The notes under the pieces are model-generated. The model was given only the letters and a program-made list of their open reading frames with translations. It had not been told where the DNA came from and searched no databases. Shown here in pieces: positions 1-64,000 of a stretch of 64,000 nt of DNA. The translations under genes and the position numbers were made by a program. The stretch spans positions 1 through 64,000 of the forward strand of contig JAFPBO010000051.1 in assembly GCA_017390475.1 (NCBI GenBank), read 5' to 3'. Within the stretch, counting starts at the first letter, position 1, and each line of letters begins with the position of its first letter. The DNA comes from Loktanella sp. Lineage in GTDB: Bacteria; Pseudomonadota; Alphaproteobacteria; Rhodobacterales; Rhodobacteraceae.

Positions 1-1
1 A

Positions 2-73
2 AAATTCTCGGATCTGGCAGACATTGCGCACCTCATCAAGAAATTCGGGTGCTCTGAGAAGAATCATAAGTGA
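2..73 (+). CDS. C-terminal end of an unidentified protein (partial)
   Basis: Frame 2 is open from the window edge to a TGA at 71-73 and encodes 23 residues that include the helix-like stretch SDLADIAHLIKKF. This resembles the last helix of an acyl carrier protein, but 23 residues are too few to assign a family. The gene begins outside the window. A weak hairpin with a T-run follows directly, which supports a real gene end here. Confidence 0.4.
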   Translation, partial: KFSDLADIAHLIKKFGCSEKNHK

Positions 74-118
74 TTCTTTCGAATCAAGTTTTTTATGTCG
101 GAAACATCAAATTGATTC
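61..118. promoter_or_regulatory. Cluster of four GANTC (CcrM methylation) sites
   Basis: GANTC occurs at 61-65, 72-76, 81-85 and 114-118. In many Alphaproteobacteria this is the target of the cell-cycle methyltransferase CcrM. Four sites in 58 bases, 66 bases upstream of the first complete gene, is dense for GC-rich DNA. The first three sites also form alternative small hairpins (61-66/71-76 and 71-76/81-86). A role in regulation is inference. Confidence 0.4.
71..94 (+). terminator. Weak terminator-like hairpin after the partial gene
   Basis: A 6-bp stem (71-76 with 81-86, loop 77-80) is followed by a T-run at 89-94. The stem is AT-rich, so the terminator would be weak. It overlaps the GANTC cluster. 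Confidence 0.35.
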
Positions 119-183
119 AGCTACTTGTGGGTAATCGCAAGGCGCTGACCCCCGGCGTGTTTAAAAATTTCTGGAGTAAGATA

Positions 184-1266
184 ATGTTTCCGCATAATTT
201 CAAATCCCTTGCCCTGGGTGCTGCGCTGAGCGTCACCCTGGCAGGTGGTGCACTGGCGCAGACAGCCCCCGATGTTCTGGTGACCAACACCATTGATCTG
301 ACCTATAACAGTGGTGAAAATACACCCACTGTAGAGCAGGAAGATGCGGCCAGTGTTGCCTTTCGTGTTGACCGTAAAGTCGATGTGGTCGTGACCGCGC
401 AATCTGGGGACGGGGTTGTAGAGGTTGTACCCGGCCGAAGCGCAGTCGTTCTGCCGTTTCTGGTGGAAAACAACGGCAACGATACGCAGGGCATGATCAT
501 TGATGTTGCCACCGCTGGCTCTGTTGGCGAGGATGTTCTGACCTATAGCAGGACAGGAACGGATGCTGAGGGCAGCTATTATGTCGTGATCAGCGATACC
601 ACCGCGGTCGATGACGGTGAAATTTACAACGTCGATACCGCACTCAACGCCGGCAATATCGCCGCAGGTGATGACTATTACGTGCTCGTTGTGGCCAATG
701 TGCCGATTGACGCTGTAGATGAGCAATTCGCTGACTTTGTCGTCACAGCGTTGGTCACAAATGAAGATAGCAACACGCCAGTCATACAAAACCGTGACCA
801 AGGTCTGGCAGGGGTAAACACGGTCTTTGCAGATGCTGCAACACTGTCAACGCGGACAGGTAACCAGATCAATGGCGCGTTCAATGGTTCGGACTCCGAT
901 GAAACACGGATGCTTTTGACGGCGCCGGTCATCGAAGCTACCAAAACAGCCGTGGTTTTGCATGAAGGTCTGCCGGGCACGACATTCCAGTGCGCGACAG
1001 GTGGAACTGTCCCGTCATCGCCGCTTGCCGCGATCCCTGGCGCTTGTGTTCAATACACAATCTCTGTCGAGAATAAATCGGGCAGTGGGACTGCGGCGAC
1101 CTCGATCAGTATTACGGATGAACTTCCCGAAGAGGGCATTGTCTATGCGGGACATACTGCAGGAGAGTTTACCGTTACCCGGTCTGGTCGGGTAATCACA
1201 GCAACTCTGGCGAACCTGCCAGCGGGTGAAACTGAATCCTTCACCATCCGCGTTACCGTTGACTAA
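184..1266 (+). CDS. Secreted DUF11-like surface protein
   Basis: This 360-residue protein has a Sec signal peptide (about residues 1-25, ending ALA). Beta-rich repeats follow, starting with a VTNTIDLTY stretch that resembles the start of the mature part of the next protein. The last ~110 residues form a DUF11-like domain (ATKT, AIPGAC, ISVEN, TDELP, GETESFTIR) with Cys270 and Cys288 as a possible disulfide. The same domain ends the protein at 6351-9062. The ATG at 184 was preferred over one 38 codons upstream because it has a GGAG ribosome site and starts the signal peptide cleanly. It is the first gene of a three-gene module. A structural role at the cell surface is inferred; no enzyme motif is visible. 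Confidence 0.75.
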   Translation: MFPHNFKSLALGAALSVTLAGGALAQTAPDVLVTNTIDLTYNSGENTPTVEQEDAASVAFRVDRKVDVVVTAQSGDGVVEVVPGRSAVVLPFLVENNGNDTQGMIIDVATAGSVGEDVLTYSRTGTDAEGSYYVVISDTTAVDDGEIYNVDTALNAGNIAAGDDYYVLVVANVPIDAVDEQFADFVVTALVTNEDSNTPVIQNRDQGLAGVNTVFADAATLSTRTGNQINGAFNGSDSDETRMLLTAPVIEATKTAVVLHEGLPGTTFQCATGGTVPSSPLAAIPGACVQYTISVENKSGSGTAATSISITDELPEEGIVYAGHTAGEFTVTRSGRVITATLANLPAGETESFTIRVTVD

Positions 1267-1275
1267 GTAGACCCG

Positions 1276-1305
1276 CAGGCGCGCGGTCAATCCGCCGCGC
1301 GCCTG
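1276..1305 (+). terminator. Strong GC hairpin between module genes 1 and 2
   Basis: A perfect 11-bp stem (1276-1286 with 1295-1305, 8-nt loop) lies just after the stop codon at 1266. No T-run follows, so it may protect the 3' end or attenuate transcription rather than terminate it fully. Confidence 0.45.
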
Positions 1306-1344
1306 ATGTCGTAATCATTTCCCTCCTCGTTTTACGGATTTTCC

Positions 1345-4300
1345 ATGCGCCCGCGTCTTTTATCTGCTCTGTGCCTATTGGGCGCGGCTGCCTTGGCATT
1401 GGCGCTGGGTCCCGCTGCCACGGTGGCGCAGACCCCTGCGGGCACCGAGGTGGTCAATACCGCCTATGTCACATGGCAGATGGGCGGCGTTGATCAAGGG
1501 CAGCGTTTGTCGGCGCAGGCACGGTTCACCATCGCCAGCCCGCCGTCGGATGGCCCCGGCGGTCGTCCGCCACCCGATAATGGTGGTAGCAGTGGCGCAC
1601 CCTTGCCCGGCGAACTCACCGCCTGGGAGATGGACAAGGGCCTGACCACTGGCACACCTGCGTCCATTTTGCTTCCGGCAGGTGATTATCGCCGCAACCC
1701 CTTTGTCCCTTTACCTGAATTGGTTGATCGGTCGGCCCTGACCGGTGATCCGACCCCGGTGGATCGCACAGCTCCGCTGCGTGTGGTTCCGGCTTCGCGG
1801 ATCCGCGCCGGGGTGCCGATTATCTGGAAGTTGCGGGATGCTGAACTGAACCGTGACCCGACGCAGGTCGAAACCGTTGTCGTTATCGTATCCGATACGA
1901 TGACGGGCGACCGCGAACAATTGCGGTTCTATGAAACCGGCCCGGACACCGGCGTCTTTACCGGCTGGACCAACACGACCGATGCGGCCTCTGCCCCAGG
2001 CGACGGGCAATTGGTGACACGCCCGTTTTCGGTGATCACGGCGCAATATAACGATGCGAATAATGTGACCAAAAATCTGACGCTGAATCTGATGGTCGGC
2101 CCGATTGAACCATCCGGCACCGTGTTTGACAGCCGCACTGGCATGCCTTTGTCCGGGGTCGAGATCACGCTGATCGACACCGCCACAGGCCAGCCTGCCA
2201 AAGTATTCGGCGGTGACATGGTCTCGCGCTATCCGGCGAGGCTGATCACCGGCACGCAGACGCGCGACAGCGCGGGCCGGGTCTATGACGTGCCTGCCGG
2301 CGGATATGTCTTTCCGCATGTGGAGCCGGGCAATTACCGGATCGCAGTCACCCAGAACGACACCCATGCCGGACCCAGTGCGCGCAGCGATGCGCAATTG
2401 CAGACGCTTTCCGCTGCGCCTTTTGCCCTGACGGCAGGATCGCGGCTAGAGCCGTTTGACATCGCGGTCCCAGGACCAAAGTTACAGATCGACATCCCGA
2501 TGGACCCGCTGGTCATAGCGATGGTCACCCGCAATGCATCCCACGCCGAAGCGGCAGTGGGTGAGTTTCTGGAATATACTGTCACCGTGACGTCAGATGC
2601 AGACGGCGCGTTGACGATTGTGGATAGCCTGCCGGATGCCGTGACCTTTCTGCCTGGGACAATGTTGGTCAATGGCGCGCCCCTGACCCCACAGATCACC
2701 GATGCCGGACGGCGCCTGACCTATAGGCTGTCTGATGTGCGCGCAGGGCAGAGCATCACCATCACCTATGGCGCGCAGGTCACCCTGCCAGCGCGGGCTG
2801 GTCAGGTCCTGCATTCTGCCAGCACAATATCCACGCCGGGCGCGCGCGCTTTGCGGGCCGATCATATCCTGCGGGTCCGCGATGCGCTGGCACTGGATCA
2901 GGTGGCAATCCTTGGCCAGATCAGCGCCGGTGGTTGCGGGCAGGCGGCTGCCGATTATGATCTGTCCGGCATCCGCGTCCTGTTGGAGAATGGCGAATAT
3001 GCCATGACCGACAGCGACGGGCGGTTTACGTTCCACGATATCTATCGCCGTCCGCGTGTGGTGCAGATGGATGTCACCACCTTACCAACCGGCGCACGGC
3101 CGGTGCTATGCTATGCATCGACCCGCAGCGCAGGCAGCGCCATTTCACAATTCGTCGAGCTGCGCCCCGGCATGATGGGCCGGGTCGAGTTTTATCTGGA
3201 ATTCGACGAGGTTGCTGAAGATACAGAAAACGCCCCTGAAACCACCACCGCCGCCGCGCCAGGCGAAACATCGCCATTGATCCGCTTTGACCGCGACTGG
3301 CTGGACAGCAACGCCGCACGCCATGGCGCGGGATTTCTGGCACCAACGGAAGCCTATCAGCCCACATCAGTGGCGATTGACGTCGTCTATCTGCGCCCGG
3401 CCGGGGCAAAGTCAGAACTGTTGATCAATGACGAAGACGTACCCGGCATCCGCCGCGAACCGACGATCCGCTCATCGGATGGCGCATGGGAACTGGTCCG
3501 CTACCGCGCGGTGCGTATCACAGAGGGCCGCAATACCCTGACGCTTGAAATCACCGGTGGGGACGGGCAGGTGCTGCGCCGCCAAACCCGCGGGGTGCTT
3601 TATGGTTTGCGCCCGGCGCAGCTTGACCTGATCCGCGCGGCCAGCGTGCTGGAAAGCGACGGGCGCAGCCATCCACAGATCAGCCTGCGCCTGACTGACA
3701 GCGCTGGCATTCCGATCCGCCCCGGCACGCAGGTCACCGTGATGATTGATGCGCCCTTTGGTTTGGCCCCCTCCGAACCTGCACGTCGGTCACTACCCGG
3801 ATCAGGCCGTGGCGGCCAAAGCCGGACCACCGCGACAGTCGGACAGGATGGTGTGATTGCGGTGACCCTGGCCCCGGTGCTGGAAGGCGGCACCGCGCGG
3901 CTGACTGTTCCATCGGCCAATCACGATCTGACCCTGACTGTGCCGATTTCGGCGGCCAACCGTCCTTGGGTTCTGGTGGGACTGGCCGAAGGCACCATCG
4001 CGCATGATCAGGTCCGCGCCCATATGCGCCGCGAGGGCGAGATCGGCAATGCTTTGTCGGGGCGGGTGTCGTTGTTTGCCGAAGGCGTGATCAGCGGCGA
4101 ATGGCTGCTGACCCTGCGCTATGACAGCGCGCAAGACGGGGATGCGTTCTATGGTATCGACCCTGATGCGGATTACATCGTCTATGGCGATCGTTCGGTG
4201 CAGGGCAATGCGGCGCAAAGCCGGTTTCCCTTGTATCTGCGGCTGCGCAAGGAAGGCGCTGAATATCTGGTTGGCGATTTCAACACCGATCTGAATGCGG

Positions 4301-6354
4301 GTGGTATCACGATCAATCAGCAGGTCACCGGCGCGCGTGCGGTGTTTGAGGATGAAAGCTATCGTGTGATGGCCTTTGCTGCGCAAGGGACGAACCGGCT
4401 GGTCGAAGACCGGATCGCGCTGAATGGCACCGTCGGGCCCTATGCGCTCAGCCGGCCGGATGTGATCCCCAACTCGCAGACAATCCGCTTTGTGACCGTG
4501 TCACGGTTTGATGCGTCAGAGGAATTGACCAGCCGCACGCTGGTCGCCGGTGTTGACTATGTGGTCAGTTATGCGACCGGCCAGTTCTTCCTGCGCCGTC
4601 CGATCCCGGCCTTTACCGCCGATCTGAATCGCAATGTTTTGGTAATTGACTATGAGGCTGACGCGGACCTGCGCGACGCCTTGATCGCGGGTATCCGTGC
4701 CGAACGCGCGATCAGCGCGCGTCTGCGGATGGGCGCAACAGCGGTCCATGCCCGCCGCGTCGATGGGCAGGATGTGTCGGTCACGCTAAGCGGGGTGGAT
4801 CTGGCCTATCAGGCGACCGAAGACTTGCTGCTCAGCGCCGAACTCCTGCTGGCCCGCCGCAATTTTGCCACATTCTCTGACACCGGATTGCGCAGCGAAA
4901 TCCGTGCCGAATTTGATCGCGATATGACAAAGGTCGCGGCCTATCTGCGCCGCCAGAACGGCAATGTGGCGCTTTCGGCTGATCCGCGCGATATCGACAC
5001 CACAATCGCCGGGCTGACATTCCGGCATCAGCTATGGGCGGCGCGTGGTGAAACGCTCAACCGCTGGCTGGTTGAAGGCGGGCTATTGGCCGAAAACGAC
5101 AATGCCGGTGCGCAGCGTCGCGCCGATGGCGAGCTTTTGCTGACCCGCGAACGTGAACTGACCAGCCATTCCATCGGGTTCCGGGGCTTGCGCCAGCAGG
5201 TTGGCAATGATCTGCGGCTGGTCACCCGTGGTGCGGAAACCTCTGGCGATGGGCGCTATACGACAACTGCGGAGCTGCAAAGCTCGCTGCGCCCGCAGGC
5301 GGCGCGCGCTGCCGATCAGCTCACCCTCGGTCTGGGCTATGAACTGACCGAGGAATGGAACCTGTTCAGCACATTCGAGGTGGAAAGCCTGCGCAACATG
5401 GATACTGACGCCGTGCGGTTCACCTTTGGCGCGGCATACACACCGCGCGACGGGCGCGCCTATCGTGGGGCCCTGTCGATGGCGGGCAATGACAGCCACG
5501 GCGGGCAATCTGTGTTCCTGGGTGCCGACCACGCCTATATCCTGCGCGACGGGCTGAGCGCGACTCTGGGCAGCGACGTGCAATGGGATATGGGCGCGGC
5601 GGACGTACCGATGGGCCAATCCATCGGCAATCCCTATGTCGCCGAAAGCTTTGCCGCGTTCCGCGCCGGTCTGCGCTATGAAGGTGACGGCTGGGGCACC
5701 GGCATCGATACCGAAATGCAACGCACCGAAACCACAGAGACCGGCAATCTGCGCCTGCGCATCGATGGCGCGCTGTCGGAGCAATGGAGCGCGGGGGCCG
5801 AAGCCTTTGTCGGGCTGACCCGCAAGCAGGGCGAGGCCGCGCGCCAGGATCTGCGCTTGCAGGCCAGTGCCGCGCACCGTGCTGGCCCGCGCGATCCGAT
5901 CACCTTGCTACAGGCCGAATTACGCCAGCGCAGTCAGGGCGAGATCGACAGCCTGACGGCGATTTCATCGGTCTATCGGTCACAATATCTGTCCGATACG
6001 GCATTTCTGAACCTGCGGCTGGGCGTGAAATATGATCAGGCAGAATTGCGGACCGGGGTGGTGGATGATGTGCTGACCCTGATCGGCGCGGAATATCGTC
6101 GCGACCTGACCGGGCTGGTCGATATCGGGTTTCATGGGTCCGCGATGTATGCGGCGCGCAGCGGGCGCACCAGCCAAAGCCTTGGCGTCTCGCTGGGTCT
6201 GACGCCATTTGAAAATGGCTGGCTGTCAGTCGGTTACAACTTTATAGGCTTTGACGATCCTGATTTCTCTGCCCTTGGCCACACCGACAAAGGCGCTTTC
6301 GCGCAGTTCCGGCTGAAATTCGATGCCGACAGCCTGCGGGGGATGTTCCGGTGA
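1345..6354 (+). CDS. Giant DUF11/SdrD-like protein with predicted outer-membrane beta-barrel
   Basis: This protein has 1669 residues and a signal peptide ending near residue 28 (TVAQ). It has a short NTAYVTW segment like that in the preceding protein, a Pro/Gly-rich linker (about 65-90), and a carboxypeptidase-regulatory/SdrD-like fold (about 254-330). A DUF11 domain follows (about 391-490: EFLEYTVTVTS, LTIVDSLPDAV), then a second SdrD-like unit (about 516-600: LENGEYAMTDSDGRFTF). From about residue 905 to the end it is an alternating amphipathic series with aromatic belts, ending FAQFRLKFDADSLRGMFR, as expected of a large barrel. No TonB box or plug motif was recognised. The combination suggests an outer-membrane anchor or exporter with a modular passenger. 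The exact family is not identified. The next gene starts inside its stop codon. Confidence 0.7.
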   Translation: MRPRLLSALCLLGAAALALALGPAATVAQTPAGTEVVNTAYVTWQMGGVDQGQRLSAQARFTIASPPSDGPGGRPPPDNGGSSGAPLPGELTAWEMDKGLTTGTPASILLPAGDYRRNPFVPLPELVDRSALTGDPTPVDRTAPLRVVPASRIRAGVPIIWKLRDAELNRDPTQVETVVVIVSDTMTGDREQLRFYETGPDTGVFTGWTNTTDAASAPGDGQLVTRPFSVITAQYNDANNVTKNLTLNLMVGPIEPSGTVFDSRTGMPLSGVEITLIDTATGQPAKVFGGDMVSRYPARLITGTQTRDSAGRVYDVPAGGYVFPHVEPGNYRIAVTQNDTHAGPSARSDAQLQTLSAAPFALTAGSRLEPFDIAVPGPKLQIDIPMDPLVIAMVTRNASHAEAAVGEFLEYTVTVTSDADGALTIVDSLPDAVTFLPGTMLVNGAPLTPQITDAGRRLTYRLSDVRAGQSITITYGAQVTLPARAGQVLHSASTISTPGARALRADHILRVRDALALDQVAILGQISAGGCGQAAADYDLSGIRVLLENGEYAMTDSDGRFTFHDIYRRPRVVQMDVTTLPTGARPVLCYASTRSAGSAISQFVELRPGMMGRVEFYLEFDEVAEDTENAPETTTAAAPGETSPLIRFDRDWLDSNAARHGAGFLAPTEAYQPTSVAIDVVYLRPAGAKSELLINDEDVPGIRREPTIRSSDGAWELVRYRAVRITEGRNTLTLEITGGDGQVLRRQTRGVLYGLRPAQLDLIRAASVLESDGRSHPQISLRLTDSAGIPIRPGTQVTVMIDAPFGLAPSEPARRSLPGSGRGGQSRTTATVGQDGVIAVTLAPVLEGGTARLTVPSANHDLTLTVPISAANRPWVLVGLAEGTIAHDQVRAHMRREGEIGNALSGRVSLFAEGVISGEWLLTLRYDSAQDGDAFYGIDPDADYIVYGDRSVQGNAAQSRFPLYLRLRKEGAEYLVGDFNTDLNAGGITINQQVTGARAVFEDESYRVMAFAAQGTNRLVEDRIALNGTVGPYALSRPDVIPNSQTIRFVTVSRFDASEELTSRTLVAGVDYVVSYATGQFFLRRPIPAFTADLNRNVLVIDYEADADLRDALIAGIRAERAISARLRMGATAVHARRVDGQDVSVTLSGVDLAYQATEDLLLSAELLLARRNFATFSDTGLRSEIRAEFDRDMTKVAAYLRRQNGNVALSADPRDIDTTIAGLTFRHQLWAARGETLNRWLVEGGLLAENDNAGAQRRADGELLLTRERELTSHSIGFRGLRQQVGNDLRLVTRGAETSGDGRYTTTAELQSSLRPQAARAADQLTLGLGYELTEEWNLFSTFEVESLRNMDTDAVRFTFGAAYTPRDGRAYRGALSMAGNDSHGGQSVFLGADHAYILRDGLSATLGSDVQWDMGAADVPMGQSIGNPYVAESFAAFRAGLRYEGDGWGTGIDTEMQRTETTETGNLRLRIDGALSEQWSAGAEAFVGLTRKQGEAARQDLRLQASAAHRAGPRDPITLLQAELRQRSQGEIDSLTAISSVYRSQYLSDTAFLNLRLGVKYDQAELRTGVVDDVLTLIGAEYRRDLTGLVDIGFHGSAMYAARSGRTSQSLGVSLGLTPFENGWLSVGYNFIGFDDPDFSALGHTDKGAFAQFRLKFDADSLRGMFR

Positions 6355-9062
6355 GGTGGATCTGGGCTGTCCTGACCACAGTTTTCGCACCGCTGTGCCT
6401 GCTGCTTTCCTTGTCCAACCCAGCCTATGCAACCCCTGCGGCCTGTGAAAGCACCTATGCCACCGGCGGCGCGGTCAGCGTGATCACCATCGATAACGCG
6501 CAATATTGTGTTCATCGTTTCGATGGTAACGGCACATTCACACCGCGGCGAGAGATCATTGTGGACTATCTTGTTGTTGGTGGCGGCGGTGGCGGTGGCG
6601 GCATCACCCCGGGTAATCCGTATGGCGGCGGCGGCGGTGGCGCTGGAGGTTATCTGGCGGGGCAGGGCGGTGTGCTGCCAACCGAGTTTTATGGTGTCGT
6701 CGTCGGTGCAGGTGGGCAGGGCGCGTTCTGTGGGTCGAGTTTTTGTAATCCCGGGCTGAATGGCGGCGATTCCCGGTTTGGTGGCCTCGTCGCCCAAGGT
6801 GGTGGCCGCGGCGCCTATGCGGGTCAGGATAATGGCGCCGATGGCGGGTCCGGCGGTGGCGGGCGCAGGTTCTGGACCACGACCGGCGGCAACGGGCGGC
6901 CGGGTCAGGGGAATTCCGGTGCGCCTGGGCCGCGCCTCTACTTTTCCGGCTCCGGCGGCGGTGGTGCTGGGGCTCCGGGCGCGTCTGATCCAACAGGGCG
7001 GGGCGGCAATGGCGGTGCGGGGGTCAGCAACAGCATCACGGGCATACCGGTATTTTATGCCGGTGGCGGCGCGGGCGGCGGTTATCGCCAGCCCGGCGGC
7101 AGCGGTGGCATTGGTGGTGGCGGCACTGCACCGGCCTCGGTCGGTTCGGGCAATAACGGACAGGCTGGCACCGGCGGCGGGGGCAGTGGTGCGACTGGTG
7201 GCACGAATTATGGTCTGGTCCATGGCGGGAACGGCGGGTCCGGGGTCGTCATCGTACGCTACCGTGCCAATACCCCGCCCAGTGCCAATGCCGGGCCGGA
7301 TGTGACGACGGTTGCGGGCACGGCTGTCACGCTTGACGGGACCGGCTCCACCGATCCTGACGGCAATATCACCACCTATCGCTGGACCCAGATCAGCGGC
7401 CCGACGGCTGGTCTGACCAATGCCAATAGCGCCCGCGCCAGTGTGACACCGGCAGCGCTGGCGAGCGGCTTCGCCACGCTGGTGTTTGAACTGACGGTGA
7501 CCGATGCTTTTGGCGCGACATCCCGCGATCAGGTCAATGTCAGCGTGTCATCGCCCAACAATCCGCCAATTTATGGTGCTGGTGGCAACGAAGTGACGCA
7601 ATTCAACGATCTGGAGAATAACCGCACGCTACGGCTGCATATCTTTCGCAGCAGCGGGACATTCAACTTCGTTGGCAATGGTCCGGTCGATTATCTGATC
7701 GTCGGTGGTGGCGGTGGCGGCGGTGCTTTTGCCGGTGGCGGCGGCGGTGGCGGCGGGGTGCGGGCAGGGACGACGGACCTACAAACCGGTAATTTCCCGG
7801 TCACAATTGGTGCCGGTGGCAGCGGTGATGCGCGCAACAGCTGGCCCACCAGCAACGTGCCCGGCGGCAATAATGGCCAGCCGAGCAGTGCGATCGGCAT
7901 CACGGCGCAGGGCGGCGGTGGTGGCGGGACCTACAACATTGGCAATACGCAATGGTCCGGACGCAGCGGCGGTTCCGGCGGTGGCGGATCGCATAGCGCT
8001 GCGGGCGGCAGCGGCACCAGCGGGCAGGGCCGGGACGGTGCGCGCGGCACGGTCGGCTTTGGCACATCCTCCGGCGGTGGCGGTGGTGGCGCGGCAGAGG
8101 TCGGGCAGCCCGGTTCCACCGCGCGTGCCGGGCGTGGCGGCAATGGTGTGACGTCCGATATCACCGGGACTGCGGTTGTCTATGCTGGCGGCGGTGCGGG
8201 CGGTGGCGATGTTCGCATCAGCAATGGTGCCGCCCCGAATGTGGGTGGTCAGGGCGGCGGTGGCGCGTCACGCAACAATCAGGCTGCAGGTGAAAACGGG
8301 GTGAACAACCTTGGCGGTGGCGGTGCGGGTGGCCGGGTTGGTGAGAACGGGCTGGAATCGCGCGGTGGCGCAGGCGGGTCGGGCGTCGTGATCCTGCGCT
8401 ATGTGATCAATACCGGCCCGACAGCCGATGCGGGCGCGGATGCCACCACCTTTGCCGGGCAGCTATTCACGCTGGATGGTACCGGCACGACCGATCCTGA
8501 CGACAACATCACAAGCTACGTCTGGGAACAGATTGCCGGAACGCCAGTCTTGCTGACGGGTGCTGATACGGCTGAGCCCAGCTTTACCGTGGACCAGCCT
8601 GACAGCGGACCGCGCGAGACGATGACCTTTCGCCTGACGGTGACCGATGCATATGACCTGTCCACCAGCGATACGGTAAACATCACGGTGCAGGCGATCG
8701 CGACGCTGAACGCCACGAAAACCGTCGCCGTGTTTTCCGAAGATGGCAGCGATTGCGACGATCTTTCCGCGGCAGCGCCGGGTCAGCCCGCGCAACCTGC
8801 TGCCATTCCCGGTGCCTGTATGGTTTATGTGATCAGTGTTGAAAACGACAGTCAGGTCGCGGCGCAAAGCATCGCACTGACTGATCTGCTGCCGGATGAC
8901 CTGACGTTTCAGGGCGCAAGGCTGGACAACTGGGGTGCAGGCACCGAACTGCGAACCCCGCCCCCTGGCTGTATGTCGTCTGACTGCACCGTCAGCATCG
9001 CAGATGGGGTGATTGAATCGGGTGAAACCGCCACGATCACAATCCGTGCAACCATCAGATAG
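6351..9062 (+). CDS. Secreted glycine-rich / PKD-repeat protein with C-terminal DUF11-like domain
   Basis: Translation starts at a GTG that overlaps the previous stop (GTGA). The 903 residues comprise a signal peptide (ends near residue 27) and two copies of a glycine-rich domain (about 62-305 and 446-683). Each copy opens with YL(V/I)VGGGGGGG and closes with a VV(I)(V/L)RY strand. Each is followed by a PKD/K319L-like Ig domain (about 306-403 and 684-782: GTGSTDPDGNITTYRW and GTGTTDPDDNITSYVW). The last ~120 residues are the same DUF11-like domain that ends the 184-1266 product, with Cys802 and Cys823 around AIPGAC. The architecture is typical of extracellular adhesins or sheath proteins. Its overlap with the barrel gene suggests it is exported or displayed by that partner. 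Confidence 0.75.
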   Translation: MRWIWAVLTTVFAPLCLLLSLSNPAYATPAACESTYATGGAVSVITIDNAQYCVHRFDGNGTFTPRREIIVDYLVVGGGGGGGGITPGNPYGGGGGGAGGYLAGQGGVLPTEFYGVVVGAGGQGAFCGSSFCNPGLNGGDSRFGGLVAQGGGRGAYAGQDNGADGGSGGGGRRFWTTTGGNGRPGQGNSGAPGPRLYFSGSGGGGAGAPGASDPTGRGGNGGAGVSNSITGIPVFYAGGGAGGGYRQPGGSGGIGGGGTAPASVGSGNNGQAGTGGGGSGATGGTNYGLVHGGNGGSGVVIVRYRANTPPSANAGPDVTTVAGTAVTLDGTGSTDPDGNITTYRWTQISGPTAGLTNANSARASVTPAALASGFATLVFELTVTDAFGATSRDQVNVSVSSPNNPPIYGAGGNEVTQFNDLENNRTLRLHIFRSSGTFNFVGNGPVDYLIVGGGGGGGAFAGGGGGGGGVRAGTTDLQTGNFPVTIGAGGSGDARNSWPTSNVPGGNNGQPSSAIGITAQGGGGGGTYNIGNTQWSGRSGGSGGGGSHSAAGGSGTSGQGRDGARGTVGFGTSSGGGGGGAAEVGQPGSTARAGRGGNGVTSDITGTAVVYAGGGAGGGDVRISNGAAPNVGGQGGGGASRNNQAAGENGVNNLGGGGAGGRVGENGLESRGGAGGSGVVILRYVINTGPTADAGADATTFAGQLFTLDGTGTTDPDDNITSYVWEQIAGTPVLLTGADTAEPSFTVDQPDSGPRETMTFRLTVTDAYDLSTSDTVNITVQAIATLNATKTVAVFSEDGSDCDDLSAAAPGQPAQPAAIPGACMVYVISVENDSQVAAQSIALTDLLPDDLTFQGARLDNWGAGTELRTPPPGCMSSDCTVSIADGVIESGETATITIRATIR

Positions 9063-9099
9063 GCACGGGAATCAGCATGATTTAGTGATCGCGGTGTGT

Positions 9100-9140
9100 C
9101 TGGCCCCGTTCTGGCACTGCAGACCGGGGCCGGTTTTTTT
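9100..9140 (+). terminator. Rho-independent terminator of the surface module
   Basis: A 9-bp stem with one G-T wobble (9100-9108 with 9125-9133) is followed by seven T at 9134-9140. The stop codon of the minus-strand gene overlaps the last bases of the T-run. Confidence 0.8.
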
Positions 9141-9330
9141 ATGCGTTGAGAAAGACCGTGACGGCGAAGATCAACAGCACAATGATAATGACGTAACTGG
9201 CGGGCCTGTTGTACCATCTTGTCAGCGTACGGCAGTAACCGCACCGACTCTGCCCAAATCGAACCCGGTGTCCGCATTTGTGACAAGAAAATAGGCGGAG
9301 GCGATAACCTTCATTCATTTGCGTGTCCAT
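9139..9330 (-). CDS. Small zinc-ribbon protein with C-terminal membrane anchor
   Basis: This 63-residue protein has a CX2C-X10-CX2C zinc ribbon (CHKCGH, CGYC). The ribbon is followed by one hydrophobic helix (YVIIIVLLIFAVTVFL) close to the C-terminus, giving a tail-anchored layout. Its stop codon lies in the T-run of the convergent terminator. The ATG at 9330 was chosen, but ATG 9315 is equally possible and neither has a clear ribosome site. The upstream DNA is very AT-rich. The function is unknown. The cysteine pattern and hydrophobic helix support a real gene. Confidence 0.6.
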   Translation of the reverse strand: MDTQMNEGYRLRLFSCHKCGHRVRFGQSRCGYCRTLTRWYNRPASYVIIIVLLIFAVTVFLNA

Positions 9331-10307
9331 ATATTTGCAATGCAACATTGTAATATTTAAAAACACGATCATGTTACTTTATCTTAAGTTGTTTTTCCAA
9401 TTCAATGAAAAATATTATAAAATATTGAATTGCGTGACTTTTTTGCAATCGTTTATAGGGCACTGGATGAAGCATCGGTTGCGGCAATCTTTCTGCGATA
9501 ACACAGACATCCTGGATGTCATTAGAAAACAATAAATTACCGGTCGAACGTGCTCTAACGGTCTCATATGTCTGTGCTTTTTCGCACAGCGACCGTGCTT
9601 TATTGTTGCTTGAGGTGCTAATTCGCCCTGCGAAATCAAGCGCGTCCCGGTATTGCTTGCACAGCGATCATGTCTGGCTCAATGGGTGTGCCGATCACGT
9701 GGCCGACTTTGACCTCTTGTCACTATATGAATTCTATATTGATCAGCAGTGGATAATTTTCGCCCGCTTTTTATGCAAAGGCAATTTCAGGTCCCTGCCT
9801 ACGACACGCCAATTATAGCCGGCCGTTGTGCAGCCTGATCACTGTTGCCCTGCAAGATGCAGAAAACAAAAGCCCTTGCAGTGCTTTTTCCCATTGCGTG
9901 GTCTATTGACCAGAGCGGTCGATTTGGTTTCAGATCCCCCGCAATTCCGTGGTTTCGACGGGCCGCCCTGTTGACAGGGATAGATTCGCCGCTTCCATCA
10001 GGGCCAGCGCCGGAACGAATATCGGCAACCCGGCTTTGTTCGGACTTGTTGTCCTACATCCAAAAGTTAAATTACAACATATCAGACGGACCCCGTGGAT
10101 GAGGTTGACCCCAGCGTCTGCGCCTTGCCCTTTCCGGTCGGAAAGGGCGCAGCGGGTCAATGGTTGCAAACTGCCGGTAATTTAGGCGATCCGCAAAATT
10201 CCGCCCGGAAAAAGGCATTTTTCCGCATTCCTGCCTTTGAGCCGCGATCATCTGTTTTCATTCGGCGGCATAGCTGGCGGCTTGGACGCAGCTATCAGGA
10301 CCTCCCC
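9331..10307. other. 977-base stretch without a convincing gene
   Basis: The first ~210 bases are strongly AT-rich, unlike the rest of the window, and include a self-complementary AATATT/AATATT hairpin near 9410-9425. Several open frames of 60-100 codons exist on both strands, but none has a recognisable domain, a good ribosome site or consistent codon use. The last part must contain the nasT promoter. A minus-strand frame around 9930-10060 could be gene debris but is not assignable. Confidence 0.5.
10206..10225. repeat. Inverted repeat upstream of nasT
   Basis: Two perfect 8-base arms (CGGAAAAA and TTTTTCCG, 10206-10213 and 10218-10225) are separated by GGCA, about 80 bases before the nasT start. 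It could be an operator or a terminator of incoming transcription. Confidence 0.4.
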
Positions 10308-10889
10308 ATGACCCGGCTTTCCATCATTGTTGTCGAGCAGGACCGCGAACGCGCGCTGAAGATTGTTGATGGTCTGATGGCTGCGGGCGAACATAATGTC
10401 GTGGTGATCGCGGAATCGGCCGGGCTTGGCCGCCGCATTGCCGATCATAAGCCCGATATCGTGTTGATCGACGTCGCCAACCCGTCGCGCGATGTGCTGG
10501 AAGAACTGGCACTGGCCTCTGGCCCGCTGGACCGCCCGGTGGCGATGTTTGTGGATCGTTCGGATGTGCAGCTGACCCGTGCCGCGATCGAGGCAGGTGT
10601 GTCCGCCTATGTTGTGGATGGTTTGCAGTCCGACCGTATCAAGCCCATTCTGGACGCCGCGATTGCCCGGTTTCACATGTTCCAGAAAATGCGTGCGGAA
10701 CTGGCCACCACCAAAGCCGCGCTGGAAGACCGCAAAATCATCGACCGCGCCAAGGCGATCCTGATGAAGGCGCGCGGCATTGATGAAGAACAGGCCTATG
10801 CCCTGTTGCGCAAGACAGCGATGGACCAGAACCGCCGTGTCGCCGATATCGCGCAGCAACTGGTGATGGCGGCGGGGCTGCTGACATGA
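10308..10889 (+). CDS. nasT: NasT, ANTAR-domain antitermination regulator
   Basis: This 193-residue protein has a receiver-like domain at residues 1 to about 120 and a C-terminal ANTAR RNA-binding domain (about 125-190: RAKAILMKARGIDEEQAYALLR, then a final helix). In this family NasT binds paired hexaloop hairpins in the leader of nitrate assimilation operons and blocks termination; NasS holds it inactive when nitrate is absent. The matching leader is at 12173-12280. The ATG at 10308 was chosen because it starts the receiver fold (MTRLSIIVVEQD); the open frame extends further upstream without similarity. It overlaps nasS by four bases. Confidence 0.9.
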   Translation: MTRLSIIVVEQDRERALKIVDGLMAAGEHNVVVIAESAGLGRRIADHKPDIVLIDVANPSRDVLEELALASGPLDRPVAMFVDRSDVQLTRAAIEAGVSAYVVDGLQSDRIKPILDAAIARFHMFQKMRAELATTKAALEDRKIIDRAKAILMKARGIDEEQAYALLRKTAMDQNRRVADIAQQLVMAAGLLT

Positions 10890-12061
10890 CTCTGTCCACC
10901 TTGCGTCTTGGCTATGTGCCGCTGATTGATGCCGCCCCACTGATCGTCGCAAAAGAACTGGGTTTCGCCGCCGAGGAAGGGCTGACCTTCGACCTGATCC
11001 GCCTGCAAAGCTGGGCGCAAAGCCGCGACATGCTGGGCATGGGGCAGATCGATGCAGCGCATATGCTGGTGCCGATGCCGGTGGCGCAGGCGCTGGGGCT
11101 TGGCCCGGCGACACCGCGGTTCGATCTGGCGATGGTGCTGGCTGTCGGCGGGCAGGCGATTGCGATCAGCGCGGCTCTGGCTGCGGCGATGCGGGCCAAC
11201 GGGCATGGTTTCGGCTTTGACGATCCGGTCGCTGCGCGTGATGCGCTGGCGGCGGTCGTGGGGCAGGGGCTGCGGGTCGGCGTGCCGTTTCCATTTTCGA
11301 CGCAGGCCGAACTGGTCCGGCGTTGGCTGGCCAATACGCCATTGGCGGAAAAGGTCACAATCCACACGGTCCCGCCGCCGCAGATGGCCGATGCGCTGGC
11401 CACCGGTGAGGTGGATGCATTCTGCGTCGGCGAACCCTGGGCGTCTTACGCTGTTGAACGTGGGGTCGGTACATTGTTACTGGCGGGCCGGTCGATCTGG
11501 GCCGCGCCCCCGGAAAAGGGGCTGGTTCTGACCCATGACTTTACCCTGAATCATCCCGAAGAGACCGGTCGCCTGATGCGGGCGATCTGGCGTGCCGGGC
11601 GCTGGCTGGATCAGCCGGACAACCGCAGCACGGCGGCTGAAATCATGTCGCGCCCGGATTATCTGAATCTGCCCCCCGAATTGTCAGAACGCGGCTTGCT
11701 GGGTCGCCTGCATATCTCTGCCGCAGGCGAGGTGCGACATTACCCGGATTTCATCCGGTTTCACGAAGGCGCTGCCAATTTCCCCTGGCGCAGCCTTGCG
11801 GCGCTGTTTGCGCAGCGGATCGCGCTGTTGCACGGGCTTGATCCGGCCACAGCGATCCAGAAAGCGACGGCCTGTTTCCGCACCGATCTTTACCGCCAGC
11901 ACCTGCGCAGCGCCGGGGCTGATCTGCCGGGTGCCTCCGCCCGGATCGAAGGCGCGATGGCGCATCCGACGGCCGTTGCCTCGGAAAAAGGGCAGATGAT
12001 CCTGGGCCCGGATGCGTTCTTTGACGGCGATATCTTTGATCCATCGTTCGCGATCCGCTGA
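10886..12061 (+). CDS. nasS: NasS, cytoplasmic nitrate/nitrite sensor
   Basis: This 391-residue member of the NrtA/CmpA periplasmic-binding family has no signal peptide: the binding fold begins at once (LRLGYVPLIDAAPLIVAKELG). That is what separates the sensor NasS from the transporter subunit NrtA. Shared family motifs include the FCVGEPW segment. It overlaps nasT by four bases (ATGA). In known systems NasS sequesters NasT and releases it on binding nitrate or nitrite. Confidence 0.88.
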   Translation: MTLSTLRLGYVPLIDAAPLIVAKELGFAAEEGLTFDLIRLQSWAQSRDMLGMGQIDAAHMLVPMPVAQALGLGPATPRFDLAMVLAVGGQAIAISAALAAAMRANGHGFGFDDPVAARDALAAVVGQGLRVGVPFPFSTQAELVRRWLANTPLAEKVTIHTVPPPQMADALATGEVDAFCVGEPWASYAVERGVGTLLLAGRSIWAAPPEKGLVLTHDFTLNHPEETGRLMRAIWRAGRWLDQPDNRSTAAEIMSRPDYLNLPPELSERGLLGRLHISAAGEVRHYPDFIRFHEGAANFPWRSLAALFAQRIALLHGLDPATAIQKATACFRTDLYRQHLRSAGADLPGASARIEGAMAHPTAVASEKGQMILGPDAFFDGDIFDPSFAIR

Positions 12062-12129
12062 AATCATAGGCAAGTGCCGCTTAACATGCGCAAATGAAAT
12101 GCTGCGTCTGCGAAATGGTCCAAAAGCAT

Positions 12130-12158
12130 TTGACCGATCCGCTGTGACAACGTTTTAT
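12130..12158 (+). promoter_or_regulatory. Sigma-70-like promoter of the nrtA operon
   Basis: TTGACC (12130-12135), a 17-base spacer and TTTTAT (12153-12158) predict a transcript start near 12165. That is just before the first ANTAR-type hairpin, so the leader RNA would begin with it. Confidence 0.5.
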
Positions 12159-12172
12159 TGATCCATAGCGCA

Positions 12173-12216
12173 CTGCAACGATGCAGAACGCCGTGAAATT
12201 CTCCGCAATGATGCGG
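12173..12216 (+). promoter_or_regulatory. NasT-responsive leader: paired ANTAR hexaloop hairpins
   Basis: Hairpin 1 is CTGC-AACGAT-GCAG (12173-12186). Hairpin 2 is CCGC-AATGAT-GCGG (12203-12216). Both loops are six bases with A at position 1 and G at position 4, which is the known recognition feature for ANTAR proteins. The 5' part of hairpin 2 (12203-12209) is also complementary to 12265-12271 on the 3' side of the terminator, so binding of NasT to hairpin 2 would compete with that pairing. This is read from sequence only; no fold was computed. Confidence 0.75.
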
Positions 12217-12238
12217 CCCCCCAAGAACAGGCAACGTC

Positions 12239-12280
12239 GCCACCCAATATGTCATCAGGACATGATTGCGGTGGCTTTTT
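12239..12280 (+). terminator. Leader terminator (attenuator) of the nrtA operon
   Basis: GCCACC (12239-12244) pairs with GGTGGC (12270-12275), enclosing a second 5-bp stem (12249-12253 with 12259-12263). Five T follow at 12276-12280. It sits between the ANTAR hairpins and the nrtA start, where an antitermination switch needs it. Confidence 0.7.
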
Positions 12281-12341
12281 GTCGTTTTGCTTTCATCTGG
12301 CCCGCGTCTTTTGGCGTGGCCCCTGTCAAAGGACGATCTTC

Positions 12342-13634
12342 ATGACCCTGATCCACCCGACACGCCGCAAGGTGATCCAGTCTTTCACCGGTCTTGCCGC
12401 CACAGCCGTTGCAGCAGGCACATTCCTGCCCGGCGGGGCCTGGGCCGCCACCACCACACCCGAAGTCACCGGTGCCACGCTGGGCTTTATCGCGCTGACC
12501 GACAGCGCGCCGCTGATCATCGCGCAGGAAAAAGGGTTTTACGCCAAACACGGCATGACCGAGATGCGGATCGAAAAGCAGGCAAGCTGGGGCGCGACAC
12601 GCGACAACATGAACCTTGGGTCCAGCGGCGGCGGCATTGATGGCGGTCATATCCTGCGGCCCAAGACGCATCTATATACCACCGGTTCTGTGATGCAGAA
12701 CAATAACCCGCTGCCGATCTACACGCTGATGGGGCTGAATGAACAATGTCAGGGTATCTCTGTCACGCAGGATTACGCTGACAGTGGCGTTGGGCTGGAT
12801 TCCTCGCCGCTGAAAGACATTTTCGCCGCCAAACGCGCCGCGGGCGAGGAAATTCCCGTCGCCATGACCTTCCCCGGTGGCACGCATGACCTGTGGATCC
12901 GCTATTGGCTGGCTGCGGGCGGGATTGATCCGACCACCGAGGTCGACCTGATCGTTGTCCCTCCGGCCCAGATGGTCGCCAATATGAAGGTCGGCAATAT
13001 GGAGGCGTTTTGCGTCGGTGAGCCGTGGAATGAACAATTGGTCAACCAGCGCATCGGTTTCACCGCCTGCACCACGGGCGAGCTGTGGCTGAACCATCCC
13101 GAAAAGGTGCTGGGGATGCGCGCCGATTGGGTCGACAGCCACCCCATCGCGACCAAGGCGATCCTGATGGCCGTGATGGAAGCGCAGATGTGGTGCGAAG
13201 AAGCCGCCAACAAGGACGAGATGTCCGAGATCCTGTCCAAGCGGCAATGGTATAACGTGCCGGTCGCCGATATCGCCGCCCGGATCAAGGATGAGATCAA
13301 TTACGGCAATGGCCGCGAAGAAAACCGCCCTGATCTGGCGATGCGGTTCTGGGGCGAAAACGGCTCTGCCTCTTTCCCGTGGAAATCACTCGATACCTGG
13401 TTCGTGACCGAAAACAAGCGTTGGGGCTATCTGCCCGGCGATCTGGACACCGCCGCCTTGGTAAATGAAACCAACCGATCCGATCTGTGGATAGAGGCGG
13501 CCACTGAACTGGGCCTCGACACATCCGCAATGGGTGACAGCCGCGGCGTGGAAACCTTCTTCGACGGTGTGACTTTCGATCCGGCGGACCCGGACGCCTA
13601 TCTTGACGGTCTCGCCATCAAGACGATGGTTTAA
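12342..13634 (+). CDS. nrtA: NrtA-type nitrate ABC transporter substrate-binding protein
   Basis: This 430-residue binding protein has a twin-arginine-like leader (HPTRRKVIQSF, then a hydrophobic stretch ending GGAWA), so Tat export is likely. The mature part is homologous to NasS in the same cluster, with shared GATLGFIALTDSAPLIIAQE-type and FCVGEPW segments. The ATG at 12342 was preferred over one 31 codons upstream because AAAGGA precedes it and the longer form would bury the leader. It is the first structural gene after the NasT leader. The substrate is probably nitrate and/or nitrite. Confidence 0.9.
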   Translation: MTLIHPTRRKVIQSFTGLAATAVAAGTFLPGGAWAATTTPEVTGATLGFIALTDSAPLIIAQEKGFYAKHGMTEMRIEKQASWGATRDNMNLGSSGGGIDGGHILRPKTHLYTTGSVMQNNNPLPIYTLMGLNEQCQGISVTQDYADSGVGLDSSPLKDIFAAKRAAGEEIPVAMTFPGGTHDLWIRYWLAAGGIDPTTEVDLIVVPPAQMVANMKVGNMEAFCVGEPWNEQLVNQRIGFTACTTGELWLNHPEKVLGMRADWVDSHPIATKAILMAVMEAQMWCEEAANKDEMSEILSKRQWYNVPVADIAARIKDEINYGNGREENRPDLAMRFWGENGSASFPWKSLDTWFVTENKRWGYLPGDLDTAALVNETNRSDLWIEAATELGLDTSAMGDSRGVETFFDGVTFDPADPDAYLDGLAIKTMV

Positions 13635-13646
13635 GGGGGCGGCACA

Positions 13647-14540
13647 ATGAATGTGACAGCATTAAAATCAAAATCCGAACCCGTGACCGCCCGCAAGACG
13701 GCGGAAACACAGGTACTGCCCGTCAAGGCCAGAAAGCCCGACAACCAATGGCCGGGCCGCGTGAAAACAGTCCTTCTTGCCAATATCCTGCCGCCGGTGA
13801 TCGTCGTCGCCAGCCTGCTGGCCCTGTGGCAATTGGTATTGTCTGGCGGCGGGGCATCTTTGCCCTCGCCACTGGAAATCTGGCAGCAAAGCGGCGATCT
13901 GATCCTTGAGCCTTTCTATGTCGCAGGCACGCAGGATATCGGCCTTGGCTGGCGGGTGCTGACCTCGCTGGAACGGGTCGCGGTTGGCTTTGGTCTGGCC
14001 GCATTCGTCGGGGTCGCGGTCGGGGCGGTGATCGGGCAATCCTTGTGGCTGATGCGCGGCGTCGATCCGTTGTTCCAGATCCTGCGCACTGTGCCGCCGC
14101 TGGCATGGTTGCCAATCTCGCTCGCCGCTTTCATGGACAGCCGCCCGAGTGCGATTTTCGTGATCTTCATCACCGCGATCTGGCCGATCATCATCAACAC
14201 CACCGCCGGTGTGCGCGCGATCCCGCAGGATTACCGCAATATCGCAGCTGTGCTGCGCCTGAACCAATTCGAGTTCTTTACCAAGATCATGGTCCCCTCT
14301 GCCGCGCCCTACATCTTTTCGGGCCTGCGCATCGGCGTCGGCCTCGCATGGCTCGCCATTGTCGCGGCGGAAATGCTGACAGGTGGTGTGGGCATCGGGT
14401 TCTTCATCTGGGACGCGTGGAATTCATCCAAGCTGACCGATATTTTTGTGGCGCTGCTTTACATCGGCGTGACCGGTTTCGTGCTGGACCGTCTGGTGGC
14501 TTACATCGGTCAGGTCGTCAGCCGTGGCAGCATTACGTGA
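13647..14540 (+). CDS. nrtB: NrtB nitrate ABC transporter permease
   Basis: This 297-residue protein has a charged cytoplasmic N-terminus of about 40 residues, then about six membrane helices of the BPD_transp_1 family. It starts 12 bases after nrtA and ends just before nrtD. The region around GVRAIPQDYRNIAAVL is the permease EAA-like loop that contacts the ATPase. It is expected to act as the membrane channel for the NrtA-delivered substrate. Confidence 0.9.
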   Translation: MNVTALKSKSEPVTARKTAETQVLPVKARKPDNQWPGRVKTVLLANILPPVIVVASLLALWQLVLSGGGASLPSPLEIWQQSGDLILEPFYVAGTQDIGLGWRVLTSLERVAVGFGLAAFVGVAVGAVIGQSLWLMRGVDPLFQILRTVPPLAWLPISLAAFMDSRPSAIFVIFITAIWPIIINTTAGVRAIPQDYRNIAAVLRLNQFEFFTKIMVPSAAPYIFSGLRIGVGLAWLAIVAAEMLTGGVGIGFFIWDAWNSSKLTDIFVALLYIGVTGFVLDRLVAYIGQVVSRGSIT

Positions 14541-14553
14541 AAGGTTGCAAATC

Positions 14554-15351
14554 ATGAGCTATCTCAAAATCGACCACGTCTCAAAATCCTTTCCGTTGGC
14601 CGGTGGGCGCGAGGCTTTGGTCTTGCAGGACATCCGCCTGAACATCGACAAGGGTGAATTCATTTCCGTCATCGGCCATTCCGGCTGTGGGAAATCCACC
14701 TTGCTGAACCTGATCGGGGGCCTGACCGAGGTCACCAAGGGCGGCATCATCCTGGAAGGACGCGAGGTGAACGCCCCCGGCCCGGACCGCGCCATTGTCT
14801 TCCAGAACCATAGCTTGCTGCCCTGGCTGTCGGTCTATGACAACGTCAAGATGGGCGTGCAAAAGGTATTCGGCAAAACCAAGACCCGCGCCGAACGCCA
14901 TGACTGGATCATGGAAAACCTTGATCTGGTGCAGATGGCCCATGCCGCCGACAAACGGCCCGGCGAAATATCCGGCGGGATGAAACAGCGCGTCGGTATC
15001 GCCCGCGCGCTGGCGATGGAGCCGAAGATTTTGCTGCTGGATGAACCCTTTGGCGCGCTGGATGCGCTGACCCGGGCGCATTTGCAGGATGCGGTGATGG
15101 ATATTCACGCCCGGCTGAAAAACACCATGATCATGATCACCCATGATGTGGATGAGGCTGTCCTGCTCGCCGACCGCATTGTGATGATGACCAACGGCCC
15201 CGCCGCCACGATTGGCGAGGTGTTGGAAATCAACCTCGACCGCCCGCGTGACCGGATCGCGCTGGCCAGCCACCCCGAATATGTTCGCAACCGCGAAGCC
15301 TTGCTGCGGTTCCTGTACGAACGTCACCGCTTTGTCGAAGCGGCGGAGTAG
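14554..15351 (+). CDS. nrtD: NrtD nitrate ABC transporter ATPase
   Basis: This 265-residue ATPase has a Walker A motif (GHSGCGKST), a signature motif (ISGGMKQR), a Walker B motif (ILLLDEPFGALD) and a switch histidine (MITHDVDEA). It lacks the extra binding domain of NrtC, so it corresponds to NrtD or TauB-like ATPases. The ATG at 14554 gives the usual start (MSYLKIDHVSKSF); an upstream in-frame ATG overlaps nrtB. It sits directly between nrtB and nirB. Confidence 0.9.
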   Translation: MSYLKIDHVSKSFPLAGGREALVLQDIRLNIDKGEFISVIGHSGCGKSTLLNLIGGLTEVTKGGIILEGREVNAPGPDRAIVFQNHSLLPWLSVYDNVKMGVQKVFGKTKTRAERHDWIMENLDLVQMAHAADKRPGEISGGMKQRVGIARALAMEPKILLLDEPFGALDALTRAHLQDAVMDIHARLKNTMIMITHDVDEAVLLADRIVMMTNGPAATIGEVLEINLDRPRDRIALASHPEYVRNREALLRFLYERHRFVEAAE

Positions 15352-15356
15352 ATGAT

Positions 15357-17783
15357 ATGAAACAACGACTTGTGATCATCGGGGCCGGCATGGCCTCTGG
15401 CCGGATGCTGGAACTACTGTTTGAGGCGGGGGGCGATTTTGACGTCACCCTGTTCAATGCTGAACCGCGTGGTAATTATAACCGGCTGATGCTGTCGCCT
15501 GTGTTGTCGGGCGAAAAGACCTATGAACAGATCGTCACCCATGATGCGGATTGGTATGCAGCCCAAGGCGTCGATTGCCGCTTTGGCGAACCGGTGGTCA
15601 GGATCGACCGCGAAAACCGTGTGGTTTATTCCGCCGAAGGCGGTGTGCCCTATGATGCGTTGGTGATTGCGACAGGGTCCGCGCCGTTCATCGTGCCGGT
15701 GCCGGGCAAGGACCTGCCCGGTGTCGTGGCCTATCGCGATCTGGAAGACACCAATGCGATGATCGCCGCCAGCGCGCCGGGGGCCAAGGCCGTGGTCATC
15801 GGTGGCGGGTTGCTGGGGCTGGAAGCTGCGGCAGGCATGGCCGCGCGCGGGGCCGAGGTGACGGTGATCCACCTGATGGGCCATCTGATGGAACGGCAGT
15901 TGGACCCCGCCGCCGGCTATCTGCTGCAAAAGGACCTCGAAAGCCGGGGCCTGCGCATCCATTGCCAAGGCGCGACCAAGGCGATCCTTGGCACGGACCG
16001 TGTCGAGGCTGTCTTGCTGGAAGACGGCACCGTTTATCCTGCCGATCTGGTCTGCATGGCCGTGGGTATCCGGCCAGAGGTGCGGCTGGCCAATGACGCG
16101 CATCTGACGGTCGGGCGCGGGATCACCGTCGATGACCAGTTGCGCGCATCGGATCCTGCGATTTTCGCCCTCGGCGAATGCGTGGAACATAACCAGCAAT
16201 TGTTCGGCCTTGTTGCCCCGCTCTACGATCAGGCACGAGTGCTGGCCGAAACCTTGCTGGGGCAACAGGCGGCGTTCAAACCCGTGCAGACCGCGACCAA
16301 GCTAAAGGTCACCGGCGTCGATCTGTTCAGCGCCGGTGACTTTGCCGAGGCACCGGGGCGCGAAGATATCGTGTTCCGCGACCCCGGGCGTGGCGTCTAT
16401 AAACGGCTGATCATCGAAGGTGACTGCCTGATCGGTGCCGTCATGTATGGGGATACTGCTGATGGCGCGTGGTTCTTTGACAAGATCAAGACCGGCACCC
16501 CCATCAGCGACCAGCGCGACACGCTGATCTTTGGCCCCGCCTATCAGGGAGGACCCGGCGCGGACCCGTTGGCAGCCGTTGCAGCATTGCCGCTTGAGGC
16601 AGAAATCTGTGGCTGCAACGGCATATGCAAAGGCAAGATCGTCACGGCCATCACCGATGGCGCAAACACGCTCGACGCGATCCGTACGGTGACCAAGGCA
16701 TCCGCCTCCTGCGGCACCTGCACCGGGCTGGTGGAACAGGTCATGGCGTTGACGCTAGGCGATGGTTTCACCGCCAATGCCAATCCGCCAATGTGCAAAT
16801 GCACCGACCACACGCATGAAGACGTGCGCCGCCTGATCAAGACGATGGGCCTGAAATCCATCCCCGCCGTGATGCAGGAACTGGGCTGGAAAACCACCGG
16901 CGGCTGCGCCAGCTGCCGTCCGGCGCTGAATTACTACCTGATCGCCGATTGGCCTCTGGATTATGCCGATGACCGCCAGTCGCGTTTCGTCAATGAACGC
17001 AACCACGCCAATATCCAGAAAGACGGCACCTATTCGGTGGTCCCGCGCATGTGGGGCGGTGTCACCACCTCTGCCGAATTGCGCGCCATCGCTGATGCAG
17101 CCGATAAATACGCTGTACCGATGATCAAGGTGACAGGCGGTCAGCGGATCGACCTGCTGGGTGTGCAAAAACAGGACCTGCCCGCGATCTGGTCGGATTT
17201 CAACGCTGCCGGGATGGTATCAGGCCATGCCTATGCCAAGGGGCTGCGCACGGTAAAAACCTGTGTCGGCAAGGACTTCTGCCGTTTTGGCACGCAGGAT
17301 TCCACCGGTCTGGGGATCAAGCTGGAAAAGCTGCTTTGGGGGTCATGGACACCCGCCAAGGTGAAACTGGGTGTCTCCGGCTGCCCGCGCAATTGCGCCG
17401 AGGCGACCTGCAAGGATATCGGCGTGATCTGCGTCGACAGCGGCTATCAGATCAGCGTCGCGGGTGCTGCGGGGATGGATGTGAAAGAAACCGAAGCACT
17501 GATCACCGTCGCGAGCGAGGATGAGGTGTTGGAAGTCACCGCCGCCTTTGTCCAGCTTTACCGCGAAAACGCCCGCTATCTGCACCGGATCTATAAATGG
17601 GTCGCCGCTGTCGGGCTGGACTGGTGCAGGGATCAGATCAGCGATCCGGTCACGCGGCAGGCGCTTTATGACCGCTTCATGCTCAGCCAGTCGGTCTATC
17701 AGACCGATCCTTGGGCCGAACATGCCGCGCGTCCCGATGAATGGGCACCGGTCGCTGATCTGACGATAAGGGCCGCAGAATGA
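15357..17783 (+). CDS. nirB: NirB, assimilatory NAD(P)H nitrite reductase large subunit
   Basis: This 808-residue protein has an FAD/NAD(P) oxidoreductase domain (about 1-310; GAGMASGRM and GGGLLGLEAA nucleotide-binding loops). Two BFD-like [2Fe-2S] segments follow: one starts CGCNGIC at Cys418, the other MCKCTDH. The siroheme/[4Fe-4S] domain has Cys636, Cys642, Cys676 and Cys680 as ligands. It reduces nitrite to ammonium in the cytoplasm with NirD. It starts 5 bases after nrtD and overlaps nirD by four bases. The siroheme is supplied by cysG at the end of the operon. Confidence 0.95.
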   Translation: MKQRLVIIGAGMASGRMLELLFEAGGDFDVTLFNAEPRGNYNRLMLSPVLSGEKTYEQIVTHDADWYAAQGVDCRFGEPVVRIDRENRVVYSAEGGVPYDALVIATGSAPFIVPVPGKDLPGVVAYRDLEDTNAMIAASAPGAKAVVIGGGLLGLEAAAGMAARGAEVTVIHLMGHLMERQLDPAAGYLLQKDLESRGLRIHCQGATKAILGTDRVEAVLLEDGTVYPADLVCMAVGIRPEVRLANDAHLTVGRGITVDDQLRASDPAIFALGECVEHNQQLFGLVAPLYDQARVLAETLLGQQAAFKPVQTATKLKVTGVDLFSAGDFAEAPGREDIVFRDPGRGVYKRLIIEGDCLIGAVMYGDTADGAWFFDKIKTGTPISDQRDTLIFGPAYQGGPGADPLAAVAALPLEAEICGCNGICKGKIVTAITDGANTLDAIRTVTKASASCGTCTGLVEQVMALTLGDGFTANANPPMCKCTDHTHEDVRRLIKTMGLKSIPAVMQELGWKTTGGCASCRPALNYYLIADWPLDYADDRQSRFVNERNHANIQKDGTYSVVPRMWGGVTTSAELRAIADAADKYAVPMIKVTGGQRIDLLGVQKQDLPAIWSDFNAAGMVSGHAYAKGLRTVKTCVGKDFCRFGTQDSTGLGIKLEKLLWGSWTPAKVKLGVSGCPRNCAEATCKDIGVICVDSGYQISVAGAAGMDVKETEALITVASEDEVLEVTAAFVQLYRENARYLHRIYKWVAAVGLDWCRDQISDPVTRQALYDRFMLSQSVYQTDPWAEHAARPDEWAPVADLTIRAAE

Positions 17784-18115
17784 GCAATTTCATCGATATC
17801 GCCGCCCTTGACGACATCCCGCGCCAAGGCGCACGGCTGGTCAAAACCGCGCAAGGCTGTGTGGCGCTGTTCCGCACGGCGGATGACCAGGTCTTTGCCC
17901 TTGATGACCGCTGCCCGCATAAAGGCGGGCCTTTGTCCGAAGGGATCGTGCATGGCGCGGCTGTGACCTGTCCGCTGCATGGCTGGGTGTTCGACATGAC
18001 CACCGGAAAGGCGCAGGGCGCGGATGACGGGCAGGTGCAGACCTTCGCGGTACGGGTCGAATCCGGGCGGGTGCTGCTGGATGCGGCCAGCCTCGCGCGG
18101 CGGTCGGCAGCATGA
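17780..18115 (+). CDS. nirD: NirD, nitrite reductase small subunit (Rieske type)
   Basis: This 111-residue Rieske-fold protein keeps both cluster motifs: Cys45-x-His47 and Cys64-x2-His67. Some NirD proteins have lost these ligands, but here a [2Fe-2S] cluster should be bound. It overlaps both neighbours by four bases, so translation is probably coupled. It forms the nitrite reductase complex with NirB. Confidence 0.93.
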   Translation: MSNFIDIAALDDIPRQGARLVKTAQGCVALFRTADDQVFALDDRCPHKGGPLSEGIVHGAAVTCPLHGWVFDMTTGKAQGADDGQVQTFAVRVESGRVLLDAASLARRSAA

Positions 18116-20715
18116 CAGCGCCATTGCGCACGACCTGCCCCTATTGCGGCGTGGGCTGCGGCGTGCTGGTCACGCCGGATGGCAGGGGCGGTGCATCGGT
18201 CAAAGGCGACCCTGATCATCCGGCGAATTTCGGGCGGCTTTGTTCCAAGGGCACGGCCTTGGGCGAAACCTTGGGCCTTGATCAGCGTACCCTGACGCCG
18301 CTGATCGGTGGACAGGCGGGCAGTTGGGACACAGCGCTTGATCTGGTCGCCAGTCGTTTCGCGGATAGCATCCGCGACCACGGGCCGGACAGCGTGGCCT
18401 TCTATCTGTCTGGCCAGATGCTGACCGAGGATTACTATGCCGCCAACAAGCTGATCAAAGGTTATATCGGCACTGCAAATGTCGATACCAATTCGCGGCT
18501 TTGCATGGCGTCATCCGTGGCAGGTCACAAACGCGCCTTTGGCAGCGATACCGTGCCGGGAACCTATGAGGATATCGAAGAGGCTGATCTGGTCGTGCTG
18601 GTCGGGTCAAACCTCGCTTGGTGTCATCCGGTGCTGTATCAGCGGCTGGCGGCAGCGAAACAGGCACGCGGCACGAAGGTTGTCGTGATCGACCCGCGCC
18701 GCACCGCGACCTGTGATGGCGCCGATCTGCATCTGGCGCTGGCACCAGGCAGCGATGCGGCGCTGTTCAACGCGGTGCTGGTGGCGCTGGCGGATCGCGG
18801 CGCGGTGGACCAAAGTTATGTCGCGCAGCATGTCAGCGGGTTTGACGATGCTTTGGCTGCCGCCCGCACCTCTGACCCCGCGATCACCGGTTTGGCCGTA
18901 GATGATCTGGACTTGTTTCTGGATTGGTTCGTCACAACCGAACGTGTCGTGACAATCTATTCGCAAGGGATCAACCAATCCTCCAGCGGCACCGACAAGG
19001 TCAATGCCATCCTCAATTGCCATCTGGCAACAGGCCGGATTGGCCGCCCCGGCATGGGCCCGTTGTCCGTCACCGGCCAGCCCAATGCGATGGGCGGGCG
19101 CGAGGTCGGGGGGATGGCCAATACACTTGCCTGCCATCTGGAGATTGAAAACCCCGCCCATCGGCGTGGCGTGCAGGCGTTCTGGCAAAGCCCCGCGATG
19201 CCTGACACCAGCGGCCTGAAAGCCGTCGATCTGTTTCAGGCGGCGGGCGAGGGCCGGATCAAGGCGCTGTGGATCATCCACACCAACCCTGCCGTTTCAA
19301 TGCCCGATGCCGATGCCGTGGCAAGCGCGATCAAAGCCTGTGATTTCGTCGTCGTCAGCGATGTCACCCGAACCGACACGACAAGGCTGGCCGATGTGAT
19401 CCTGCCCGCCACCGTCTGGGGGGAAAAATCCGGCACAGTCACCAATTCCGACCGCACCATCAGCCGCCAACGCGCCTTTCTGCCCGCGCCGGGGCAGGCG
19501 CGCGACGATTGGCGCATGATCGCTGATGTTGCCGCGCGGATGGGCTGGGGCGATGCCTTTGACTGGGCCGATCCCGCTGCGGTCTTTGCTGAATATGCGC
19601 AACTCTCCGGTGTGGCGGGCGATCTGGGTGGGGATTTTGATATCTCGGGGCTGGCGCAGGTAGATTACGACACTTTGCCGCCGACACGCTGGCCGGTCAG
19701 CGCAGGCAAGACGGGTGGCAGGTTCTTTGCCAATGGCGGGTTCTATACCCCAGATGCGCGCGCGCATATGTTGCCGATCACCCCGCGCCCGCCAGCGACG
19801 CGCACCGGGGCGCGCTATCCGTTCCGGCTCAATACCGGCCGGGTGCGTGATCATTGGCATACGATGACCCGCACTGCCCTTGCGCCAAGGCTGAACCAGC
19901 ATATCGCCGAACCCTATCTGGAAATTCACCCCGTTGATGCCGCCGACCTTGGGCTTGCCCCCGCCACGTTGGCCTGTGTCAGCAGCCCGACGGGGCAGGC
20001 TATCCTGCGGGTTGCGATCACCGACAGGGTGCAGCAGGGCCAAGTCTTTGCCCCGATGCATTGGACAGGCGACACCGCGCCGACCGGGCGCATTGATGCG
20101 GTCGTGGCGGCTGTGACCGATCCGGTCTCGGGCCAGCCCGAAAGCAAGGCGACGGTCGTGGCGATCAAGGCGCTGAATCCTGCATGGTATGGTTTCGCCG
20201 TATCAGCCGGGCCGATCACCCCGGATGCCACCTATTGGGCGCGTGCCCGCCATGCCGGTGGCTGGCGCTGTGAACTAGCGGGGCAGACACCGCCCGCAGA
20301 TTGGGAAAGCTATGCCCGCGCCCTGTTCAACCTGCCCGATGCGACATGCCTGAGCGTCATCGACGCCAAGCGCGGCACCTATCGTCTGGCGCTGATGGCC
20401 GAAGGGCGGACCTTGGCAGCTTTGTTCATCGCACCCGACCCGGTACAATTGGCGCGCGGCCATGTGGCGGATCAGGTTGGGCAGGCGGGGGCGGCCTTGC
20501 TGGCCGGACGTCCCGGCGCGGGGATGCCCGACCCAGGCCCGACCGTTTGCGCGTGCCTCAATATCGGGCTGCATACGATCACGGCGGCCATTGCGGCGCA
20601 GAACCTGACGTCAGTCGCGCAGATCGGGGCGGCGTTGCAGGCAGGCACCAATTGCGGGTCCTGCCGCCCGGAATTGGCCGCGCTGCTGGGGCAACGGCTG
20701 GAGGCGGCGGAATGA
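18112..20715 (+). CDS. nasA: NasA, assimilatory nitrate reductase catalytic subunit
   Basis: This 867-residue molybdopterin (bis-MGD) oxidoreductase has an N-terminal [4Fe-4S] motif (Cys9, Cys12, Cys16, Cys44). Typical family segments are YSQGINQSSSGTDK and GRIGRPGMGP, with a molybdopterin-dinucleotide-binding domain around 600-720. A C-terminal BFD-like [2Fe-2S] domain has Cys813, Cys815, Cys848 and Cys851. It has no signal peptide, so it is cytoplasmic. It reduces nitrate to nitrite for NirBD. No separate diaphorase (NasB) is encoded here, so its electron donor is not evident. Confidence 0.94.
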   Translation: MTAPLRTTCPYCGVGCGVLVTPDGRGGASVKGDPDHPANFGRLCSKGTALGETLGLDQRTLTPLIGGQAGSWDTALDLVASRFADSIRDHGPDSVAFYLSGQMLTEDYYAANKLIKGYIGTANVDTNSRLCMASSVAGHKRAFGSDTVPGTYEDIEEADLVVLVGSNLAWCHPVLYQRLAAAKQARGTKVVVIDPRRTATCDGADLHLALAPGSDAALFNAVLVALADRGAVDQSYVAQHVSGFDDALAAARTSDPAITGLAVDDLDLFLDWFVTTERVVTIYSQGINQSSSGTDKVNAILNCHLATGRIGRPGMGPLSVTGQPNAMGGREVGGMANTLACHLEIENPAHRRGVQAFWQSPAMPDTSGLKAVDLFQAAGEGRIKALWIIHTNPAVSMPDADAVASAIKACDFVVVSDVTRTDTTRLADVILPATVWGEKSGTVTNSDRTISRQRAFLPAPGQARDDWRMIADVAARMGWGDAFDWADPAAVFAEYAQLSGVAGDLGGDFDISGLAQVDYDTLPPTRWPVSAGKTGGRFFANGGFYTPDARAHMLPITPRPPATRTGARYPFRLNTGRVRDHWHTMTRTALAPRLNQHIAEPYLEIHPVDAADLGLAPATLACVSSPTGQAILRVAITDRVQQGQVFAPMHWTGDTAPTGRIDAVVAAVTDPVSGQPESKATVVAIKALNPAWYGFAVSAGPITPDATYWARARHAGGWRCELAGQTPPADWESYARALFNLPDATCLSVIDAKRGTYRLALMAEGRTLAALFIAPDPVQLARGHVADQVGQAGAALLAGRPGAGMPDPGPTVCACLNIGLHTITAAIAAQNLTSVAQIGAALQAGTNCGSCRPELAALLGQRLEAAE

Positions 20716-21686
20716 CCCTTGCCCCCTATATCCACGCCATGGGCCGGGGACCGGGCCGCGCGCGCAATCTGACCGGGCCAGAGGCAGAAGATGCGATGCG
20801 CCTGATCCTGTCAGAACAGGCTGACCCGCATGCGACCGGTGCCTTGCTGATGCTGATGCGCTACCGGGGTGAGACGCCAGAGGAGATTGCAGGGTTCACC
20901 CGCGCTGTGCGAACGACCCTGCCAGTCATGCCGCAGGTCGATCTGGATTGGCCCAGCTATGCCGCCGGGCGGTCGCGTGGGCTGCCGTGGTTCCTGCTCT
21001 CCGCGCGGCTGGTGGCGCAGACCGGCGTGCGGGTCCTGCTGCATGGCTGGAACGCCTGGCAATCCGACGGTGCGGATGTGCGGTCAGCTTTGCTGCTTGC
21101 CGGGATTACACCGGCAAGCGGTCCGGGCGATGCCGCGCGCCTGCTGGACCGGGATGGCATCACCTATCTGCCGGTCGAATCCTTCGCGCCCCGCGTGCTG
21201 GCCCTGTTGCGCCTGCGCGAGGTGTTGGGGCTGCGGTCCTGTATCAACACGGTTTGCCGCGTGATGAACCCGGCGCAGGCTGATGCGGCCGTGCAGGGGG
21301 TGTTCCACCCGCCTTACCGCGATCTGCAACAGGCGGCGGGCACGCTGTTGGGTCAGCCCAACCTCTGCATCCTCAAAGGTGGCGGCGGTGAATTTGAACG
21401 ACACCCGACCAAGGACGTGACGCTGTTCCGGCTGCAGCATAACCAACCGCTGACCTCTGTCCTGCCGGAACTGCTGCCTGAAACCCGGCGGCTGGCCGAT
21501 CATGCCCACCCACCACGGGCGCTTGCGGCGCTTTGGTCAGGTGCGCTGCAGGACCATTTTGCCCAATCTGTCGTCACCGGCACCGCCGCTGCGGCGCTGA
21601 TCGCGCTCGGTCATCCGCCCGCAACGGCGCAGGCCGAGGCCGATAAACTCTGGTCCGCGCGTATATATGAAGGAGCCTTGCCATGA
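20712..21686 (+). CDS. TrpD2-like glycosyl transferase family protein in the nitrate operon
   Basis: This 324-residue protein has the anthranilate phosphoribosyltransferase-like fold of the TrpD2/YbiB group. The N-terminal helical part (MGRGPGRARNLT, DPHATGALLMLMRYRGET) and the KGGGGEFERHP loop match that group. It is not a tryptophan enzyme: no trp genes are nearby. It overlaps nasA and cysG by four bases each, so it is fully embedded in the operon. The role in nitrate assimilation is unknown; the E. coli relative YbiB is a nucleic-acid-binding protein. Confidence 0.8.
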   Translation: MTLAPYIHAMGRGPGRARNLTGPEAEDAMRLILSEQADPHATGALLMLMRYRGETPEEIAGFTRAVRTTLPVMPQVDLDWPSYAAGRSRGLPWFLLSARLVAQTGVRVLLHGWNAWQSDGADVRSALLLAGITPASGPGDAARLLDRDGITYLPVESFAPRVLALLRLREVLGLRSCINTVCRVMNPAQADAAVQGVFHPPYRDLQQAAGTLLGQPNLCILKGGGGEFERHPTKDVTLFRLQHNQPLTSVLPELLPETRRLADHAHPPRALAALWSGALQDHFAQSVVTGTAAAALIALGHPPATAQAEADKLWSARIYEGALP

Positions 21687-23068
21687 AAACTTTCCCGATG
21701 TTTCTGCAAATGGCCGGACGCCATGTTGTCATCGTCGGTGGCGGCGAACAGGCGGCACAAAAGGCGCGGCTGATGCTGAAAACCGAAGCAAGGCTGGTGC
21801 TGGTCGCGCCAGAGCTTGACCCGGAACTGGCCGATCTGGTCCGGCAAGGGCGCGCTGAACAGGTCACCACCCTGTCGGTCGATCTGTTTCGTGATGCCGC
21901 TCTCGTCTTTGTCGCGACAGGCTGTGTCGGGTTGGATTACGCCGTCCATGCGCTGGCGAAAGAGGCCGGGGCTTTGGTCAATGTCGTAGACCGGCCCGCG
22001 CTTTGCGATGCAGTCACGCCGTCGCTTGTGGATCGTGACCCGGTGGTCGTCGCGATCTCGACCGAAGGCACAGCACCCGTGCTGGCCCGGTTGATCAAAT
22101 CACAGATGGAAACTCTGCTGGAACCCGCCCTGGGCGATCTGGCCGCTTTGGCTGGTCGGCTGCGCCCGGCGGTCGCCCGCGCGATCCCCCGGTCCGAGCG
22201 GCGGTTCTTCTGGGATTGGGTGTTCAGCGGCCCACCCCGGCAAGCCATGGCGCGCGGTGCCGCGCGCGAAGCAGCCAATCTGGTCAAGAAAGCGCTGAGC
22301 AATGATGGTCCGGCAGCGGTGCAAGGCGCGATCGCGCTGGTGGGTGCCGGGCCGGGTGCGGCCGATCTGCTGACACTGCGCGCACTGCGCCTGCTGCAAG
22401 AGGCGGATGTGATCTATTACGACCGGCTGGTCGATCCGGCGGTGCTGGAACTGGCGCGCCGCGATGCTGAACGGGTGTTTGTCGGCAAAGAGGTCGGTGC
22501 CTGTGCCTGGCCACAGGACCGGATCAACGCCGTGATTGTCGCGGCGGCGAAGCAGGGGCGCAAGGTGGTCCGCCTGAAATCCGGCGATCCGGGGATATTT
22601 GGCCGGCTTGACGAAGAATGCGCCGTTGCCCGCGCCGCCGGTATCCCGGTTGAGATTGTGCCGGGTATCACTGCCGCCAGTGCCGCCGCTGCCAGCCTTG
22701 GCCGTGGCCTGACCGAGCGCGGCGTGACAGACCGGGTGATGCTGGCCACTGCGACCTGCAAACCGGGCGACCCGGACCCGGACTGGGCGACCATGCTGCA
22801 ACCGGGCACGACTTTGGCGGTCTATATGGGCGTTCAAAAATCCGCTGCCATGTTACAGGATTTGCACCGCGCCGGGGTGCCGATGCATCTGCAGGTCGAA
22901 ATTGTCAGCCATGCCTCGACCCCGGATCAGCGCGTGATCACCTGCGGTCTGGGTCATTTGACCGAAGCTTTGGCCGAAGGCCGCATCGAAAATCCGGCGG
23001 TGATTTTCATCCGCTGGCCGAAAGACACGGCCACGATGCCGCAACGCATTCTGGAACGCGTGGGCTGA
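21683..23068 (+). CDS. cysG: CysG, trifunctional siroheme synthase
   Basis: This 461-residue protein has an N-terminal precorrin-2 dehydrogenase/ferrochelatase part (about 1-150, NAD loop VIVGGGEQAAQKA) and a middle dimerisation region. The C-terminal uroporphyrinogen-III methyltransferase part (about 215-461) contains GAGPGAADLLTLRALRLLQ, VIYYDRLVDPAVLE and LKSGDPGIFGR. It makes the siroheme needed by NirB, which explains its place as the last gene of the operon. After its TGA the same frame stays open for 30 more codons. Confidence 0.94.
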   Translation: MKTFPMFLQMAGRHVVIVGGGEQAAQKARLMLKTEARLVLVAPELDPELADLVRQGRAEQVTTLSVDLFRDAALVFVATGCVGLDYAVHALAKEAGALVNVVDRPALCDAVTPSLVDRDPVVVAISTEGTAPVLARLIKSQMETLLEPALGDLAALAGRLRPAVARAIPRSERRFFWDWVFSGPPRQAMARGAAREAANLVKKALSNDGPAAVQGAIALVGAGPGAADLLTLRALRLLQEADVIYYDRLVDPAVLELARRDAERVFVGKEVGACAWPQDRINAVIVAAAKQGRKVVRLKSGDPGIFGRLDEECAVARAAGIPVEIVPGITAASAAAASLGRGLTERGVTDRVMLATATCKPGDPDPDWATMLQPGTTLAVYMGVQKSAAMLQDLHRAGVPMHLQVEIVSHASTPDQRVITCGLGHLTEALAEGRIENPAVIFIRWPKDTATMPQRILERVG

Positions 23069-23171
23069 CATGCCGCAGGCGAAATCACCCACTTTGTCAC
23101 CGGATCATGGGGTCAGGACACCGCCATTGCGGTGACCATGACTGGTGGCAAAACGATGTAGATCGAACGCG

Positions 23172-23200
23172 AAAGGGGCGCGGTCATCGCGCCCCTTTTT
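23172..23200 (+). terminator. Terminator of the nitrate operon
   Basis: A perfect 11-bp stem (23172-23182 with 23188-23198, 5-nt loop) runs into a T-rich end (T at 23196-23200). It lies between cysG and a convergent gene and could work in both directions. Confidence 0.8.
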
Positions 23201-23221
23201 ACATGTGCCGTTATGTTCGGC

Positions 23222-23494
23222 TTATTCCACAATCGGCGCAGGTTCGACCGTTTCAGGCACGGTTTCGGTCGGTGCGTTCGGGGCATCCTCGATCGGCGCA
23301 ACATCGACGCCCTGATCCGGTGTGGTCTGCACCGTGCCGTCGTCATCGTCGACAGGGCCGGGGGCTTCGACAGCTTCGGTGCCCAGCCACCAGAACAGCA
23401 GCACGGCAACAAATACCAGCACCGCAGTAATCCCGTAAATCGGGCCTCTGTGGCGGGTCACCTGACGATCAAGGTCTTTTTCTGAATGGCTCAT
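23222..23494 (-). CDS. Small single-pass membrane protein with acidic proline-rich tail
   Basis: The 90 residues comprise a charged N-terminus, one membrane helix (about 19-40, ending LLFWWLG), and a low-complexity tail rich in Asp, Glu, Pro, Val and Thr that should face the periplasm. No family was recognised. It converges on cysG. A GGAAC-N17-GTT promoter-like element (23553-23577, minus strand) lies about 50 bases upstream of the predicted transcript start-to-ATG region. Confidence 0.65.
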   Translation of the reverse strand: MSHSEKDLDRQVTRHRGPIYGITAVLVFVAVLLFWWLGTEAVEAPGPVDDDDGTVQTTPDQGVDVAPIEDAPNAPTETVPETVEPAPIVE

Positions 23495-23552
23495 CCTTGG
23501 GCCTCCATTTCATGAAGCCAGCTTTGCTGGCATCGGTTTCTGACATGAAAAC

Positions 23553-23577
23553 AACCACCCGGCTGCGTATTCGTTCC
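23553..23577 (-). promoter_or_regulatory. EcfG-like promoter, minus strand
   Basis: GGAAC (complement of 23573-23577), a 17-base spacer and GTT (complement of 23553-23555) match the general-stress sigma factor EcfG pattern, except that the base before GTT is G rather than the preferred C. It faces the gene ending at 23222. Confidence 0.45.
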
Positions 23578-23593
23578 CGATTACTTCGGGAAC
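23573..23593. repeat. 8-bp inverted repeat at the centre of a divergent promoter
   Basis: The arms 23573-23580 and 23586-23593 are perfect reverse complements, separated by five bases. Each arm carries one GGAAC element, so the two promoter-like sites are mirror images. Confidence 0.6.
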
Positions 23594-23613
23594 TCTTCGG
23601 GGTGTGACGGGTT
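23589..23613 (+). promoter_or_regulatory. EcfG-like promoter, plus strand
   Basis: GGAAC (23589-23593), 17 bases and GTT (23611-23613) face the small gene at 23646. The layout equals that of the minus-strand element, including GGTTGT at the -10 side. Confidence 0.45.
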
Positions 23614-23645
23614 GTGAAGGCAGAAAACAACCACAGGAGCCCGTT

Positions 23646-23810
23646 ATGGACAGCAGTATTTTTCTTATTGCATTGTCGCTTTTCACCTTCGCTGCGGTGA
23701 TCTTTTTCGCGATGCGCAGCCGGCAAAAGACGCTGGATCGCCTGAATGATCCCAAAATGCACCGCGACGAAAACAAATCCACCTTGGCCAAGGATGCGCC
23801 CGACCACTAG
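23646..23810 (+). CDS. 54-residue membrane protein
   Basis: An N-terminal membrane helix (SSIFLIALSLFTFAAVIFFAM) is followed by a charged cytoplasmic tail (RSRQKTLDRLNDPKMHRDEN). The ATG at 23646 has an AGGAG site eight bases upstream; an in-frame ATG at 23604 has none. It ends 7 bases before the convergent mnhG. No family was recognised. The EcfG-like element upstream hints at stress control. Confidence 0.65.
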   Translation: MDSSIFLIALSLFTFAAVIFFAMRSRQKTLDRLNDPKMHRDENKSTLAKDAPDH

Positions 23811-23817
23811 GCGCGTC

Positions 23818-24114
23818 TTACTTTGCCAATGTCGATTTCTTGTAGCCACGTGCCGCAGCACGGCCCAGCATATGCGCCGCAATCGGTGCGGTCAGCATCA
23901 GAAAAATGATCGTGGCAACGACCCGTGTCGTGGTGGCGGCATCAGTGTAAAAAAACGCGCAGCCAATCAGGATCAGGCTACTGCCCAAAGTGCCCGCCTT
24001 GGTAGAGGCGTGCATCCGCATCAGCACATCAGGCAGGCGATAGATACCGATTGCTGCGACCAGCGCGAAAAAGCTGCCGATCAGCAGAAATATTCCCACA
24101 ATAACATCAATCAT
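23818..24114 (-). CDS. mnhG: MnhG/MrpG antiporter subunit
   Basis: This 98-residue subunit has three membrane helices and the family segment YRLPDVLMRMHASTKAGTLG. ATG 24114 is preferred because GAGG lies nine bases upstream and the product starts MIDVIVGIFLLIG; ATG 24120 is an alternative. It overlaps the end of mnhF and is the last gene of the mnhABCDEFG operon. Confidence 0.9.
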   Translation of the reverse strand: MIDVIVGIFLLIGSFFALVAAIGIYRLPDVLMRMHASTKAGTLGSSLILIGCAFFYTDAATTTRVVATIIFLMLTAPIAAHMLGRAAARGYKKSTLAK

Positions 24115-24409
24115 TTGCATGGTCCTCGTTGTCGGGGTCACGGCGGTCGGCATAGCGGGCCAGCGCCACTGTCGCCAGAAAGCCGATCAGCGCTACCACA
24201 ATTGCCACATCCAGAAAGGCCACAACTGCTGTCATCGTGGCGATGATGCCACAAAAGGCGATGATCAGCGTGGTCATCATATCCAGCGCGACGACGCGGT
24301 CCGACAGGGTCGGCCCCAGCACCATCCGCACAAAGGCAATCGCCAACGAAAGCGATATCATGACGACCGAGATCGTGACCGCGATATTCAGAAAGCTTGC
24401 AGCGTCCAT
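24107..24409 (-). CDS. mnhF: MnhF/MrpF antiporter subunit
   Basis: This 100-residue subunit has three helices and the conserved RMVLGPTLSDRVVALD loop. Its ATG overlaps the mnhE stop by one base (TAATG). It is a structural subunit of the heteromeric Mrp cation/proton antiporter. Confidence 0.92.
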   Translation of the reverse strand: MDAASFLNIAVTISVVMISLSLAIAFVRMVLGPTLSDRVVALDMMTTLIIAFCGIIATMTAVVAFLDVAIVVALIGFLATVALARYADRRDPDNEDHAND

Positions 24410-24885
24410 TATTCAAATACCTCTATCACCAGCCGTTCCATGCCGTTCTTCATGTCGCTGATCAGGGCTTCGGGGTCTTCGGCATACATGGCGTGGAATG
24501 TCAGCGTCTTGCGGTCATCCGACACATCAAGGCTCAGCGTACCGGGCGTCAGCGAAATCAGATTGGTGATCAGCAGGATTTCAAAGTCGCTTTTGACATC
24601 CAGCGGCATCTCAAGGATTGCGGGTGTGCTGTAATCATTGGGCGTCAGCACGTCATAAGCGACACGCACGCTCGACATGATCAGTTCATAGATAAAGAAC
24701 AGGATCAGCCGCACCACCCGCCAGGCGCGCAGGAAATACCCGTCCGGCAGACCAAAGACGGGCGAGGCGAACCACAAGGTCAGAAATCCCAGAATATACC
24801 CGGCACCCAGCATGACCAGGGTCGGACTGCCCCACAGGGCGGCCCACATGATCGCCAGCGCGAGGTTGAGGATAAACATGTTCAT
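24409..24885 (-). CDS. mnhE: MnhE/MrpE antiporter subunit
   Basis: This 158-residue protein has two or three N-terminal membrane helices, then a soluble part (LEMPLDVKSDFEILLITNLISLTPGTLSL is split by the family's TPGT motif). It overlaps mnhD by four bases. In other Mrp complexes this subunit supports assembly and activity. Confidence 0.92.
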   Translation of the reverse strand: MNMFILNLALAIMWAALWGSPTLVMLGAGYILGFLTLWFASPVFGLPDGYFLRAWRVVRLILFFIYELIMSSVRVAYDVLTPNDYSTPAILEMPLDVKSDFEILLITNLISLTPGTLSLDVSDDRKTLTFHAMYAEDPEALISDMKNGMERLVIEVFE

Positions 24886-26438
24886 TGCTCAACCTCCAGG
24901 ATTTCTGTCGTCGGGATATCATCCAGATCAGGCACCGGGACGGCAATCGCATCTTCGCCCAGAACGGCTGTGATATAGGCGGTTGAATCCAGCAATTGCA
25001 CCGATGACCGCGTGGCAAATTCCACGAACGGGTCAGGCATCAATCCGATCACCATCGTCAGCACCGCCAGAAAGATCACCGGGATCAACAGCGCTGCACG
25101 GCCGGGCAGGGCGGATAGTTTGGGTTCGATCCCGTCGGGATGCGGTTTCCAGAACGCCTCTGCCCAGATTTTTGTCATGGAATAGATCGTCATCAGACCC
25201 ACCGCCAATGCGATAAAGGCCACGACCCACAGACCTTCGTCCAGCGACGCTTTGACGATCACGTATTTTGCCCAGAACCCTGACAGGGGCGGGAAACCGG
25301 CCAGCGAAAACGCCGGGATCAGGAAAAGCACCGCAAGGAAGGGGCTGGATTTATACAGCCCGCCGATCTTGTAGACATCGCTGCCCCCGGTCAGCCGTTG
25401 GCTGATCCCGCCGATCAGGAACAGATTGGCTTTCACGATGATATGGTGAACCAGATAGAACACCGCCCCGACCAGCGCCAAAGGCGTATAGATCGCCAGA
25501 CCCAGGATCATATAGCCGATCTGGCTGATGATGTGGAACGACAGGATCTTGCGGAAATCCGACTGCGCCGCCGCGCCCAACACGCCGGTGACCATGGTAA
25601 AGCAAGCCACCCACAACAGGATCGTATGGGTATAGCCGATGTCATGGTCAAAGACCAAAGTGAACATCCGCATCAGCGCATAGACCCCGACCTTGGTCAG
25701 CAGGCCCGCAAAGACGGCAGAGACCGAAAAGCTGGGCGTGTGATAGGCGGCAGGTAGCCAGAAAAACACCGGAAACGCCGCCGCCTTGACCCCGAAGGCG
25801 ACCATGAACATCATCGCGATGACGGTCAGCAGCGCCTGATTTTCGACATCCTGCACTTTCAGCGCCAGATCGGCCATGTTCAGCGTGCCGGTCTGCCCGT
25901 AGAGCAGCCCGATCCCCATCAGAAACAGGATCGTGGACACAAGGTTCAGCGCCACATATTTGACGCCGCCGTCGATCTGTTCCTTGCCGCCATTGATGAT
26001 CAGCAGCCCGAAAGAGGCGATCAGCATCACCTCGAACCAGACGTAAAGGTTGAACAAATCCCCGGTCAGAAAGGCGCCGGTCACACCGGCAATCAGGATC
26101 TGGAACAGCGCATGATAGCCAAGGCTGCCATGCCGCGCATTCACATCCGACAGCGCATAGATCGCCACAGCCAGCGCCGTGATCGCGGTGATCAGCACCA
26201 TGACCGCAGATAACAGATCAGCGACCAGCGTGATCCCGAACGGCGCGGGCCAATTGCCCATTTGCCCGGCGACGACGCCATGATCCAGCACCAGCGCCAT
26301 CAGCACGCCTGCGGCCACCAGCCCCAGCGCCGAACCGGCCACGGAAATCCAGGCGCCAATGGCCCGATCACGCAAAAGGTAGCAGATGATCGCTGTCACA
26401 AATGGCAGGATCAAAGGAAGCGATAGATACCAGCTCAT
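24882..26438 (-). CDS. mnhD: MnhD/MrpD antiporter subunit (NuoN/M-like)
   Basis: This 518-residue protein has about 14 membrane helices and belongs to the proton-conducting membrane-transporter family. Helix 5 has the conserved glutamate in WFEVMLIASFG. Helix 7 has the lysine in GLLTKVGVYALMR, and a later helix has HHIIVKANLFLIGG. It overlaps mnhC and mnhE by four bases each. With MnhA it forms the ion-translocating part of the complex. Confidence 0.93.
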   Translation of the reverse strand: MSWYLSLPLILPFVTAIICYLLRDRAIGAWISVAGSALGLVAAGVLMALVLDHGVVAGQMGNWPAPFGITLVADLLSAVMVLITAITALAVAIYALSDVNARHGSLGYHALFQILIAGVTGAFLTGDLFNLYVWFEVMLIASFGLLIINGGKEQIDGGVKYVALNLVSTILFLMGIGLLYGQTGTLNMADLALKVQDVENQALLTVIAMMFMVAFGVKAAAFPVFFWLPAAYHTPSFSVSAVFAGLLTKVGVYALMRMFTLVFDHDIGYTHTILLWVACFTMVTGVLGAAAQSDFRKILSFHIISQIGYMILGLAIYTPLALVGAVFYLVHHIIVKANLFLIGGISQRLTGGSDVYKIGGLYKSSPFLAVLFLIPAFSLAGFPPLSGFWAKYVIVKASLDEGLWVVAFIALAVGLMTIYSMTKIWAEAFWKPHPDGIEPKLSALPGRAALLIPVIFLAVLTMVIGLMPDPFVEFATRSSVQLLDSTAYITAVLGEDAIAVPVPDLDDIPTTEILEVEQ

Positions 26439-26797
26439 CCCTGTTCTTTCGGTTCAGCGACGCGCATTTCGTCGGTATTCAAAGTGCCAAGGCTGCGATA
26501 GGCGCGCACAGCCAAAATCAATGCGAAGGCAAACAGACCAAAGCCGATCACGATCGCGGTCAGGACCAGCGCCTGTGGCAGCGCATTTGCGACCACGCCC
26601 ACCGGTTCATCCAGCCCGTCGGGCACCAAAGGCGGCGCGCCCGCAGTCATCCGGCCGGAAACGAAAATCGCGAGGTTCGCGGCATTGGACAACAAGATCA
26701 GCCCGAACAGGAACCGCATCAGATTGCGTGCCAGCATCAGATAGACCGATGCGGCAACCAGCACGCCAATCAGGATCGACAACAGCGGTTCCATCAA
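26435..26797 (-). CDS. mnhC: MnhC/MrpC antiporter subunit (NuoK-like)
   Basis: This 120-residue protein has three membrane helices and is homologous to NuoK; conserved features include the LILLSNAANLAIF helix and the LVLTAIVIGFG helix. It overlaps both neighbours by four bases. Confidence 0.92.
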   Translation of the reverse strand: MMEPLLSILIGVLVAASVYLMLARNLMRFLFGLILLSNAANLAIFVSGRMTAGAPPLVPDGLDEPVGVVANALPQALVLTAIVIGFGLFAFALILAVRAYRSLGTLNTDEMRVAEPKEQG

Positions 26798-27213
26798 ACT
26801 TCCTCTTCCAAAGCAAAAACAATCGACAGGACAGAGCCAAGCACGACCAGAAACACGCCCACATCAAAGATCAGCACCGATGACAGCGGAATTCCCTTAT
26901 CCTCGGGGGTGGCATTGATGAACAGCCATTGCCCGGTGAAAAACGCATCCGACCAGATCGCCGCCATGATCCCGGCAAACAAGGCCATGCCCAGACCGAC
27001 AGCGGCAATATCGGTGGGTTTGAACCGCAGCGCGCGGCGCGCATCCTCTGTGCCGCAGGCAATGGCGAAGATCACGAAACCGGTCGCCGCAACCAGCCCG
27101 CCGATGAACCCGCCACCGGGCTGATTATGCCCGCGCAGCAGCATGTAGGCGGAAAAAACCACCAGCAGCGCCACCAGCAACCGCGATCCGGCGATCAGAA
27201 TGATGGATTTCAT
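26794..27213 (-). CDS. mnhB: MnhB/MrpB antiporter subunit
   Basis: This 139-residue protein has four helices and the family signature RGHNQPGGGFIGGLV near the N-terminus. It overlaps mnhA and mnhC by four bases each. Confidence 0.92.
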   Translation of the reverse strand: MKSIILIAGSRLLVALLVVFSAYMLLRGHNQPGGGFIGGLVAATGFVIFAIACGTEDARRALRFKPTDIAAVGLGMALFAGIMAAIWSDAFFTGQWLFINATPEDKGIPLSSVLIFDVGVFLVVLGSVLSIVFALEEEV

Positions 27214-29513
27214 GCTTCGTCCTTTCCGGGTTTGCTGCGCAACAGCGCAAAGATGCCAATCGCGGCCACCAGCACCACGGCGATTTCACCGAATGTATCC
27301 AGTGCGCGGAAATCCACGAGGATGACATTCACGATATTCTGGCCAAAGGCCTCGGGGTAACTGGCAGCCTCAAAGAAATCGGACAGGCTGCGGTCAATCG
27401 GGCCGGTGGTGGCCATCAGCAGGATCAGCGTCACCGTCGCACCCATCGCCACAGCGACAGCCGCATCCAGCCAGCGCCCGCGCAAAGGCTCTGCCCCAAG
27501 CGCAGGCAGGCGCAGGGCGGCAGCGGCGAACAAGACAACAATAAGCGTTTCCACCAGCAATTGGGTAATCGCGACATCAGGTGCGCTATACAGGATAAAG
27601 ATCATCGCGATCCCGATACCGACGACACCCAACCCGGCAATCGCGGTGATCCGCGACTGCGTCAGGATCGCCAGACCGGTGCCGACGATCACCAGACCAA
27701 ACACCAGCAGATCGGTCAGCGTGACAGGCGTCCAGATGATCGGCAGGACAAGAGCCTGTTTGACCACCATGGTCACCGCCATCGCGGCCAGTGCTGTGAT
27801 GAAGGTCACCATGATATAGAATCGCAATTGTCCGGTCTGGATCACGCGGGTCTGCCATTTCGCACTGGCCAGCACCCCAGCCAGAAACTTGTCCCAGCCC
27901 CGGTCGAAATTCGGGCTGCGGTCGATCAGGCTGACCAGCGTGGCGCGCAAAGGTGCGGTGAACAGGTAGATCACGAAACCCAATGCAAAGGTCGCAAGGC
28001 TCAGCACCAGCGGCAGGTTGAACCCGGCCCACAGTTGCAGCGTCTTGGCATCAGCCGTGCTGCCCAGGATCGAATCGACCGTCGGGTGGATCAGGCTGCC
28101 TTGCAGCCACATTGGAAAGATCCCGAAAAACGCACCCAGCAGGGCCAGCACCAAAGGGCCCGCCAGCATTGGCCATTTCGCCTCTGAAATGCCTTTCATC
28201 GGCTTGCCGGCTTTGCTGAAGAAAGGGCGATAGCCGACTATCGCCGCAATCGCGAACATCAGCGCATTGGCAATCAGAAAGGCCACGGCCACCAGCCAGG
28301 GGGACGACACGGCCTCGACCCCGCCAGCATAAGACAGTTCCTTGGCCATAAAGCCCAGAAACGGCGGCAGGCCTGCCATCGACAGCCCGGCCAAAGCTGC
28401 GGCAAAAGCGGTGATCGGCATGGCGCGGCCAAGACCGAACAGCTTGGTCGTTTCACGCGTGCCGGTCTGGTGGTCCAGGATACCGACGACAAGAAACAGC
28501 GCCGCCTTGTAGAATGAATGCATCACCAGAAATACGACCGCTGCGGTGATCGCATAGCCCGAAGAATTGGCCAGCAGCAGCGTCAGCGCGCCAAGCGCCA
28601 TCAATGTCGTATAGGCCAGCGCCTGTTTCAGATCGGTCTGCCGCAACGCCATGACAGAGGCGAAAACCATCGTCACCGCCCCTGCAATCGTCAGGGTCCA
28701 CAGCCAGACATCAGTACCCGCCAGCGACGGATGGGTGCGCGCCAGCAGGTAAATCCCCGCCTTCACCATCGTCGCCGAATGCAGATAGGCGCTGACAGGG
28801 GTGGGGGCGGCCATCGCATTGGGCAGCCAGAAATGGAACGGGAATTGTGCGGATTTGGTGAACGCCCCAAGCAGCACAAGGATCAGGATCGGCAGGTAAA
28901 GCGCACTTTCGGTCAGTACGCCGGGCATGGCGCGGATTTCCGACAGCTCGAAAGTACCCGCGACAGTGCCGATCAGGATAATCCCCGCCAGCAGCGCCAG
29001 CGCGCCTGCACCCGTAACCAGCAAGGCCTGCAAGGCAGAGCGGCGGGATTTGGCGCTGTCATGGTTAAACCCGATCAGCAGATAGGATGTGATCGTGGTC
29101 AATTCCCAAAAAACGAACAAGGCCAGCAGGTTATCGGCCAGCACCAGTCCCAGCATCGCCAGCATGAAAGAGGTCAGAAACAGCGAAAACCGTGCCTGTT
29201 GCGGATGGCCTGCCAGATATTTCGCGGAATACAACATCACCAGCGTGCCGATCCCGGTGATCAGCAGGCCAAAGGTCAGCCCCAGCCCGTCGATGACAAA
29301 GCTGACATTCACCCCAAGGCTGGGCACCCAGGGCATGACATAGCGGATGACCTCGCCATTGCCGATTGCGGGCAAGGCCTGCAACAGCAGCACGAACAAG
29401 ACGCCTGCGATGATGACTGGAATGATACCGGCTGGTGTGATCCAGCTTTGAGAAGAAGAACTTGCCACTGATTTTGCCCGGTCACCAAGAAGTTGAACGA
29501 TTGGTCCCGACAT
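27210..29513 (-). CDS. mnhA: MnhA/MrpA antiporter subunit (NuoL-like with MrpB-type C-terminal region)
   Basis: This 767-residue protein has about 20 membrane helices. The NuoL-like core has the glutamate in FWELTTITSYLLIGF, the lysine in HSATMVKAGIYLL and the HSFYKAALFLVVG helix. The C-terminal part (about 600-767) is the extra MrpA region. ATG 29513 is used; the frame runs 26 codons further to a TTG, but that extension crosses the terminator of the upstream gene. It is the first gene of a complete seven-gene operon for Na+(or K+)/H+ antiport in pH and salt homeostasis. Confidence 0.92.
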   Translation of the reverse strand: MSGPIVQLLGDRAKSVASSSSQSWITPAGIIPVIIAGVLFVLLLQALPAIGNGEVIRYVMPWVPSLGVNVSFVIDGLGLTFGLLITGIGTLVMLYSAKYLAGHPQQARFSLFLTSFMLAMLGLVLADNLLALFVFWELTTITSYLLIGFNHDSAKSRRSALQALLVTGAGALALLAGIILIGTVAGTFELSEIRAMPGVLTESALYLPILILVLLGAFTKSAQFPFHFWLPNAMAAPTPVSAYLHSATMVKAGIYLLARTHPSLAGTDVWLWTLTIAGAVTMVFASVMALRQTDLKQALAYTTLMALGALTLLLANSSGYAITAAVVFLVMHSFYKAALFLVVGILDHQTGTRETTKLFGLGRAMPITAFAAALAGLSMAGLPPFLGFMAKELSYAGGVEAVSSPWLVAVAFLIANALMFAIAAIVGYRPFFSKAGKPMKGISEAKWPMLAGPLVLALLGAFFGIFPMWLQGSLIHPTVDSILGSTADAKTLQLWAGFNLPLVLSLATFALGFVIYLFTAPLRATLVSLIDRSPNFDRGWDKFLAGVLASAKWQTRVIQTGQLRFYIMVTFITALAAMAVTMVVKQALVLPIIWTPVTLTDLLVFGLVIVGTGLAILTQSRITAIAGLGVVGIGIAMIFILYSAPDVAITQLLVETLIVVLFAAAALRLPALGAEPLRGRWLDAAVAVAMGATVTLILLMATTGPIDRSLSDFFEAASYPEAFGQNIVNVILVDFRALDTFGEIAVVLVAAIGIFALLRSKPGKDEA

Positions 29514-29587
29514 AAAGGTAGGTGCCGGGAAAACAAGGGTTTTTATCGAAAAAACCCCCGATTTTCGCCGGTTTATGCCGCATAGAA

Positions 29588-29619
29588 ACAAAAACGGCCA
29601 CCCCTAAAGGGCAGCCGTT
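29588..29619 (-). terminator. Terminator after the DUF882 gene
   Basis: A 6-bp outer stem (29593-29598 with 29614-29619) encloses an inner CCCT/AGGG stem. Read on the minus strand it runs into a T-run (complement of A at 29590-29594). It separates the exported DUF882 protein gene from mnhA. Confidence 0.7.
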
Positions 29620-29642
29620 AGCGATAAAATTCCGGTGTGTTC

Positions 29643-30212
29643 TCAGCCGCGCCAGGTACGAACCGGGCCACAATCCATATGGACAAAATTGGACCCGCCA
29701 TAGCGCCCGACGCCACCGGCGTTGAAAGCCGCCGCCGCACTGGCCATTTGCGAAATTGACCGGCTGCGCAAACGCAGGTCAGCAGCCTGGCCGCGCATAT
29801 GCAGCGAATCGCGCGCAACGCCGGATGACCGCTGCCCCAGCATCGAATTGGTTGCCGGTGACCGGTAACCGGACAGCAGCAGGTAAGGTTCGCTGGTTTC
29901 CATCAGCCGCGCCGCGCCGGACATGATGTCAATGGTGCGCAGATCCATCTGTACGGCTTCGCCGGTGCGCCAGTCGCGCATGTGCATGTTGATCTCACGC
30001 ACGGCTTCGGCGATATATTCGCCTTCAATCCAGTAAATTGTATCGAGAGTTTCGCCTGTTCGTCCGTTGAACATGGCAATGCGGCGGATGTCACCTGCGC
30101 CGCGCAGAAAGCCTTGAGCATTGGCAAAGGTAGGTGCGGCTGTCACTGCGGTTGCCGCCAGAGCACTCAATAACCCGCGTCGGGTCATGCCCGAAATCTT
30201 GTTCTTGTCCAT
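29643..30212 (-). CDS. Tat-exported DUF882 protein (LAS/YcbK-like peptidase fold)
   Basis: This 189-residue protein has a twin-arginine leader (MTRRGLLSALAATAV, cleavage near FANAQ). The body is DUF882/peptidase M15-like: SGYRSPATNSML, then SLHMRGQAADLR (His and Asp) and FVHMDCGPVR (His) supply the zinc ligands of the LAS fold. Relatives act on or bind peptidoglycan in the periplasm. It has its own terminator, so it is transcribed separately from the mnh operon. Confidence 0.87.
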   Translation of the reverse strand: MDKNKISGMTRRGLLSALAATAVTAAPTFANAQGFLRGAGDIRRIAMFNGRTGETLDTIYWIEGEYIAEAVREINMHMRDWRTGEAVQMDLRTIDIMSGAARLMETSEPYLLLSGYRSPATNSMLGQRSSGVARDSLHMRGQAADLRLRSRSISQMASAAAAFNAGGVGRYGGSNFVHMDCGPVRTWRG

Positions 30213-30472
30213 TTTATGCGCCTGTCCCGTCGCTTTTCTTTAAATTCCGTTTGTCACGGATTACCATCATGCCCCCAGGATGTGACGGACTTATGGCATA
30301 AAATCCGTTGATGACCAACACCTCTTTACCCGACAGATATGAACGAAAAGAAAATCGGCGAGAATTTGCGCAGATGGTGTTTTCACTGGCACTGCGGCAT
30401 GGTTGAAACGGTATGACACTGCGACCGCTGCCAAGGGTTGCGCAAGGCAGGGTTGATTGGCAAGAGGTGGCG
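30213..30472. other. Divergent intergenic region between DUF882 gene and lpxD
   Basis: 260 bases carry the promoters of both genes. A GTCAC (from 30253) and a GTGAC (near 30282) motif are inverted with respect to each other. No open frame of interest and no RNA gene was seen. Confidence 0.4.
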
Positions 30473-31534
30473 ATGACTTATTCCATTCGGGACATTGCGG
30501 CGGCCCTGGGCGCGCAGGCTTTTGGCGATCTGGACCTGACGGTCACCCGCGCGACAGAGCCGGGGGCGGCAGGACCGGATGATCTGGCGCTGGCGATGCA
30601 GCCTGCCTATGGCGCGGCTTTGCACCGCGGATCGGCGCGGGCCGCCGTGTTGTGGCCGGATGCGGATTGGCAATCTTACGGTTTGCAGGCCGCTATCATC
30701 GCACCGCGTGCGCGGTTGGCGATGGCGCGGCTGACCGGGATGCTGGATGCGCCGCAGGACCGCAGCGGGATCAGCCCGCAGGCGCTGATCGACCCGACAG
30801 CGGTGATCGCGGCGGATGCGACGATTGGTGCGTTTTGCGTGATCGGCGCAAATGTCGTGATCGGGCAGAATGCCTGGATCGCCGATCAGGTCAGTATTGC
30901 CGCCGGTGTCCGCATCGGTGCCGATTGCCAGATCCATGCCGGTGTGCGGTTGCAACGGCACGTCACACTCGGCGACCGGGTGATCCTGCAGCCGAATGTG
31001 GTGATCGGCGGCGATGGGTTTTCCTTTGCCACCGCCGAACCCTCGAATGTTGAAATCGCCCGTGAAACGCTGGGGGCGGCGGGTCTGAACCCGCCGGACG
31101 ATCCGCGCTGGCACCGGATTCATTCGCTGGGCGGGGTCGTGATTGGCGATGATGTCGAAATCGGCGCCGGGTCCACGGTGGATGCCGGCACGATTCGCGC
31201 CACCAGCATCGGACAGGGCACCAAACTGGATAATCTGGTGCAGATCGGGCATAATGTGCGTGTTGGCGCGCATTGCCTGCTTTGCGCGCAGGCGGGGGTG
31301 GCCGGGTCCAGCGTGATCGGTGACCGGGTTGTCGTGGGCGGCAAGGCCGGGATCGCCGATAATCTGCGGATCGGTGATGATGTCGTACTGGGTGGCGGGT
31401 CGGTTGTGTTGTCAAATGTGCCCGCAGGCCGGGTGATGATGGGCTATCCGGCGACAAAGATGCAGACCCATATCGACAGCTACAAAGCCCTGCGTCGCCT
31501 GCCACGGCTGCTGCGCGATCTGGCAGGACGGTAA
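30473..31534 (+). CDS. lpxD: LpxD, UDP-3-O-acylglucosamine N-acyltransferase
   Basis: This 353-residue protein has the LpxD N-terminal uridine-binding domain (about 1-100), then a left-handed beta-helix of hexapeptide repeats (VIAADATIGAFCVIGANV, VVIGDDVEIGAGS). The catalytic histidine is in VQIGHNVRVG, and a C-terminal helix follows. ATG 30473 has AGAGGTGG upstream; a longer frame from 30413 has no support. It adds the amide-linked acyl chain of lipid A from an acyl-ACP. It is followed by an acyl carrier protein and a ketosynthase instead of fabZ. Confidence 0.92.
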   Translation: MTYSIRDIAAALGAQAFGDLDLTVTRATEPGAAGPDDLALAMQPAYGAALHRGSARAAVLWPDADWQSYGLQAAIIAPRARLAMARLTGMLDAPQDRSGISPQALIDPTAVIAADATIGAFCVIGANVVIGQNAWIADQVSIAAGVRIGADCQIHAGVRLQRHVTLGDRVILQPNVVIGGDGFSFATAEPSNVEIARETLGAAGLNPPDDPRWHRIHSLGGVVIGDDVEIGAGSTVDAGTIRATSIGQGTKLDNLVQIGHNVRVGAHCLLCAQAGVAGSSVIGDRVVVGGKAGIADNLRIGDDVVLGGGSVVLSNVPAGRVMMGYPATKMQTHIDSYKALRRLPRLLRDLAGR

Positions 31535-31592
31535 TCGTTTACATAATCGTCACATTACCTACATAGATGCAGTCACAGAACGGAGCTTTGCC

Positions 31593-31853
31593 ATGACCAC
31601 TGACGAAAAGATCATCGCGATTATTGCTGAACAGGCCATGCTCGAACCCGGCGATGTCACGCCCGAGGCGTCACTGGCTGATCTGGGGATCGATTCGCTG
31701 GGGCTGGTGGAATGTATCTTCGCGATCGAGGAAAGTTTCGACATCACCGTGCCGTTCAACGCCAATGACCCATCGGAAAGCGATTTTGACATCTCGTCGG
31801 TCGGGGCGATCATCGCGGCAGTCAAACAATTGCAAGCGGATCAGGCCAAGTAA
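31593..31853 (+). CDS. Acyl carrier protein
   Basis: This 86-residue ACP carries the phosphopantetheine attachment site DLGIDSLGLVE (Ser35). It has 86 residues and a tail after helix 4, so it is not the housekeeping AcpP, which is near fabG/fabF in most genomes. It lies 58 bases after lpxD and overlaps the ketosynthase by one base (TAATG). It probably carries a special acyl chain for the adjacent enzymes. Confidence 0.88.
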   Translation: MTTDEKIIAIIAEQAMLEPGDVTPEASLADLGIDSLGLVECIFAIEESFDITVPFNANDPSESDFDISSVGAIIAAVKQLQADQAK

Positions 31854-33064
31854 TGGCGCGTGTCGTCATTACCGGTGCTGGCACGATCAATCCGCTGGGC
31901 GCAGATGTGCCATCCACCTTTGCCGCCATGCGCGAGGGCCGCTGCGGGATCGGGCCGCTGGATATTCTTGATGTCGAAAGGCTGGCAATCCAGATTGGCG
32001 GCCAGATCAAAGGGTATCAGGAAACCGATCATTTCAACCGTCAGCAGATCGCGCTTTATGACCGGTTCACGCAATTTGCCCTGCTCGCGGCGCGCCAGGC
32101 GGTCGGCCAGTCCGGGCTGGCATTTTCCGGTGCGCTGGCGGACCAGTCCGGTGTGATCTTTGGCACCTCCGGTGGCGGTCTGACCACGCAGGATGAAAAT
32201 TACCGCGCCGTCTATGAAGAGGGCAAGAACCGGGTCCATCCGTTCATCGTGCCCAAGCTGATGAACAATGCCGCCGCCAGCCATGTGTCGATGGAATGGA
32301 ACCTGCGGGGACCGACCTTTACCGTGGCCACGGCCTGCGCGTCGTCCAACCATGCGATGGGGCAGGCGTTCAACATGATCCGCTGCGGTATGACCAAGGT
32401 CATGCTCACCGGTGGATCCGAAGCCATGTTGTGTTTCGGCGGCATCAAAGCCTGGGAAGGGCTACGGGTGATGTCCAAGGACGCATGCCGCCCGTTTTCC
32501 GCCACCCGCAACGGCATGGTGCAGGGCGAAGGTGCCGGGGTCTTTGTGTTCGAGGAATATGAACATGCCCGCGCTCGCGGTGCCGATATCCTGTGCGAGG
32601 TGATTGGTTTCGCCATGACATCCGACGCCTCTGATATCGTGATGCCATCAAAACAGGGTGCAGCCCGCGCCATTGCCGGTGCGGTCAGGGATGCGGGCAT
32701 TCCCAAGGATGCGGTCGGCTATATCAACGCGCATGGCACCGGCACCGCGGCCAATGACAAGACAGAATGCGCCGCCGTCGCCGATGTGTTCGGGCGGCAT
32801 GCAGATAAGCTGATGATCTCATCCACCAAAAGCATGCATGGCCATCTGATCGGCGGCACCGGGGCTGTGGAATTGCTGGCCTGTATCATGGCGCTGCGCG
32901 ACGGGGTGATCGCGCCGACGGTCGGTTACGAAGAACCCGATCCTGAATGCGCGCTGGATGTGGTGCCGAATGTGGCGCGCGATGCCGATATCGACGTCGC
33001 CTTGTCGAATGCCTTCGCCTTTGGCGGGCTGAATGCAGTGCTGGCTTTGCGTAAATTCGCCTGA
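31853..33064 (+). CDS. Beta-ketoacyl-ACP synthase (FabF-like)
   Basis: This 403-residue thiolase-fold ketosynthase has an intact active site: Cys162 (TACASSNHA), His294 (NAHGTGT), Lys326 and His331 (KSMHGH). It condenses malonyl-ACP with an acyl chain to give a 3-oxoacyl-ACP. Its start overlaps the ACP stop. No ketoreductase or dehydratase gene accompanies the pair. Its position with lpxD and a private ACP suggests it makes a lipid A acyl donor. Confidence 0.9.
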   Translation: MARVVITGAGTINPLGADVPSTFAAMREGRCGIGPLDILDVERLAIQIGGQIKGYQETDHFNRQQIALYDRFTQFALLAARQAVGQSGLAFSGALADQSGVIFGTSGGGLTTQDENYRAVYEEGKNRVHPFIVPKLMNNAAASHVSMEWNLRGPTFTVATACASSNHAMGQAFNMIRCGMTKVMLTGGSEAMLCFGGIKAWEGLRVMSKDACRPFSATRNGMVQGEGAGVFVFEEYEHARARGADILCEVIGFAMTSDASDIVMPSKQGAARAIAGAVRDAGIPKDAVGYINAHGTGTAANDKTECAAVADVFGRHADKLMISSTKSMHGHLIGGTGAVELLACIMALRDGVIAPTVGYEEPDPECALDVVPNVARDADIDVALSNAFAFGGLNAVLALRKFA

Positions 33065-33070
33065 ATGCGC

Positions 33071-33090
33071 GCCCGGGGTCGCCCCCGGGC
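33071..33090. terminator. GC hairpin between convergent genes
   Basis: A perfect 8-bp stem GCCCGGGG/CCCCGGGC (33071-33078 with 33083-33090) lies 7 bases after the ketosynthase stop. There is no T-run on either strand, so its efficiency is uncertain. Confidence 0.5.
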
Positions 33091-33103
33091 AGGCGATGTC
33101 AGA

Positions 33104-33694
33104 TCAATCGACGATGTCGAGCCCGTCATAACCGGCGGTAAACCCGGCCAGCGACATGGTCAGCAGGAATTCTTCTTCCGGGGCAGCGGCAGGCACCAGA
33201 CGCAGCACGGCGGAAACACCGGCCTTCATCTGATCAATCTCGCCCTGGGTCAGACCCAGCCGCGCGACACAACCAGCCGCATTGCAGAAAGAGAAAGGAT
33301 ACCGGCGCGACTCGCCGCCGTTGACGGTGATGGTCAATTGCTGGGTCAGCAAGGTTTCCAACGGGACGACGACATTGGCACCGGCGACAGCCTGCCCACC
33401 TTCCGGCAGACGGAACAGATTGAATTCAGCGACCGGCGCATCATCGGCATTGGTCAGCAATTGATACAGATTGCAGCGGTCTTCCTCGCCCTCGGGCGCG
33501 CGCAAACAGCGTTTTTCCCAATCGCCGTAATTATCGGAGACATAGATCTGACCTGTGTCGGATTCGACCGGTTCGCCCAGATCAAGCATATCAGCAACGG
33601 GGGGTGTTTCAGTCTCGGTCGTGTCCTGCCCAAAGGTCTGAGTGCCGAGGGCCAGCAGTCCCGCCAAAGTCGCGGCGGTCAAAGTCATGCGCAT
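33104..33694 (-). CDS. Invasion-associated locus B (IalB) family protein
   Basis: This 196-residue protein has a signal peptide (about 1-22, ending FGQ). It has the IalB-domain pattern: YGDWEKRCL, then EDRCNLYQLL, RYPFSFCNAAGCVARLGL. The paired cysteines probably form disulfides in the periplasm. Despite the family name, it is common in free-living Rhodobacteraceae and its role is not settled. AGGA lies nine bases before the ATG. Confidence 0.87.
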   Translation of the reverse strand: MRMTLTAATLAGLLALGTQTFGQDTTETETPPVADMLDLGEPVESDTGQIYVSDNYGDWEKRCLRAPEGEEDRCNLYQLLTNADDAPVAEFNLFRLPEGGQAVAGANVVVPLETLLTQQLTITVNGGESRRYPFSFCNAAGCVARLGLTQGEIDQMKAGVSAVLRLVPAAAPEEEFLLTMSLAGFTAGYDGLDIVD

Positions 33695-33797
33695 GATGGA
33701 TCATCCTGTATTGTCCGATTGCGATTTAACACGGGCAGGCACCGGTGTCAGGGACAAAAAACGCTTCTATGGCAGTCTTCCGCCATCTGCCGGGCGT

Positions 33798-33821
33798 AAA
33801 AAAGGGTCCGTTGCCGGACCC
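33798..33821 (-). terminator. Minus-strand terminator
   Basis: A 7-bp stem (33804-33810 with 33815-33821, loop 33811-33814) is followed on the minus strand by six U (complement of A at 33798-33803). This is one of the clearest intrinsic terminators in the window. Confidence 0.8.
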
Positions 33822-33858
33822 CTTTGGTGATGCTCCCTGTCGGACTTACCCGACTATT
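33798..33858 (-). ncRNA. Candidate ~60-nt small RNA
   Basis: The predicted transcript starts near 33858, seven bases after a near-consensus -10. It folds into a 5-bp GTCGG/CCGAC hairpin, then a linker (AGGGAGCATCACCAAAGG), then a terminator stem GGGTCCG/CGGACCC with a U-run. No open frame fits in it. It could instead be a short attenuated leader of the IalB gene, whose ATG is about 100 bases further on. Confidence 0.5.
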
Positions 33859-33864
33859 GCGCGA

Positions 33865-33893
33865 AATTTACGCAACTGCCCGCCACACGTCAA
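33865..33893 (-). promoter_or_regulatory. Near-consensus sigma-70 promoter of the candidate small RNA
   Basis: On the minus strand TTGACG (complement of 33888-33893), 17 bases and TAAATT (complement of 33865-33870) form a strong promoter pattern, pointing at the terminator 45 bases downstream. Confidence 0.55.
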
Positions 33894-34127
33894 CAGTAAT
33901 TCCGGGCGGATTCGGGCCCCGGCTGGGCAAAAGTGCCGCACCCGCAGGTGCGGCCAGTGTTCAGGGAGAATAACCAGACCCATGTCACAGGACCGGCAAA
34001 CCTAACCTTGCACGGAAAGGTTAAGAATCTCTTGCGTCCGTGGGGCACAGCACTGCGCCGGTCCCGGATGTTATCCGGGATAAGATGAGTATTTTGGGAA
34101 ATAAGAAGCCAAAGCTGCGGCAATGCG

Positions 34128-34146
34128 GCGGGCCTTCCGGGCCCGC
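34128..34146 (-). terminator. 3' hairpin after the CBS-domain protein gene
   Basis: GCGGGCC/GGCCCGC, a 7-bp stem with a 5-base loop, lies 11 bases after the stop codon. No U-run follows, so it may only stabilise the 3' end. Confidence 0.4.
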
Positions 34147-34157
34147 AGACACTGCGG

Positions 34158-35462
34158 TTAAAGTTTACGGACCTTCAATGTCGCAATCCGGTTTTCTTCT
34201 TTGGCCAACACTTCAAACCGGAAACCGTGGAAGGAAAACACCTGTCCCACGACCGGGATCATCTGCGCCTCGTGGATCACCAGACCGGCGACTGTATTGG
34301 CCTCGTCATCGGGCAATTGCCAGTCATGCGCCCGGTTCAGGTCGCGGATCGTGATCCCGCCATCGACGATATAGGCACCATCGGCGGTGGCTTCGATCTG
34401 GTCATCCTCGGGTTCGTCGAATTCATCGGCAATCTCGCCCACGATTTCTTCGAGGATGTCTTCGAGCGTGATCAGACCTTCCAGCCCGCCATATTCATCG
34501 ACCACCAGCGCGAAATGCGTCTTTCGTTTCAGAAAATTGCGCATCTGATCGCCCAGGGTCGTGGTTTCCGGCACGAAATAGGGGGGCATCGCGACCCGCA
34601 TCACGTCAAAGGCGGCCAATCCCTGGCCATCGACCTCGGCACCGCCCAGCAATTTATGCATCGCGCGCAACAGATCCTTGGCATGGATCACGCCGACGAT
34701 GTTTTCAGGATTATCGCGGTATAGCGGCAACCTTGTATGCTGGCTTTGCAGGATCTGCGCCAGAATATCCTCGGCTGGCAGCGCCGCATCGACCATTTCA
34801 ATGCCGGACCGGTGCAACATCACCTCTTCCACGGTGCGTTCGTTCAGATCAAGCGCGCCCAGCACGCGGTCGCGGTCTTCTTTTTCGACCCAGCCTTCGG
34901 AATGGCCCAGTTGCAGGGCCCCGGCGATTTCTTCGCGCACTGCCAGAATATTGCTGTCGGGATCAGTCCGCACGCCAAACAGATAAAGAACGCCGCGCAC
35001 CAGCAGCCGCACCGCTGTCACGGCCGGGGCAAAGACCAGCACGATCAGCCTGATCGGGCGGGCGACCAGCGAGGCGACTTTTTCCGGGTTGGTGATGGCA
35101 ACGGTTTTCGGCAGAACCTCGGAAAAGATCAGCACCAGCAGCGTCATGATCAGCGTCGCGGCGGCGACGCCGTTCTGGCCGAATACCTTGGTCAGCAGCG
35201 CCGTCGCCAGCGAGGTCGCCAGAATATTGACGACATTATTGCCCAACAGAACAGAGCCGATCAGCCGTTCATTGTCTTCGGTCACTTTCAGCGCCTGTTC
35301 GGCACCTTTGGACCCTTTATCTGCCAATGACCGCAATTTGCCGCGCGATGCGGCGGTCAGCGCGGTTTCAGAGCCAGAGAAGAAGGCAGAGAACACCAGC
35401 AGGACGACGATCGCCCCCGCCGTTGCCCAGAAAGTAGCGTCAATTGTCGCGGGATCCATCAC
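34158..35462 (-). CDS. Hemolysin-family (CNNM/CorC) membrane protein with CBS domains
   Basis: This 434-residue protein has an N-terminal DUF21/CNNM region with about four membrane helices (1-190). Two CBS domains follow (about 210-335, including MLHRSGIEMVDA and FALVVDEYGGLEGLITLEDILEEIVGEI), then a C-terminal CorC_HlyC domain. Relatives are linked to Mg2+ or Co2+ efflux and magnesium homeostasis; the hemolysin name is historical. It lies 47 bases downstream of xerD on the same strand. Confidence 0.88.
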   Translation of the reverse strand: MMDPATIDATFWATAGAIVVLLVFSAFFSGSETALTAASRGKLRSLADKGSKGAEQALKVTEDNERLIGSVLLGNNVVNILATSLATALLTKVFGQNGVAAATLIMTLLVLIFSEVLPKTVAITNPEKVASLVARPIRLIVLVFAPAVTAVRLLVRGVLYLFGVRTDPDSNILAVREEIAGALQLGHSEGWVEKEDRDRVLGALDLNERTVEEVMLHRSGIEMVDAALPAEDILAQILQSQHTRLPLYRDNPENIVGVIHAKDLLRAMHKLLGGAEVDGQGLAAFDVMRVAMPPYFVPETTTLGDQMRNFLKRKTHFALVVDEYGGLEGLITLEDILEEIVGEIADEFDEPEDDQIEATADGAYIVDGGITIRDLNRAHDWQLPDDEANTVAGLVIHEAQMIPVVGQVFSFHGFRFEVLAKEENRIATLKVRKL

Positions 35463-35509
35463 ATGCTTTCAGGTGGTTTGCCCCTATATCGTCTGCGCGC
35501 GCCGAGGGA

Positions 35510-36448
35510 TCAAGCCTTTCCCGGTTTTGCCAAAGGATGATGTTGCAAAACCAGCTCGGTCAAACGCGCGTCAAGCACATGGGTATAGATTTCGGTGGTG
35601 GCAATATCGGCATGGCCCAGCATCGTCTGGATCGACCGCAGATCAGCGCCGCCCGCCAGCAGATGGGTGGCAAAGGCATGGCGCAGCACATGCGGCGTCA
35701 CCTTTGCGGGCGAAATTCCTGCCGTGACCGCGAATTGCTTGATCAGCGCAAAGAATCTGTGCCGGGTCAGATGTCCGGATGTGCCATGCGAGGGGAACAG
35801 ATATTTCGACGCGGGCTTGCCCGCTTTGCGCGCGGCTTCTTCTGCGGCATCGCGGGCGGTCAGATATTCTGCCATCGCGGCGCGGGCGGGGGGCGACAAG
35901 GGCACCAGCCGTTCCTTGCCACCCTTGCCGCGCACCAGCAACATCCGTGGATCACCGCGTGCTGCAGAAACCGGCAGGCTGACAAGTTCAGTCACCCGCA
36001 TCCCGGTCGCATAAAGCAGTTCCATCAGGCAGCTATTGCGCAACCCGTCGCCTTTGCTGGCGCGGGCGGCGTCCAGCAGCCGGTCCACCTCTGCCAGATC
36101 AAGTGTCTTTGGCAGGCGCTGTGCGCGCCCTGGTCCTTTAATCTGCATGGCAGGGTTATCGCTGCGCCAGCCTTCGTCAAAGGCGAACCGGAACAATTGC
36201 CTGATCGCGGACAGACGGCGGGCGCGGGTGGATTTGGCCAGCCCTTCAGCCGCGCAGTCAATCAGATAGCTTTCAATCTGGTCCTGCGTGACATGGCTGA
36301 AATGCAGGCCCTTGTCGGTCAGCCATGCCGCGAAACCTTGCAGATCGCGGGCATAGGCCAGTTGCGTATTGGTCGCCGCATCCAGTTCCGCCGCCTGCGC
36401 CTGCAAAAACGTCTGCACCCAGCGGGCCATGGCGGCCGGGCCGGTCAC
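35510..36448 (-). CDS. xerD: XerD tyrosine recombinase
   Basis: This 312-residue protein has an N-terminal SAM-like core-binding domain (about 7-95) and a catalytic domain with all six active-site residues: Arg151, Lys175, His253, Arg256, His279 and Tyr288. It resolves chromosome dimers at dif together with XerC. Its ATG overlaps the stop of the upstream gene (ATGA). No integron or phage genes are near, so the housekeeping role is preferred over an integrase. Confidence 0.9.
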   Translation of the reverse strand: MTGPAAMARWVQTFLQAQAAELDAATNTQLAYARDLQGFAAWLTDKGLHFSHVTQDQIESYLIDCAAEGLAKSTRARRLSAIRQLFRFAFDEGWRSDNPAMQIKGPGRAQRLPKTLDLAEVDRLLDAARASKGDGLRNSCLMELLYATGMRVTELVSLPVSAARGDPRMLLVRGKGGKERLVPLSPPARAAMAEYLTARDAAEEAARKAGKPASKYLFPSHGTSGHLTRHRFFALIKQFAVTAGISPAKVTPHVLRHAFATHLLAGGADLRSIQTMLGHADIATTEIYTHVLDARLTELVLQHHPLAKPGKA

Positions 36449-37965
36449 GTTGCCCGGTCCAGGATCATCAGTTGCAAGGCCGCCTGACGCGCGACGTCTT
36501 CCAATCCGACAAGGCGGAACAGGGCCAAGGCATCGGTCAGCGACCGCGCCTCTCCAGCATAGCCTTCGTTGAACAGGATCACCGCGCGCAGCATCGCCTC
36601 GCCGGTTTTGCCGTTGGCGACCAGAGATTGCAGTTCGGTCGGGGCAGGGGCACCGGCAAAGGCCGCCTGAATAGCCAGCGCCCGTGGCGTGGTGACGCGC
36701 ACATCCTGCGGGCGACCATTGGCGATGGCGATCAGGAACGGATCGAAACCGTCGTCCTGTTCGGTCAGCTTTTCTGCGACGCTGCGATATTCGGCCGATA
36801 ACAGCCCGACGCGATGCGCGATATCGCGGGCCTCGCCCGTCAGGTCCATTTCTTGCAGCGCCAGGCTGTAAAGTTTGGCAAAAGGCACCTCTGTCCGGGC
36901 CTGCTTCATCGCATCCCAGGCCGCAGGCAGGTGCTGTGACACAGCTTCTGCATCGCCAGCCGTGACGGCATTATCCAGCCGGATCATCGCCGAGGCCCGG
37001 TCCCAGATCCCGCCAGAGGCGGCAGGCGTGCGCGCGGTGTAGAAATTCTGCAGCACATTTTCCGACACCGCGCCCTGCCGGGCCAGACGCTCTGCCGCTT
37101 CCAGCTGGGCTTTCCACGCGTTATTGCCGCGCAGGTCGGCATGCGAAAAGGCCAGCGGCAGGTTGGATGTGACCAGCGGTTCGCCAAAGGCTTCGTGCAG
37201 GCGGAAGACCAGCGGCGTTACCTCTGTCGGTGGCGGCAGGGCCGGGTCGCCTTCAAATAATTCGGGGTCCAGAAACCGCGCCAGCATATCGCTTTCGGCG
37301 GTGGTGATGTCGCCCAGCACGCGGTGGGTGTTCAGCGACAACACGGCCACGGCCCATTCGCCGCCACGCGCCAGACAAAACACCCTAGCGATATAGGTGG
37401 GGGCCAGATCAGGCATGTCATTCATCACCCGACAGGCCGCATCCTCGGTTCCCATCAGCAAGGACACGTCAAACCAGCGCTGGAACACGGCATTGGTGTC
37501 GGGTGTCGCCAGTTCGACCAGCGCCTTGGCCTGTTCGACGGCACCCAGTTCGACCAGCTTGTCCACCCGCGCCAGAAACAACGCACCTTCGGCACCGGCA
37601 CCCAGTGGCGGGTCCGCCTCTGCCAGCATCAGCACTTTGACAAATTCACGGATCGCGGGCAGCGATTCGCGCCGGTCCTGCCCGACCAGTTCAACCAGCG
37701 TAGCCTCGCTGCTGGCGGCCCAGATGTTGCGCGGCAGCCCGGTGACGTCAGAGGGCAGCAGGCCAACCGGATCTTTTGACAGCCGGTCTAGCGGCGCGAC
37801 GCTGATTTCGGGTGCCATGGCACTGTCGGTGACCGGCGCTTCGTCGGGCTGGGTATTGGTGACCGCCTCTGCCGAAAGCCAGTCAATCGACGACAATGGG
37901 CCCTGCGCCGCAGCAACATGGGCCCAGAGAATCGCGCCCGTTGCCAGCAGGGTGGATTTAATCAA
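36445..37965 (-). CDS. Secreted protein of unknown function
   Basis: This 506-residue protein has a signal peptide (MIKSTLLATGAILWAHVAAAQ). The mature part is alpha-helical and leucine/alanine-rich, with helix pairs resembling TPR or Sel1-like repeats, but no clear motif. The start codon is TTG at 37965, overlapping the end of a 48-codon gene by eight bases, which suggests coupled translation. No earlier usable start exists. It is divergent from aroK and followed by xerD. Function unknown. Confidence 0.75.
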   Translation of the reverse strand: MIKSTLLATGAILWAHVAAAQGPLSSIDWLSAEAVTNTQPDEAPVTDSAMAPEISVAPLDRLSKDPVGLLPSDVTGLPRNIWAASSEATLVELVGQDRRESLPAIREFVKVLMLAEADPPLGAGAEGALFLARVDKLVELGAVEQAKALVELATPDTNAVFQRWFDVSLLMGTEDAACRVMNDMPDLAPTYIARVFCLARGGEWAVAVLSLNTHRVLGDITTAESDMLARFLDPELFEGDPALPPPTEVTPLVFRLHEAFGEPLVTSNLPLAFSHADLRGNNAWKAQLEAAERLARQGAVSENVLQNFYTARTPAASGGIWDRASAMIRLDNAVTAGDAEAVSQHLPAAWDAMKQARTEVPFAKLYSLALQEMDLTGEARDIAHRVGLLSAEYRSVAEKLTEQDDGFDPFLIAIANGRPQDVRVTTPRALAIQAAFAGAPAPTELQSLVANGKTGEAMLRAVILFNEGYAGEARSLTDALALFRLVGLEDVARQAALQLMILDRAT

Positions 37966-38104
37966 GCGTGACAGGGCGGGTCACCTCTTGCATGGGGGCG
38001 GCAAAATCCGCAGGGAACAGCCAGGGCCCGACATAGGCATAGCCCACCATCCCGATCGCCAGCAGGATGACCAGAAAGATTATCGCCTTAAAGAACCGCC
38101 ACAT
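37958..38104 (-). CDS. 48-residue single-pass membrane protein
   Basis: This short frame starts at ATG 38104 (MWRFFKAIIFLVILLAIG). It has a positively charged start, one membrane helix (about 7-28) and a short outward tail ending VTLD. Its stop overlaps the TTG start of the 506-residue secreted protein, so the two are probably translated together. No family was recognised. The length is too short for routine gene calling, but the helix and coupling support it. Confidence 0.6.
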   Translation of the reverse strand: MWRFFKAIIFLVILLAIGMVGYAYVGPWLFPADFAAPMQEVTRPVTLD

Positions 38105-38251
38105 TGCCTGCCCGCCTTGATTGCCCCGTTCCGTGGTCTGACCGCCACCTATGTCGCGTTTATATATGGTCTTTCAGGGAATATCACGGCATTCATGCGG
38201 AAATCTTTCAATTCGGCATCTGTTGGCCGAAATGACAGCAAAGGAGGCGGC

Positions 38252-38809
38252 ATGGCGCCCGGCGCAGCATATCGACTCAACCGCAAGGTGGTCCTGGTGG
38301 GGATGATGGGGTCTGGCAAGACCGCCATCGGGCGTGCGCTGGCGCTGGCGCTGGATGTGGCTTTTGTCGACAGCGACAGTGCGATCGAAGAGGCTGCCGC
38401 GCTGAGCATCGCGGAAATCTTTGCCCGCGATGGCGAAACCTTCTTTCGCGCCCGCGAAACAGAGGTGTTGCGGCGTCTGCTGACCGGCGCGCCGGGAATC
38501 ATCTCGACGGGCGGCGGTGCGTTTCTGGCAGCGCAGAACCGCGAGATGATCGCGCGCGATGCGGTGGCGATCTGGCTGGATGCCGATCTGGAAACGCTGT
38601 GGGAACGGGTCCGGCACAAGGACACGCGCCCGTTGCTGCGCACCCCTGATCCCAAGGGCACGCTGGCCCGGTTGCTGGCTGAACGGCGTGACATCTATGC
38701 CCAGGCCGGGCTGCGCCTGCCGATCAGTTTTCACGCCTCGATCGAGGAAACGACACAAAGCGCGCTGCGCCTGCTGGCCAGCCGCCCCGATATTCTGGAG
38801 ACGTCATGA
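38252..38809 (+). CDS. aroK: AroK, shikimate kinase
   Basis: This 185-residue kinase has a P-loop at 17-24 (GMMGSGKT), the shikimate-binding Asp (FVDSDSAIEE), the arginine in FFRARETEVLRRL and the GGGAF loop (ISTGGGAF). A perfect AAAGGAGG site precedes ATG 38252; the much longer upstream frame is antisense to the secreted-protein gene. It phosphorylates shikimate in the chorismate pathway and overlaps aroB by four bases. Confidence 0.94.
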   Translation: MAPGAAYRLNRKVVLVGMMGSGKTAIGRALALALDVAFVDSDSAIEEAAALSIAEIFARDGETFFRARETEVLRRLLTGAPGIISTGGGAFLAAQNREMIARDAVAIWLDADLETLWERVRHKDTRPLLRTPDPKGTLARLLAERRDIYAQAGLRLPISFHASIEETTQSALRLLASRPDILETS

Positions 38810-39915
38810 CCGCCAAAGTCCATGTTGACCTGCCCGGTCGCGCCTATGACATCCACATCGGCCCCGGTCTGATCGCGCAGGCAGGGGCGCATCTGGCGGC
38901 TTTGGGCGGGCGGCGGCATATCTGCATCATCACTGATGACAATGTCGCGCGCTTGCATCTGGCGGGGTTGCAGGGGGCCTTGTCCGCTGCCGGTCTGACA
39001 TCTTCTGCGCTGGCGCTGCCGCCGGGCGAGGCCACGAAAAGCTGGACCCAGCTGGAACATGTCACCGAATGGCTGCTGGCGCAAAAGGTCGAACGCAAGG
39101 ATTGCGTCATCGCTTTCGGTGGCGGGGTGATCGGTGATCTGGCAGGTTTCGCCGCTGCAATCCTGCGCCGTGGTGTGCGTTTCGTGCAGATCCCAACCAG
39201 CCTTTTGGCGCAGGTCGACAGTTCCGTGGGCGGCAAGACCGGGATCAATTCGCCGCATGGCAAGAACCTGATCGGGGCTTTTCACCAACCGGCCTTGGTG
39301 CTGGCCGATACCTATCTGCTGGGCACCTTGCCGGAACGGGATTTTCTGGCAGGTTATGGCGAGGTGGTGAAATACGGTTTGCTGGGCGATGCGGCCTTTT
39401 TCGACTGGCTGGAGACATCCGCGCCCGGCATGGCCGCAGGCGATATGGATGCGCGGGTGCGCGCCGTTACACGGTCCTGCGAAATGAAGGCCGATATCGT
39501 CCGGCGGGATGAGACCGAACAGGGCGACCGCGCGTTGCTGAACCTTGGCCATACATTCTGCCATGCGCTTGAATCCGCGACCGGCTATTCCGACCGGCTG
39601 CTGCATGGCGAAGGGGTCGCCATCGGCTGTGCCCTGGCGTTTGAGCTGTCGGCAAGGCTGGGTCTGTGCAGCCAGGAAGACCCCAGCCGGGTCCGCGCCC
39701 ATCTGCGGGCAATGGGGATGAAGGTCGATATCAGCGACATCCCTGGTGACCTGCCGGGGGCAGAGGCGCTGCTGCATCTGATGGGGCAGGATAAAAAAGT
39801 GCAGGATGGCAAGCTGCGGTTCATTCTGGCGCGCGGCATCGGTGAGGCGTTTATCACGTCGGATGTGCCCGGCGACGCGGTGCTGGACCTGCTGCGCGAC
39901 GCGCTGCGATCCTGA
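38806..39915 (+). CDS. aroB: AroB, 3-dehydroquinate synthase
   Basis: This 369-residue protein has the NAD-binding GGGVIGDLAGFAAA loop, the IPTSLLAQVDSSVGGKTGIN active-site region split around residue 130, and zinc ligands in GHTFCHALE and LLHGEGVAIG. It makes 3-dehydroquinate from DAHP. It overlaps aroK (ATGA). Its 3' end is followed by a palindrome cluster. Confidence 0.95.
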   Translation: MTAKVHVDLPGRAYDIHIGPGLIAQAGAHLAALGGRRHICIITDDNVARLHLAGLQGALSAAGLTSSALALPPGEATKSWTQLEHVTEWLLAQKVERKDCVIAFGGGVIGDLAGFAAAILRRGVRFVQIPTSLLAQVDSSVGGKTGINSPHGKNLIGAFHQPALVLADTYLLGTLPERDFLAGYGEVVKYGLLGDAAFFDWLETSAPGMAAGDMDARVRAVTRSCEMKADIVRRDETEQGDRALLNLGHTFCHALESATGYSDRLLHGEGVAIGCALAFELSARLGLCSQEDPSRVRAHLRAMGMKVDISDIPGDLPGAEALLHLMGQDKKVQDGKLRFILARGIGEAFITSDVPGDAVLDLLRDALRS

Positions 39916-39936
39916 GCCGCGCCCGTGTCGTGACGG

Positions 39937-40082
39937 ACCGGCACCTTCCCCGCGGGGAAGAATGACGACAGGTAAGCGCGCGTTGCCCGGACGACAATTA
40001 AACCTTCCCCGCGGGGAAGGTGCCGGTGTCTTAATCTTCCCCGCGGGGAAGGTGACATGGCTTTATCTTCCCCGCGGGGAAG
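39937..40082. repeat. Cluster of four identical 16-bp palindromes
   Basis: CTTCCCCGCGGGGAAG occurs exactly at 39945-39960, 40004-40019, 40036-40051 and 40067-40082, separated by 43, 16 and 15 bases. Copies 1 and 2 extend to a 24-base perfect inverted repeat (39937-39960 with 40004-40027). Copies 2 and 3 share GGTG on the right. The cluster lies between the convergent aroB and a minus-strand gene, as REP/REPIN-type elements often do. It may also terminate transcription. Confidence 0.85.
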
Positions 40083-40123
40083 CATCCTGTGCCTGTTGAA
40101 AATACTGCCGTGCGGCGCGCTGA

Positions 40124-40432
40124 TCACGTGTCGTCGGTCAGTTTGATCCCGTATTTGCGGATAAAGAGATAGAACAACGGTGCTTCGATCAGCATTAATG
40201 TGATGGTGGAAAAGACGGCCCAATTACTGTGAAATATCAACATGTTGAACCGCACGTCTGATCCCCAGAACAGCGCCCCTGCGACGGTGATCGCAAGGGC
40301 CGCCAGCACCAGATCGACCTGCATCATCTTGCGCAGGGTCTTTTGCTTCAAGCCCGGATAGATCCCCAGATAGGCGATCCCGAGGATCACCGCATTGAGG
40401 ATCAGGACCTGGAATTCAGGTGCGATGTTCAT
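40124..40432 (-). CDS. Small membrane protein, three helices
   Basis: This 102-residue protein has three predicted membrane helices (about 8-25, 43-58 and 68-92) and a short polar end (KYGIKLTDDT). No family was recognised. It is six bases downstream of ssb on the same strand, so it may be co-transcribed with it. Its 3' end faces the palindrome cluster. Confidence 0.7.
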   Translation of the reverse strand: MNIAPEFQVLILNAVILGIAYLGIYPGLKQKTLRKMMQVDLVLAALAITVAGALFWGSDVRFNMLIFHSNWAVFSTITLMLIEAPLFYLFIRKYGIKLTDDT

Positions 40433-40438
40433 CCGGCA

Positions 40439-40936
40439 TCAAAACGGAATTTCATCATCCATATCGCTGCCGCCCGATGGGCCGCCGCGACTGCCGCCGC
40501 CATAGCCACCGTCATCATAGCCGCCCTGATTGCCACCGCTGCTGCCACCGCCGGAATAACCGCCGCCACCGCCGCCGCCTTCGCCACGGCCGTCAAGCAT
40601 GGTCAGTGTGCCGCCCAGACCCTGAATCACCACCTCGGTGGAATAGCGGTCAGCGCCGGATTGGTCTTGCCATTTGCGGGTCTGCAGCTTGCCTTCGATA
40701 TAAACCTTGGCACCTTTTTTCAGATATTGTTCGACCACGCGCACCAGACCGTCGGAAAAGATCGCGACCGTGTGCCATTCGGTTTTTTCGCGGCGTTCGC
40801 CGGTGTTTTTGTCTTTCCAGGTTTCTGACGTCGCGATGCGCAGATTGGCCACTTTGCCGCCATTCTGAAAGCTGCGGATTTCAGGATCGGCACCCAGATT
40901 GCCGATAAGAATAACTTTGTTCACTGATCCGGCCAT
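40439..40936 (-). CDS. ssb: Single-stranded DNA-binding protein
   Basis: This 165-residue protein has an OB-fold (1 to about 110: [28 protein letters not shown]), a Gly/Ser-rich linker and the conserved acidic tip DMDDEIPF, which recruits replication and repair partners. ATG 40936 has GGAGAT upstream; the longer frame to 40990 lacks a ribosome site. It binds single-stranded DNA during replication, repair and recombination. Confidence 0.95.
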
Positions 40937-40997
40937 GATGGCATCTCCTTCGATTCTATTCGCGCTTTTGTGACAGACCCGCTTTACCACAACAAGG

Positions 40998-41012
40998 TTA
41001 AGCGCGGTTTAA
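40998..41012 (+). promoter_or_regulatory. CtrA-like binding site
   Basis: TTAA-N7-TTAA is exact (40998-41001, spacer GCGCGGT, 41009-41012), followed by C as in the full consensus. It lies 77 bases before the lytic transglycosylase ATG and 62 bases before ssb on the other strand. CtrA controls motility and related envelope genes in Rhodobacterales. Confidence 0.5.
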
Positions 41013-41088
41013 CGCCGGTCAAAGATTTTCGTAGCTTGGCCAACCGGCGTCATTCAGCTAGATTGTCGCTGTTCAGAGGCTTATTCAC

Positions 41089-41655
41089 ATGAAATCCTTT
41101 ACCAGAATAACCGCAGTCCTGGCCCTTTGTGCTATGGCACAAGCGGCGGCGGGTCAGGACCGCGTCACGCTGTTTCAAAACCAGACAAAATTGCTCGACA
41201 CCCGTGCGGCACAGCAATATTCCCGTTCGGTCAGCCTGCAACCGCCCCGCGCCATCGTGCCACCGCCGATGGCCAGCTATCAGGGCCGTTATACCGGCCC
41301 CTATCTGGATCTGGCGCGCAGCGCGGCCCTGCGCCACGGCGTGCCAGAGGACCTGTTCCTGCGGCTGGTCCAGCAGGAAAGCGGCTGGAACCCGCAGGCC
41401 GTGTCACGCAAGGGTGCCATCGGTCTGGCGCAGCTGATGCCGGAAACGGCGCGCGATCTGGGCGTTGATCCGCGCGATCCTGCCGCTAATCTGGACGGTG
41501 GCGCGCGCTATCTGCGGATGCAGCATCAGGCCTTTGGCAGTTGGCCGCTGGCGCTGGCGGCCTATAATGCGGGGCCGGGTGCTGTGGCGCGGCATGGCGG
41601 TATCCCGCCTTTTGTCGAAACCCAGGGCTATGTGCTGGCGGTCTGGGGGCAATAG
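41089..41655 (+). CDS. Lytic transglycosylase (SLT domain)
   Basis: This 188-residue protein has a signal peptide (about 1-22). The SLT domain (about 70-185) has catalytic Glu97 in QQESGWNP, then [27 protein letters not shown] and [12 protein letters not shown]. It cleaves peptidoglycan in the periplasm to form 1,6-anhydro ends. It is a short, free-standing form, of a size used for local wall opening during assembly of flagella or secretion systems. It ends four bases from a convergent gene. Confidence 0.9.
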
Positions 41656-41659
41656 CGGG

Positions 41660-43324
41660 TCACGCCGGGCGCAGCCCCAGCCGGTAAATCTGCGGCAGAT
41701 AGGATATATTGATATCCCAGCCGACAAACCCCGGTCGCGCATGGCGATACATCGTGCGCCAATAGGGTTGCAGGGTCACGCCTTCTTCGATCATGATTTC
41801 CTGCAGTTTGGCCATGACAATGCGGCGCGCATCGGCATCGGGCAGGGCGTTCGCCTCGGCCAGCAGCGCGTCGAATTCAGGATTGGCAAAGCCGGTTTCA
41901 TTCCATGCCTCGCCAGAGCGATAGGCCAGCCCCAGCGTCTGAGTATCTATCGGGCGATGGCCCCAATCGGTGGATGAAAACGGATATTGTGTCCAGTTGC
42001 CCCAGAATGTCGCGGCGGGGATCACGCTGCGGCGCACGTTGAAACCGGCGTCGCGCAATTGCGCGGCGACGGCATCGGTTGTGTTCTTGCGCCAGTCGTC
42101 GTCAATCGACACCAGTTCCATCTCGAAATCGGCCATCCCGGCCTCTGTCAGCAATTCCAGCGCGCGGGCGGGATCATTCGGCAAGGCGGGCACATCGGCC
42201 CAGGCCGGATGCATCGGGCCGACGTGCTGATTGCGCGCGACCTCACCCCGGTCGGCATAGCCCAGTTCCAGACAGATGGCATTATCGACCGCCATCGCAA
42301 TCGCCTGCCGCACGCGTTTATCGGCATAGGGACGGATGCCATCGACCTCGGCCAGTTGATTGGGCCGGATCACAATCGTCGAGGAGGAGGCGACCGCCGA
42401 TTCCTCCCAGCCGATGGCGTTGAAACTATCGACAAATTCGCCGACGGTTTCATAGGTCATATCAATCTCTTCGGCCAGCGCGGCGGTGACCCATTCCAAC
42501 GGGTCCGCCCCCAGATCGCGGTATTCGATCCGGTCGAGATAAGCGCCTTTTTCAGCCGCATAACCCCACCAATCATGATCGGGGTTGCGCACCAGCGCCG
42601 CGCCAGAGCCCACCACCACATTTTCCGGCAGATAGGGGCCGGTGCCGACAGGGTTTTCCAGCATCGTTTCGGGATCGAAATCCGCCGGGGTGATCGCGGC
42701 AGGGTAATCTGACATGCCCGCGATCAGCGTGATATCGGGGACCGGCAGATTAAGCTGCACGGTCAGATCGTCGATCACCTCGATCGCGCCTTCCAGTGCC
42801 TGTCCGGTGATTGGATCAATCAGCACCGCAAACCGGGCCGCCATGGAATTGCCCGCCAGCGTGGTGTCACACCAGCCGGTGATATTGCGCGCCACATCGG
42901 CGGCGGTAAAGGCGCTGCCGTCGTTCCAGGTCACGCCGGGGCGGATATGCAGGATATAGGTGGTGGCATTGTCATTCACCTCCCAGTCGCGCAGCAGCAT
43001 GGGCTGGAAACTACCGTCATTGTGGTATTCGACCAGATATTCCAGCCAGCCTGCGGTGATAAAGGCCAGTTGCGGCCAGTCAAAACAGCGCGGGTCCTTG
43101 AGCAAGCGGACATCCAGCTGCATCCGCAAAGTGCCGCCCTGCTGCGGCGGCTGATCTTCGGCGCGGGCCGGTGCGGTCAGACCCAGCATGGCATAGGCGG
43201 CAGGGGCGGTGACCCCCAGCGCTGTCACCCGGGCCAGAAAGGCGCGCCGGTCCAGTTTGCCCGCCTGTGCGTCGCGGACATAGGCCTTGGCAATCGGGTG
43301 CCGGGCCGGGTCTGGTCTGGTCAT
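41660..43324 (-). CDS. Tat-exported peptide-type ABC solute-binding protein (family 5), orphan
   Basis: This 554-residue SBP_bac_5 (DppA/OppA-like) protein has a twin-arginine leader at about 25-54 (LDRRAFLARVTALGV). The mature part has YILHIRPGVTWNDGSAFTAADV and the GTGPYLPENVV segment. Permease and ATPase genes are missing on both sides, so it must use components encoded elsewhere. An AraC-type regulator lies just upstream on the same strand. Substrate unknown. Confidence 0.88.
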   Translation of the reverse strand: MTRPDPARHPIAKAYVRDAQAGKLDRRAFLARVTALGVTAPAAYAMLGLTAPARAEDQPPQQGGTLRMQLDVRLLKDPRCFDWPQLAFITAGWLEYLVEYHNDGSFQPMLLRDWEVNDNATTYILHIRPGVTWNDGSAFTAADVARNITGWCDTTLAGNSMAARFAVLIDPITGQALEGAIEVIDDLTVQLNLPVPDITLIAGMSDYPAAITPADFDPETMLENPVGTGPYLPENVVVGSGAALVRNPDHDWWGYAAEKGAYLDRIEYRDLGADPLEWVTAALAEEIDMTYETVGEFVDSFNAIGWEESAVASSSTIVIRPNQLAEVDGIRPYADKRVRQAIAMAVDNAICLELGYADRGEVARNQHVGPMHPAWADVPALPNDPARALELLTEAGMADFEMELVSIDDDWRKNTTDAVAAQLRDAGFNVRRSVIPAATFWGNWTQYPFSSTDWGHRPIDTQTLGLAYRSGEAWNETGFANPEFDALLAEANALPDADARRIVMAKLQEIMIEEGVTLQPYWRTMYRHARPGFVGWDINISYLPQIYRLGLRPA

Positions 43325-43416
43325 CGCATCGTCCTCCGGGGGTCAGTCTATCGGCGCTCTGGGCGGATGGCCACAGTTGCGCCGCTTTTGCCCATAAGGT
43401 CAACCAAGCTGACAGG

Positions 43417-44232
43417 TCACTTTGCCATCGCTTTGCCGTGATTGCGGCGAAAGCCTGTCGGGGTCTGGCCGGTCTTGTCGTGAAAACTGCGGGTGAAATA
43501 GGCCGCCGAGGCAAAGCCGAGCATTTGCGCGATCTCATTCACCGGGGTGCCGGTGTCGCGCAACAGGGTGCAGGCCTCGTAATGGATGCGGTCATTGAGC
43601 AGGGCCAGCGCCGAGCGGTCCGCGACCTGTTGACAGCAGCGCGCCAGATGGGTCGGGGTGACGCCCAGTTCATCGGCAAAGCTGGCAACACTGCGGTCCA
43701 GCCGGAAATCCCGTGCGATCAGCTGGGTATAACGCGCCACCAGCTTGGCGGCGGCACTGTTGCGCCGGTCGTCATTGGGGGTGGCAATCTGGGCGCGGGC
43801 CTGCCTGCCGACAAAGATCGCCAGCAGCGCCGCCCAATGCTGTGCGGCTTTCGTATCGCCGATGGGTTGCAGTTCCTTTTCGATCTGTTCGATAAACTGC
43901 ACCGCCTCTTTCTGCAGCCAGACATCCAGCAACCGCAGATGCACCGGGGTGCTGGGCCAGTCGGCGGGATCGGGCAGCGCCAGGATCTGGCCATAGACGG
44001 TGGGGCCAACCTCGATCCCATACATGGTCTGCGGTGGCAGATAGATCAGGTTGTTGGGGCCATAGCCATTGGTCAGCCCGGCGACGGTGATCCGGCCCTG
44101 ACCTTTGGTGATCAGGATCAACCGGCCGCTGGCATGGCTGCGCATCGCCTCATTGCGCCAGCGCATGGCGGCACCGCCATGCGACAAAGGTGCCAGCGCC
44201 AGCGTTGGTGGGACTTGATGCATTATGTTCAT
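43417..44232 (-). CDS. AraC-family transcriptional regulator
   Basis: This 271-residue protein has an N-terminal cupin-like sensor part (1-140: HASGRLILITKGQGRITVAG) and a C-terminal pair of helix-turn-helix motifs (about 170-265). The second HTH is IAQMLGFASAAYFTRSFHDKTGQTPTGFRR. ATG 44232 was chosen because it has an AAAGGG site; a longer frame to 44442 overlaps miaA. The ligand is unknown. It may regulate the solute-binding protein 92 bases downstream. Confidence 0.85.
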   Translation of the reverse strand: MNIMHQVPPTLALAPLSHGGAAMRWRNEAMRSHASGRLILITKGQGRITVAGLTNGYGPNNLIYLPPQTMYGIEVGPTVYGQILALPDPADWPSTPVHLRLLDVWLQKEAVQFIEQIEKELQPIGDTKAAQHWAALLAIFVGRQARAQIATPNDDRRNSAAAKLVARYTQLIARDFRLDRSVASFADELGVTPTHLARCCQQVADRSALALLNDRIHYEACTLLRDTGTPVNEIAQMLGFASAAYFTRSFHDKTGQTPTGFRRNHGKAMAK

Positions 44233-44299
44233 CACAACACCCTTTCGACAGGAAACATGGGTGATTCTGTCGGCAAAGCCATGTTCGGACAATATGCTG

Positions 44300-45190
44300 T
44301 TATGTAGACAATAGAATTGTTGCAGATTTATCAAGATGATCGGCGGGCAGGTGATGCCAGGCCTTGTGCCGGGCGCGGAACCAGGTCCGCTGCCGTTTAG
44401 CATATTGGCGCGAGGCGATGATCGCGGCATCGCGCGCGTCATCCAGCGTCATCCGTCCTTGCAGATGCGCGATCAGTTCGGGCGCGCCGATCGCCTTGGC
44501 AGATTGATGCGCAGGGTCCCAGAATGGCAGCATGGCGCGCGCTTCTTCCAGCGCGCCCTGGTCCAGCATCTGGTCAAAGCGCCGGCTGATCCGGTCATTC
44601 AGCCAGTCTTTTGGCGCGTCCAGCGTGATCGCGACACAGGCATCCAGCGGCAACAACGGCGCGGGCGTGGCGTCCTGCCAATCAGCCAGTGACCGGCCGG
44701 TTGCCTGCTGCACCTCCCAGGCGCGTTGCACTCGCATCCGGTTTTGTTGATCAATCCGCAACAATGTCACCGGGTCCAGACCGGCGATCAGATCGGGCAG
44801 GGGGATTTGATCGGCCTGCGCGCGCAGATCATCCGGTGTGGCGGGGATATCCGCCAACCCCTGCGTCAGCGCATGAAAGTTCAGCCCGGTGCCGCCGACG
44901 ATGATGGGGCGCTGCGATCCGTGCAGAAACGGCCCCAGATCGCGCAGCCAATGGCCCACGGAATAGGGCGCATCATAGGGCACATGGCCGTAAAGCACAT
45001 GATCCGCCTGCGCCAGATCATCGGCATGCGGACGTGCTGTCAGCAGGTGCCAGCCTGCGAAAACCTGCAAGGCATCGGCATTGACGATCACCCCGCCCTG
45101 ACGGGTGGCGATATCCAAGGCCAGCGCCGATTTGCCGGAGGCTGTCGGTCCGGCAATCAGCACGGGTTTATCGGGGGGTATCTTGATCAT
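44300..45190 (-). CDS. miaA: MiaA, tRNA dimethylallyltransferase
   Basis: This 296-residue protein has a P-loop at 14-21 (GPTASGKS), the DALQVFAGW region (substrate aspartate) and the C-terminal tRNA-binding part ([16 protein letters not shown]). It adds an isopentenyl group to A37 of tRNAs that read UNN codons. It is divergent from pyrH. Confidence 0.94.
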
Positions 45191-45293
45191 GGCATGCCCT
45201 TACTGACGGGTCCTGCATATTGTGACAAGCAGCATTGAACCTGCGCCCGTTTTAAGACATTTTGCCGCCAAACCAGCGCCACAGGGGAATGCC

Positions 45294-46019
45294 ATGACCG
45301 AGACACCAAAAACGACCTATAAACGGGTCATGCTGAAAATCTCGGGCGAGGCGCTGATGGGCGATACCGCCTTTGGTCTGCATCCCCCCACTGTTCAGCG
45401 GATCGCGCGCGAGGTCAAATCGGTCCACGATCTGGGCGTCGAGATTTGCATGGTCATCGGCGGTGGCAATATCTTTCGCGGCTTGCAAGGGTCCGCGCAG
45501 GGGATGGAACGCACCACCGCCGATTACATGGGCATGATCGCCACGGTGATGAATGCGCTGGCGATGCAATCGGCGCTGGAAGAACTGGGCATCCACACCC
45601 GCGTGATTTCGGCGATCACAATGAACGAAGTGGCCGAACCCTATATCCGCCGCCGCGCTGTGCGACATCTGGAAAAGAAACGCGTCTGCATCTTTGCCGC
45701 AGGCACCGGCAACCCCTATTTCACCACCGATACCGCCGCGACCCTGCGCGCCAATGAGATGAATTGCGAAGCGATCTTTAAAGGCACCAAGGTCGATGGC
45801 GTCTATGACAAGGACCCGGTCAAACATGCCGATGCGGTGCGTTACGACAAGGTCAGCTATGACGAGGTGTTGCAGAAACATCTCGGTGTGATGGATGCCA
45901 GCGCCATCGCCTTGGCGCGCGACAATGACCTGCCGATCATCGTGTTTTCACTGGATGAACCGGGCGGTTTCAAAGGTATTCTGGCGGGCGAGGGCACCTA
46001 TACCACCGTCAGCGATTAA
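45294..46019 (+). CDS. pyrH: PyrH, UMP kinase
   Basis: This 241-residue amino-acid-kinase-fold enzyme has [25 protein letters not shown] and [12 protein letters not shown]. It phosphorylates UMP to UDP. ATG 45294 gives the normal N-terminus; an in-frame start at 45222 has no support. It begins the pyrH-frr-uppS-cdsA-dxr-rseP-bamA run. Confidence 0.95.
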
Positions 46020-46035
46020 CGCCCGGCTATACAAA

Positions 46036-46051
46036 AGGGCAGCATTGCCCT
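46036..46051 (+). other. Small hairpin between pyrH and frr
   Basis: AGGGCA-GCAT-TGCCCT is a perfect 6-bp stem in the 74-base pyrH-frr gap. There is no T-run, so it is not a terminator; it may affect mRNA processing. Confidence 0.4.
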
Positions 46052-46093
46052 AGAGGAAGTTAACGCGGCAGGACTGCGAAGGAAGAATAAACC

Positions 46094-46657
46094 ATGTCTG
46101 ACGATTTTGAACTTGATACCGATGATCTTGCCCGCCGGATGGACGGGGCCATTGCCAATCTGCGGGTGGAACTGGCGTCTTTGCGCACAGGGCGCGCCTC
46201 TGGCTCGATGCTGGAACCGATCATGGTGGATGCTTATGGATCGCCCACGCCGATCAACCAGGTCGGCACGGTGAACGTGCCCGAACCACGGATGGTGACG
46301 ATCAACGTCTGGGACAAGGGTCTGGTGAACAAGGTTGAAAAAGCGATCCGCGACAGCGGGCTGGGGATCAATCCGCAGCTGAACGGCACGATCATCATGC
46401 TGCCGATCCCCGAGCTGAACGAAGAACGCCGCCGCGAACTGACCAAGGTCGCGGGCAATTATGCCGAAAGTGCGCGGGTTTCGATCCGCAACCTGCGCCG
46501 CGACGGCATGGACCAGATCAAAAAGGCAAAGGGCGACGGCCTGTCAGAGGATGACCAGAAATTCTGGGAAACCACCGTGCAGGAACTAACCGACGCGCAT
46601 ATCAAAACCGTCGATGAGACGCTGGAAACCAAACAAGCCGAAATCATGCAGGTCTGA
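46094..46657 (+). CDS. frr: Ribosome recycling factor
   Basis: This 187-residue RRF has the conserved [20 protein letters not shown] and [17 protein letters not shown]-type segments (here [14 protein letters not shown]). Together with EF-G it splits ribosomes after termination. An AAGGAAGAA site lies eight bases before the ATG. Confidence 0.95.
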
Positions 46658-46679
46658 AGACCAAGCCAAAGGGGCCGTT

Positions 46680-47402
46680 ATGCGCCAGCAAAGTGACACA
46701 AACGGCCCCGGCCATGTCGCCATCATCATGGATGGCAACGGCCGCTGGGCCCAGCAACGCGGGCGGCCCCGGTTGATGGGCCACCATGCGGGCGCGCGCC
46801 GGGTGCGCGAAATTCTCAAGGCCTGTCCCGACCATGACGTCAAATATCTGACGCTTTTCGCGTTCTCGACGGAAAACTGGAAACGCACCCAGACCGAGGT
46901 GGCGGGGCTGATGACCCTGTTTCGGAAATATATCCAGCGCGAGGCGATGTCGTTGCTGGAAAATGGTGTGCGGGTCCGCTTTATCGGCGACCGTATCCGG
47001 CTGGATGAAAAGCTGGTCAGCCTGATGGATAATCTGGAATTGCTGACCGCAGACAATGATCTGGTGCATCTGACCATCGCGCTGAATTACGGCGGCCGGG
47101 ATGAAGTGACCCGGGCTGCGAAACGTCTGGCCTATGAGATCGAGATGGGCCGTTTGACCCATAAGGATGTCGATGCCGAAACATTGGCGCGGTTTCTGGA
47201 CACCCATTTCCTACCCGACCCTGACCTTGTGATCCGCACCAGTGGCGAGGCGCGGATTTCCAATTTCCTGCTCTGGCAATCGGCCTATGCGGAATACGAA
47301 TTTGTCGATACGCTCTGGCCTGATTTTACGGCGGCTGAATTCGGGCGGGTGCTGGCAAAATATGGCCAGCGCGACCGCCGCTTTGGCGCTGTTCTGGCCT
47401 GA
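46680..47402 (+). CDS. uppS: UppS, undecaprenyl diphosphate synthase
   Basis: This 240-residue cis-prenyltransferase has HVAIIMDGNGRWA (catalytic Asp), LTLFAFSTENWKR and RTSGEARISNFLLWQSAYAE split by the conserved Arg residues. It makes the C55 lipid carrier for peptidoglycan and LPS. ATG 46680 is 23 bases after the frr stop; an upstream in-frame start would overlap frr. Confidence 0.95.
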   Translation: MRQQSDTNGPGHVAIIMDGNGRWAQQRGRPRLMGHHAGARRVREILKACPDHDVKYLTLFAFSTENWKRTQTEVAGLMTLFRKYIQREAMSLLENGVRVRFIGDRIRLDEKLVSLMDNLELLTADNDLVHLTIALNYGGRDEVTRAAKRLAYEIEMGRLTHKDVDAETLARFLDTHFLPDPDLVIRTSGEARISNFLLWQSAYAEYEFVDTLWPDFTAAEFGRVLAKYGQRDRRFGAVLA

Positions 47403-47404
47403 TC

Positions 47405-48208
47405 ATGTCGGGGACGGCACCAAATCCAGCGAAATGGGATGATCTGACGATCCGTTTTGCCTCTGGTGCGGCGATGACCCTGATCGGGGCCGTGGGCGTT
47501 ATTCTGGGTGGTGTCTGGTTCCAGATGCTGGTGGTCTTCGTATCCGCCGTGATGGTCTGGGAACTGTGGATGATGATCCGCCCGGCAGAACCGACCAAGG
47601 GGATGTTGCTGGCGGCATTGGTCGCCTCGGTCATGTCTGGGCAATTGACCTATGACAGCAACTGGGCCTTGCTGATGTTCCTGATCGCGCCGGTGATCGG
47701 GGCCACGCAATTGCGCACCGAGATCAAGACATTCTTTATCTTCGCCTTTGGCATCCAGATCGCAGGCTGGGGTCTGGTGCATTTCCGCAATGATTTCGGC
47801 TTTACCTGGATTCTATGGCTGATGGTGGTGGTGATCGTCACTGATATCTTTGGCTATTTCGCGGGCAAGGCCATCGGCGGTCCGAAATTCTGGCCCGCGA
47901 TCAGCCCCAAGAAAACATGGTCCGGCACTGCGGCAGGCTGGCTTGGCGCGGCCTTGGTCGGGTATATCTTTACCCTGTTCACCAATGTCGGGCTGGTGAT
48001 CATTCCGCTGTCGATGGCGCTTAGCCTGGCCGGGCAGATGGGCGATATCGCCGAAAGCGCGCTGAAACGCCGGATGAAGGTCAAGGACAGTTCCACCCTG
48101 ATCCCCGGCCATGGCGGGTTGTTCGACCGGTTCGATGCTTTGCTGGGTGGGGCGATCTTTATGATCGTCATCGCTGATATCTTTGATATCCCCGGAGTCG
48201 CGTTTTGA
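47405..48208 (+). CDS. cdsA: CdsA, phosphatidate cytidylyltransferase
   Basis: This 267-residue protein has about seven membrane helices and the CdsA signature near the C-terminus (GDIAESALKRRMKVKDSS, then GHGGLFDRFDALL). It makes CDP-diacylglycerol for phospholipid synthesis. It begins two bases after uppS and overlaps dxr by three bases. Confidence 0.94.
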   Translation: MSGTAPNPAKWDDLTIRFASGAAMTLIGAVGVILGGVWFQMLVVFVSAVMVWELWMMIRPAEPTKGMLLAALVASVMSGQLTYDSNWALLMFLIAPVIGATQLRTEIKTFFIFAFGIQIAGWGLVHFRNDFGFTWILWLMVVVIVTDIFGYFAGKAIGGPKFWPAISPKKTWSGTAAGWLGAALVGYIFTLFTNVGLVIIPLSMALSLAGQMGDIAESALKRRMKVKDSSTLIPGHGGLFDRFDALLGGAIFMIVIADIFDIPGVAF

Positions 48209-49374
48209 GGCGGATCACCTTGTTCGGCGCAACCGGATCTATCGGGCAAAGCGCGGTGGACCTGATCGCGCGCGATCCGAATGCCTATGATGTCGTCGCT
48301 TTGACCGGTGGACGAAATATCGCACAATTGGCACATGATGCCAAGCTGTTACGCGCCGATCTTGCGGTGACTTGTTACCATGACTGCTATGACGAATTGA
48401 AAAACGCCCTGTCCGGTACTGGCATTGAAGTCGCCGCAGGCGATGGCGCCATTGCCGAGGCTGCGGCGCGGCCTGTTGATTGGGCGCTTTCCGCGATTAT
48501 CGGATCGGCGGGGCTGATGCCGGGGATGGTGGCGTTGGACCATGGCACGACCTTGGCGCTGGCGAATAAGGAATCCCTTGTCACCGCTGGCCCCTTGCTG
48601 ATGGCGCGGGCACAGGCGGCGGGGGCAACGATCCTGCCGGTAGACAGCGAACATTCCGCTGTTTTTCAAGCACTTGTCGGCGAAGATATGGCAGCGGTCG
48701 AACGCGTCATCATCACCGCCAGCGGTGGCGCGTTCCGCGACTGGCCCAAGGAACAACTGGCGACGGCGACTTTGGCGCAGGCATCCAGCCATCCCAATTG
48801 GGACATGGGGCAAAGGATCACGATTGATAGCGCATCGATGTTCAATAAGGCGATGGAACTGATTGAAACCAAAGAATTCTTTGGCGTGCCTTCCAGTATG
48901 ATCGAAGTCTTGGTGCATCGCGAAAGCCTGATCCACGCCATGGTTGGGTTCAACGATGGGGCGTTGATGGCCCATGTCGGCCCGCCTGATATGCGCCACG
49001 CAATTGGTTATGCGCTGCATTGGCCCGAGCGTAAACATCTGCCGGTCGAACGGCTCGATCTGGCGAAAATTGGATCGCTGACGTTCGAGGCCCCGGATGA
49101 GGACCGATATCCTGCCTTAGCCCTCGCACGATTTGTCATGGAAACCGGGGGCTTATCCGGTGCAGTGTTCAACGCGGCCAAGGAGCGCGCGCTGGATGGG
49201 TTCATCGCCGGTGATATCGGGTTTTTGCAGATGTCGGCGGTTGTCGCAGGGACGCTCGACAAAATGTCATCCCAGGGTGGGCTGCAAATGCGGGACATGA
49301 CCCTAGATAGCGTGTTAGAGGCCGACAGGCTGGCCCGGATCTATGCGGGCGAAATCATAAAGCAGTTGGGATAA
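48205..49374 (+). CDS. dxr: Dxr, 1-deoxy-D-xylulose 5-phosphate reductoisomerase
   Basis: This 389-residue protein has an N-terminal NADPH loop (LFGATGSIGQSAVDLI), the ALANKESLV segment, metal ligands in PVDSEHSAVFQAL and the MNKAME-like FNKAMELIE region. The start codon is TTG, overlapping the cdsA stop. It makes methyl-erythritol phosphate, the precursor of the isoprenoids used by UppS. Confidence 0.94.
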   Translation: MRRITLFGATGSIGQSAVDLIARDPNAYDVVALTGGRNIAQLAHDAKLLRADLAVTCYHDCYDELKNALSGTGIEVAAGDGAIAEAAARPVDWALSAIIGSAGLMPGMVALDHGTTLALANKESLVTAGPLLMARAQAAGATILPVDSEHSAVFQALVGEDMAAVERVIITASGGAFRDWPKEQLATATLAQASSHPNWDMGQRITIDSASMFNKAMELIETKEFFGVPSSMIEVLVHRESLIHAMVGFNDGALMAHVGPPDMRHAIGYALHWPERKHLPVERLDLAKIGSLTFEAPDEDRYPALALARFVMETGGLSGAVFNAAKERALDGFIAGDIGFLQMSAVVAGTLDKMSSQGGLQMRDMTLDSVLEADRLARIYAGEIIKQLG

Positions 49375-49378
49375 CACC

Positions 49379-50713
49379 TTGGATCTGATGCAATTCGTGC
49401 CGATGTTTGGCAATTTCGCTTTCATGATCGTGGCCTTCGTCGTGGCCCTTTCGGTGATCGTGGCGATCCATGAATACGGCCATTACATCGTCGGTCGCTG
49501 GTGCGGCATCAAGGCAGAGGTGTTCTCGCTTGGCTTTGGCCCGGTGATCTATAGCCGGAGGGATCAGCACGGCACCCTGTGGCAGGTCGCGGCGCTGCCT
49601 TTGGGCGGTTATGTCAAATTTCTAGGCGATGCCAATGCCGCCAGTGTCGGGTCGGACTACAGCGTTGACCCTGCGCTGGCGCGGCAGACCATGACCGGCG
49701 CGCCGCTTTGGGCGCGCACGCTGACCGTGGCGGCGGGGCCTGCGTTCAATTTCATCCTCGCCATCGCGATCTTTACCGGGTCGATCATGTATCAGGGCCG
49801 CACGATTGACCCGATCACCTATGGCCAATCCTATGATCTGCCTGCGCAATTCACATCTGACCTGCAACCCGGCGATCAGATCATTGCTGTCGAAGGGGTG
49901 CCGTTTTCCGATACCGAACGGCAAGATACCCTGCTGGACCTGCTGCCCTTGCAGGAAAACCTGACCTATACGGTGATCCGCGATGGCCGTCAGATCGACG
50001 TGACCGGCCCCTATCTGATGCCGACGATGATTTCCGCGCTGGCACCACGCTCGGCGGCAGATAATGCCGGGCTGCGGGTCGGTGATGTGATTACCGCCGT
50101 GGATGGCGACCCGATCTTTGCCTTCCGGCAATTGCAGGAAAAAGTGATCGCCGCTGAAGGCGCGCCGCTGGACCTGACCATCTGGCGCGCCGGGCGTGTG
50201 CTGGATGTGACTCTGGCACCCCGGATCACGGACGAGCCACAGCCGGGCGGCGGTTTTGCCCAGACCTATCGGATCGGCATCACCGGGCAATTGTTCTTTG
50301 ATGCGCAGACCGAAACGGTCGGCCTGTTCGAGGCCGGGCGTCTTGGGGCCGAAGGATTGTGGAACACCGCCACGACATCAATCTCGGCGCTGCATCATAT
50401 CATCGTCGGGCGGATATCGACCTGTAACCTGTCCGGTCCGGTCGGTATCGCCGAAACCAGCGGGTCCATGGCGCGGCAAGGCACGCAAAGTTTCATCTGG
50501 TTTATCGGGGCTTTGTCGGCGGCGGTCGGGCTAATCAACCTGTTCCCGATCCCGGTGCTGGATGGCGGTCATCTGATGTTCTACGCCTATGAGGCGGTGA
50601 CCCGGCGCAAGCCCAGTGATCGCGCCGTGCAGGTGTTCATGTTCCTTGGTCTGGCGCTGATCCTGACGATGATGTCCTTCACTGTGCTCAATGACACAAT
50701 CTTTTGTCCTTGA
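49379..50713 (+). CDS. rseP: RseP, site-2 protease
   Basis: This 444-residue membrane metalloprotease has the zinc motif HEYGH (His31, Glu32, His35), two PDZ domains (about 125-270, including GLRVGDVITAVDGDP) and the second metal motif PVLDGGHLMFYAYE. The TTG at 49379 has GGGA at a good distance; ATG 49388 is the alternative. In relatives it cleaves anti-sigma factors and leftover signal peptides. Confidence 0.92.
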   Translation: MDLMQFVPMFGNFAFMIVAFVVALSVIVAIHEYGHYIVGRWCGIKAEVFSLGFGPVIYSRRDQHGTLWQVAALPLGGYVKFLGDANAASVGSDYSVDPALARQTMTGAPLWARTLTVAAGPAFNFILAIAIFTGSIMYQGRTIDPITYGQSYDLPAQFTSDLQPGDQIIAVEGVPFSDTERQDTLLDLLPLQENLTYTVIRDGRQIDVTGPYLMPTMISALAPRSAADNAGLRVGDVITAVDGDPIFAFRQLQEKVIAAEGAPLDLTIWRAGRVLDVTLAPRITDEPQPGGGFAQTYRIGITGQLFFDAQTETVGLFEAGRLGAEGLWNTATTSISALHHIIVGRISTCNLSGPVGIAETSGSMARQGTQSFIWFIGALSAAVGLINLFPIPVLDGGHLMFYAYEAVTRRKPSDRAVQVFMFLGLALILTMMSFTVLNDTIFCP

Positions 50714-50824
50714 ACCGGCAATAATCAGCGGAAATCAGGCGGTCGCATTGGTTTTGTCTTTTTGACAACGACAATCAATCCGGCTACTCCGTTTGCAACT
50801 GGGAATTCAGGACAGGCGGTCGAA

Positions 50825-53131
50825 ATGCAGAAAATTGGTGGGCGCGCTTGGGCGCATGGCGTGGCAACGGCGCGCGTGGTTGCGACGGTGGCGGGGATGG
50901 CCGTTCTGGCCACAGGGCCTGCCAGCGGGCAAAGCCAGTCCTTCAGCAGCTTTTCGATCGAAGGCAACCAGCGCGTCACCGATGGCACGATCCTGACCGT
51001 CGCTGGTCTGCGCACCGGCGAGACGTTCAGCACCGCCGAACTGAACGATGCCGCGCAGCGGATCCGGGAATCGGGTCTTTTTGAAACGGTGGATGTCATT
51101 CCACAGGGCGGCACTCTGGTGATCCGGGTTGTTGAATTCCCCACGATCAACCGCATCAGCATCGAAGGCAACAGCCGCATCCGTGATGCGCAGCTCTTGC
51201 CGCTGGTGCAATCCGAACCGCGCCGCGCCTTTAACCCGGTGCAGGCAGAGGCGGATACCGCCGCGATCACCCAAGCCTTTGCCAGCCAGGGCCGGATCAA
51301 TGCCGTGGTCACGCCACGGATCATCCGTCTGGCCGAAAATCGCGTCGATCTGGTGTTTGAAGTCACCGAATCCGGCGTGACAGAGATTGAACGGATTTCC
51401 TTCCTCGGCAACCGCACCTATTCCGCCGAACGGTTGCGGCGGGTGCTGGATACCAAACAGGCAGGCTTTCTGCGGGCTCTGGTCACGCGCGATACATTTT
51501 CGCCCGACCGGATTGCGCGCGACCGCGAATTGCTGACCGATTTCTACCGTTCGCGCGGTTATGCCGATTTCGAGGTGCAGAATGTCGATGTCACGCTGAC
51601 GCCGGAACGCGATGCCTATCTGGTGACCTTCAATGTCCGCGAAGGGCAGCGGTTCAATTTCGGCAATGTCACCGTCAGCAGCGCCATTGAAGGTGTCGAT
51701 CCGGCTGATTTTCAGGATGCGATCCGGGTGCGCGCCGGGGCCGTCTATTCGCCGGTGCCGATTGACACCGATATCACCCGTCTGGAACGGCTGGCAGTGC
51801 AAAAGGGCATCAACTTTGTCCAAGTGGAACCACGCATCACCCGCAATGACCGCGATCTGACGCTGGATCTGAATTATGTGCTGGTTTCTGGGCCGCGCGT
51901 CTTTGTCGAACGGATCGACATTCAGGGCAACAGTACCACGCTGGACCGGGTGATCCGCAATCAGGTCCGCGTCGTCGAAGGTGACCCGTTCAACCCGCGC
52001 GAAATCGCTGATTCCGCCCGCCGGATTCGCGCGCTTGGGTTTTTCCAGAATGCAGCCGTCGAAACCCGGCAGGGCAGTTCGGAAAATCAGGTGATCGTCG
52101 ATGTCGATGTCACCGAAGGGCCGACCGGCACATTGTCATTCGGGGCCAATTACAGCATCGACACCGGTATCGCGCTGATCGCCTCTTACGGCCAAAGCAA
52201 TTTTCAGGGGCGCGGCCAGCGGCTTGATTTCGATATCTCGACCGCCGAGTCGAACCAGCGGCTGTCGTTCCGTTTTGCCGAACCACAATTGCTGGGCCGC
52301 GATCTGCGCGGCGGGATAGAGCTGTCTTATCTGCAGACCAACCGTGAAAATGCGCTTTATGACACGCAATCCTTTCGGTTCAGCCCGACGTTGGCCTTTC
52401 CGATCAGCGAAAACGGGCGGCTGACGCTGTTCTATGCGTATAATTACACTGATCTGTCGAATATCTCTGACGAGGCCAGCCCGATTATCCAGAACGAGGG
52501 CGATATCGGCGCGGTCAGCACCAATTCGCTGGGCTATTCCTATACCTTTGACAACCGCCGCACCGGGCTGGACCCGACAGCTGGGGTGATCCTGCGCTTT
52601 GGTCAGGAATTCGGCTTTGGCGACAGCCAGTTCATCAAGACGACAGCGCTGGCCGGTGCCGAACGCATGGTGCTGAACGAAGAGGTGACTTTGCGTGCCA
52701 CGGTCGAAGGCGGCTATCTGGATTATCAGCAAGGGCAAAGCCGGGTTACTGACCGTTTCTTCCTTGGCAGCCGTCTGATGCGCGGCTTTGAAGGCGGCGG
52801 GATCGGTCCACGCTCTGTCGAACCATTCGACGACGCCCTTGGCGGCAACGCCTATGCCGTCGCCCGGCTGGAGGCGGAATTCCCTCTGGGTCTGCCCAGC
52901 GAATACGGCCTGTCGGGCGGGGTATTTCTGGATTACGGCTCGGTCTGGGAAACCGGATATGACAGCACGCTGGTCGATTACGACAGTTTCACCGGTCGGT
53001 CGGTCATCGGGGCCTCGATTTTCTGGACCACGCCGATCGGGCCATTACGTTTCAACTTTACCGAACCGCTGGATGTGCAGGACCGCGACCGGACCCGGTT
53101 CTTTGACGTGACGATCTCGACCAGTTTCTGA
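50825..53131 (+). CDS. bamA: BamA, outer-membrane protein assembly factor
   Basis: This 768-residue protein has a signal peptide (ends near GPASGQ), five POTRA domains (to about residue 400) and a 16-strand barrel ending in Phe (VTISTSF). The barrel contains the FRFAEPQLLGRDLRGG and FFLGSRLMRGFEGGGIGPR segments; the VRGF-type loop 6 motif appears as MRGF. ATG 50825 has AGGCGG upstream; a TTG start at 50762 would lengthen the leader. It inserts barrel proteins, probably including the one at 1345-6354. Confidence 0.94.
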   Translation: MQKIGGRAWAHGVATARVVATVAGMAVLATGPASGQSQSFSSFSIEGNQRVTDGTILTVAGLRTGETFSTAELNDAAQRIRESGLFETVDVIPQGGTLVIRVVEFPTINRISIEGNSRIRDAQLLPLVQSEPRRAFNPVQAEADTAAITQAFASQGRINAVVTPRIIRLAENRVDLVFEVTESGVTEIERISFLGNRTYSAERLRRVLDTKQAGFLRALVTRDTFSPDRIARDRELLTDFYRSRGYADFEVQNVDVTLTPERDAYLVTFNVREGQRFNFGNVTVSSAIEGVDPADFQDAIRVRAGAVYSPVPIDTDITRLERLAVQKGINFVQVEPRITRNDRDLTLDLNYVLVSGPRVFVERIDIQGNSTTLDRVIRNQVRVVEGDPFNPREIADSARRIRALGFFQNAAVETRQGSSENQVIVDVDVTEGPTGTLSFGANYSIDTGIALIASYGQSNFQGRGQRLDFDISTAESNQRLSFRFAEPQLLGRDLRGGIELSYLQTNRENALYDTQSFRFSPTLAFPISENGRLTLFYAYNYTDLSNISDEASPIIQNEGDIGAVSTNSLGYSYTFDNRRTGLDPTAGVILRFGQEFGFGDSQFIKTTALAGAERMVLNEEVTLRATVEGGYLDYQQGQSRVTDRFFLGSRLMRGFEGGGIGPRSVEPFDDALGGNAYAVARLEAEFPLGLPSEYGLSGGVFLDYGSVWETGYDSTLVDYDSFTGRSVIGASIFWTTPIGPLRFNFTEPLDVQDRDRTRFFDVTISTSF

Positions 53132-53679
53132 TGATGATGATCTGGCGCGCAATGATGGTCTGGCTGTTGCTGGCGCTGCCGGTGGCAGCCCAGCCAACCG
53201 TGCCAGCCGAGGTTGCGCCAGCCGGACCGCAGGTCCTGATCATCGACAGCGAAAGATTGTTCTTTGAAACCGAATATGGCCGGCGCATCTCGGCCGATCT
53301 GGCCGAAAAATCAGCGCAATTACAGATCGAAAACGACGAAATCGTCCAGAGTCTGACCGAAGAAGAACGCAGCCTGACCCAACGCCGTCCCACGATGGAC
53401 CCCGACGCCTTTCGCGCCGAAGCCGCCGCCTTTGACACGCGGGTACAAGAGGTCCGGCGCGACCGCGAGGCCAAGACCAGCGAACTGGCCGCCGAGGCGA
53501 CCCGCGCCCGTGCCGCATTCGAAGAACGGGTGCAGGCGGTTGTCGCCAGTATCATGCTGGAACGCGGCGCTGCCATGGTGATGGAACAGCGCAATGTGAT
53601 CTTGTCGGTGCGGTCTGCCAATATCACCGATGATGCCGTCGCGCGGATCAACGACACATTGGGCGATGGCACGCAATAG
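53131..53679 (+). CDS. OmpH/Skp-family periplasmic chaperone
   Basis: This 182-residue protein has a signal peptide (about 1-20) and a long coiled-coil middle (about 60-140, [20 protein letters not shown] and on) typical of Skp tentacles. Its start overlaps the bamA stop by one base. It carries unfolded outer-membrane proteins to BamA. Confidence 0.87.
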
Positions 53680-53746
53680 CCACGCTTGCCGTGCCTCGCG
53701 GGGATTGCTAGTCAGGTCCCTATTGCTGCCAGAACAAGGAAAACTC

Positions 53747-54208
53747 ATGTCCGACCCCGTGACCAAGGCCGATATCCAGCTGATCCAGAAAATCCTGCCT
53801 CATCGCTATCCTTTTCTGCTGGTGGACAAGGTGCATAGCATCGACGGCACCACATCGGCGGTCGGCGTCAAGAATGTCACGATGAACGAACCCTATTTTC
53901 AGGGCCATTTCCCCGGCAACCCGATCATGCCTGGTGTGACGATTGTCGAGGCGATGGCACAGACATCCGCCGTCATGGTCGGTGCCTCGCTCGGGCTGAT
54001 CAATGGCGATCTGCTGGTTTACTTCATGGCGATTGATGCTTGTAAATTCCGCCGCAAGGTCGTGCCGGGTGATGTGCTGGAAATGCGCGTCGAAACCACA
54101 CGCGGCAAACCGGGTGGCAAGGTCTGGCGTTTCAAAGGTGTCGCGACCGTTGATGGCGAACTGGCCGCAGAGGCGGAATTTACCGCAATGATGGATATGC
54201 AGGGCTGA
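53747..54208 (+). CDS. fabZ: FabZ, 3-hydroxyacyl-ACP dehydratase
   Basis: This 153-residue hot-dog-fold protein has catalytic His54 ([14 protein letters not shown]) and Glu68. It dehydrates 3-hydroxyacyl-ACP in fatty acid synthesis. ATG 53747 is the family start; the longer frame overlaps the chaperone gene. In most Proteobacteria lpxD lies immediately upstream; here it does not. Confidence 0.95.
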
Positions 54209-54990
54209 TGGCGGTGATCCACCCCTCTGCCGTGATCGCCGATACTGCGCAGATCGGCGCGGGCTGTGATATCGGCCCGTTCTGCGTGATCGGCCCCGAT
54301 GTGGTGCTGGGCGACAATGTCACCCTGAAAAGCCATGTGGTGATCGACGGCGATACCCATATCGGGGCGGGCAGCACGGTGTTTCCTTTTGCCGTGATCG
54401 GTGAAATCCCGCAGGATCTGAAATTCGCAGGTGAAAAAACCCGGCTGCGCATTGGCGCGCGCAACCGTATCCGCGAACATGTCACGATCAACACCGGCAC
54501 CGCGCAGGGCGGCGGCATCACCCGTATCGGCGATGATGGCCTGTTCATGGCGGGCTGTCATATCGCCCATGACGCGCAGATCGGTGACCGTGTGATTATC
54601 GTCAATTCCTCTGCCGTGGCGGGCCATTGCGTCATCGAGGATGACGTGATCATCGGCGGCCTGTGCGGTGTGCATCAATGGGTGCGGATCGGCAAAGGCG
54701 CGATCATCGGTGCTGTCACCATGGTCACCAATGATGTCGTCCCGCATGGTCTGGTGCAAGGCCCGCGCGGCGTGCTGGACGGGCTGAACCTTGTCGGGCT
54801 GAAACGCAAAGGCGTGGACCGCGCCGATATCACCGCTTTGCGCGCTGCGTTCCAGATGCTGAAAGATGGCGAAGGCAATTTTCAGGACCGCGCCCGCAAA
54901 TTGGGCGACGAAAGCGAAAGCGCCTATGTGCAGGATATGGTCCGTTTCATCCTTGGCCATACCGACCGCAATTTCCTGACGCCGGGCTGA
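54208..54990 (+). CDS. lpxA: LpxA, UDP-GlcNAc O-acyltransferase
   Basis: This 260-residue protein has a left-handed beta-helix of hexapeptide repeats (GCDIGPFCVIGPDVVLGD), the catalytic His in MAGCHIAHDAQIGD and a C-terminal helical part. It carries out the first step of lipid A synthesis. It overlaps fabZ and lpxI by one base each. Confidence 0.95.
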   Translation: MAVIHPSAVIADTAQIGAGCDIGPFCVIGPDVVLGDNVTLKSHVVIDGDTHIGAGSTVFPFAVIGEIPQDLKFAGEKTRLRIGARNRIREHVTINTGTAQGGGITRIGDDGLFMAGCHIAHDAQIGDRVIIVNSSAVAGHCVIEDDVIIGGLCGVHQWVRIGKGAIIGAVTMVTNDVVPHGLVQGPRGVLDGLNLVGLKRKGVDRADITALRAAFQMLKDGEGNFQDRARKLGDESESAYVQDMVRFILGHTDRNFLTPG

Positions 54991-55868
54991 TGCTGGCGCT
55001 GATCGCAGGCACCGGCGATCTGCCACCGGCATTGCTGGCGCGTCTGCCACAGCGGCCTTTGATCTGTGCGCTGCAGGGGTTCACGCCGCAGATCACGCCG
55101 GATATCACCTTTCGCATCGAACATCTGGGCACGTTTCTGGCTGATCTGGCCGCGCGCGGCATCACCGATATCTGCATGGCAGGGGCGGTGAAACGCCCCG
55201 CTATTGATCCGCGCCAGATTGACGTGGCGACAAAACCTCTGGTTGCAAAACTGCAAGAGGCGATGGGCAAAGGCGACGACGGCACCCTGCGCGGCGTGAT
55301 CGCGATCTTGGAAAATGCCGGGTTCAATATCGTCGCGGCGCATGAACTGGCGCCGGACCTTCTTCCGGCTCCGGGCATTCTGGCGGGGCTGGTGTCGCCA
55401 CAGATCAGGCTTGATGCGGTACTGGGCGAACAGACCATCGCCGCGATGGGCCGCGCGGACATCGGGCAGGCCTGTATCGTGCAACAGGGCAGGGTGATCG
55501 CGCGCGAAGATACGCAAGGCACCGATGCCATGATCGCACGCTTTGCGCCGGATGATGACCCGCTTTGGGGCGCGGTCGATGCGATGGGCGGGCTGCTCGG
55601 CTCTGCTGCTGAATGGTTGTCCGGGGCCGATGGCATCCCCGTCGATGCGCGCGGCGCTGTGCTGTTCAAAGCACCCAAGCCCGGTCAGGACCGCCGCGCC
55701 GATCTGCCCGTGATCGGACCGCAGACCGCACGCGGTGCTGTCGCGGCAGGGCTGGCAGGCATCGTGGTCGAGGCAGGGGGCGTTATTGTTCTGAACCCTG
55801 ACCAGATCAGCGATATCCTGCGTCAGGCCGGTTGTTGTTTCTGGGTCCGGCCAAAGGGCGGCGCATGA
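54990..55868 (+). CDS. lpxI: LpxI (DUF1009), UDP-2,3-diacylglucosamine diphosphatase
   Basis: This 292-residue protein has the LpxI N-terminal (LALIAGTGDLPPALLA) and C-terminal (GAVLFKAPKPGQDRRADLPVIG) domains. It replaces LpxH in Alphaproteobacteria and makes lipid X. It overlaps lpxA by one base and lpxB by four. Confidence 0.93.
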   Translation: MLALIAGTGDLPPALLARLPQRPLICALQGFTPQITPDITFRIEHLGTFLADLAARGITDICMAGAVKRPAIDPRQIDVATKPLVAKLQEAMGKGDDGTLRGVIAILENAGFNIVAAHELAPDLLPAPGILAGLVSPQIRLDAVLGEQTIAAMGRADIGQACIVQQGRVIAREDTQGTDAMIARFAPDDDPLWGAVDAMGGLLGSAAEWLSGADGIPVDARGAVLFKAPKPGQDRRADLPVIGPQTARGAVAAGLAGIVVEAGGVIVLNPDQISDILRQAGCCFWVRPKGGA

Positions 55869-57001
55869 AGGTGTTCGTGATCGCGGGCGAGGCGTCGGGC
55901 GACAAGCTCGGCGCGGCGCTGATGGCGGGGCTGAAACAATTGCGCCCGGATGTGACATTTGACGGTGTCGGCGGCCCGCTGATGCAGGCCGAAGGGCTGG
56001 TCAGCCGGTTTCCGATGGATGAGTTGTCGGTCATGGGGCTGGCTGAAATCCTGCCGAAATACCGTGCCTTGAAAGCGCGGATCAGGCAGATGGCCGATGC
56101 GGTCGTCGATACGCAGCCTGATGTGCTGATCACCATCGACAGCCCCGATTTCTGCCTGCGTGTGGCAAAGCTGATCAAGGCACGCAGCCGCATCCGCACC
56201 GTCCATTACGTCGCCCCGACGGTCTGGGCCTGGCGGCCGAAACGCGCCGCGCATATGGCGCAGCATATCGACCATGTGCTGGCCTTGTTCCCGTTTGAAC
56301 CGCCTCTGATGCAGGCTGCGGGCATGCGCTGCGATTTCGTCGGGCATCCGGTGGTGACGGACCCGATTGCCAGCGCCGATGATGCCGCAGCCCTTGGCGC
56401 TGGCACAATGATCCTGGTCCTGCCCGGCAGCCGCAAGGGCGAGGTCAACCGCCTTGCGCCCCGTTTCGGGCAGGCCATCGCCAGGATCGCCGCACAGGTG
56501 CCGGATGCGCGTTTCATCATTCCGACCACCGCCAATGTGCATGATCTGGTGCAGGCCCAAGACTGGCCCGTCCCGGTGACAATCCTGCCGCCCGCCAGCC
56601 CGGACAAGGCGGCATGGTTTCGCCGTGCCGATGTGGCGCTGGCGGCGTCGGGCACCGTGTCGCTGGAACTTGCTGCCAATAACACACCGATGGTGATCGC
56701 CTATGACATGGCATGGCTGAGCCGGATCATCATCAGCCGGATGCTGTTGGTCGATACGGTCACCTTGGTCAACCTCGTCAGTGACACACGCACAATCCCC
56801 GAATTTATCGGCAAAGCCTGCCAGCCCGGACCCATCGCTGATGCCGTGCTTGCCGTCCTTGCCGACCCCACAGCGCAACAGACCGCAATGGATGTCACGA
56901 TGGCGCGGCTTGGGCGCGGCGGTCTAGCCCCCGGCCTGCGCGCGGCGCAAGCGGTGCTGGATGGCCTTGACCAGCCTGCCGTCATGGACCACCAGACCTG
57001 A
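55865..57001 (+). CDS. lpxB: LpxB, lipid A disaccharide synthase
   Basis: This 378-residue GT19 enzyme has the GEASGDKLGAALM start, DSPDFCLRVAK, VWAWRPKRAAHMA, LPGSRKGEVNRLAP and SGTVSLELA motifs. It joins lipid X and UDP-diacylglucosamine. Its last 78 bases overlap, in antisense, the end of the transporter gene on the other strand. No terminator lies between the two. Confidence 0.94.
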   Translation: MKVFVIAGEASGDKLGAALMAGLKQLRPDVTFDGVGGPLMQAEGLVSRFPMDELSVMGLAEILPKYRALKARIRQMADAVVDTQPDVLITIDSPDFCLRVAKLIKARSRIRTVHYVAPTVWAWRPKRAAHMAQHIDHVLALFPFEPPLMQAAGMRCDFVGHPVVTDPIASADDAAALGAGTMILVLPGSRKGEVNRLAPRFGQAIARIAAQVPDARFIIPTTANVHDLVQAQDWPVPVTILPPASPDKAAWFRRADVALAASGTVSLELAANNTPMVIAYDMAWLSRIIISRMLLVDTVTLVNLVSDTRTIPEFIGKACQPGPIADAVLAVLADPTAQQTAMDVTMARLGRGGLAPGLRAAQAVLDGLDQPAVMDHQT

Positions 57002-57859
57002 GGCGAGCAGCGCAAAACCGGCATAGGCGCGCAGTGGCAAAGCCTCGCCCAGGATCACAGCGCCCAGCGTGATCGCGACCGGCGCGACCATCAGCGTGAC
57101 CAGCATCAGATTGCCACTGCCCGCCATCGCCAGCACGCGGTAATACAGCAGATAGGCCAGCGCCGTGGCGATCACCGCATAATAGCCGATGGCAAGCCAT
57201 GTCTGCGGTTGCAGGTCCAGAGAGATCGGCCCTTCCAGCGCCCAGGCCAGCGGAATCGCGATCAGCGTCGACCCCGCCAGCATCCCTGCCGCCGCGACCT
57301 GTGGCGTCAACCCGGCCAGATTTTTGCGCGCCCAGACCCCCGCCAAAGCATAGCTGAACGCACCGCCCAGCACCGCCAATTGCCCCAGAGAGCGCAGATC
57401 AAACTGCGTCAGCGCCGACAGGCCGATCGCCGTGGCGACGCCAAAGAACCCAAGGCCCACACCCACGGCCTTGCGGATCGTCATCCGCTCGTCAGCAAGG
57501 AAAACCGCCGCCGTGATCCCGCCGAATATCGCGGTTGACGCATTCATGATCGCGGTCAGCCCGGTTTCGATATGCAACTGCCCCCAGGCCATCAGGCTGA
57601 ACGGGATCACGTTGTTCAGCAACCCCATCACCAGAAATGCGCCCCAGATCCGTGCCTCTCGCGGCAAGGTCAGGCGACGCGCGGCAACATAGGCCCATAG
57701 GATCAGCATCGCCCAGAACGTCCGGTGTGCGACAGATGTCAGCGGCCCGATCTCTTCTAATGCGACATGCACCGACAGGAAAGATGCGCCCCAGAACAGC
57801 GACAGCAACAACAATTCCGCCCAGGCGCGGCCCGACATGGTTTTCTGCATAGGTATCAT
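56924..57859 (-). CDS. DMT-family (EamA) transporter
   Basis: This protein of about 311 residues has ten predicted membrane helices in two EamA repeats. ATG 57859 is used, but ATG 57850 and 57838 are also possible because none has a clear ribosome site. The C-terminus is basic (AIQHRLRRAQAGG) and overlaps lpxB. The substrate is unknown; relatives export amino acids or metabolites. Confidence 0.82.
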   Translation of the reverse strand: MIPMQKTMSGRAWAELLLLSLFWGASFLSVHVALEEIGPLTSVAHRTFWAMLILWAYVAARRLTLPREARIWGAFLVMGLLNNVIPFSLMAWGQLHIETGLTAIMNASTAIFGGITAAVFLADERMTIRKAVGVGLGFFGVATAIGLSALTQFDLRSLGQLAVLGGAFSYALAGVWARKNLAGLTPQVAAAGMLAGSTLIAIPLAWALEGPISLDLQPQTWLAIGYYAVIATALAYLLYYRVLAMAGSGNLMLVTLMVAPVAITLGAVILGEALPLRAYAGFALLASGLVVHDGRLVKAIQHRLRRAQAGG

Positions 57860-57920
57860 GGCGGCGAATTGACTGCTTTGCGCGGGCAAGCGCAACCCGG
57901 ATCATGCGGGGAGGCAATGA

Positions 57921-57949
57921 AAAACCCCGCCCGGATGAGGGGCGGGGTT
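57921..57949 (-). terminator. Terminator after the FadL-like gene
   Basis: A 10-bp stem (57923-57932 with 57940-57949) is followed on the minus strand by U from the A-run at 57920-57924. It sits 25 bases past the stop codon. Confidence 0.8.
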
Positions 57950-57973
57950 CGGTCGCTGCCGGTAGGCGACAGA

Positions 57974-59083
57974 TCAATAGGTGTAAGCGACCTTGAAGCC
58001 CAGTGCGACTGCACTGTTATCGCTGAAATTGGCACGCGCTGTATTGGATGTCTGCGGTGATGCATCACCGGGAACGATGTAGCGCACACCGCCCGACAGG
58101 ATCACGTTATCCATCGTATATTGCGCGCCCAGACCGACCGAATAATTGCCATTCGTTGGTGCCAGTGGCGACACGAGGTCATCGCCCTCTGGTTCATAGC
58201 CGACGCTGACATTGCCCGACCAAGTATCATTGAACCGGCGGCCGATACCAACGGTATAGCCAAAACCGTCTTCGATATTGGTCAGGGATGTGCCTCTGAG
58301 TGTCGCGGGCCGCACTTGGACCACGCTGTATTCCGCCCACCGGATCGACCCGAACAGCAATGTGTCGGCCGCAATACCGGTCTGGAAATCAAGATTGACT
58401 GCTTGGGGTGTCGTGACAGTCGTGGGTGTAATGCCCCCGGTATTGTCGGATGTTTGGAACCGATGCTCGATCTCGGAAAAATAGGTCAGCGCGACGCGAA
58501 GCGCGATCTCAGGGATTTCATAGGCACCGCCCAGGGCATAGCCAAAGCCCGTATGCCGGTCAAAATCAACGCTATAGCCACTCAGGCCGGTGGGAGTTGT
58601 GCCAAAGGGGGCACCATAGGCCGCGCCCGACAATGTCACCGAAGCGGATGTCGATTGCGCCCGGACGCCGCCGTGAAAACTGACGTTTTCATTCAGCTTG
58701 TAGCGCAGCAAACCAGTGATAGCGGTGGAATCAAGCGTTGCCTTTGTGCCGCCCAGCGCGATGGACTGACCCACCGGATAGCTGATGTCGGCGCCGTAAG
58801 GTTCGTCGATGATCAGCGCGAATGACATCTGATCATTGATATCGGCCTTATATCCAAGCCCGGCGATGCCGTAATCTTCGGCCACATTGCCGGTATCGCG
58901 GCCACCGAACAGGGCCACGTCATTGCCGCTGATGTCTGGCATCACATAGCCAAAGCTCAGTTCAGCATAATTACCGTCTTGAAAAATGATCCCGATGTTC
59001 TGCGCGGACCTGTCCAGCCCGACCGCATGTGCCATCGATGTCGTCAGCAGCAAGGCTGCCCCCAGTGTCAGTGTGGTTTTCAT
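57974..59083 (-). CDS. FadL/OmpP1-family outer-membrane protein
   Basis: This 369-residue protein has a signal peptide (about 1-20, SMAHA). It has beta-barrel strands to a C-terminal aromatic end (FKVAYTY) and the FadL-type N-terminal GLDRSAQNIGIIFQDGNYAELSF hatch, kept in shortened form. ATG 59083 follows a GGGGGA site. The family moves hydrophobic compounds, such as fatty acids or aromatics, across the outer membrane. The nearby aromatic-type operon makes such a substrate plausible but not shown. Confidence 0.85.
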   Translation of the reverse strand: MKTTLTLGAALLLTTSMAHAVGLDRSAQNIGIIFQDGNYAELSFGYVMPDISGNDVALFGGRDTGNVAEDYGIAGLGYKADINDQMSFALIIDEPYGADISYPVGQSIALGGTKATLDSTAITGLLRYKLNENVSFHGGVRAQSTSASVTLSGAAYGAPFGTTPTGLSGYSVDFDRHTGFGYALGGAYEIPEIALRVALTYFSEIEHRFQTSDNTGGITPTTVTTPQAVNLDFQTGIAADTLLFGSIRWAEYSVVQVRPATLRGTSLTNIEDGFGYTVGIGRRFNDTWSGNVSVGYEPEGDDLVSPLAPTNGNYSVGLGAQYTMDNVILSGGVRYIVPGDASPQTSNTARANFSDNSAVALGFKVAYTY

Positions 59084-59233
59084 ACCATTATTCCCCCCAT
59101 GAATATCACACATTGATATGTCAGACACTGTGGGAAAGTGGTGTCATCGGGTCAATTATGGACGCCACGTCAGCTTGACTCTGTGCCGTAACGTCACAGT
59201 TCTTCAAAACTCCTGTCAGAGCTTTACGGATGC

Positions 59234-60100
59234 TCAGCGCGCGGGCACCCGGGTGGCCTGCCGGATATTGATGTAATTGCCGATAAAGATCAGCACAGCC
59301 CCGACAAAGACCAGCAATTCCAGCGGCTCGTCATACAGCAGCATTCCGACCACGGCGATGGTCGGCAGCCGGGCAAAATCCATCGGCATGACCGTGCTGG
59401 CAGGCGCGATGGCCAGCGCCTTGGTCAGGCAATAATGCGCGACCAGCCCGGCGATGCTGATGATGATAACCCAGGGCAGCAGCGCCAGCGATGGCACCGC
59501 GATATCGCCGTCATAACCCGCTGTGATCAGCCCGAAAACCGCCTGTGACGTGGTCAGGAAAAACAGGATCGAGGTCACGCTTTCCGTCCGTGTCAGCTTG
59601 CGGGTGTAAATCGCGCTCAGCGCGAAAAACACCGCACAGCCCGCCGCGGCCAGCAGGCCGGGGCTCATATTGCTGGGGTCAGGGCGGGCGACGATCAGGA
59701 TGCCGACAAAACCCACCAGCGCTGCAATCAACCCCATGCCGGTCAGTCTTTCCTGCAAAATCAGCGGCGACAGCAGCAGCACCCAGATCGGCGTGGTAAA
59801 TTCCAGCGCGAAAACCTGCGCCAGCGGGATCGTCATGATCGCAAAGAACCACAGGTTCTGCCCGATGAAATGACAGATATTCCGGATCAGATGCAGCCCC
59901 AGTTTCTGCGCCCGGATCTGACGCAGACTGCCCGCATAAAACGCGATCCCGACCACGATGAAAATCCCGATCACGCTGCGATACAGCATCAGTTCGAATG
60001 TATCGAGTTCGGCACTGACGCTGCGCCCGCCGATGGCCATCGTGGTAAAGGCAACAATCGCGCCAATCATCCAAAGCGCGGCCTGCAAGGTGGGTGTCAT
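59234..60100 (-). CDS. DMT-family (EamA) transporter
   Basis: This 288-residue protein has ten predicted membrane helices in two EamA repeats (AALWMIGAIVAFTTMAIG start; MPMDFARLPTIAVVGMLLY near the end). It is a different subfamily from the transporter at 56924-57859. It lies between the FadL-like gene and the LysR regulator, all on the minus strand. Substrate unknown. Confidence 0.85.
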   Translation of the reverse strand: MTPTLQAALWMIGAIVAFTTMAIGGRSVSAELDTFELMLYRSVIGIFIVVGIAFYAGSLRQIRAQKLGLHLIRNICHFIGQNLWFFAIMTIPLAQVFALEFTTPIWVLLLSPLILQERLTGMGLIAALVGFVGILIVARPDPSNMSPGLLAAAGCAVFFALSAIYTRKLTRTESVTSILFFLTTSQAVFGLITAGYDGDIAVPSLALLPWVIIISIAGLVAHYCLTKALAIAPASTVMPMDFARLPTIAVVGMLLYDEPLELLVFVGAVLIFIGNYINIRQATRVPAR

Positions 60101-60176
60101 CGGGGATAAACCTGTCTGAAAAAGTCCGCCCTTTGTGACAGTACCATCCGGTTTTGCAAGCCGGATCTGGCCCGGA

Positions 60177-61127
60177 TCAGGTTCCCCAGATCACCGCGTT
60201 TTCGTGGCGCAGGATCACCCCGCGCAGATCATCAAACCGGGTGATGATGAATTTCATCAGCTTGTCGCTGGCTGGCAGTTTCGGCGCATCTTTCAGCATC
60301 AGGATACCCAGCGACCGTTGCGGCTGTGGTATCTTGATCGGCAGCGTCTTGAACCGGCCATCCTGACGAAAGGCAAACAGCACGCTTTGTGGCAGCACGG
60401 TCAACGCGTCGGTCTCGCCCAGATAGTTCAGCACGCTTAGCAGCGACCCGCCGGTATAACGCACGTTGAATTCGCTGACACCGATCGACAACAGGATCGC
60501 ATGCAGATCGGCCAGCAAGGGCGACCCGGGCAGCGGTGCGATCCAAGGATAATGCAGTAAATCCCGTGCCGTAATGGATTTTTTGCGAAACAGCGGATGC
60601 CGCGCGCGTGCCGCGATCACATTGCGCCCTGGCAGAATCTCGGTAAAGGCCAGTTCCGACCCCGGTTCCACCACCCCCAGCGGACAGATCGCCAGATCAA
60701 GCTGGCCAGACCGCAGCCCGGCCTGCAATTCCGGCAGATTGCCATAGGATTGATCAATCGAGATATCCGGCTGGCTGACCTGAAACTGCCCCAGCATCTG
60801 CGAGATGAAGGCATCCATGAAAAACGGCACCCCGCCGATCCGCACGGTCCCGGCGGACCCGGCCTGAAAACTGCGCACGGCGTCCGACGCTTTTTTGCCC
60901 GCGTCCAGAATGATCTTGCCATGTGCCGCCAATTGCCGCCCGATGATCGTCGGCACCAGCGGCCTGCGGCCCGGCATGAACAGTTTTTCGCCCAGCCGTT
61001 TTTCCAAGGCCGAAATGGTCCGCGACACCGCAGGCTGGGTCATGCCCAACAGATGCGCGCCTTCGGTGACGCCGCCAGCCTCGACCACGGCGGCAAGCTG
61101 CGCGAGGTGCTTTTCATCAATCTTCAT
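60177..61127 (-). CDS. LysR-family transcriptional regulator
   Basis: This 316-residue protein has an N-terminal winged helix (about 6-65: AAVVEAGGVTEGAHLLGMTQPAVSRTISALE) and a C-terminal substrate-binding domain (about 95-300). It is divergent from the dioxygenase operon, the usual place for a LysR activator of an aromatic pathway. Confidence 0.88.
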   Translation of the reverse strand: MKIDEKHLAQLAAVVEAGGVTEGAHLLGMTQPAVSRTISALEKRLGEKLFMPGRRPLVPTIIGRQLAAHGKIILDAGKKASDAVRSFQAGSAGTVRIGGVPFFMDAFISQMLGQFQVSQPDISIDQSYGNLPELQAGLRSGQLDLAICPLGVVEPGSELAFTEILPGRNVIAARARHPLFRKKSITARDLLHYPWIAPLPGSPLLADLHAILLSIGVSEFNVRYTGGSLLSVLNYLGETDALTVLPQSVLFAFRQDGRFKTLPIKIPQPQRSLGILMLKDAPKLPASDKLMKFIITRFDDLRGVILRHENAVIWGT

Positions 61128-61323
61128 AGCAATATGTCATGTTGAATGCGCCAGAATTAATACTCTTACATGATGCACTTTCCTAACCTGCCAGCAAGAG
61201 GGAGGCGTTTGGCAGCTTTTGACCGCTATTGCGCGGATCAGTTGCCGGACAGGGAATGGCTGTGCCCTTTATTGCAAGGGACCAGCCGTTCCCATTTGGC
61301 GAAGTCATGAGGGAGGAGACATC
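61128..61323. promoter_or_regulatory. Divergent control region of the LysR gene and the dioxygenase operon
   Basis: 196 bases hold both promoters. TCATGT (61137-61142) and ACATGA (61168-61173) are inverted and 31 bases apart centre to centre, about three helical turns. This is a possible operator, but LysR sites are variable and it overlaps the LysR start region. Confidence 0.35.
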
Positions 61324-62280
61324 ATGTCAAAGATCAGCGGCTATCATCATCTGACACTTTGCACCCACGGCGTGCAGGAAGATTACGAATTCTATACCAA
61401 AACGCTGGGGCTTTATTCGATCAAACGCACCGTGCTGTTTGACGGGGTGCTGCCGGTCTATCACCTCTACTACGGGTCCCCGACGGGCGAGGCATCGACG
61501 ATCATCACCACCTTTCCCTTTGCCAAACCCGGTGTCTTCGGGCGGCGGGGATCGAACCAATCCAAGGTCGTGATGCAGGCGATCCCGGTCGGGGCAAGCG
61601 ATTTCTGGGTCAACCGGCTGAACGAAATGGGCGTCACAGCGCATAAAGCCACCCGTTTCGGCGCGGATCGCGTCATTTTCGCACATCCCTGCGGCATTCC
61701 GCATGAATTGGTCGAAAACCCCAGCGACACGCGACCCCCCATCGCCAACCCCGATCAGGGCGTCAGCGCCGAACATGGGATCAAGGGGATTTATGGCGGT
61801 GCGGTCTCTGTCATGGACCGGACTGCGATGGATGATTTCCTGACCGTCGCCCTGCCGATGACCAAAGTCGCAGACAATCACGAAGGCATGGTTTTCGCCG
61901 TGCCATCCAACAATGGCGCGACTTCGATGGTCGAGGTGCTGCATGAACCCGACGTGGCCCAGGGCACGTGGACGCTGGCGGGCGGCACGATCCATCATCT
62001 GGCGCTGAACACCGGGGATGAGGACAATCAGATGTCCCTGCGCGCCCATATCGAAGGGCTGGGATTCACCGATATCTCCGAACAGAAGGACCGGATGTAT
62101 TTCAAATCCTGCTATGTGCGCAGCCCCGGCGGTGCCTTGTTCGAACTGGCTTGGACCGTCCCCGAAGGCTGGGCCAAGGATGAACCCGCCGATGCCATCG
62201 GCAAGACGCTGGTGTTTCCACCCTGGTTCGCCGACCGGCAGGCCGAAATGGAAGCCGGCCTTGAACCTGCCGAATTCTGA
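61324..62280 (+). CDS. Hydroquinone-type ring-cleaving dioxygenase (PcpA/LinE/MhqO-like)
   Basis: This 318-residue two-domain VOC protein has predicted Fe(II) ligands His9, His225 and Glu274. Their spacing (216 and 49) equals that recalled for PcpA (His11, His227, Glu276). The IKRTVLFDGVLPVYHLYY and GRRGSNQ segments also match that family. A strong GGGAGGAG site precedes ATG 61324. Family members cleave hydroquinones next to a hydroxyl group. It starts an operon with an esterase and a maleylacetate reductase. The natural substrate cannot be read from sequence. Confidence 0.85.
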   Translation: MSKISGYHHLTLCTHGVQEDYEFYTKTLGLYSIKRTVLFDGVLPVYHLYYGSPTGEASTIITTFPFAKPGVFGRRGSNQSKVVMQAIPVGASDFWVNRLNEMGVTAHKATRFGADRVIFAHPCGIPHELVENPSDTRPPIANPDQGVSAEHGIKGIYGGAVSVMDRTAMDDFLTVALPMTKVADNHEGMVFAVPSNNGATSMVEVLHEPDVAQGTWTLAGGTIHHLALNTGDEDNQMSLRAHIEGLGFTDISEQKDRMYFKSCYVRSPGGALFELAWTVPEGWAKDEPADAIGKTLVFPPWFADRQAEMEAGLEPAEF

Positions 62281-62288
62281 GATCGCAG

Positions 62289-62936
62289 ATGATGGAACCT
62301 TTTATCACAGGCGCATCCGCGGATGCGGCAAAGGTGATCTGCATCGTGGTCCATGGCCGCGGGCAGAGCCAGCAGGACATGCGCGATATGATCGTGCAGC
62401 GGCTAGCGCTGAAAGGTATCCGTTACATATTGCCGAAATCGGATCAGGCGGGCTGGTATCTGGCCCGCGCTATCGATCCGCTGACAGATGATACACGGGC
62501 AGAATTGCAGGACAGCCTGCGCCAGATCAGCGATCTGATCACCGCTGAACGGGCGGCATGCCCCGGTATCCCGCTGATGCTTTGTGGTTTTTCGCAGGGT
62601 GCCTGCCTGTCGGCGGAATTATTGCTGGACCAGCCCGGTATCGCCGATGCCGCCTGCCTGTTCACCGCCTGCCGGATCGGCGCGCAAAGCGACAATCTGC
62701 CGGTCAACCCGCTGGACGGTCTGAACATCTATGCCAGCTGCGGCGATGCCGATCCCTGGATTCCGGCGGTGGCGCATCACCGCATGCTGGGCGATCTGAC
62801 CCGCGCAGGCGCGCGCCTGCGCTGCGATATGTTCCCCGGCAGGCCGCATGCGATCACCGACACGGAAATCGCGGCCCTGTCGGATATGTTGCAGGCCTTG
62901 GCGGGCGGCACAAAGATCTGGGACAGCACGACATGA
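62289..62936 (+). CDS. Phospholipase/carboxylesterase-family hydrolase (MhqD-like)
   Basis: This 215-residue alpha/beta hydrolase has the nucleophile Ser102 in GFSQGA, Asp153 or Asp155 in SCGDADPW and His187 in GRPHAIT. The oxyanion region is HGRGQSQQD. It is of the same type as MhqD, which is paired with the dioxygenase MhqO in Bacillus. It starts eight bases after the dioxygenase and overlaps the reductase by four bases. Confidence 0.82.
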   Translation: MMEPFITGASADAAKVICIVVHGRGQSQQDMRDMIVQRLALKGIRYILPKSDQAGWYLARAIDPLTDDTRAELQDSLRQISDLITAERAACPGIPLMLCGFSQGACLSAELLLDQPGIADAACLFTACRIGAQSDNLPVNPLDGLNIYASCGDADPWIPAVAHHRMLGDLTRAGARLRCDMFPGRPHAITDTEIAALSDMLQALAGGTKIWDSTT

Positions 62937-64000
62937 CATTACACCGCGCCTTCACCTTTCCCGGCATTCCCGCACGCGTCATCTTTGGCTCTGGCACGCT
63001 GGCGCAGGTCGCGGATGCGGTCACCTCGTTGAACCGCAGCAAGGCGCTGATCCTGTCCACCCCGCAACAGGCCGGTCAGGCGCAGGATGTGGCGGACAGG
63101 CTCGGCCCACTGGCGGCGGGGATGTTCACCGAGGCGGCGATGCATACCCCGGTGGATGTGACCGAACGGGCGCTGGCGGCCTATGAAAGCGCGGACGCGG
63201 ATTGCACAATCGCCATCGGCGGCGGGTCCACCACCGGGCTGGGCAAGGCGATAGCGATCCGCAACGGGGCCGATCAGGTCGTGATCCCCACCACCTATGC
63301 CGGGTCGGAAATGACCGATATTCTGGGCGAAACCGACAAAGGCGAAAAGACCACCCGCCGTGACCCCGCGATCCGGCCGGAACTGGTGATCTATGACGTC
63401 GATCTGACGCTTGGCCTGCCGGTGCCAATGACAGTGACATCCGCGCTCAACGCCATCGCCCATGCGGTCGAGGGGCTTTATGCCCCCGACGCCAATCCGA
63501 TCACCGATATGATGTCTGTCGCGGCCATCAGCGCCTTTCGCGACCATCTGCCGGAACTCGTGACCAACCCGGCAGAGCCGCAGGCGCGGGCCGAGGTGCT
63601 TTATGCCGCATGGCTTTGTTCGGCGACGCTTGGGGCGGTGACCATGTCGCTGCATCACAAATTATGCCACGTGCTGGGCGGGTCTTTCGGGCTGCCGCAT
63701 GCTGAAACCCATGCGATCATGCTGCCGCATACGGCGGGGTTCAACGCGGTGGCCGCGCTCGACCGGCTGGCCCCCGTGGCCGAGATCATGGGCGGCAGCG
63801 TCGGCGGCGGTCTGTGGGATTTCGCCAAGGGGCTGGGCGCGCCGATGCGCCTGTCTGATCTGGGGCTGGCCGAGGGCGACATTGCCCGCGCGGCAGAGAT
63901 CGCGACCCGCCAACCCTATGCCAATCCGCGCGATTTTGGTCAGGACGATATCGCAATGATCCTGACCGCCGCCTTGCGCGGCACACGGCCAATGACCTGA
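62933..64000 (+). CDS. Maleylacetate reductase
   Basis: This 355-residue iron-containing-alcohol-dehydrogenase-fold enzyme has the cofactor loop GGGSTTGLGKAIA, then TTYAGSEMTDILGET and AIAHAVEGLYA. The GSFGLPHAETHAIMLPH segment is characteristic of maleylacetate reductases. It reduces maleylacetate to 3-oxoadipate, the step after cleavage of hydroxyquinol or chlorohydroquinone rings. The stop codon is the last base triplet of the window, so the gene is complete. Confidence 0.9.
   Translation: MTLHRAFTFPGIPARVIFGSGTLAQVADAVTSLNRSKALILSTPQQAGQAQDVADRLGPLAAGMFTEAAMHTPVDVTERALAAYESADADCTIAIGGGSTTGLGKAIAIRNGADQVVIPTTYAGSEMTDILGETDKGEKTTRRDPAIRPELVIYDVDLTLGLPVPMTVTSALNAIAHAVEGLYAPDANPITDMMSVAAISAFRDHLPELVTNPAEPQARAEVLYAAWLCSATLGAVTMSLHHKLCHVLGGSFGLPHAETHAIMLPHTAGFNAVAALDRLAPVAEIMGGSVGGGLWDFAKGLGAPMRLSDLGLAEGDIARAAEIATRQPYANPRDFGQDDIAMILTAALRGTRPMT

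Follow-up and report, generated by a model that had tools for sequence, protein, structure and literature searches.

The rhizobial acyl carrier protein (ACP) NodF and ketosynthase (KS) NodE give rise to polyunsaturated chains, and NodA, the N-acyltransferase of the same system, modifies the amino group of a glucosamine. LpxXL, the acyltransferase of the AcpXL system of the Rhizobiales, adds its chain as a secondary acyl group. This system (AcpXL - FabZXL - FabF2XL - FabF1XL - LpxXL) uses a private ACP and KSs to make a special lipid A chain, which is very long, and its gene cluster includes FabZ and a dehydrogenase, as described in passages of PMC11901934. An ACP dedicated to one lipid-forming enzyme is also known from the sphingolipids, for which AcpR is found together with an acyl-ACP synthetase (passages of PMC9386255). 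The locus described here lies in a stretch of 64,000 nucleotides from Loktanella sp. (the window, meaning the whole stretch of DNA that was analysed) and places an ACP and a KS directly behind lpxD.

Organization of the lpxD-acp-ks locus

The three genes, their two neighbours and the standard lipid A cluster of the window are as follows:

29643..30212, minus strand: mepK-like peptidase, divergent neighbour of the trio, given for context only (NF053624, 209.4 bits; cut-off 185)
30473..31534, plus strand: lpxD, UDP-3-O-acylglucosamine N-acyltransferase of a divergent clade (353 aa; TIGR01853, 280.3 bits; cut-off 242.5)
31593..31853, plus strand: private acyl carrier protein with the motif GIDSLGLVECIFAIEE (86 aa; Pfam PP-binding, 43.9 bits; cut-off 20.8)
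31853..33064, plus strand: FabF-like ketosynthase (ks) of the subfamily containing NodE (403 aa; PRK07314, 439.5 bits; cut-off 387)
33104..33694, minus strand: IalB-family protein (Pfam IalB), convergent neighbour of the trio, given for context only
49379..57001, plus strand: standard envelope and lipid A cluster rseP-bamA-skp-fabZ-lpxA-lpxI-lpxB, named by ORF reading (lpxA at 54208-54990)

The sequence-only reading had described lpxD followed by an ACP and a FabF-like KS with intact active site and no ketoreductase, and the domain models, the Cys-His-His residues and the list of open reading frames (ORFs) bear this out. The spacing of the trio is operon-like: in the window lpxD and acp are 58 bp apart and the acp stop and ks start codons share one base (taATG), and in 187 Rhodobacteraceae loci the median distances are 33 bp between lpxD and acp and 3 bp between acp and ks. 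No ketoreductase gene was seen among the window ORFs within or adjoining the trio; a FabG match (TIGR01830, 323.9 bits; cut-off 297.75) lies approximately 370 kb away on the same contig, where its neighbours are fabD (named by ORF reading), acpP and fabF, all of them at that same distance from the trio.

The trio lpxD appears to replace the standard copy

A search of the window's genome, which is 99.99% complete, found one copy of LpxD, which falls just under the cut-off of the short LpxD domain model of Pfam (27.7 bits; cut-off 30.8). In E. coli K-12 the gene order is skp-lpxD-fabZ-lpxA, and among the 30 loci with the highest-scoring alphaproteobacterial LpxDs, which made up our canonical set, fabZ follows lpxD in all 30 and bamA was also found upstream in 28. 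The standard lipid A cluster of the window lies 16-24 kb downstream of the trio, and according to the ORF list no lpxD is present between skp and fabZ in this cluster (49379-57001). Since the standard lpxD is missing here and LpxD is encoded only once, the trio lpxD appears to be a replacement of the standard copy; that it might be an extra copy was ruled out, this being the only lpxD found in the genome.

In a tree that placed 14 randomly drawn Rhodobacteraceae loci, the window and L249 beside canonical LpxDs, the LpxDs of trio loci grouped in a single clade (99/95) and the 30 canonical LpxDs in another (100/93), and the unlinked Rhodobacteraceae LpxDs L108 and L134 fell inside the trio clade. 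The window LpxD keeps the catalytic His260 (His239 in E. coli) and Asp253 (Asp232 in E. coli), and the catalytic His is present in all 120 Rhodobacteraceae LpxDs aligned. Because lpxA and lpxC are present in the genome and no other lpxD was found in it, this protein is likely to carry out the predicted N-acyl transfer to UDP-3-O-acyl-GlcN. The primary acyltransferase of lipid A would then be replaceable, within a lineage, by a divergent relative bringing its own carrier and synthase.

A private ACP and a ketosynthase of the subfamily containing NodE

The ACP of the window scores under the cut-offs of all 13 NCBIfam models listed, including NF005079 (36.4 bits; cut-off 83), which we take to be the model of AcpXL-type proteins. 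An AcpXL-type very-long-chain system was rejected as a candidate on the basis of this score, far under the cut-off, and of fabZ, a dehydrogenase and lpxXL not being seen beside the trio. A search for the housekeeping AcpP, which required LGADSL, covered 16 loci and found the protein in 14 of them (12 genomes), three of the 14 coming from the window's genome; every one of these AcpPs has the sequence DSLDTVELVMAFEEEF. The Asp that follows DSL in AcpP is replaced by Gly in the private ACP of 134 of the 149 Rhodobacteraceae loci, and 11 of the 12 ACPs from trios of other families instead have another residue in place of the Asp preceding the phosphopantetheine Ser. These acidic residues beside the active Ser probably help housekeeping enzymes to dock on ACP.

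Cys162, His294 and His331 are present in the window KS, and the Cys-His-His set is intact in every one of the 109 Rhodobacteraceae KSs compared, the window included. The protein scores below the TIGR03150 fabF equivalog cut-off (455.9 against 493.75 bits), and a distinct fabF is found next to acpP in this genome. In a tree whose rows from the family were 8 drawn Rhodobacteraceae loci, the window, L249 and genome G141, the KSs fell into a subfamily (100/99) that is sister to FabF and contains NodE, the identity of NodE resting on a neighbouring ACP that matches the solved NodF at 3e-34; within this subfamily LpxD-linked and unlinked KSs are intermixed. The boundary between FabF and the subfamily was set by eye and is backed by the tree, the gap in bit score being narrow (490 against 473) among the matches listed. 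At a pocket position that presumably corresponds to FabF Ile108, the 109 Rhodobacteraceae KSs mostly carry Trp (55), Gln (29) or Leu (17), and Ile is found in 14 of 14 FabF proteins.

Distribution of the trio

The sample of 149 genomes, evenly drawn from the order, proved to belong to one family (Rhodobacteraceae). LpxD was found at E <= 1e-40 in 140 of them, and 139 of the 142 LpxD loci read comprise lpxD, acp and ks, the other three being an additional lpxD each in G122 and G132 and the single lpxD of G134, a genome in which lpxD and acp-ks lie on different contigs. All nine genomes without LpxD at this threshold have the KS, and in eight of them lpxD stands beside it at a distance fitting an ACP, which gives a linked trio in 147 of the 149 genomes (139 + 8). 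Among named loci, taken as the 80 best hits of at least 581 and including neither R. sphaeroides nor R. capsulatus, the trio is present in 79, those of Paracoccus kondratievae, Phaeovulum veldkampii, Rhodovulum, Ruegeria, Roseovarius and Yoonia litorea being examples; only in L387, which comes from a metagenome bin, is acp-ks not preceded by lpxD. In many Rhodobacteraceae loci mepK and ialB adjoin the trio, and because these are conserved neighbours too, linkage within the family is partly a matter of general synteny.

A class-wide survey of 337 genomes (KS threshold E <= 1e-92) detected the KS in 26, of which 21 are outside Rhodobacteraceae. Twelve of these 21, representing 11 alphaproteobacterial families, have lpxD-acp-ks in the same order, counting L239, where the contig ends within lpxD. 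Neither mepK nor ialB adjoins the trio in any of the 12, and the neighbours of eight, as compared, differ from those of the window; L240 and L244 have one further neighbour in common, and L229 and L232, which belong to one genus, carry an lpxB-like gene immediately upstream. Two of the 12 trio genomes (G219 and G392, of one genus) also carry an LpxD of the canonical score range. The arrangement is not due to chance, being linked nearly throughout the Rhodobacteraceae sample and recurring in 11 other families. In 10 loci from another class of the same phylum, two of them on short contigs, no lpxD was found near relatives of the KS, and these non-alphaproteobacterial relatives were accordingly discarded as makers of 3-oxo chains.

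Some acp-ks pairs stand apart from lpxD. In nine of the 21 genomes from outside the family the KS is not beside lpxD, and two of these nine (G212 and G309) have acp-ks, yet no LpxD at E <= 1e-30. The single-contig Rhodobacteraceae genome G141 keeps acp and ks, with the KS active site intact, and lpxC and lpxD are absent from it by search; nor was lpxA matched through the LpxD model, which picks up LpxA in G000 and G134, so that the absence of lpxA rests on that model and not on lpxA's own. Since G141, G212 and G309 have the pair without a detected lpxD, it must have another use there, and one possible customer in such genomes is the group of aminolipid N-acyltransferases, which take 3-hydroxyacyl-ACP (passages of PMC11631085). 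These three genomes, the separate lpxD of G134, the lack of lpxD in front of the pair in L387, the nine genomes with the KS away from lpxD, the mixing of linked and unlinked KSs in the tree, the mepK/ialB synteny within the family and the neighbour common to L240 and L244 are observations that count against treating the trio as one module.

The LpxD pocket and published 3-oxo lipid A

E. coli LpxD is highly specific for 3-hydroxymyristoyl-ACP, and its Asp232 and Gln236 contact the 3-hydroxyl group (passages and a figure legend of PMC6286764). Rhodobacteraceae LpxDs were compared in two alignments, one of 119 loci plus the window and one of 228 loci plus the window, with some genomes repeated in both. 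The equivalent of Asp232 is kept in all rows (120 of 120 and 229 of 229). That of Gln236 is kept in 48 of the 120 LpxDs and changed in 72 (His in 65, Met in 5, Thr in 2), and in the larger alignment it is kept in 97 of 229 rows, among them seven of eight named Paracoccus rows and the window, whose LpxD has both residues. Gln236 is changed in 1 of the 30 canonical LpxDs and in 3 of the 11 from trios of other families, the truncated L239 leaving 11 in this set.

A change at position 236 was rejected as a clean marker of 3-oxo chains because the window and those seven Paracoccus rows keep Gln, and cross-tables of LpxD position 236 against position 290 and against KS position 113 gave no clean link. 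E. coli His276 corresponds to Asn in 114 of 120 Rhodobacteraceae LpxDs; as an argument for a 3-oxo chain this was set aside, since the matched His of Chlamydia LpxD, equated with E. coli His276 by an 8-residue offset, contacts the UDP phosphate and not the acyl chain (a legend of PMC6286764). The changes at LpxD Gln236 and in the KS pocket may mean that the acyl chain or its recognition differs, without indicating a 3-oxo group.

In the Raetz pathway both lipid A sugars derive from the LpxD product. R. capsulatus lipid A probably carries a 3-oxo chain on both sugars, which would favour an origin at the level of LpxD. In R. sphaeroides lipid A the reducing sugar bears oxotetradecanoic acid and the distal sugar an acyloxytetradecanoic acid (passages of PMC5852877). 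In the gammaproteobacterium Spiribacter salinus the non-reducing sugar invariably bears 14:0(3-oxo) and the reducing sugar 14:0(3-OH); routine fatty-acid analysis had overlooked the 3-oxo acid, which does not survive it, probably owing to decarboxylation (passages of PMC5923411). The same passages describe lipid A from R. sphaeroides and R. capsulatus, with its 3-oxo chain, as a TLR4 antagonist that inspired Eritoran. Because both sugars come from one LpxD product, a one-sided 3-oxo chain is awkward for a simple origin at LpxD, and it suggests either downstream selection by a secondary acyltransferase needing a 3-OH group or late oxidation.

In the open-licence literature searched we met no lipid A structure for Yoonia, Ruegeria or Roseovarius, and no account of the trio or of the origin of the 3-oxo chain, which is weak evidence of absence; oxo chains go unmentioned in passages of a 2025 review of lipid A regulation (PMC12444477). 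With a trio that is nearly family-wide and only a few lipid A structures to set against it, its correlation with 3-oxo chains across Rhodobacteraceae cannot discriminate between explanations.

A probable dedicated module for the amide-linked chain of lipid A

The KS and the ACP look dedicated to LpxD because the linkage recurs, lpxD is the sole copy and the ACP surface is changed. Considering the genes present, the one lpxD, the linkage that recurs, the placement of the proteins in their families, the active sites left intact and the changed ACP surface, all of them observed, we find it fairly probable that lpxD-acp-ks is one dedicated lipid A module, in which a KS-made chain is passed through the private ACP to LpxD. 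The NodE-type KS would condense on the private ACP to give a 3-oxoacyl-ACP, the carrier would keep this chain apart from the AcpP pool, and the chain, reduced or not, would be handed to the divergent LpxD, which would attach it to the 2-amino group of UDP-3-O-acyl-glucosamine, where it would become the amide-linked chain of lipid A. That the KS charges the private ACP and that LpxD prefers this carrier we infer, as we do the oxidation state and length of the chain. The sequence-only reading had proposed that the private ACP and KS serve LpxD and make a 3-oxoacyl chain: the first part is supported by the linkage, the sole lpxD and the ACP surface, and the second is compatible with the data but not proven by them.

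Given such a module, it is plausible, if somewhat short of probable, that acp-ks sets only the length or unsaturation of the chain, FabG reducing it and LpxD transferring a 3-hydroxyacyl group, with the 3-oxo group produced later by an oxidase acting on one sugar. Such a division of labour would suit the position-specific 3-oxo chains of both published structures (passages of PMC5852877 and PMC5923411), the Asp-Gln pair of the window LpxD and the Trp, Gln or Leu found in the pocket of 101 of the 109 KSs of the family, which would fit a chain length differing from genus to genus; it leaves the need for a separate ACP unexplained, and no oxidase candidate was seen beside the trio among the window ORFs.

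Also within the module, we consider tentatively a more direct route, in which the private ACP would shield the KS product from FabG and LpxD would transfer the 3-oxoacyl group itself, yielding the 3-oxotetradecanoyl amide of Rhodobacter. The trio has no ketoreductase and FabG is located with AcpP, the private ACP has lost the helix-II acid that AcpP keeps, Gln236 is changed in 72 of 120 LpxDs of the family against 1 of 30 canonical ones (and in 3 of 11 from other-family trios), and 3-oxo-14:0 lies on the reducing sugar in R. sphaeroides (passages of PMC5852877), all of which would agree with this route. It is harder to reconcile with an Asp232 kept in 229 of 229 rows, with the Gln of the window and of seven of eight named Paracoccus rows, with a 3-oxo chain on one sugar only, the reducing one in R. 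sphaeroides and the non-reducing one in Spiribacter (passages of PMC5852877 and PMC5923411), and with the high specificity of E. coli LpxD for 3-hydroxymyristoyl-ACP (passages of PMC6286764). If true, direct transfer would provide a route to 3-oxo lipid A by way of a NodFE-like module, and the first LpxD known to us with a 3-oxoacyl donor.

It is less likely that acp-ks is a general pair supplying acyl chains to several N-acyltransferases, such as the OlsB-type enzymes of aminolipids, with a non-exclusive use by lpxD: the pairs kept without lpxD in G141, G212 and G309, the lpxD moved away in G134 and absent before acp-ks in L387, the related acp-ks pairs of other bacteria that adjoin other genes and the use of 3-hydroxyacyl-ACP by aminolipid N-acyltransferases (passages of PMC11631085) speak for it, but the linkage to lpxD recurs in the same order in 11 other families and the LpxDs of trio loci form a clade of their own. 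We retain the dedicated module as the preferred reading, and a nearly family-wide ACP-KS pair joined to the sole N-acyltransferase makes the origin of the 3-oxo chain a testable question.

Comparison with known systems

The canonical LpxD (bamA-skp-lpxD-fabZ-lpxA) and the trio LpxD belong to the same enzyme family and have the catalytic His and Asp in common, whereas the latter sits in a separate clade, is encoded at another location and shows family-specific substitutions at the residues matching E. coli positions 236, 276 and 290. The AcpXL system resembles the trio in combining a private ACP with KS activity, but its chain is very long and is moved by LpxXL (passages of PMC11901934). AcpR, like the trio ACP, is private and serves one lipid-forming enzyme, but it is charged by an acyl-ACP synthetase, and the enzyme is serine palmitoyltransferase, which has another acceptor (passages of PMC9386255).

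In the rhizobial NodF-NodE pair, as in the trio, the gene for a private ACP directly precedes that for a KS from this same subfamily, and the one NodF-like ACP examined has a DSLG motif, as in the trio ACP. NodE forms a separate clade of the KS subfamily (5 rows, 100/100), outside which the trio KS lies, and no nod genes were seen beside the trio among the window ORFs. The acceptor differs, and so does the family of the acyltransferase, which is NodA in one case and LpxD in the other. By analogy, the logic of the module is likely to be that of NodF-NodE-NodA, namely a dedicated ACP, KS and N-acyltransferase, here for the amide-linked chain of lipid A.

At the position of E. coli LpxD His276, asparagine is found in 114 of the 120 Rhodobacteraceae LpxDs, and histidine in all canonical LpxDs, those of the bamA-fabZ cluster (30/30), and in all LpxDs from lpxD-acp-ks trios of other alphaproteobacterial families (11/11).

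31361-31363, + strand: LpxD residue 297 of the window, matching E. coli LpxD His276

Second LpxD copies occur at L252 in G122 and at L250 in G132, both Rhodobacteraceae genomes; one of the two falls within the trio clade without acp-ks, and the other, highly diverged (31% identity, long branch), is still above the PRK00892 cut-off.

Searches of the single-contig Rhodobacteraceae genome G141 found neither lpxC nor lpxD and no LpxA-like match; G141 is apparently an LPS-less relative. Its acp-ks locus retains acp, ks and an L,D-transpeptidase-like gene.

G141 C1:912000-931000: L247, acp-ks locus

As read from neighbouring genes, in two genomes of family f102 (L235 and L241) acp-ks adjoins a TPP-dependent dehydrogenase E1 gene, not lpxD, together with a lipoyl-domain hydrolase-like gene. 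Outside alphaproteobacteria, acp-ks pairs of the KS subfamily that includes NodE (L307, L309, L312 and L313), several of them, on a like reading of the neighbours, surrounded by aminotransferase-like and HAD-like genes, perhaps serve another lipid pathway. No nod genes are visible around the acp-ks pairs of family f150 (L317, L318, L319 and L323); these pairs share a clade with NodFE and are possibly the source of nodFE.
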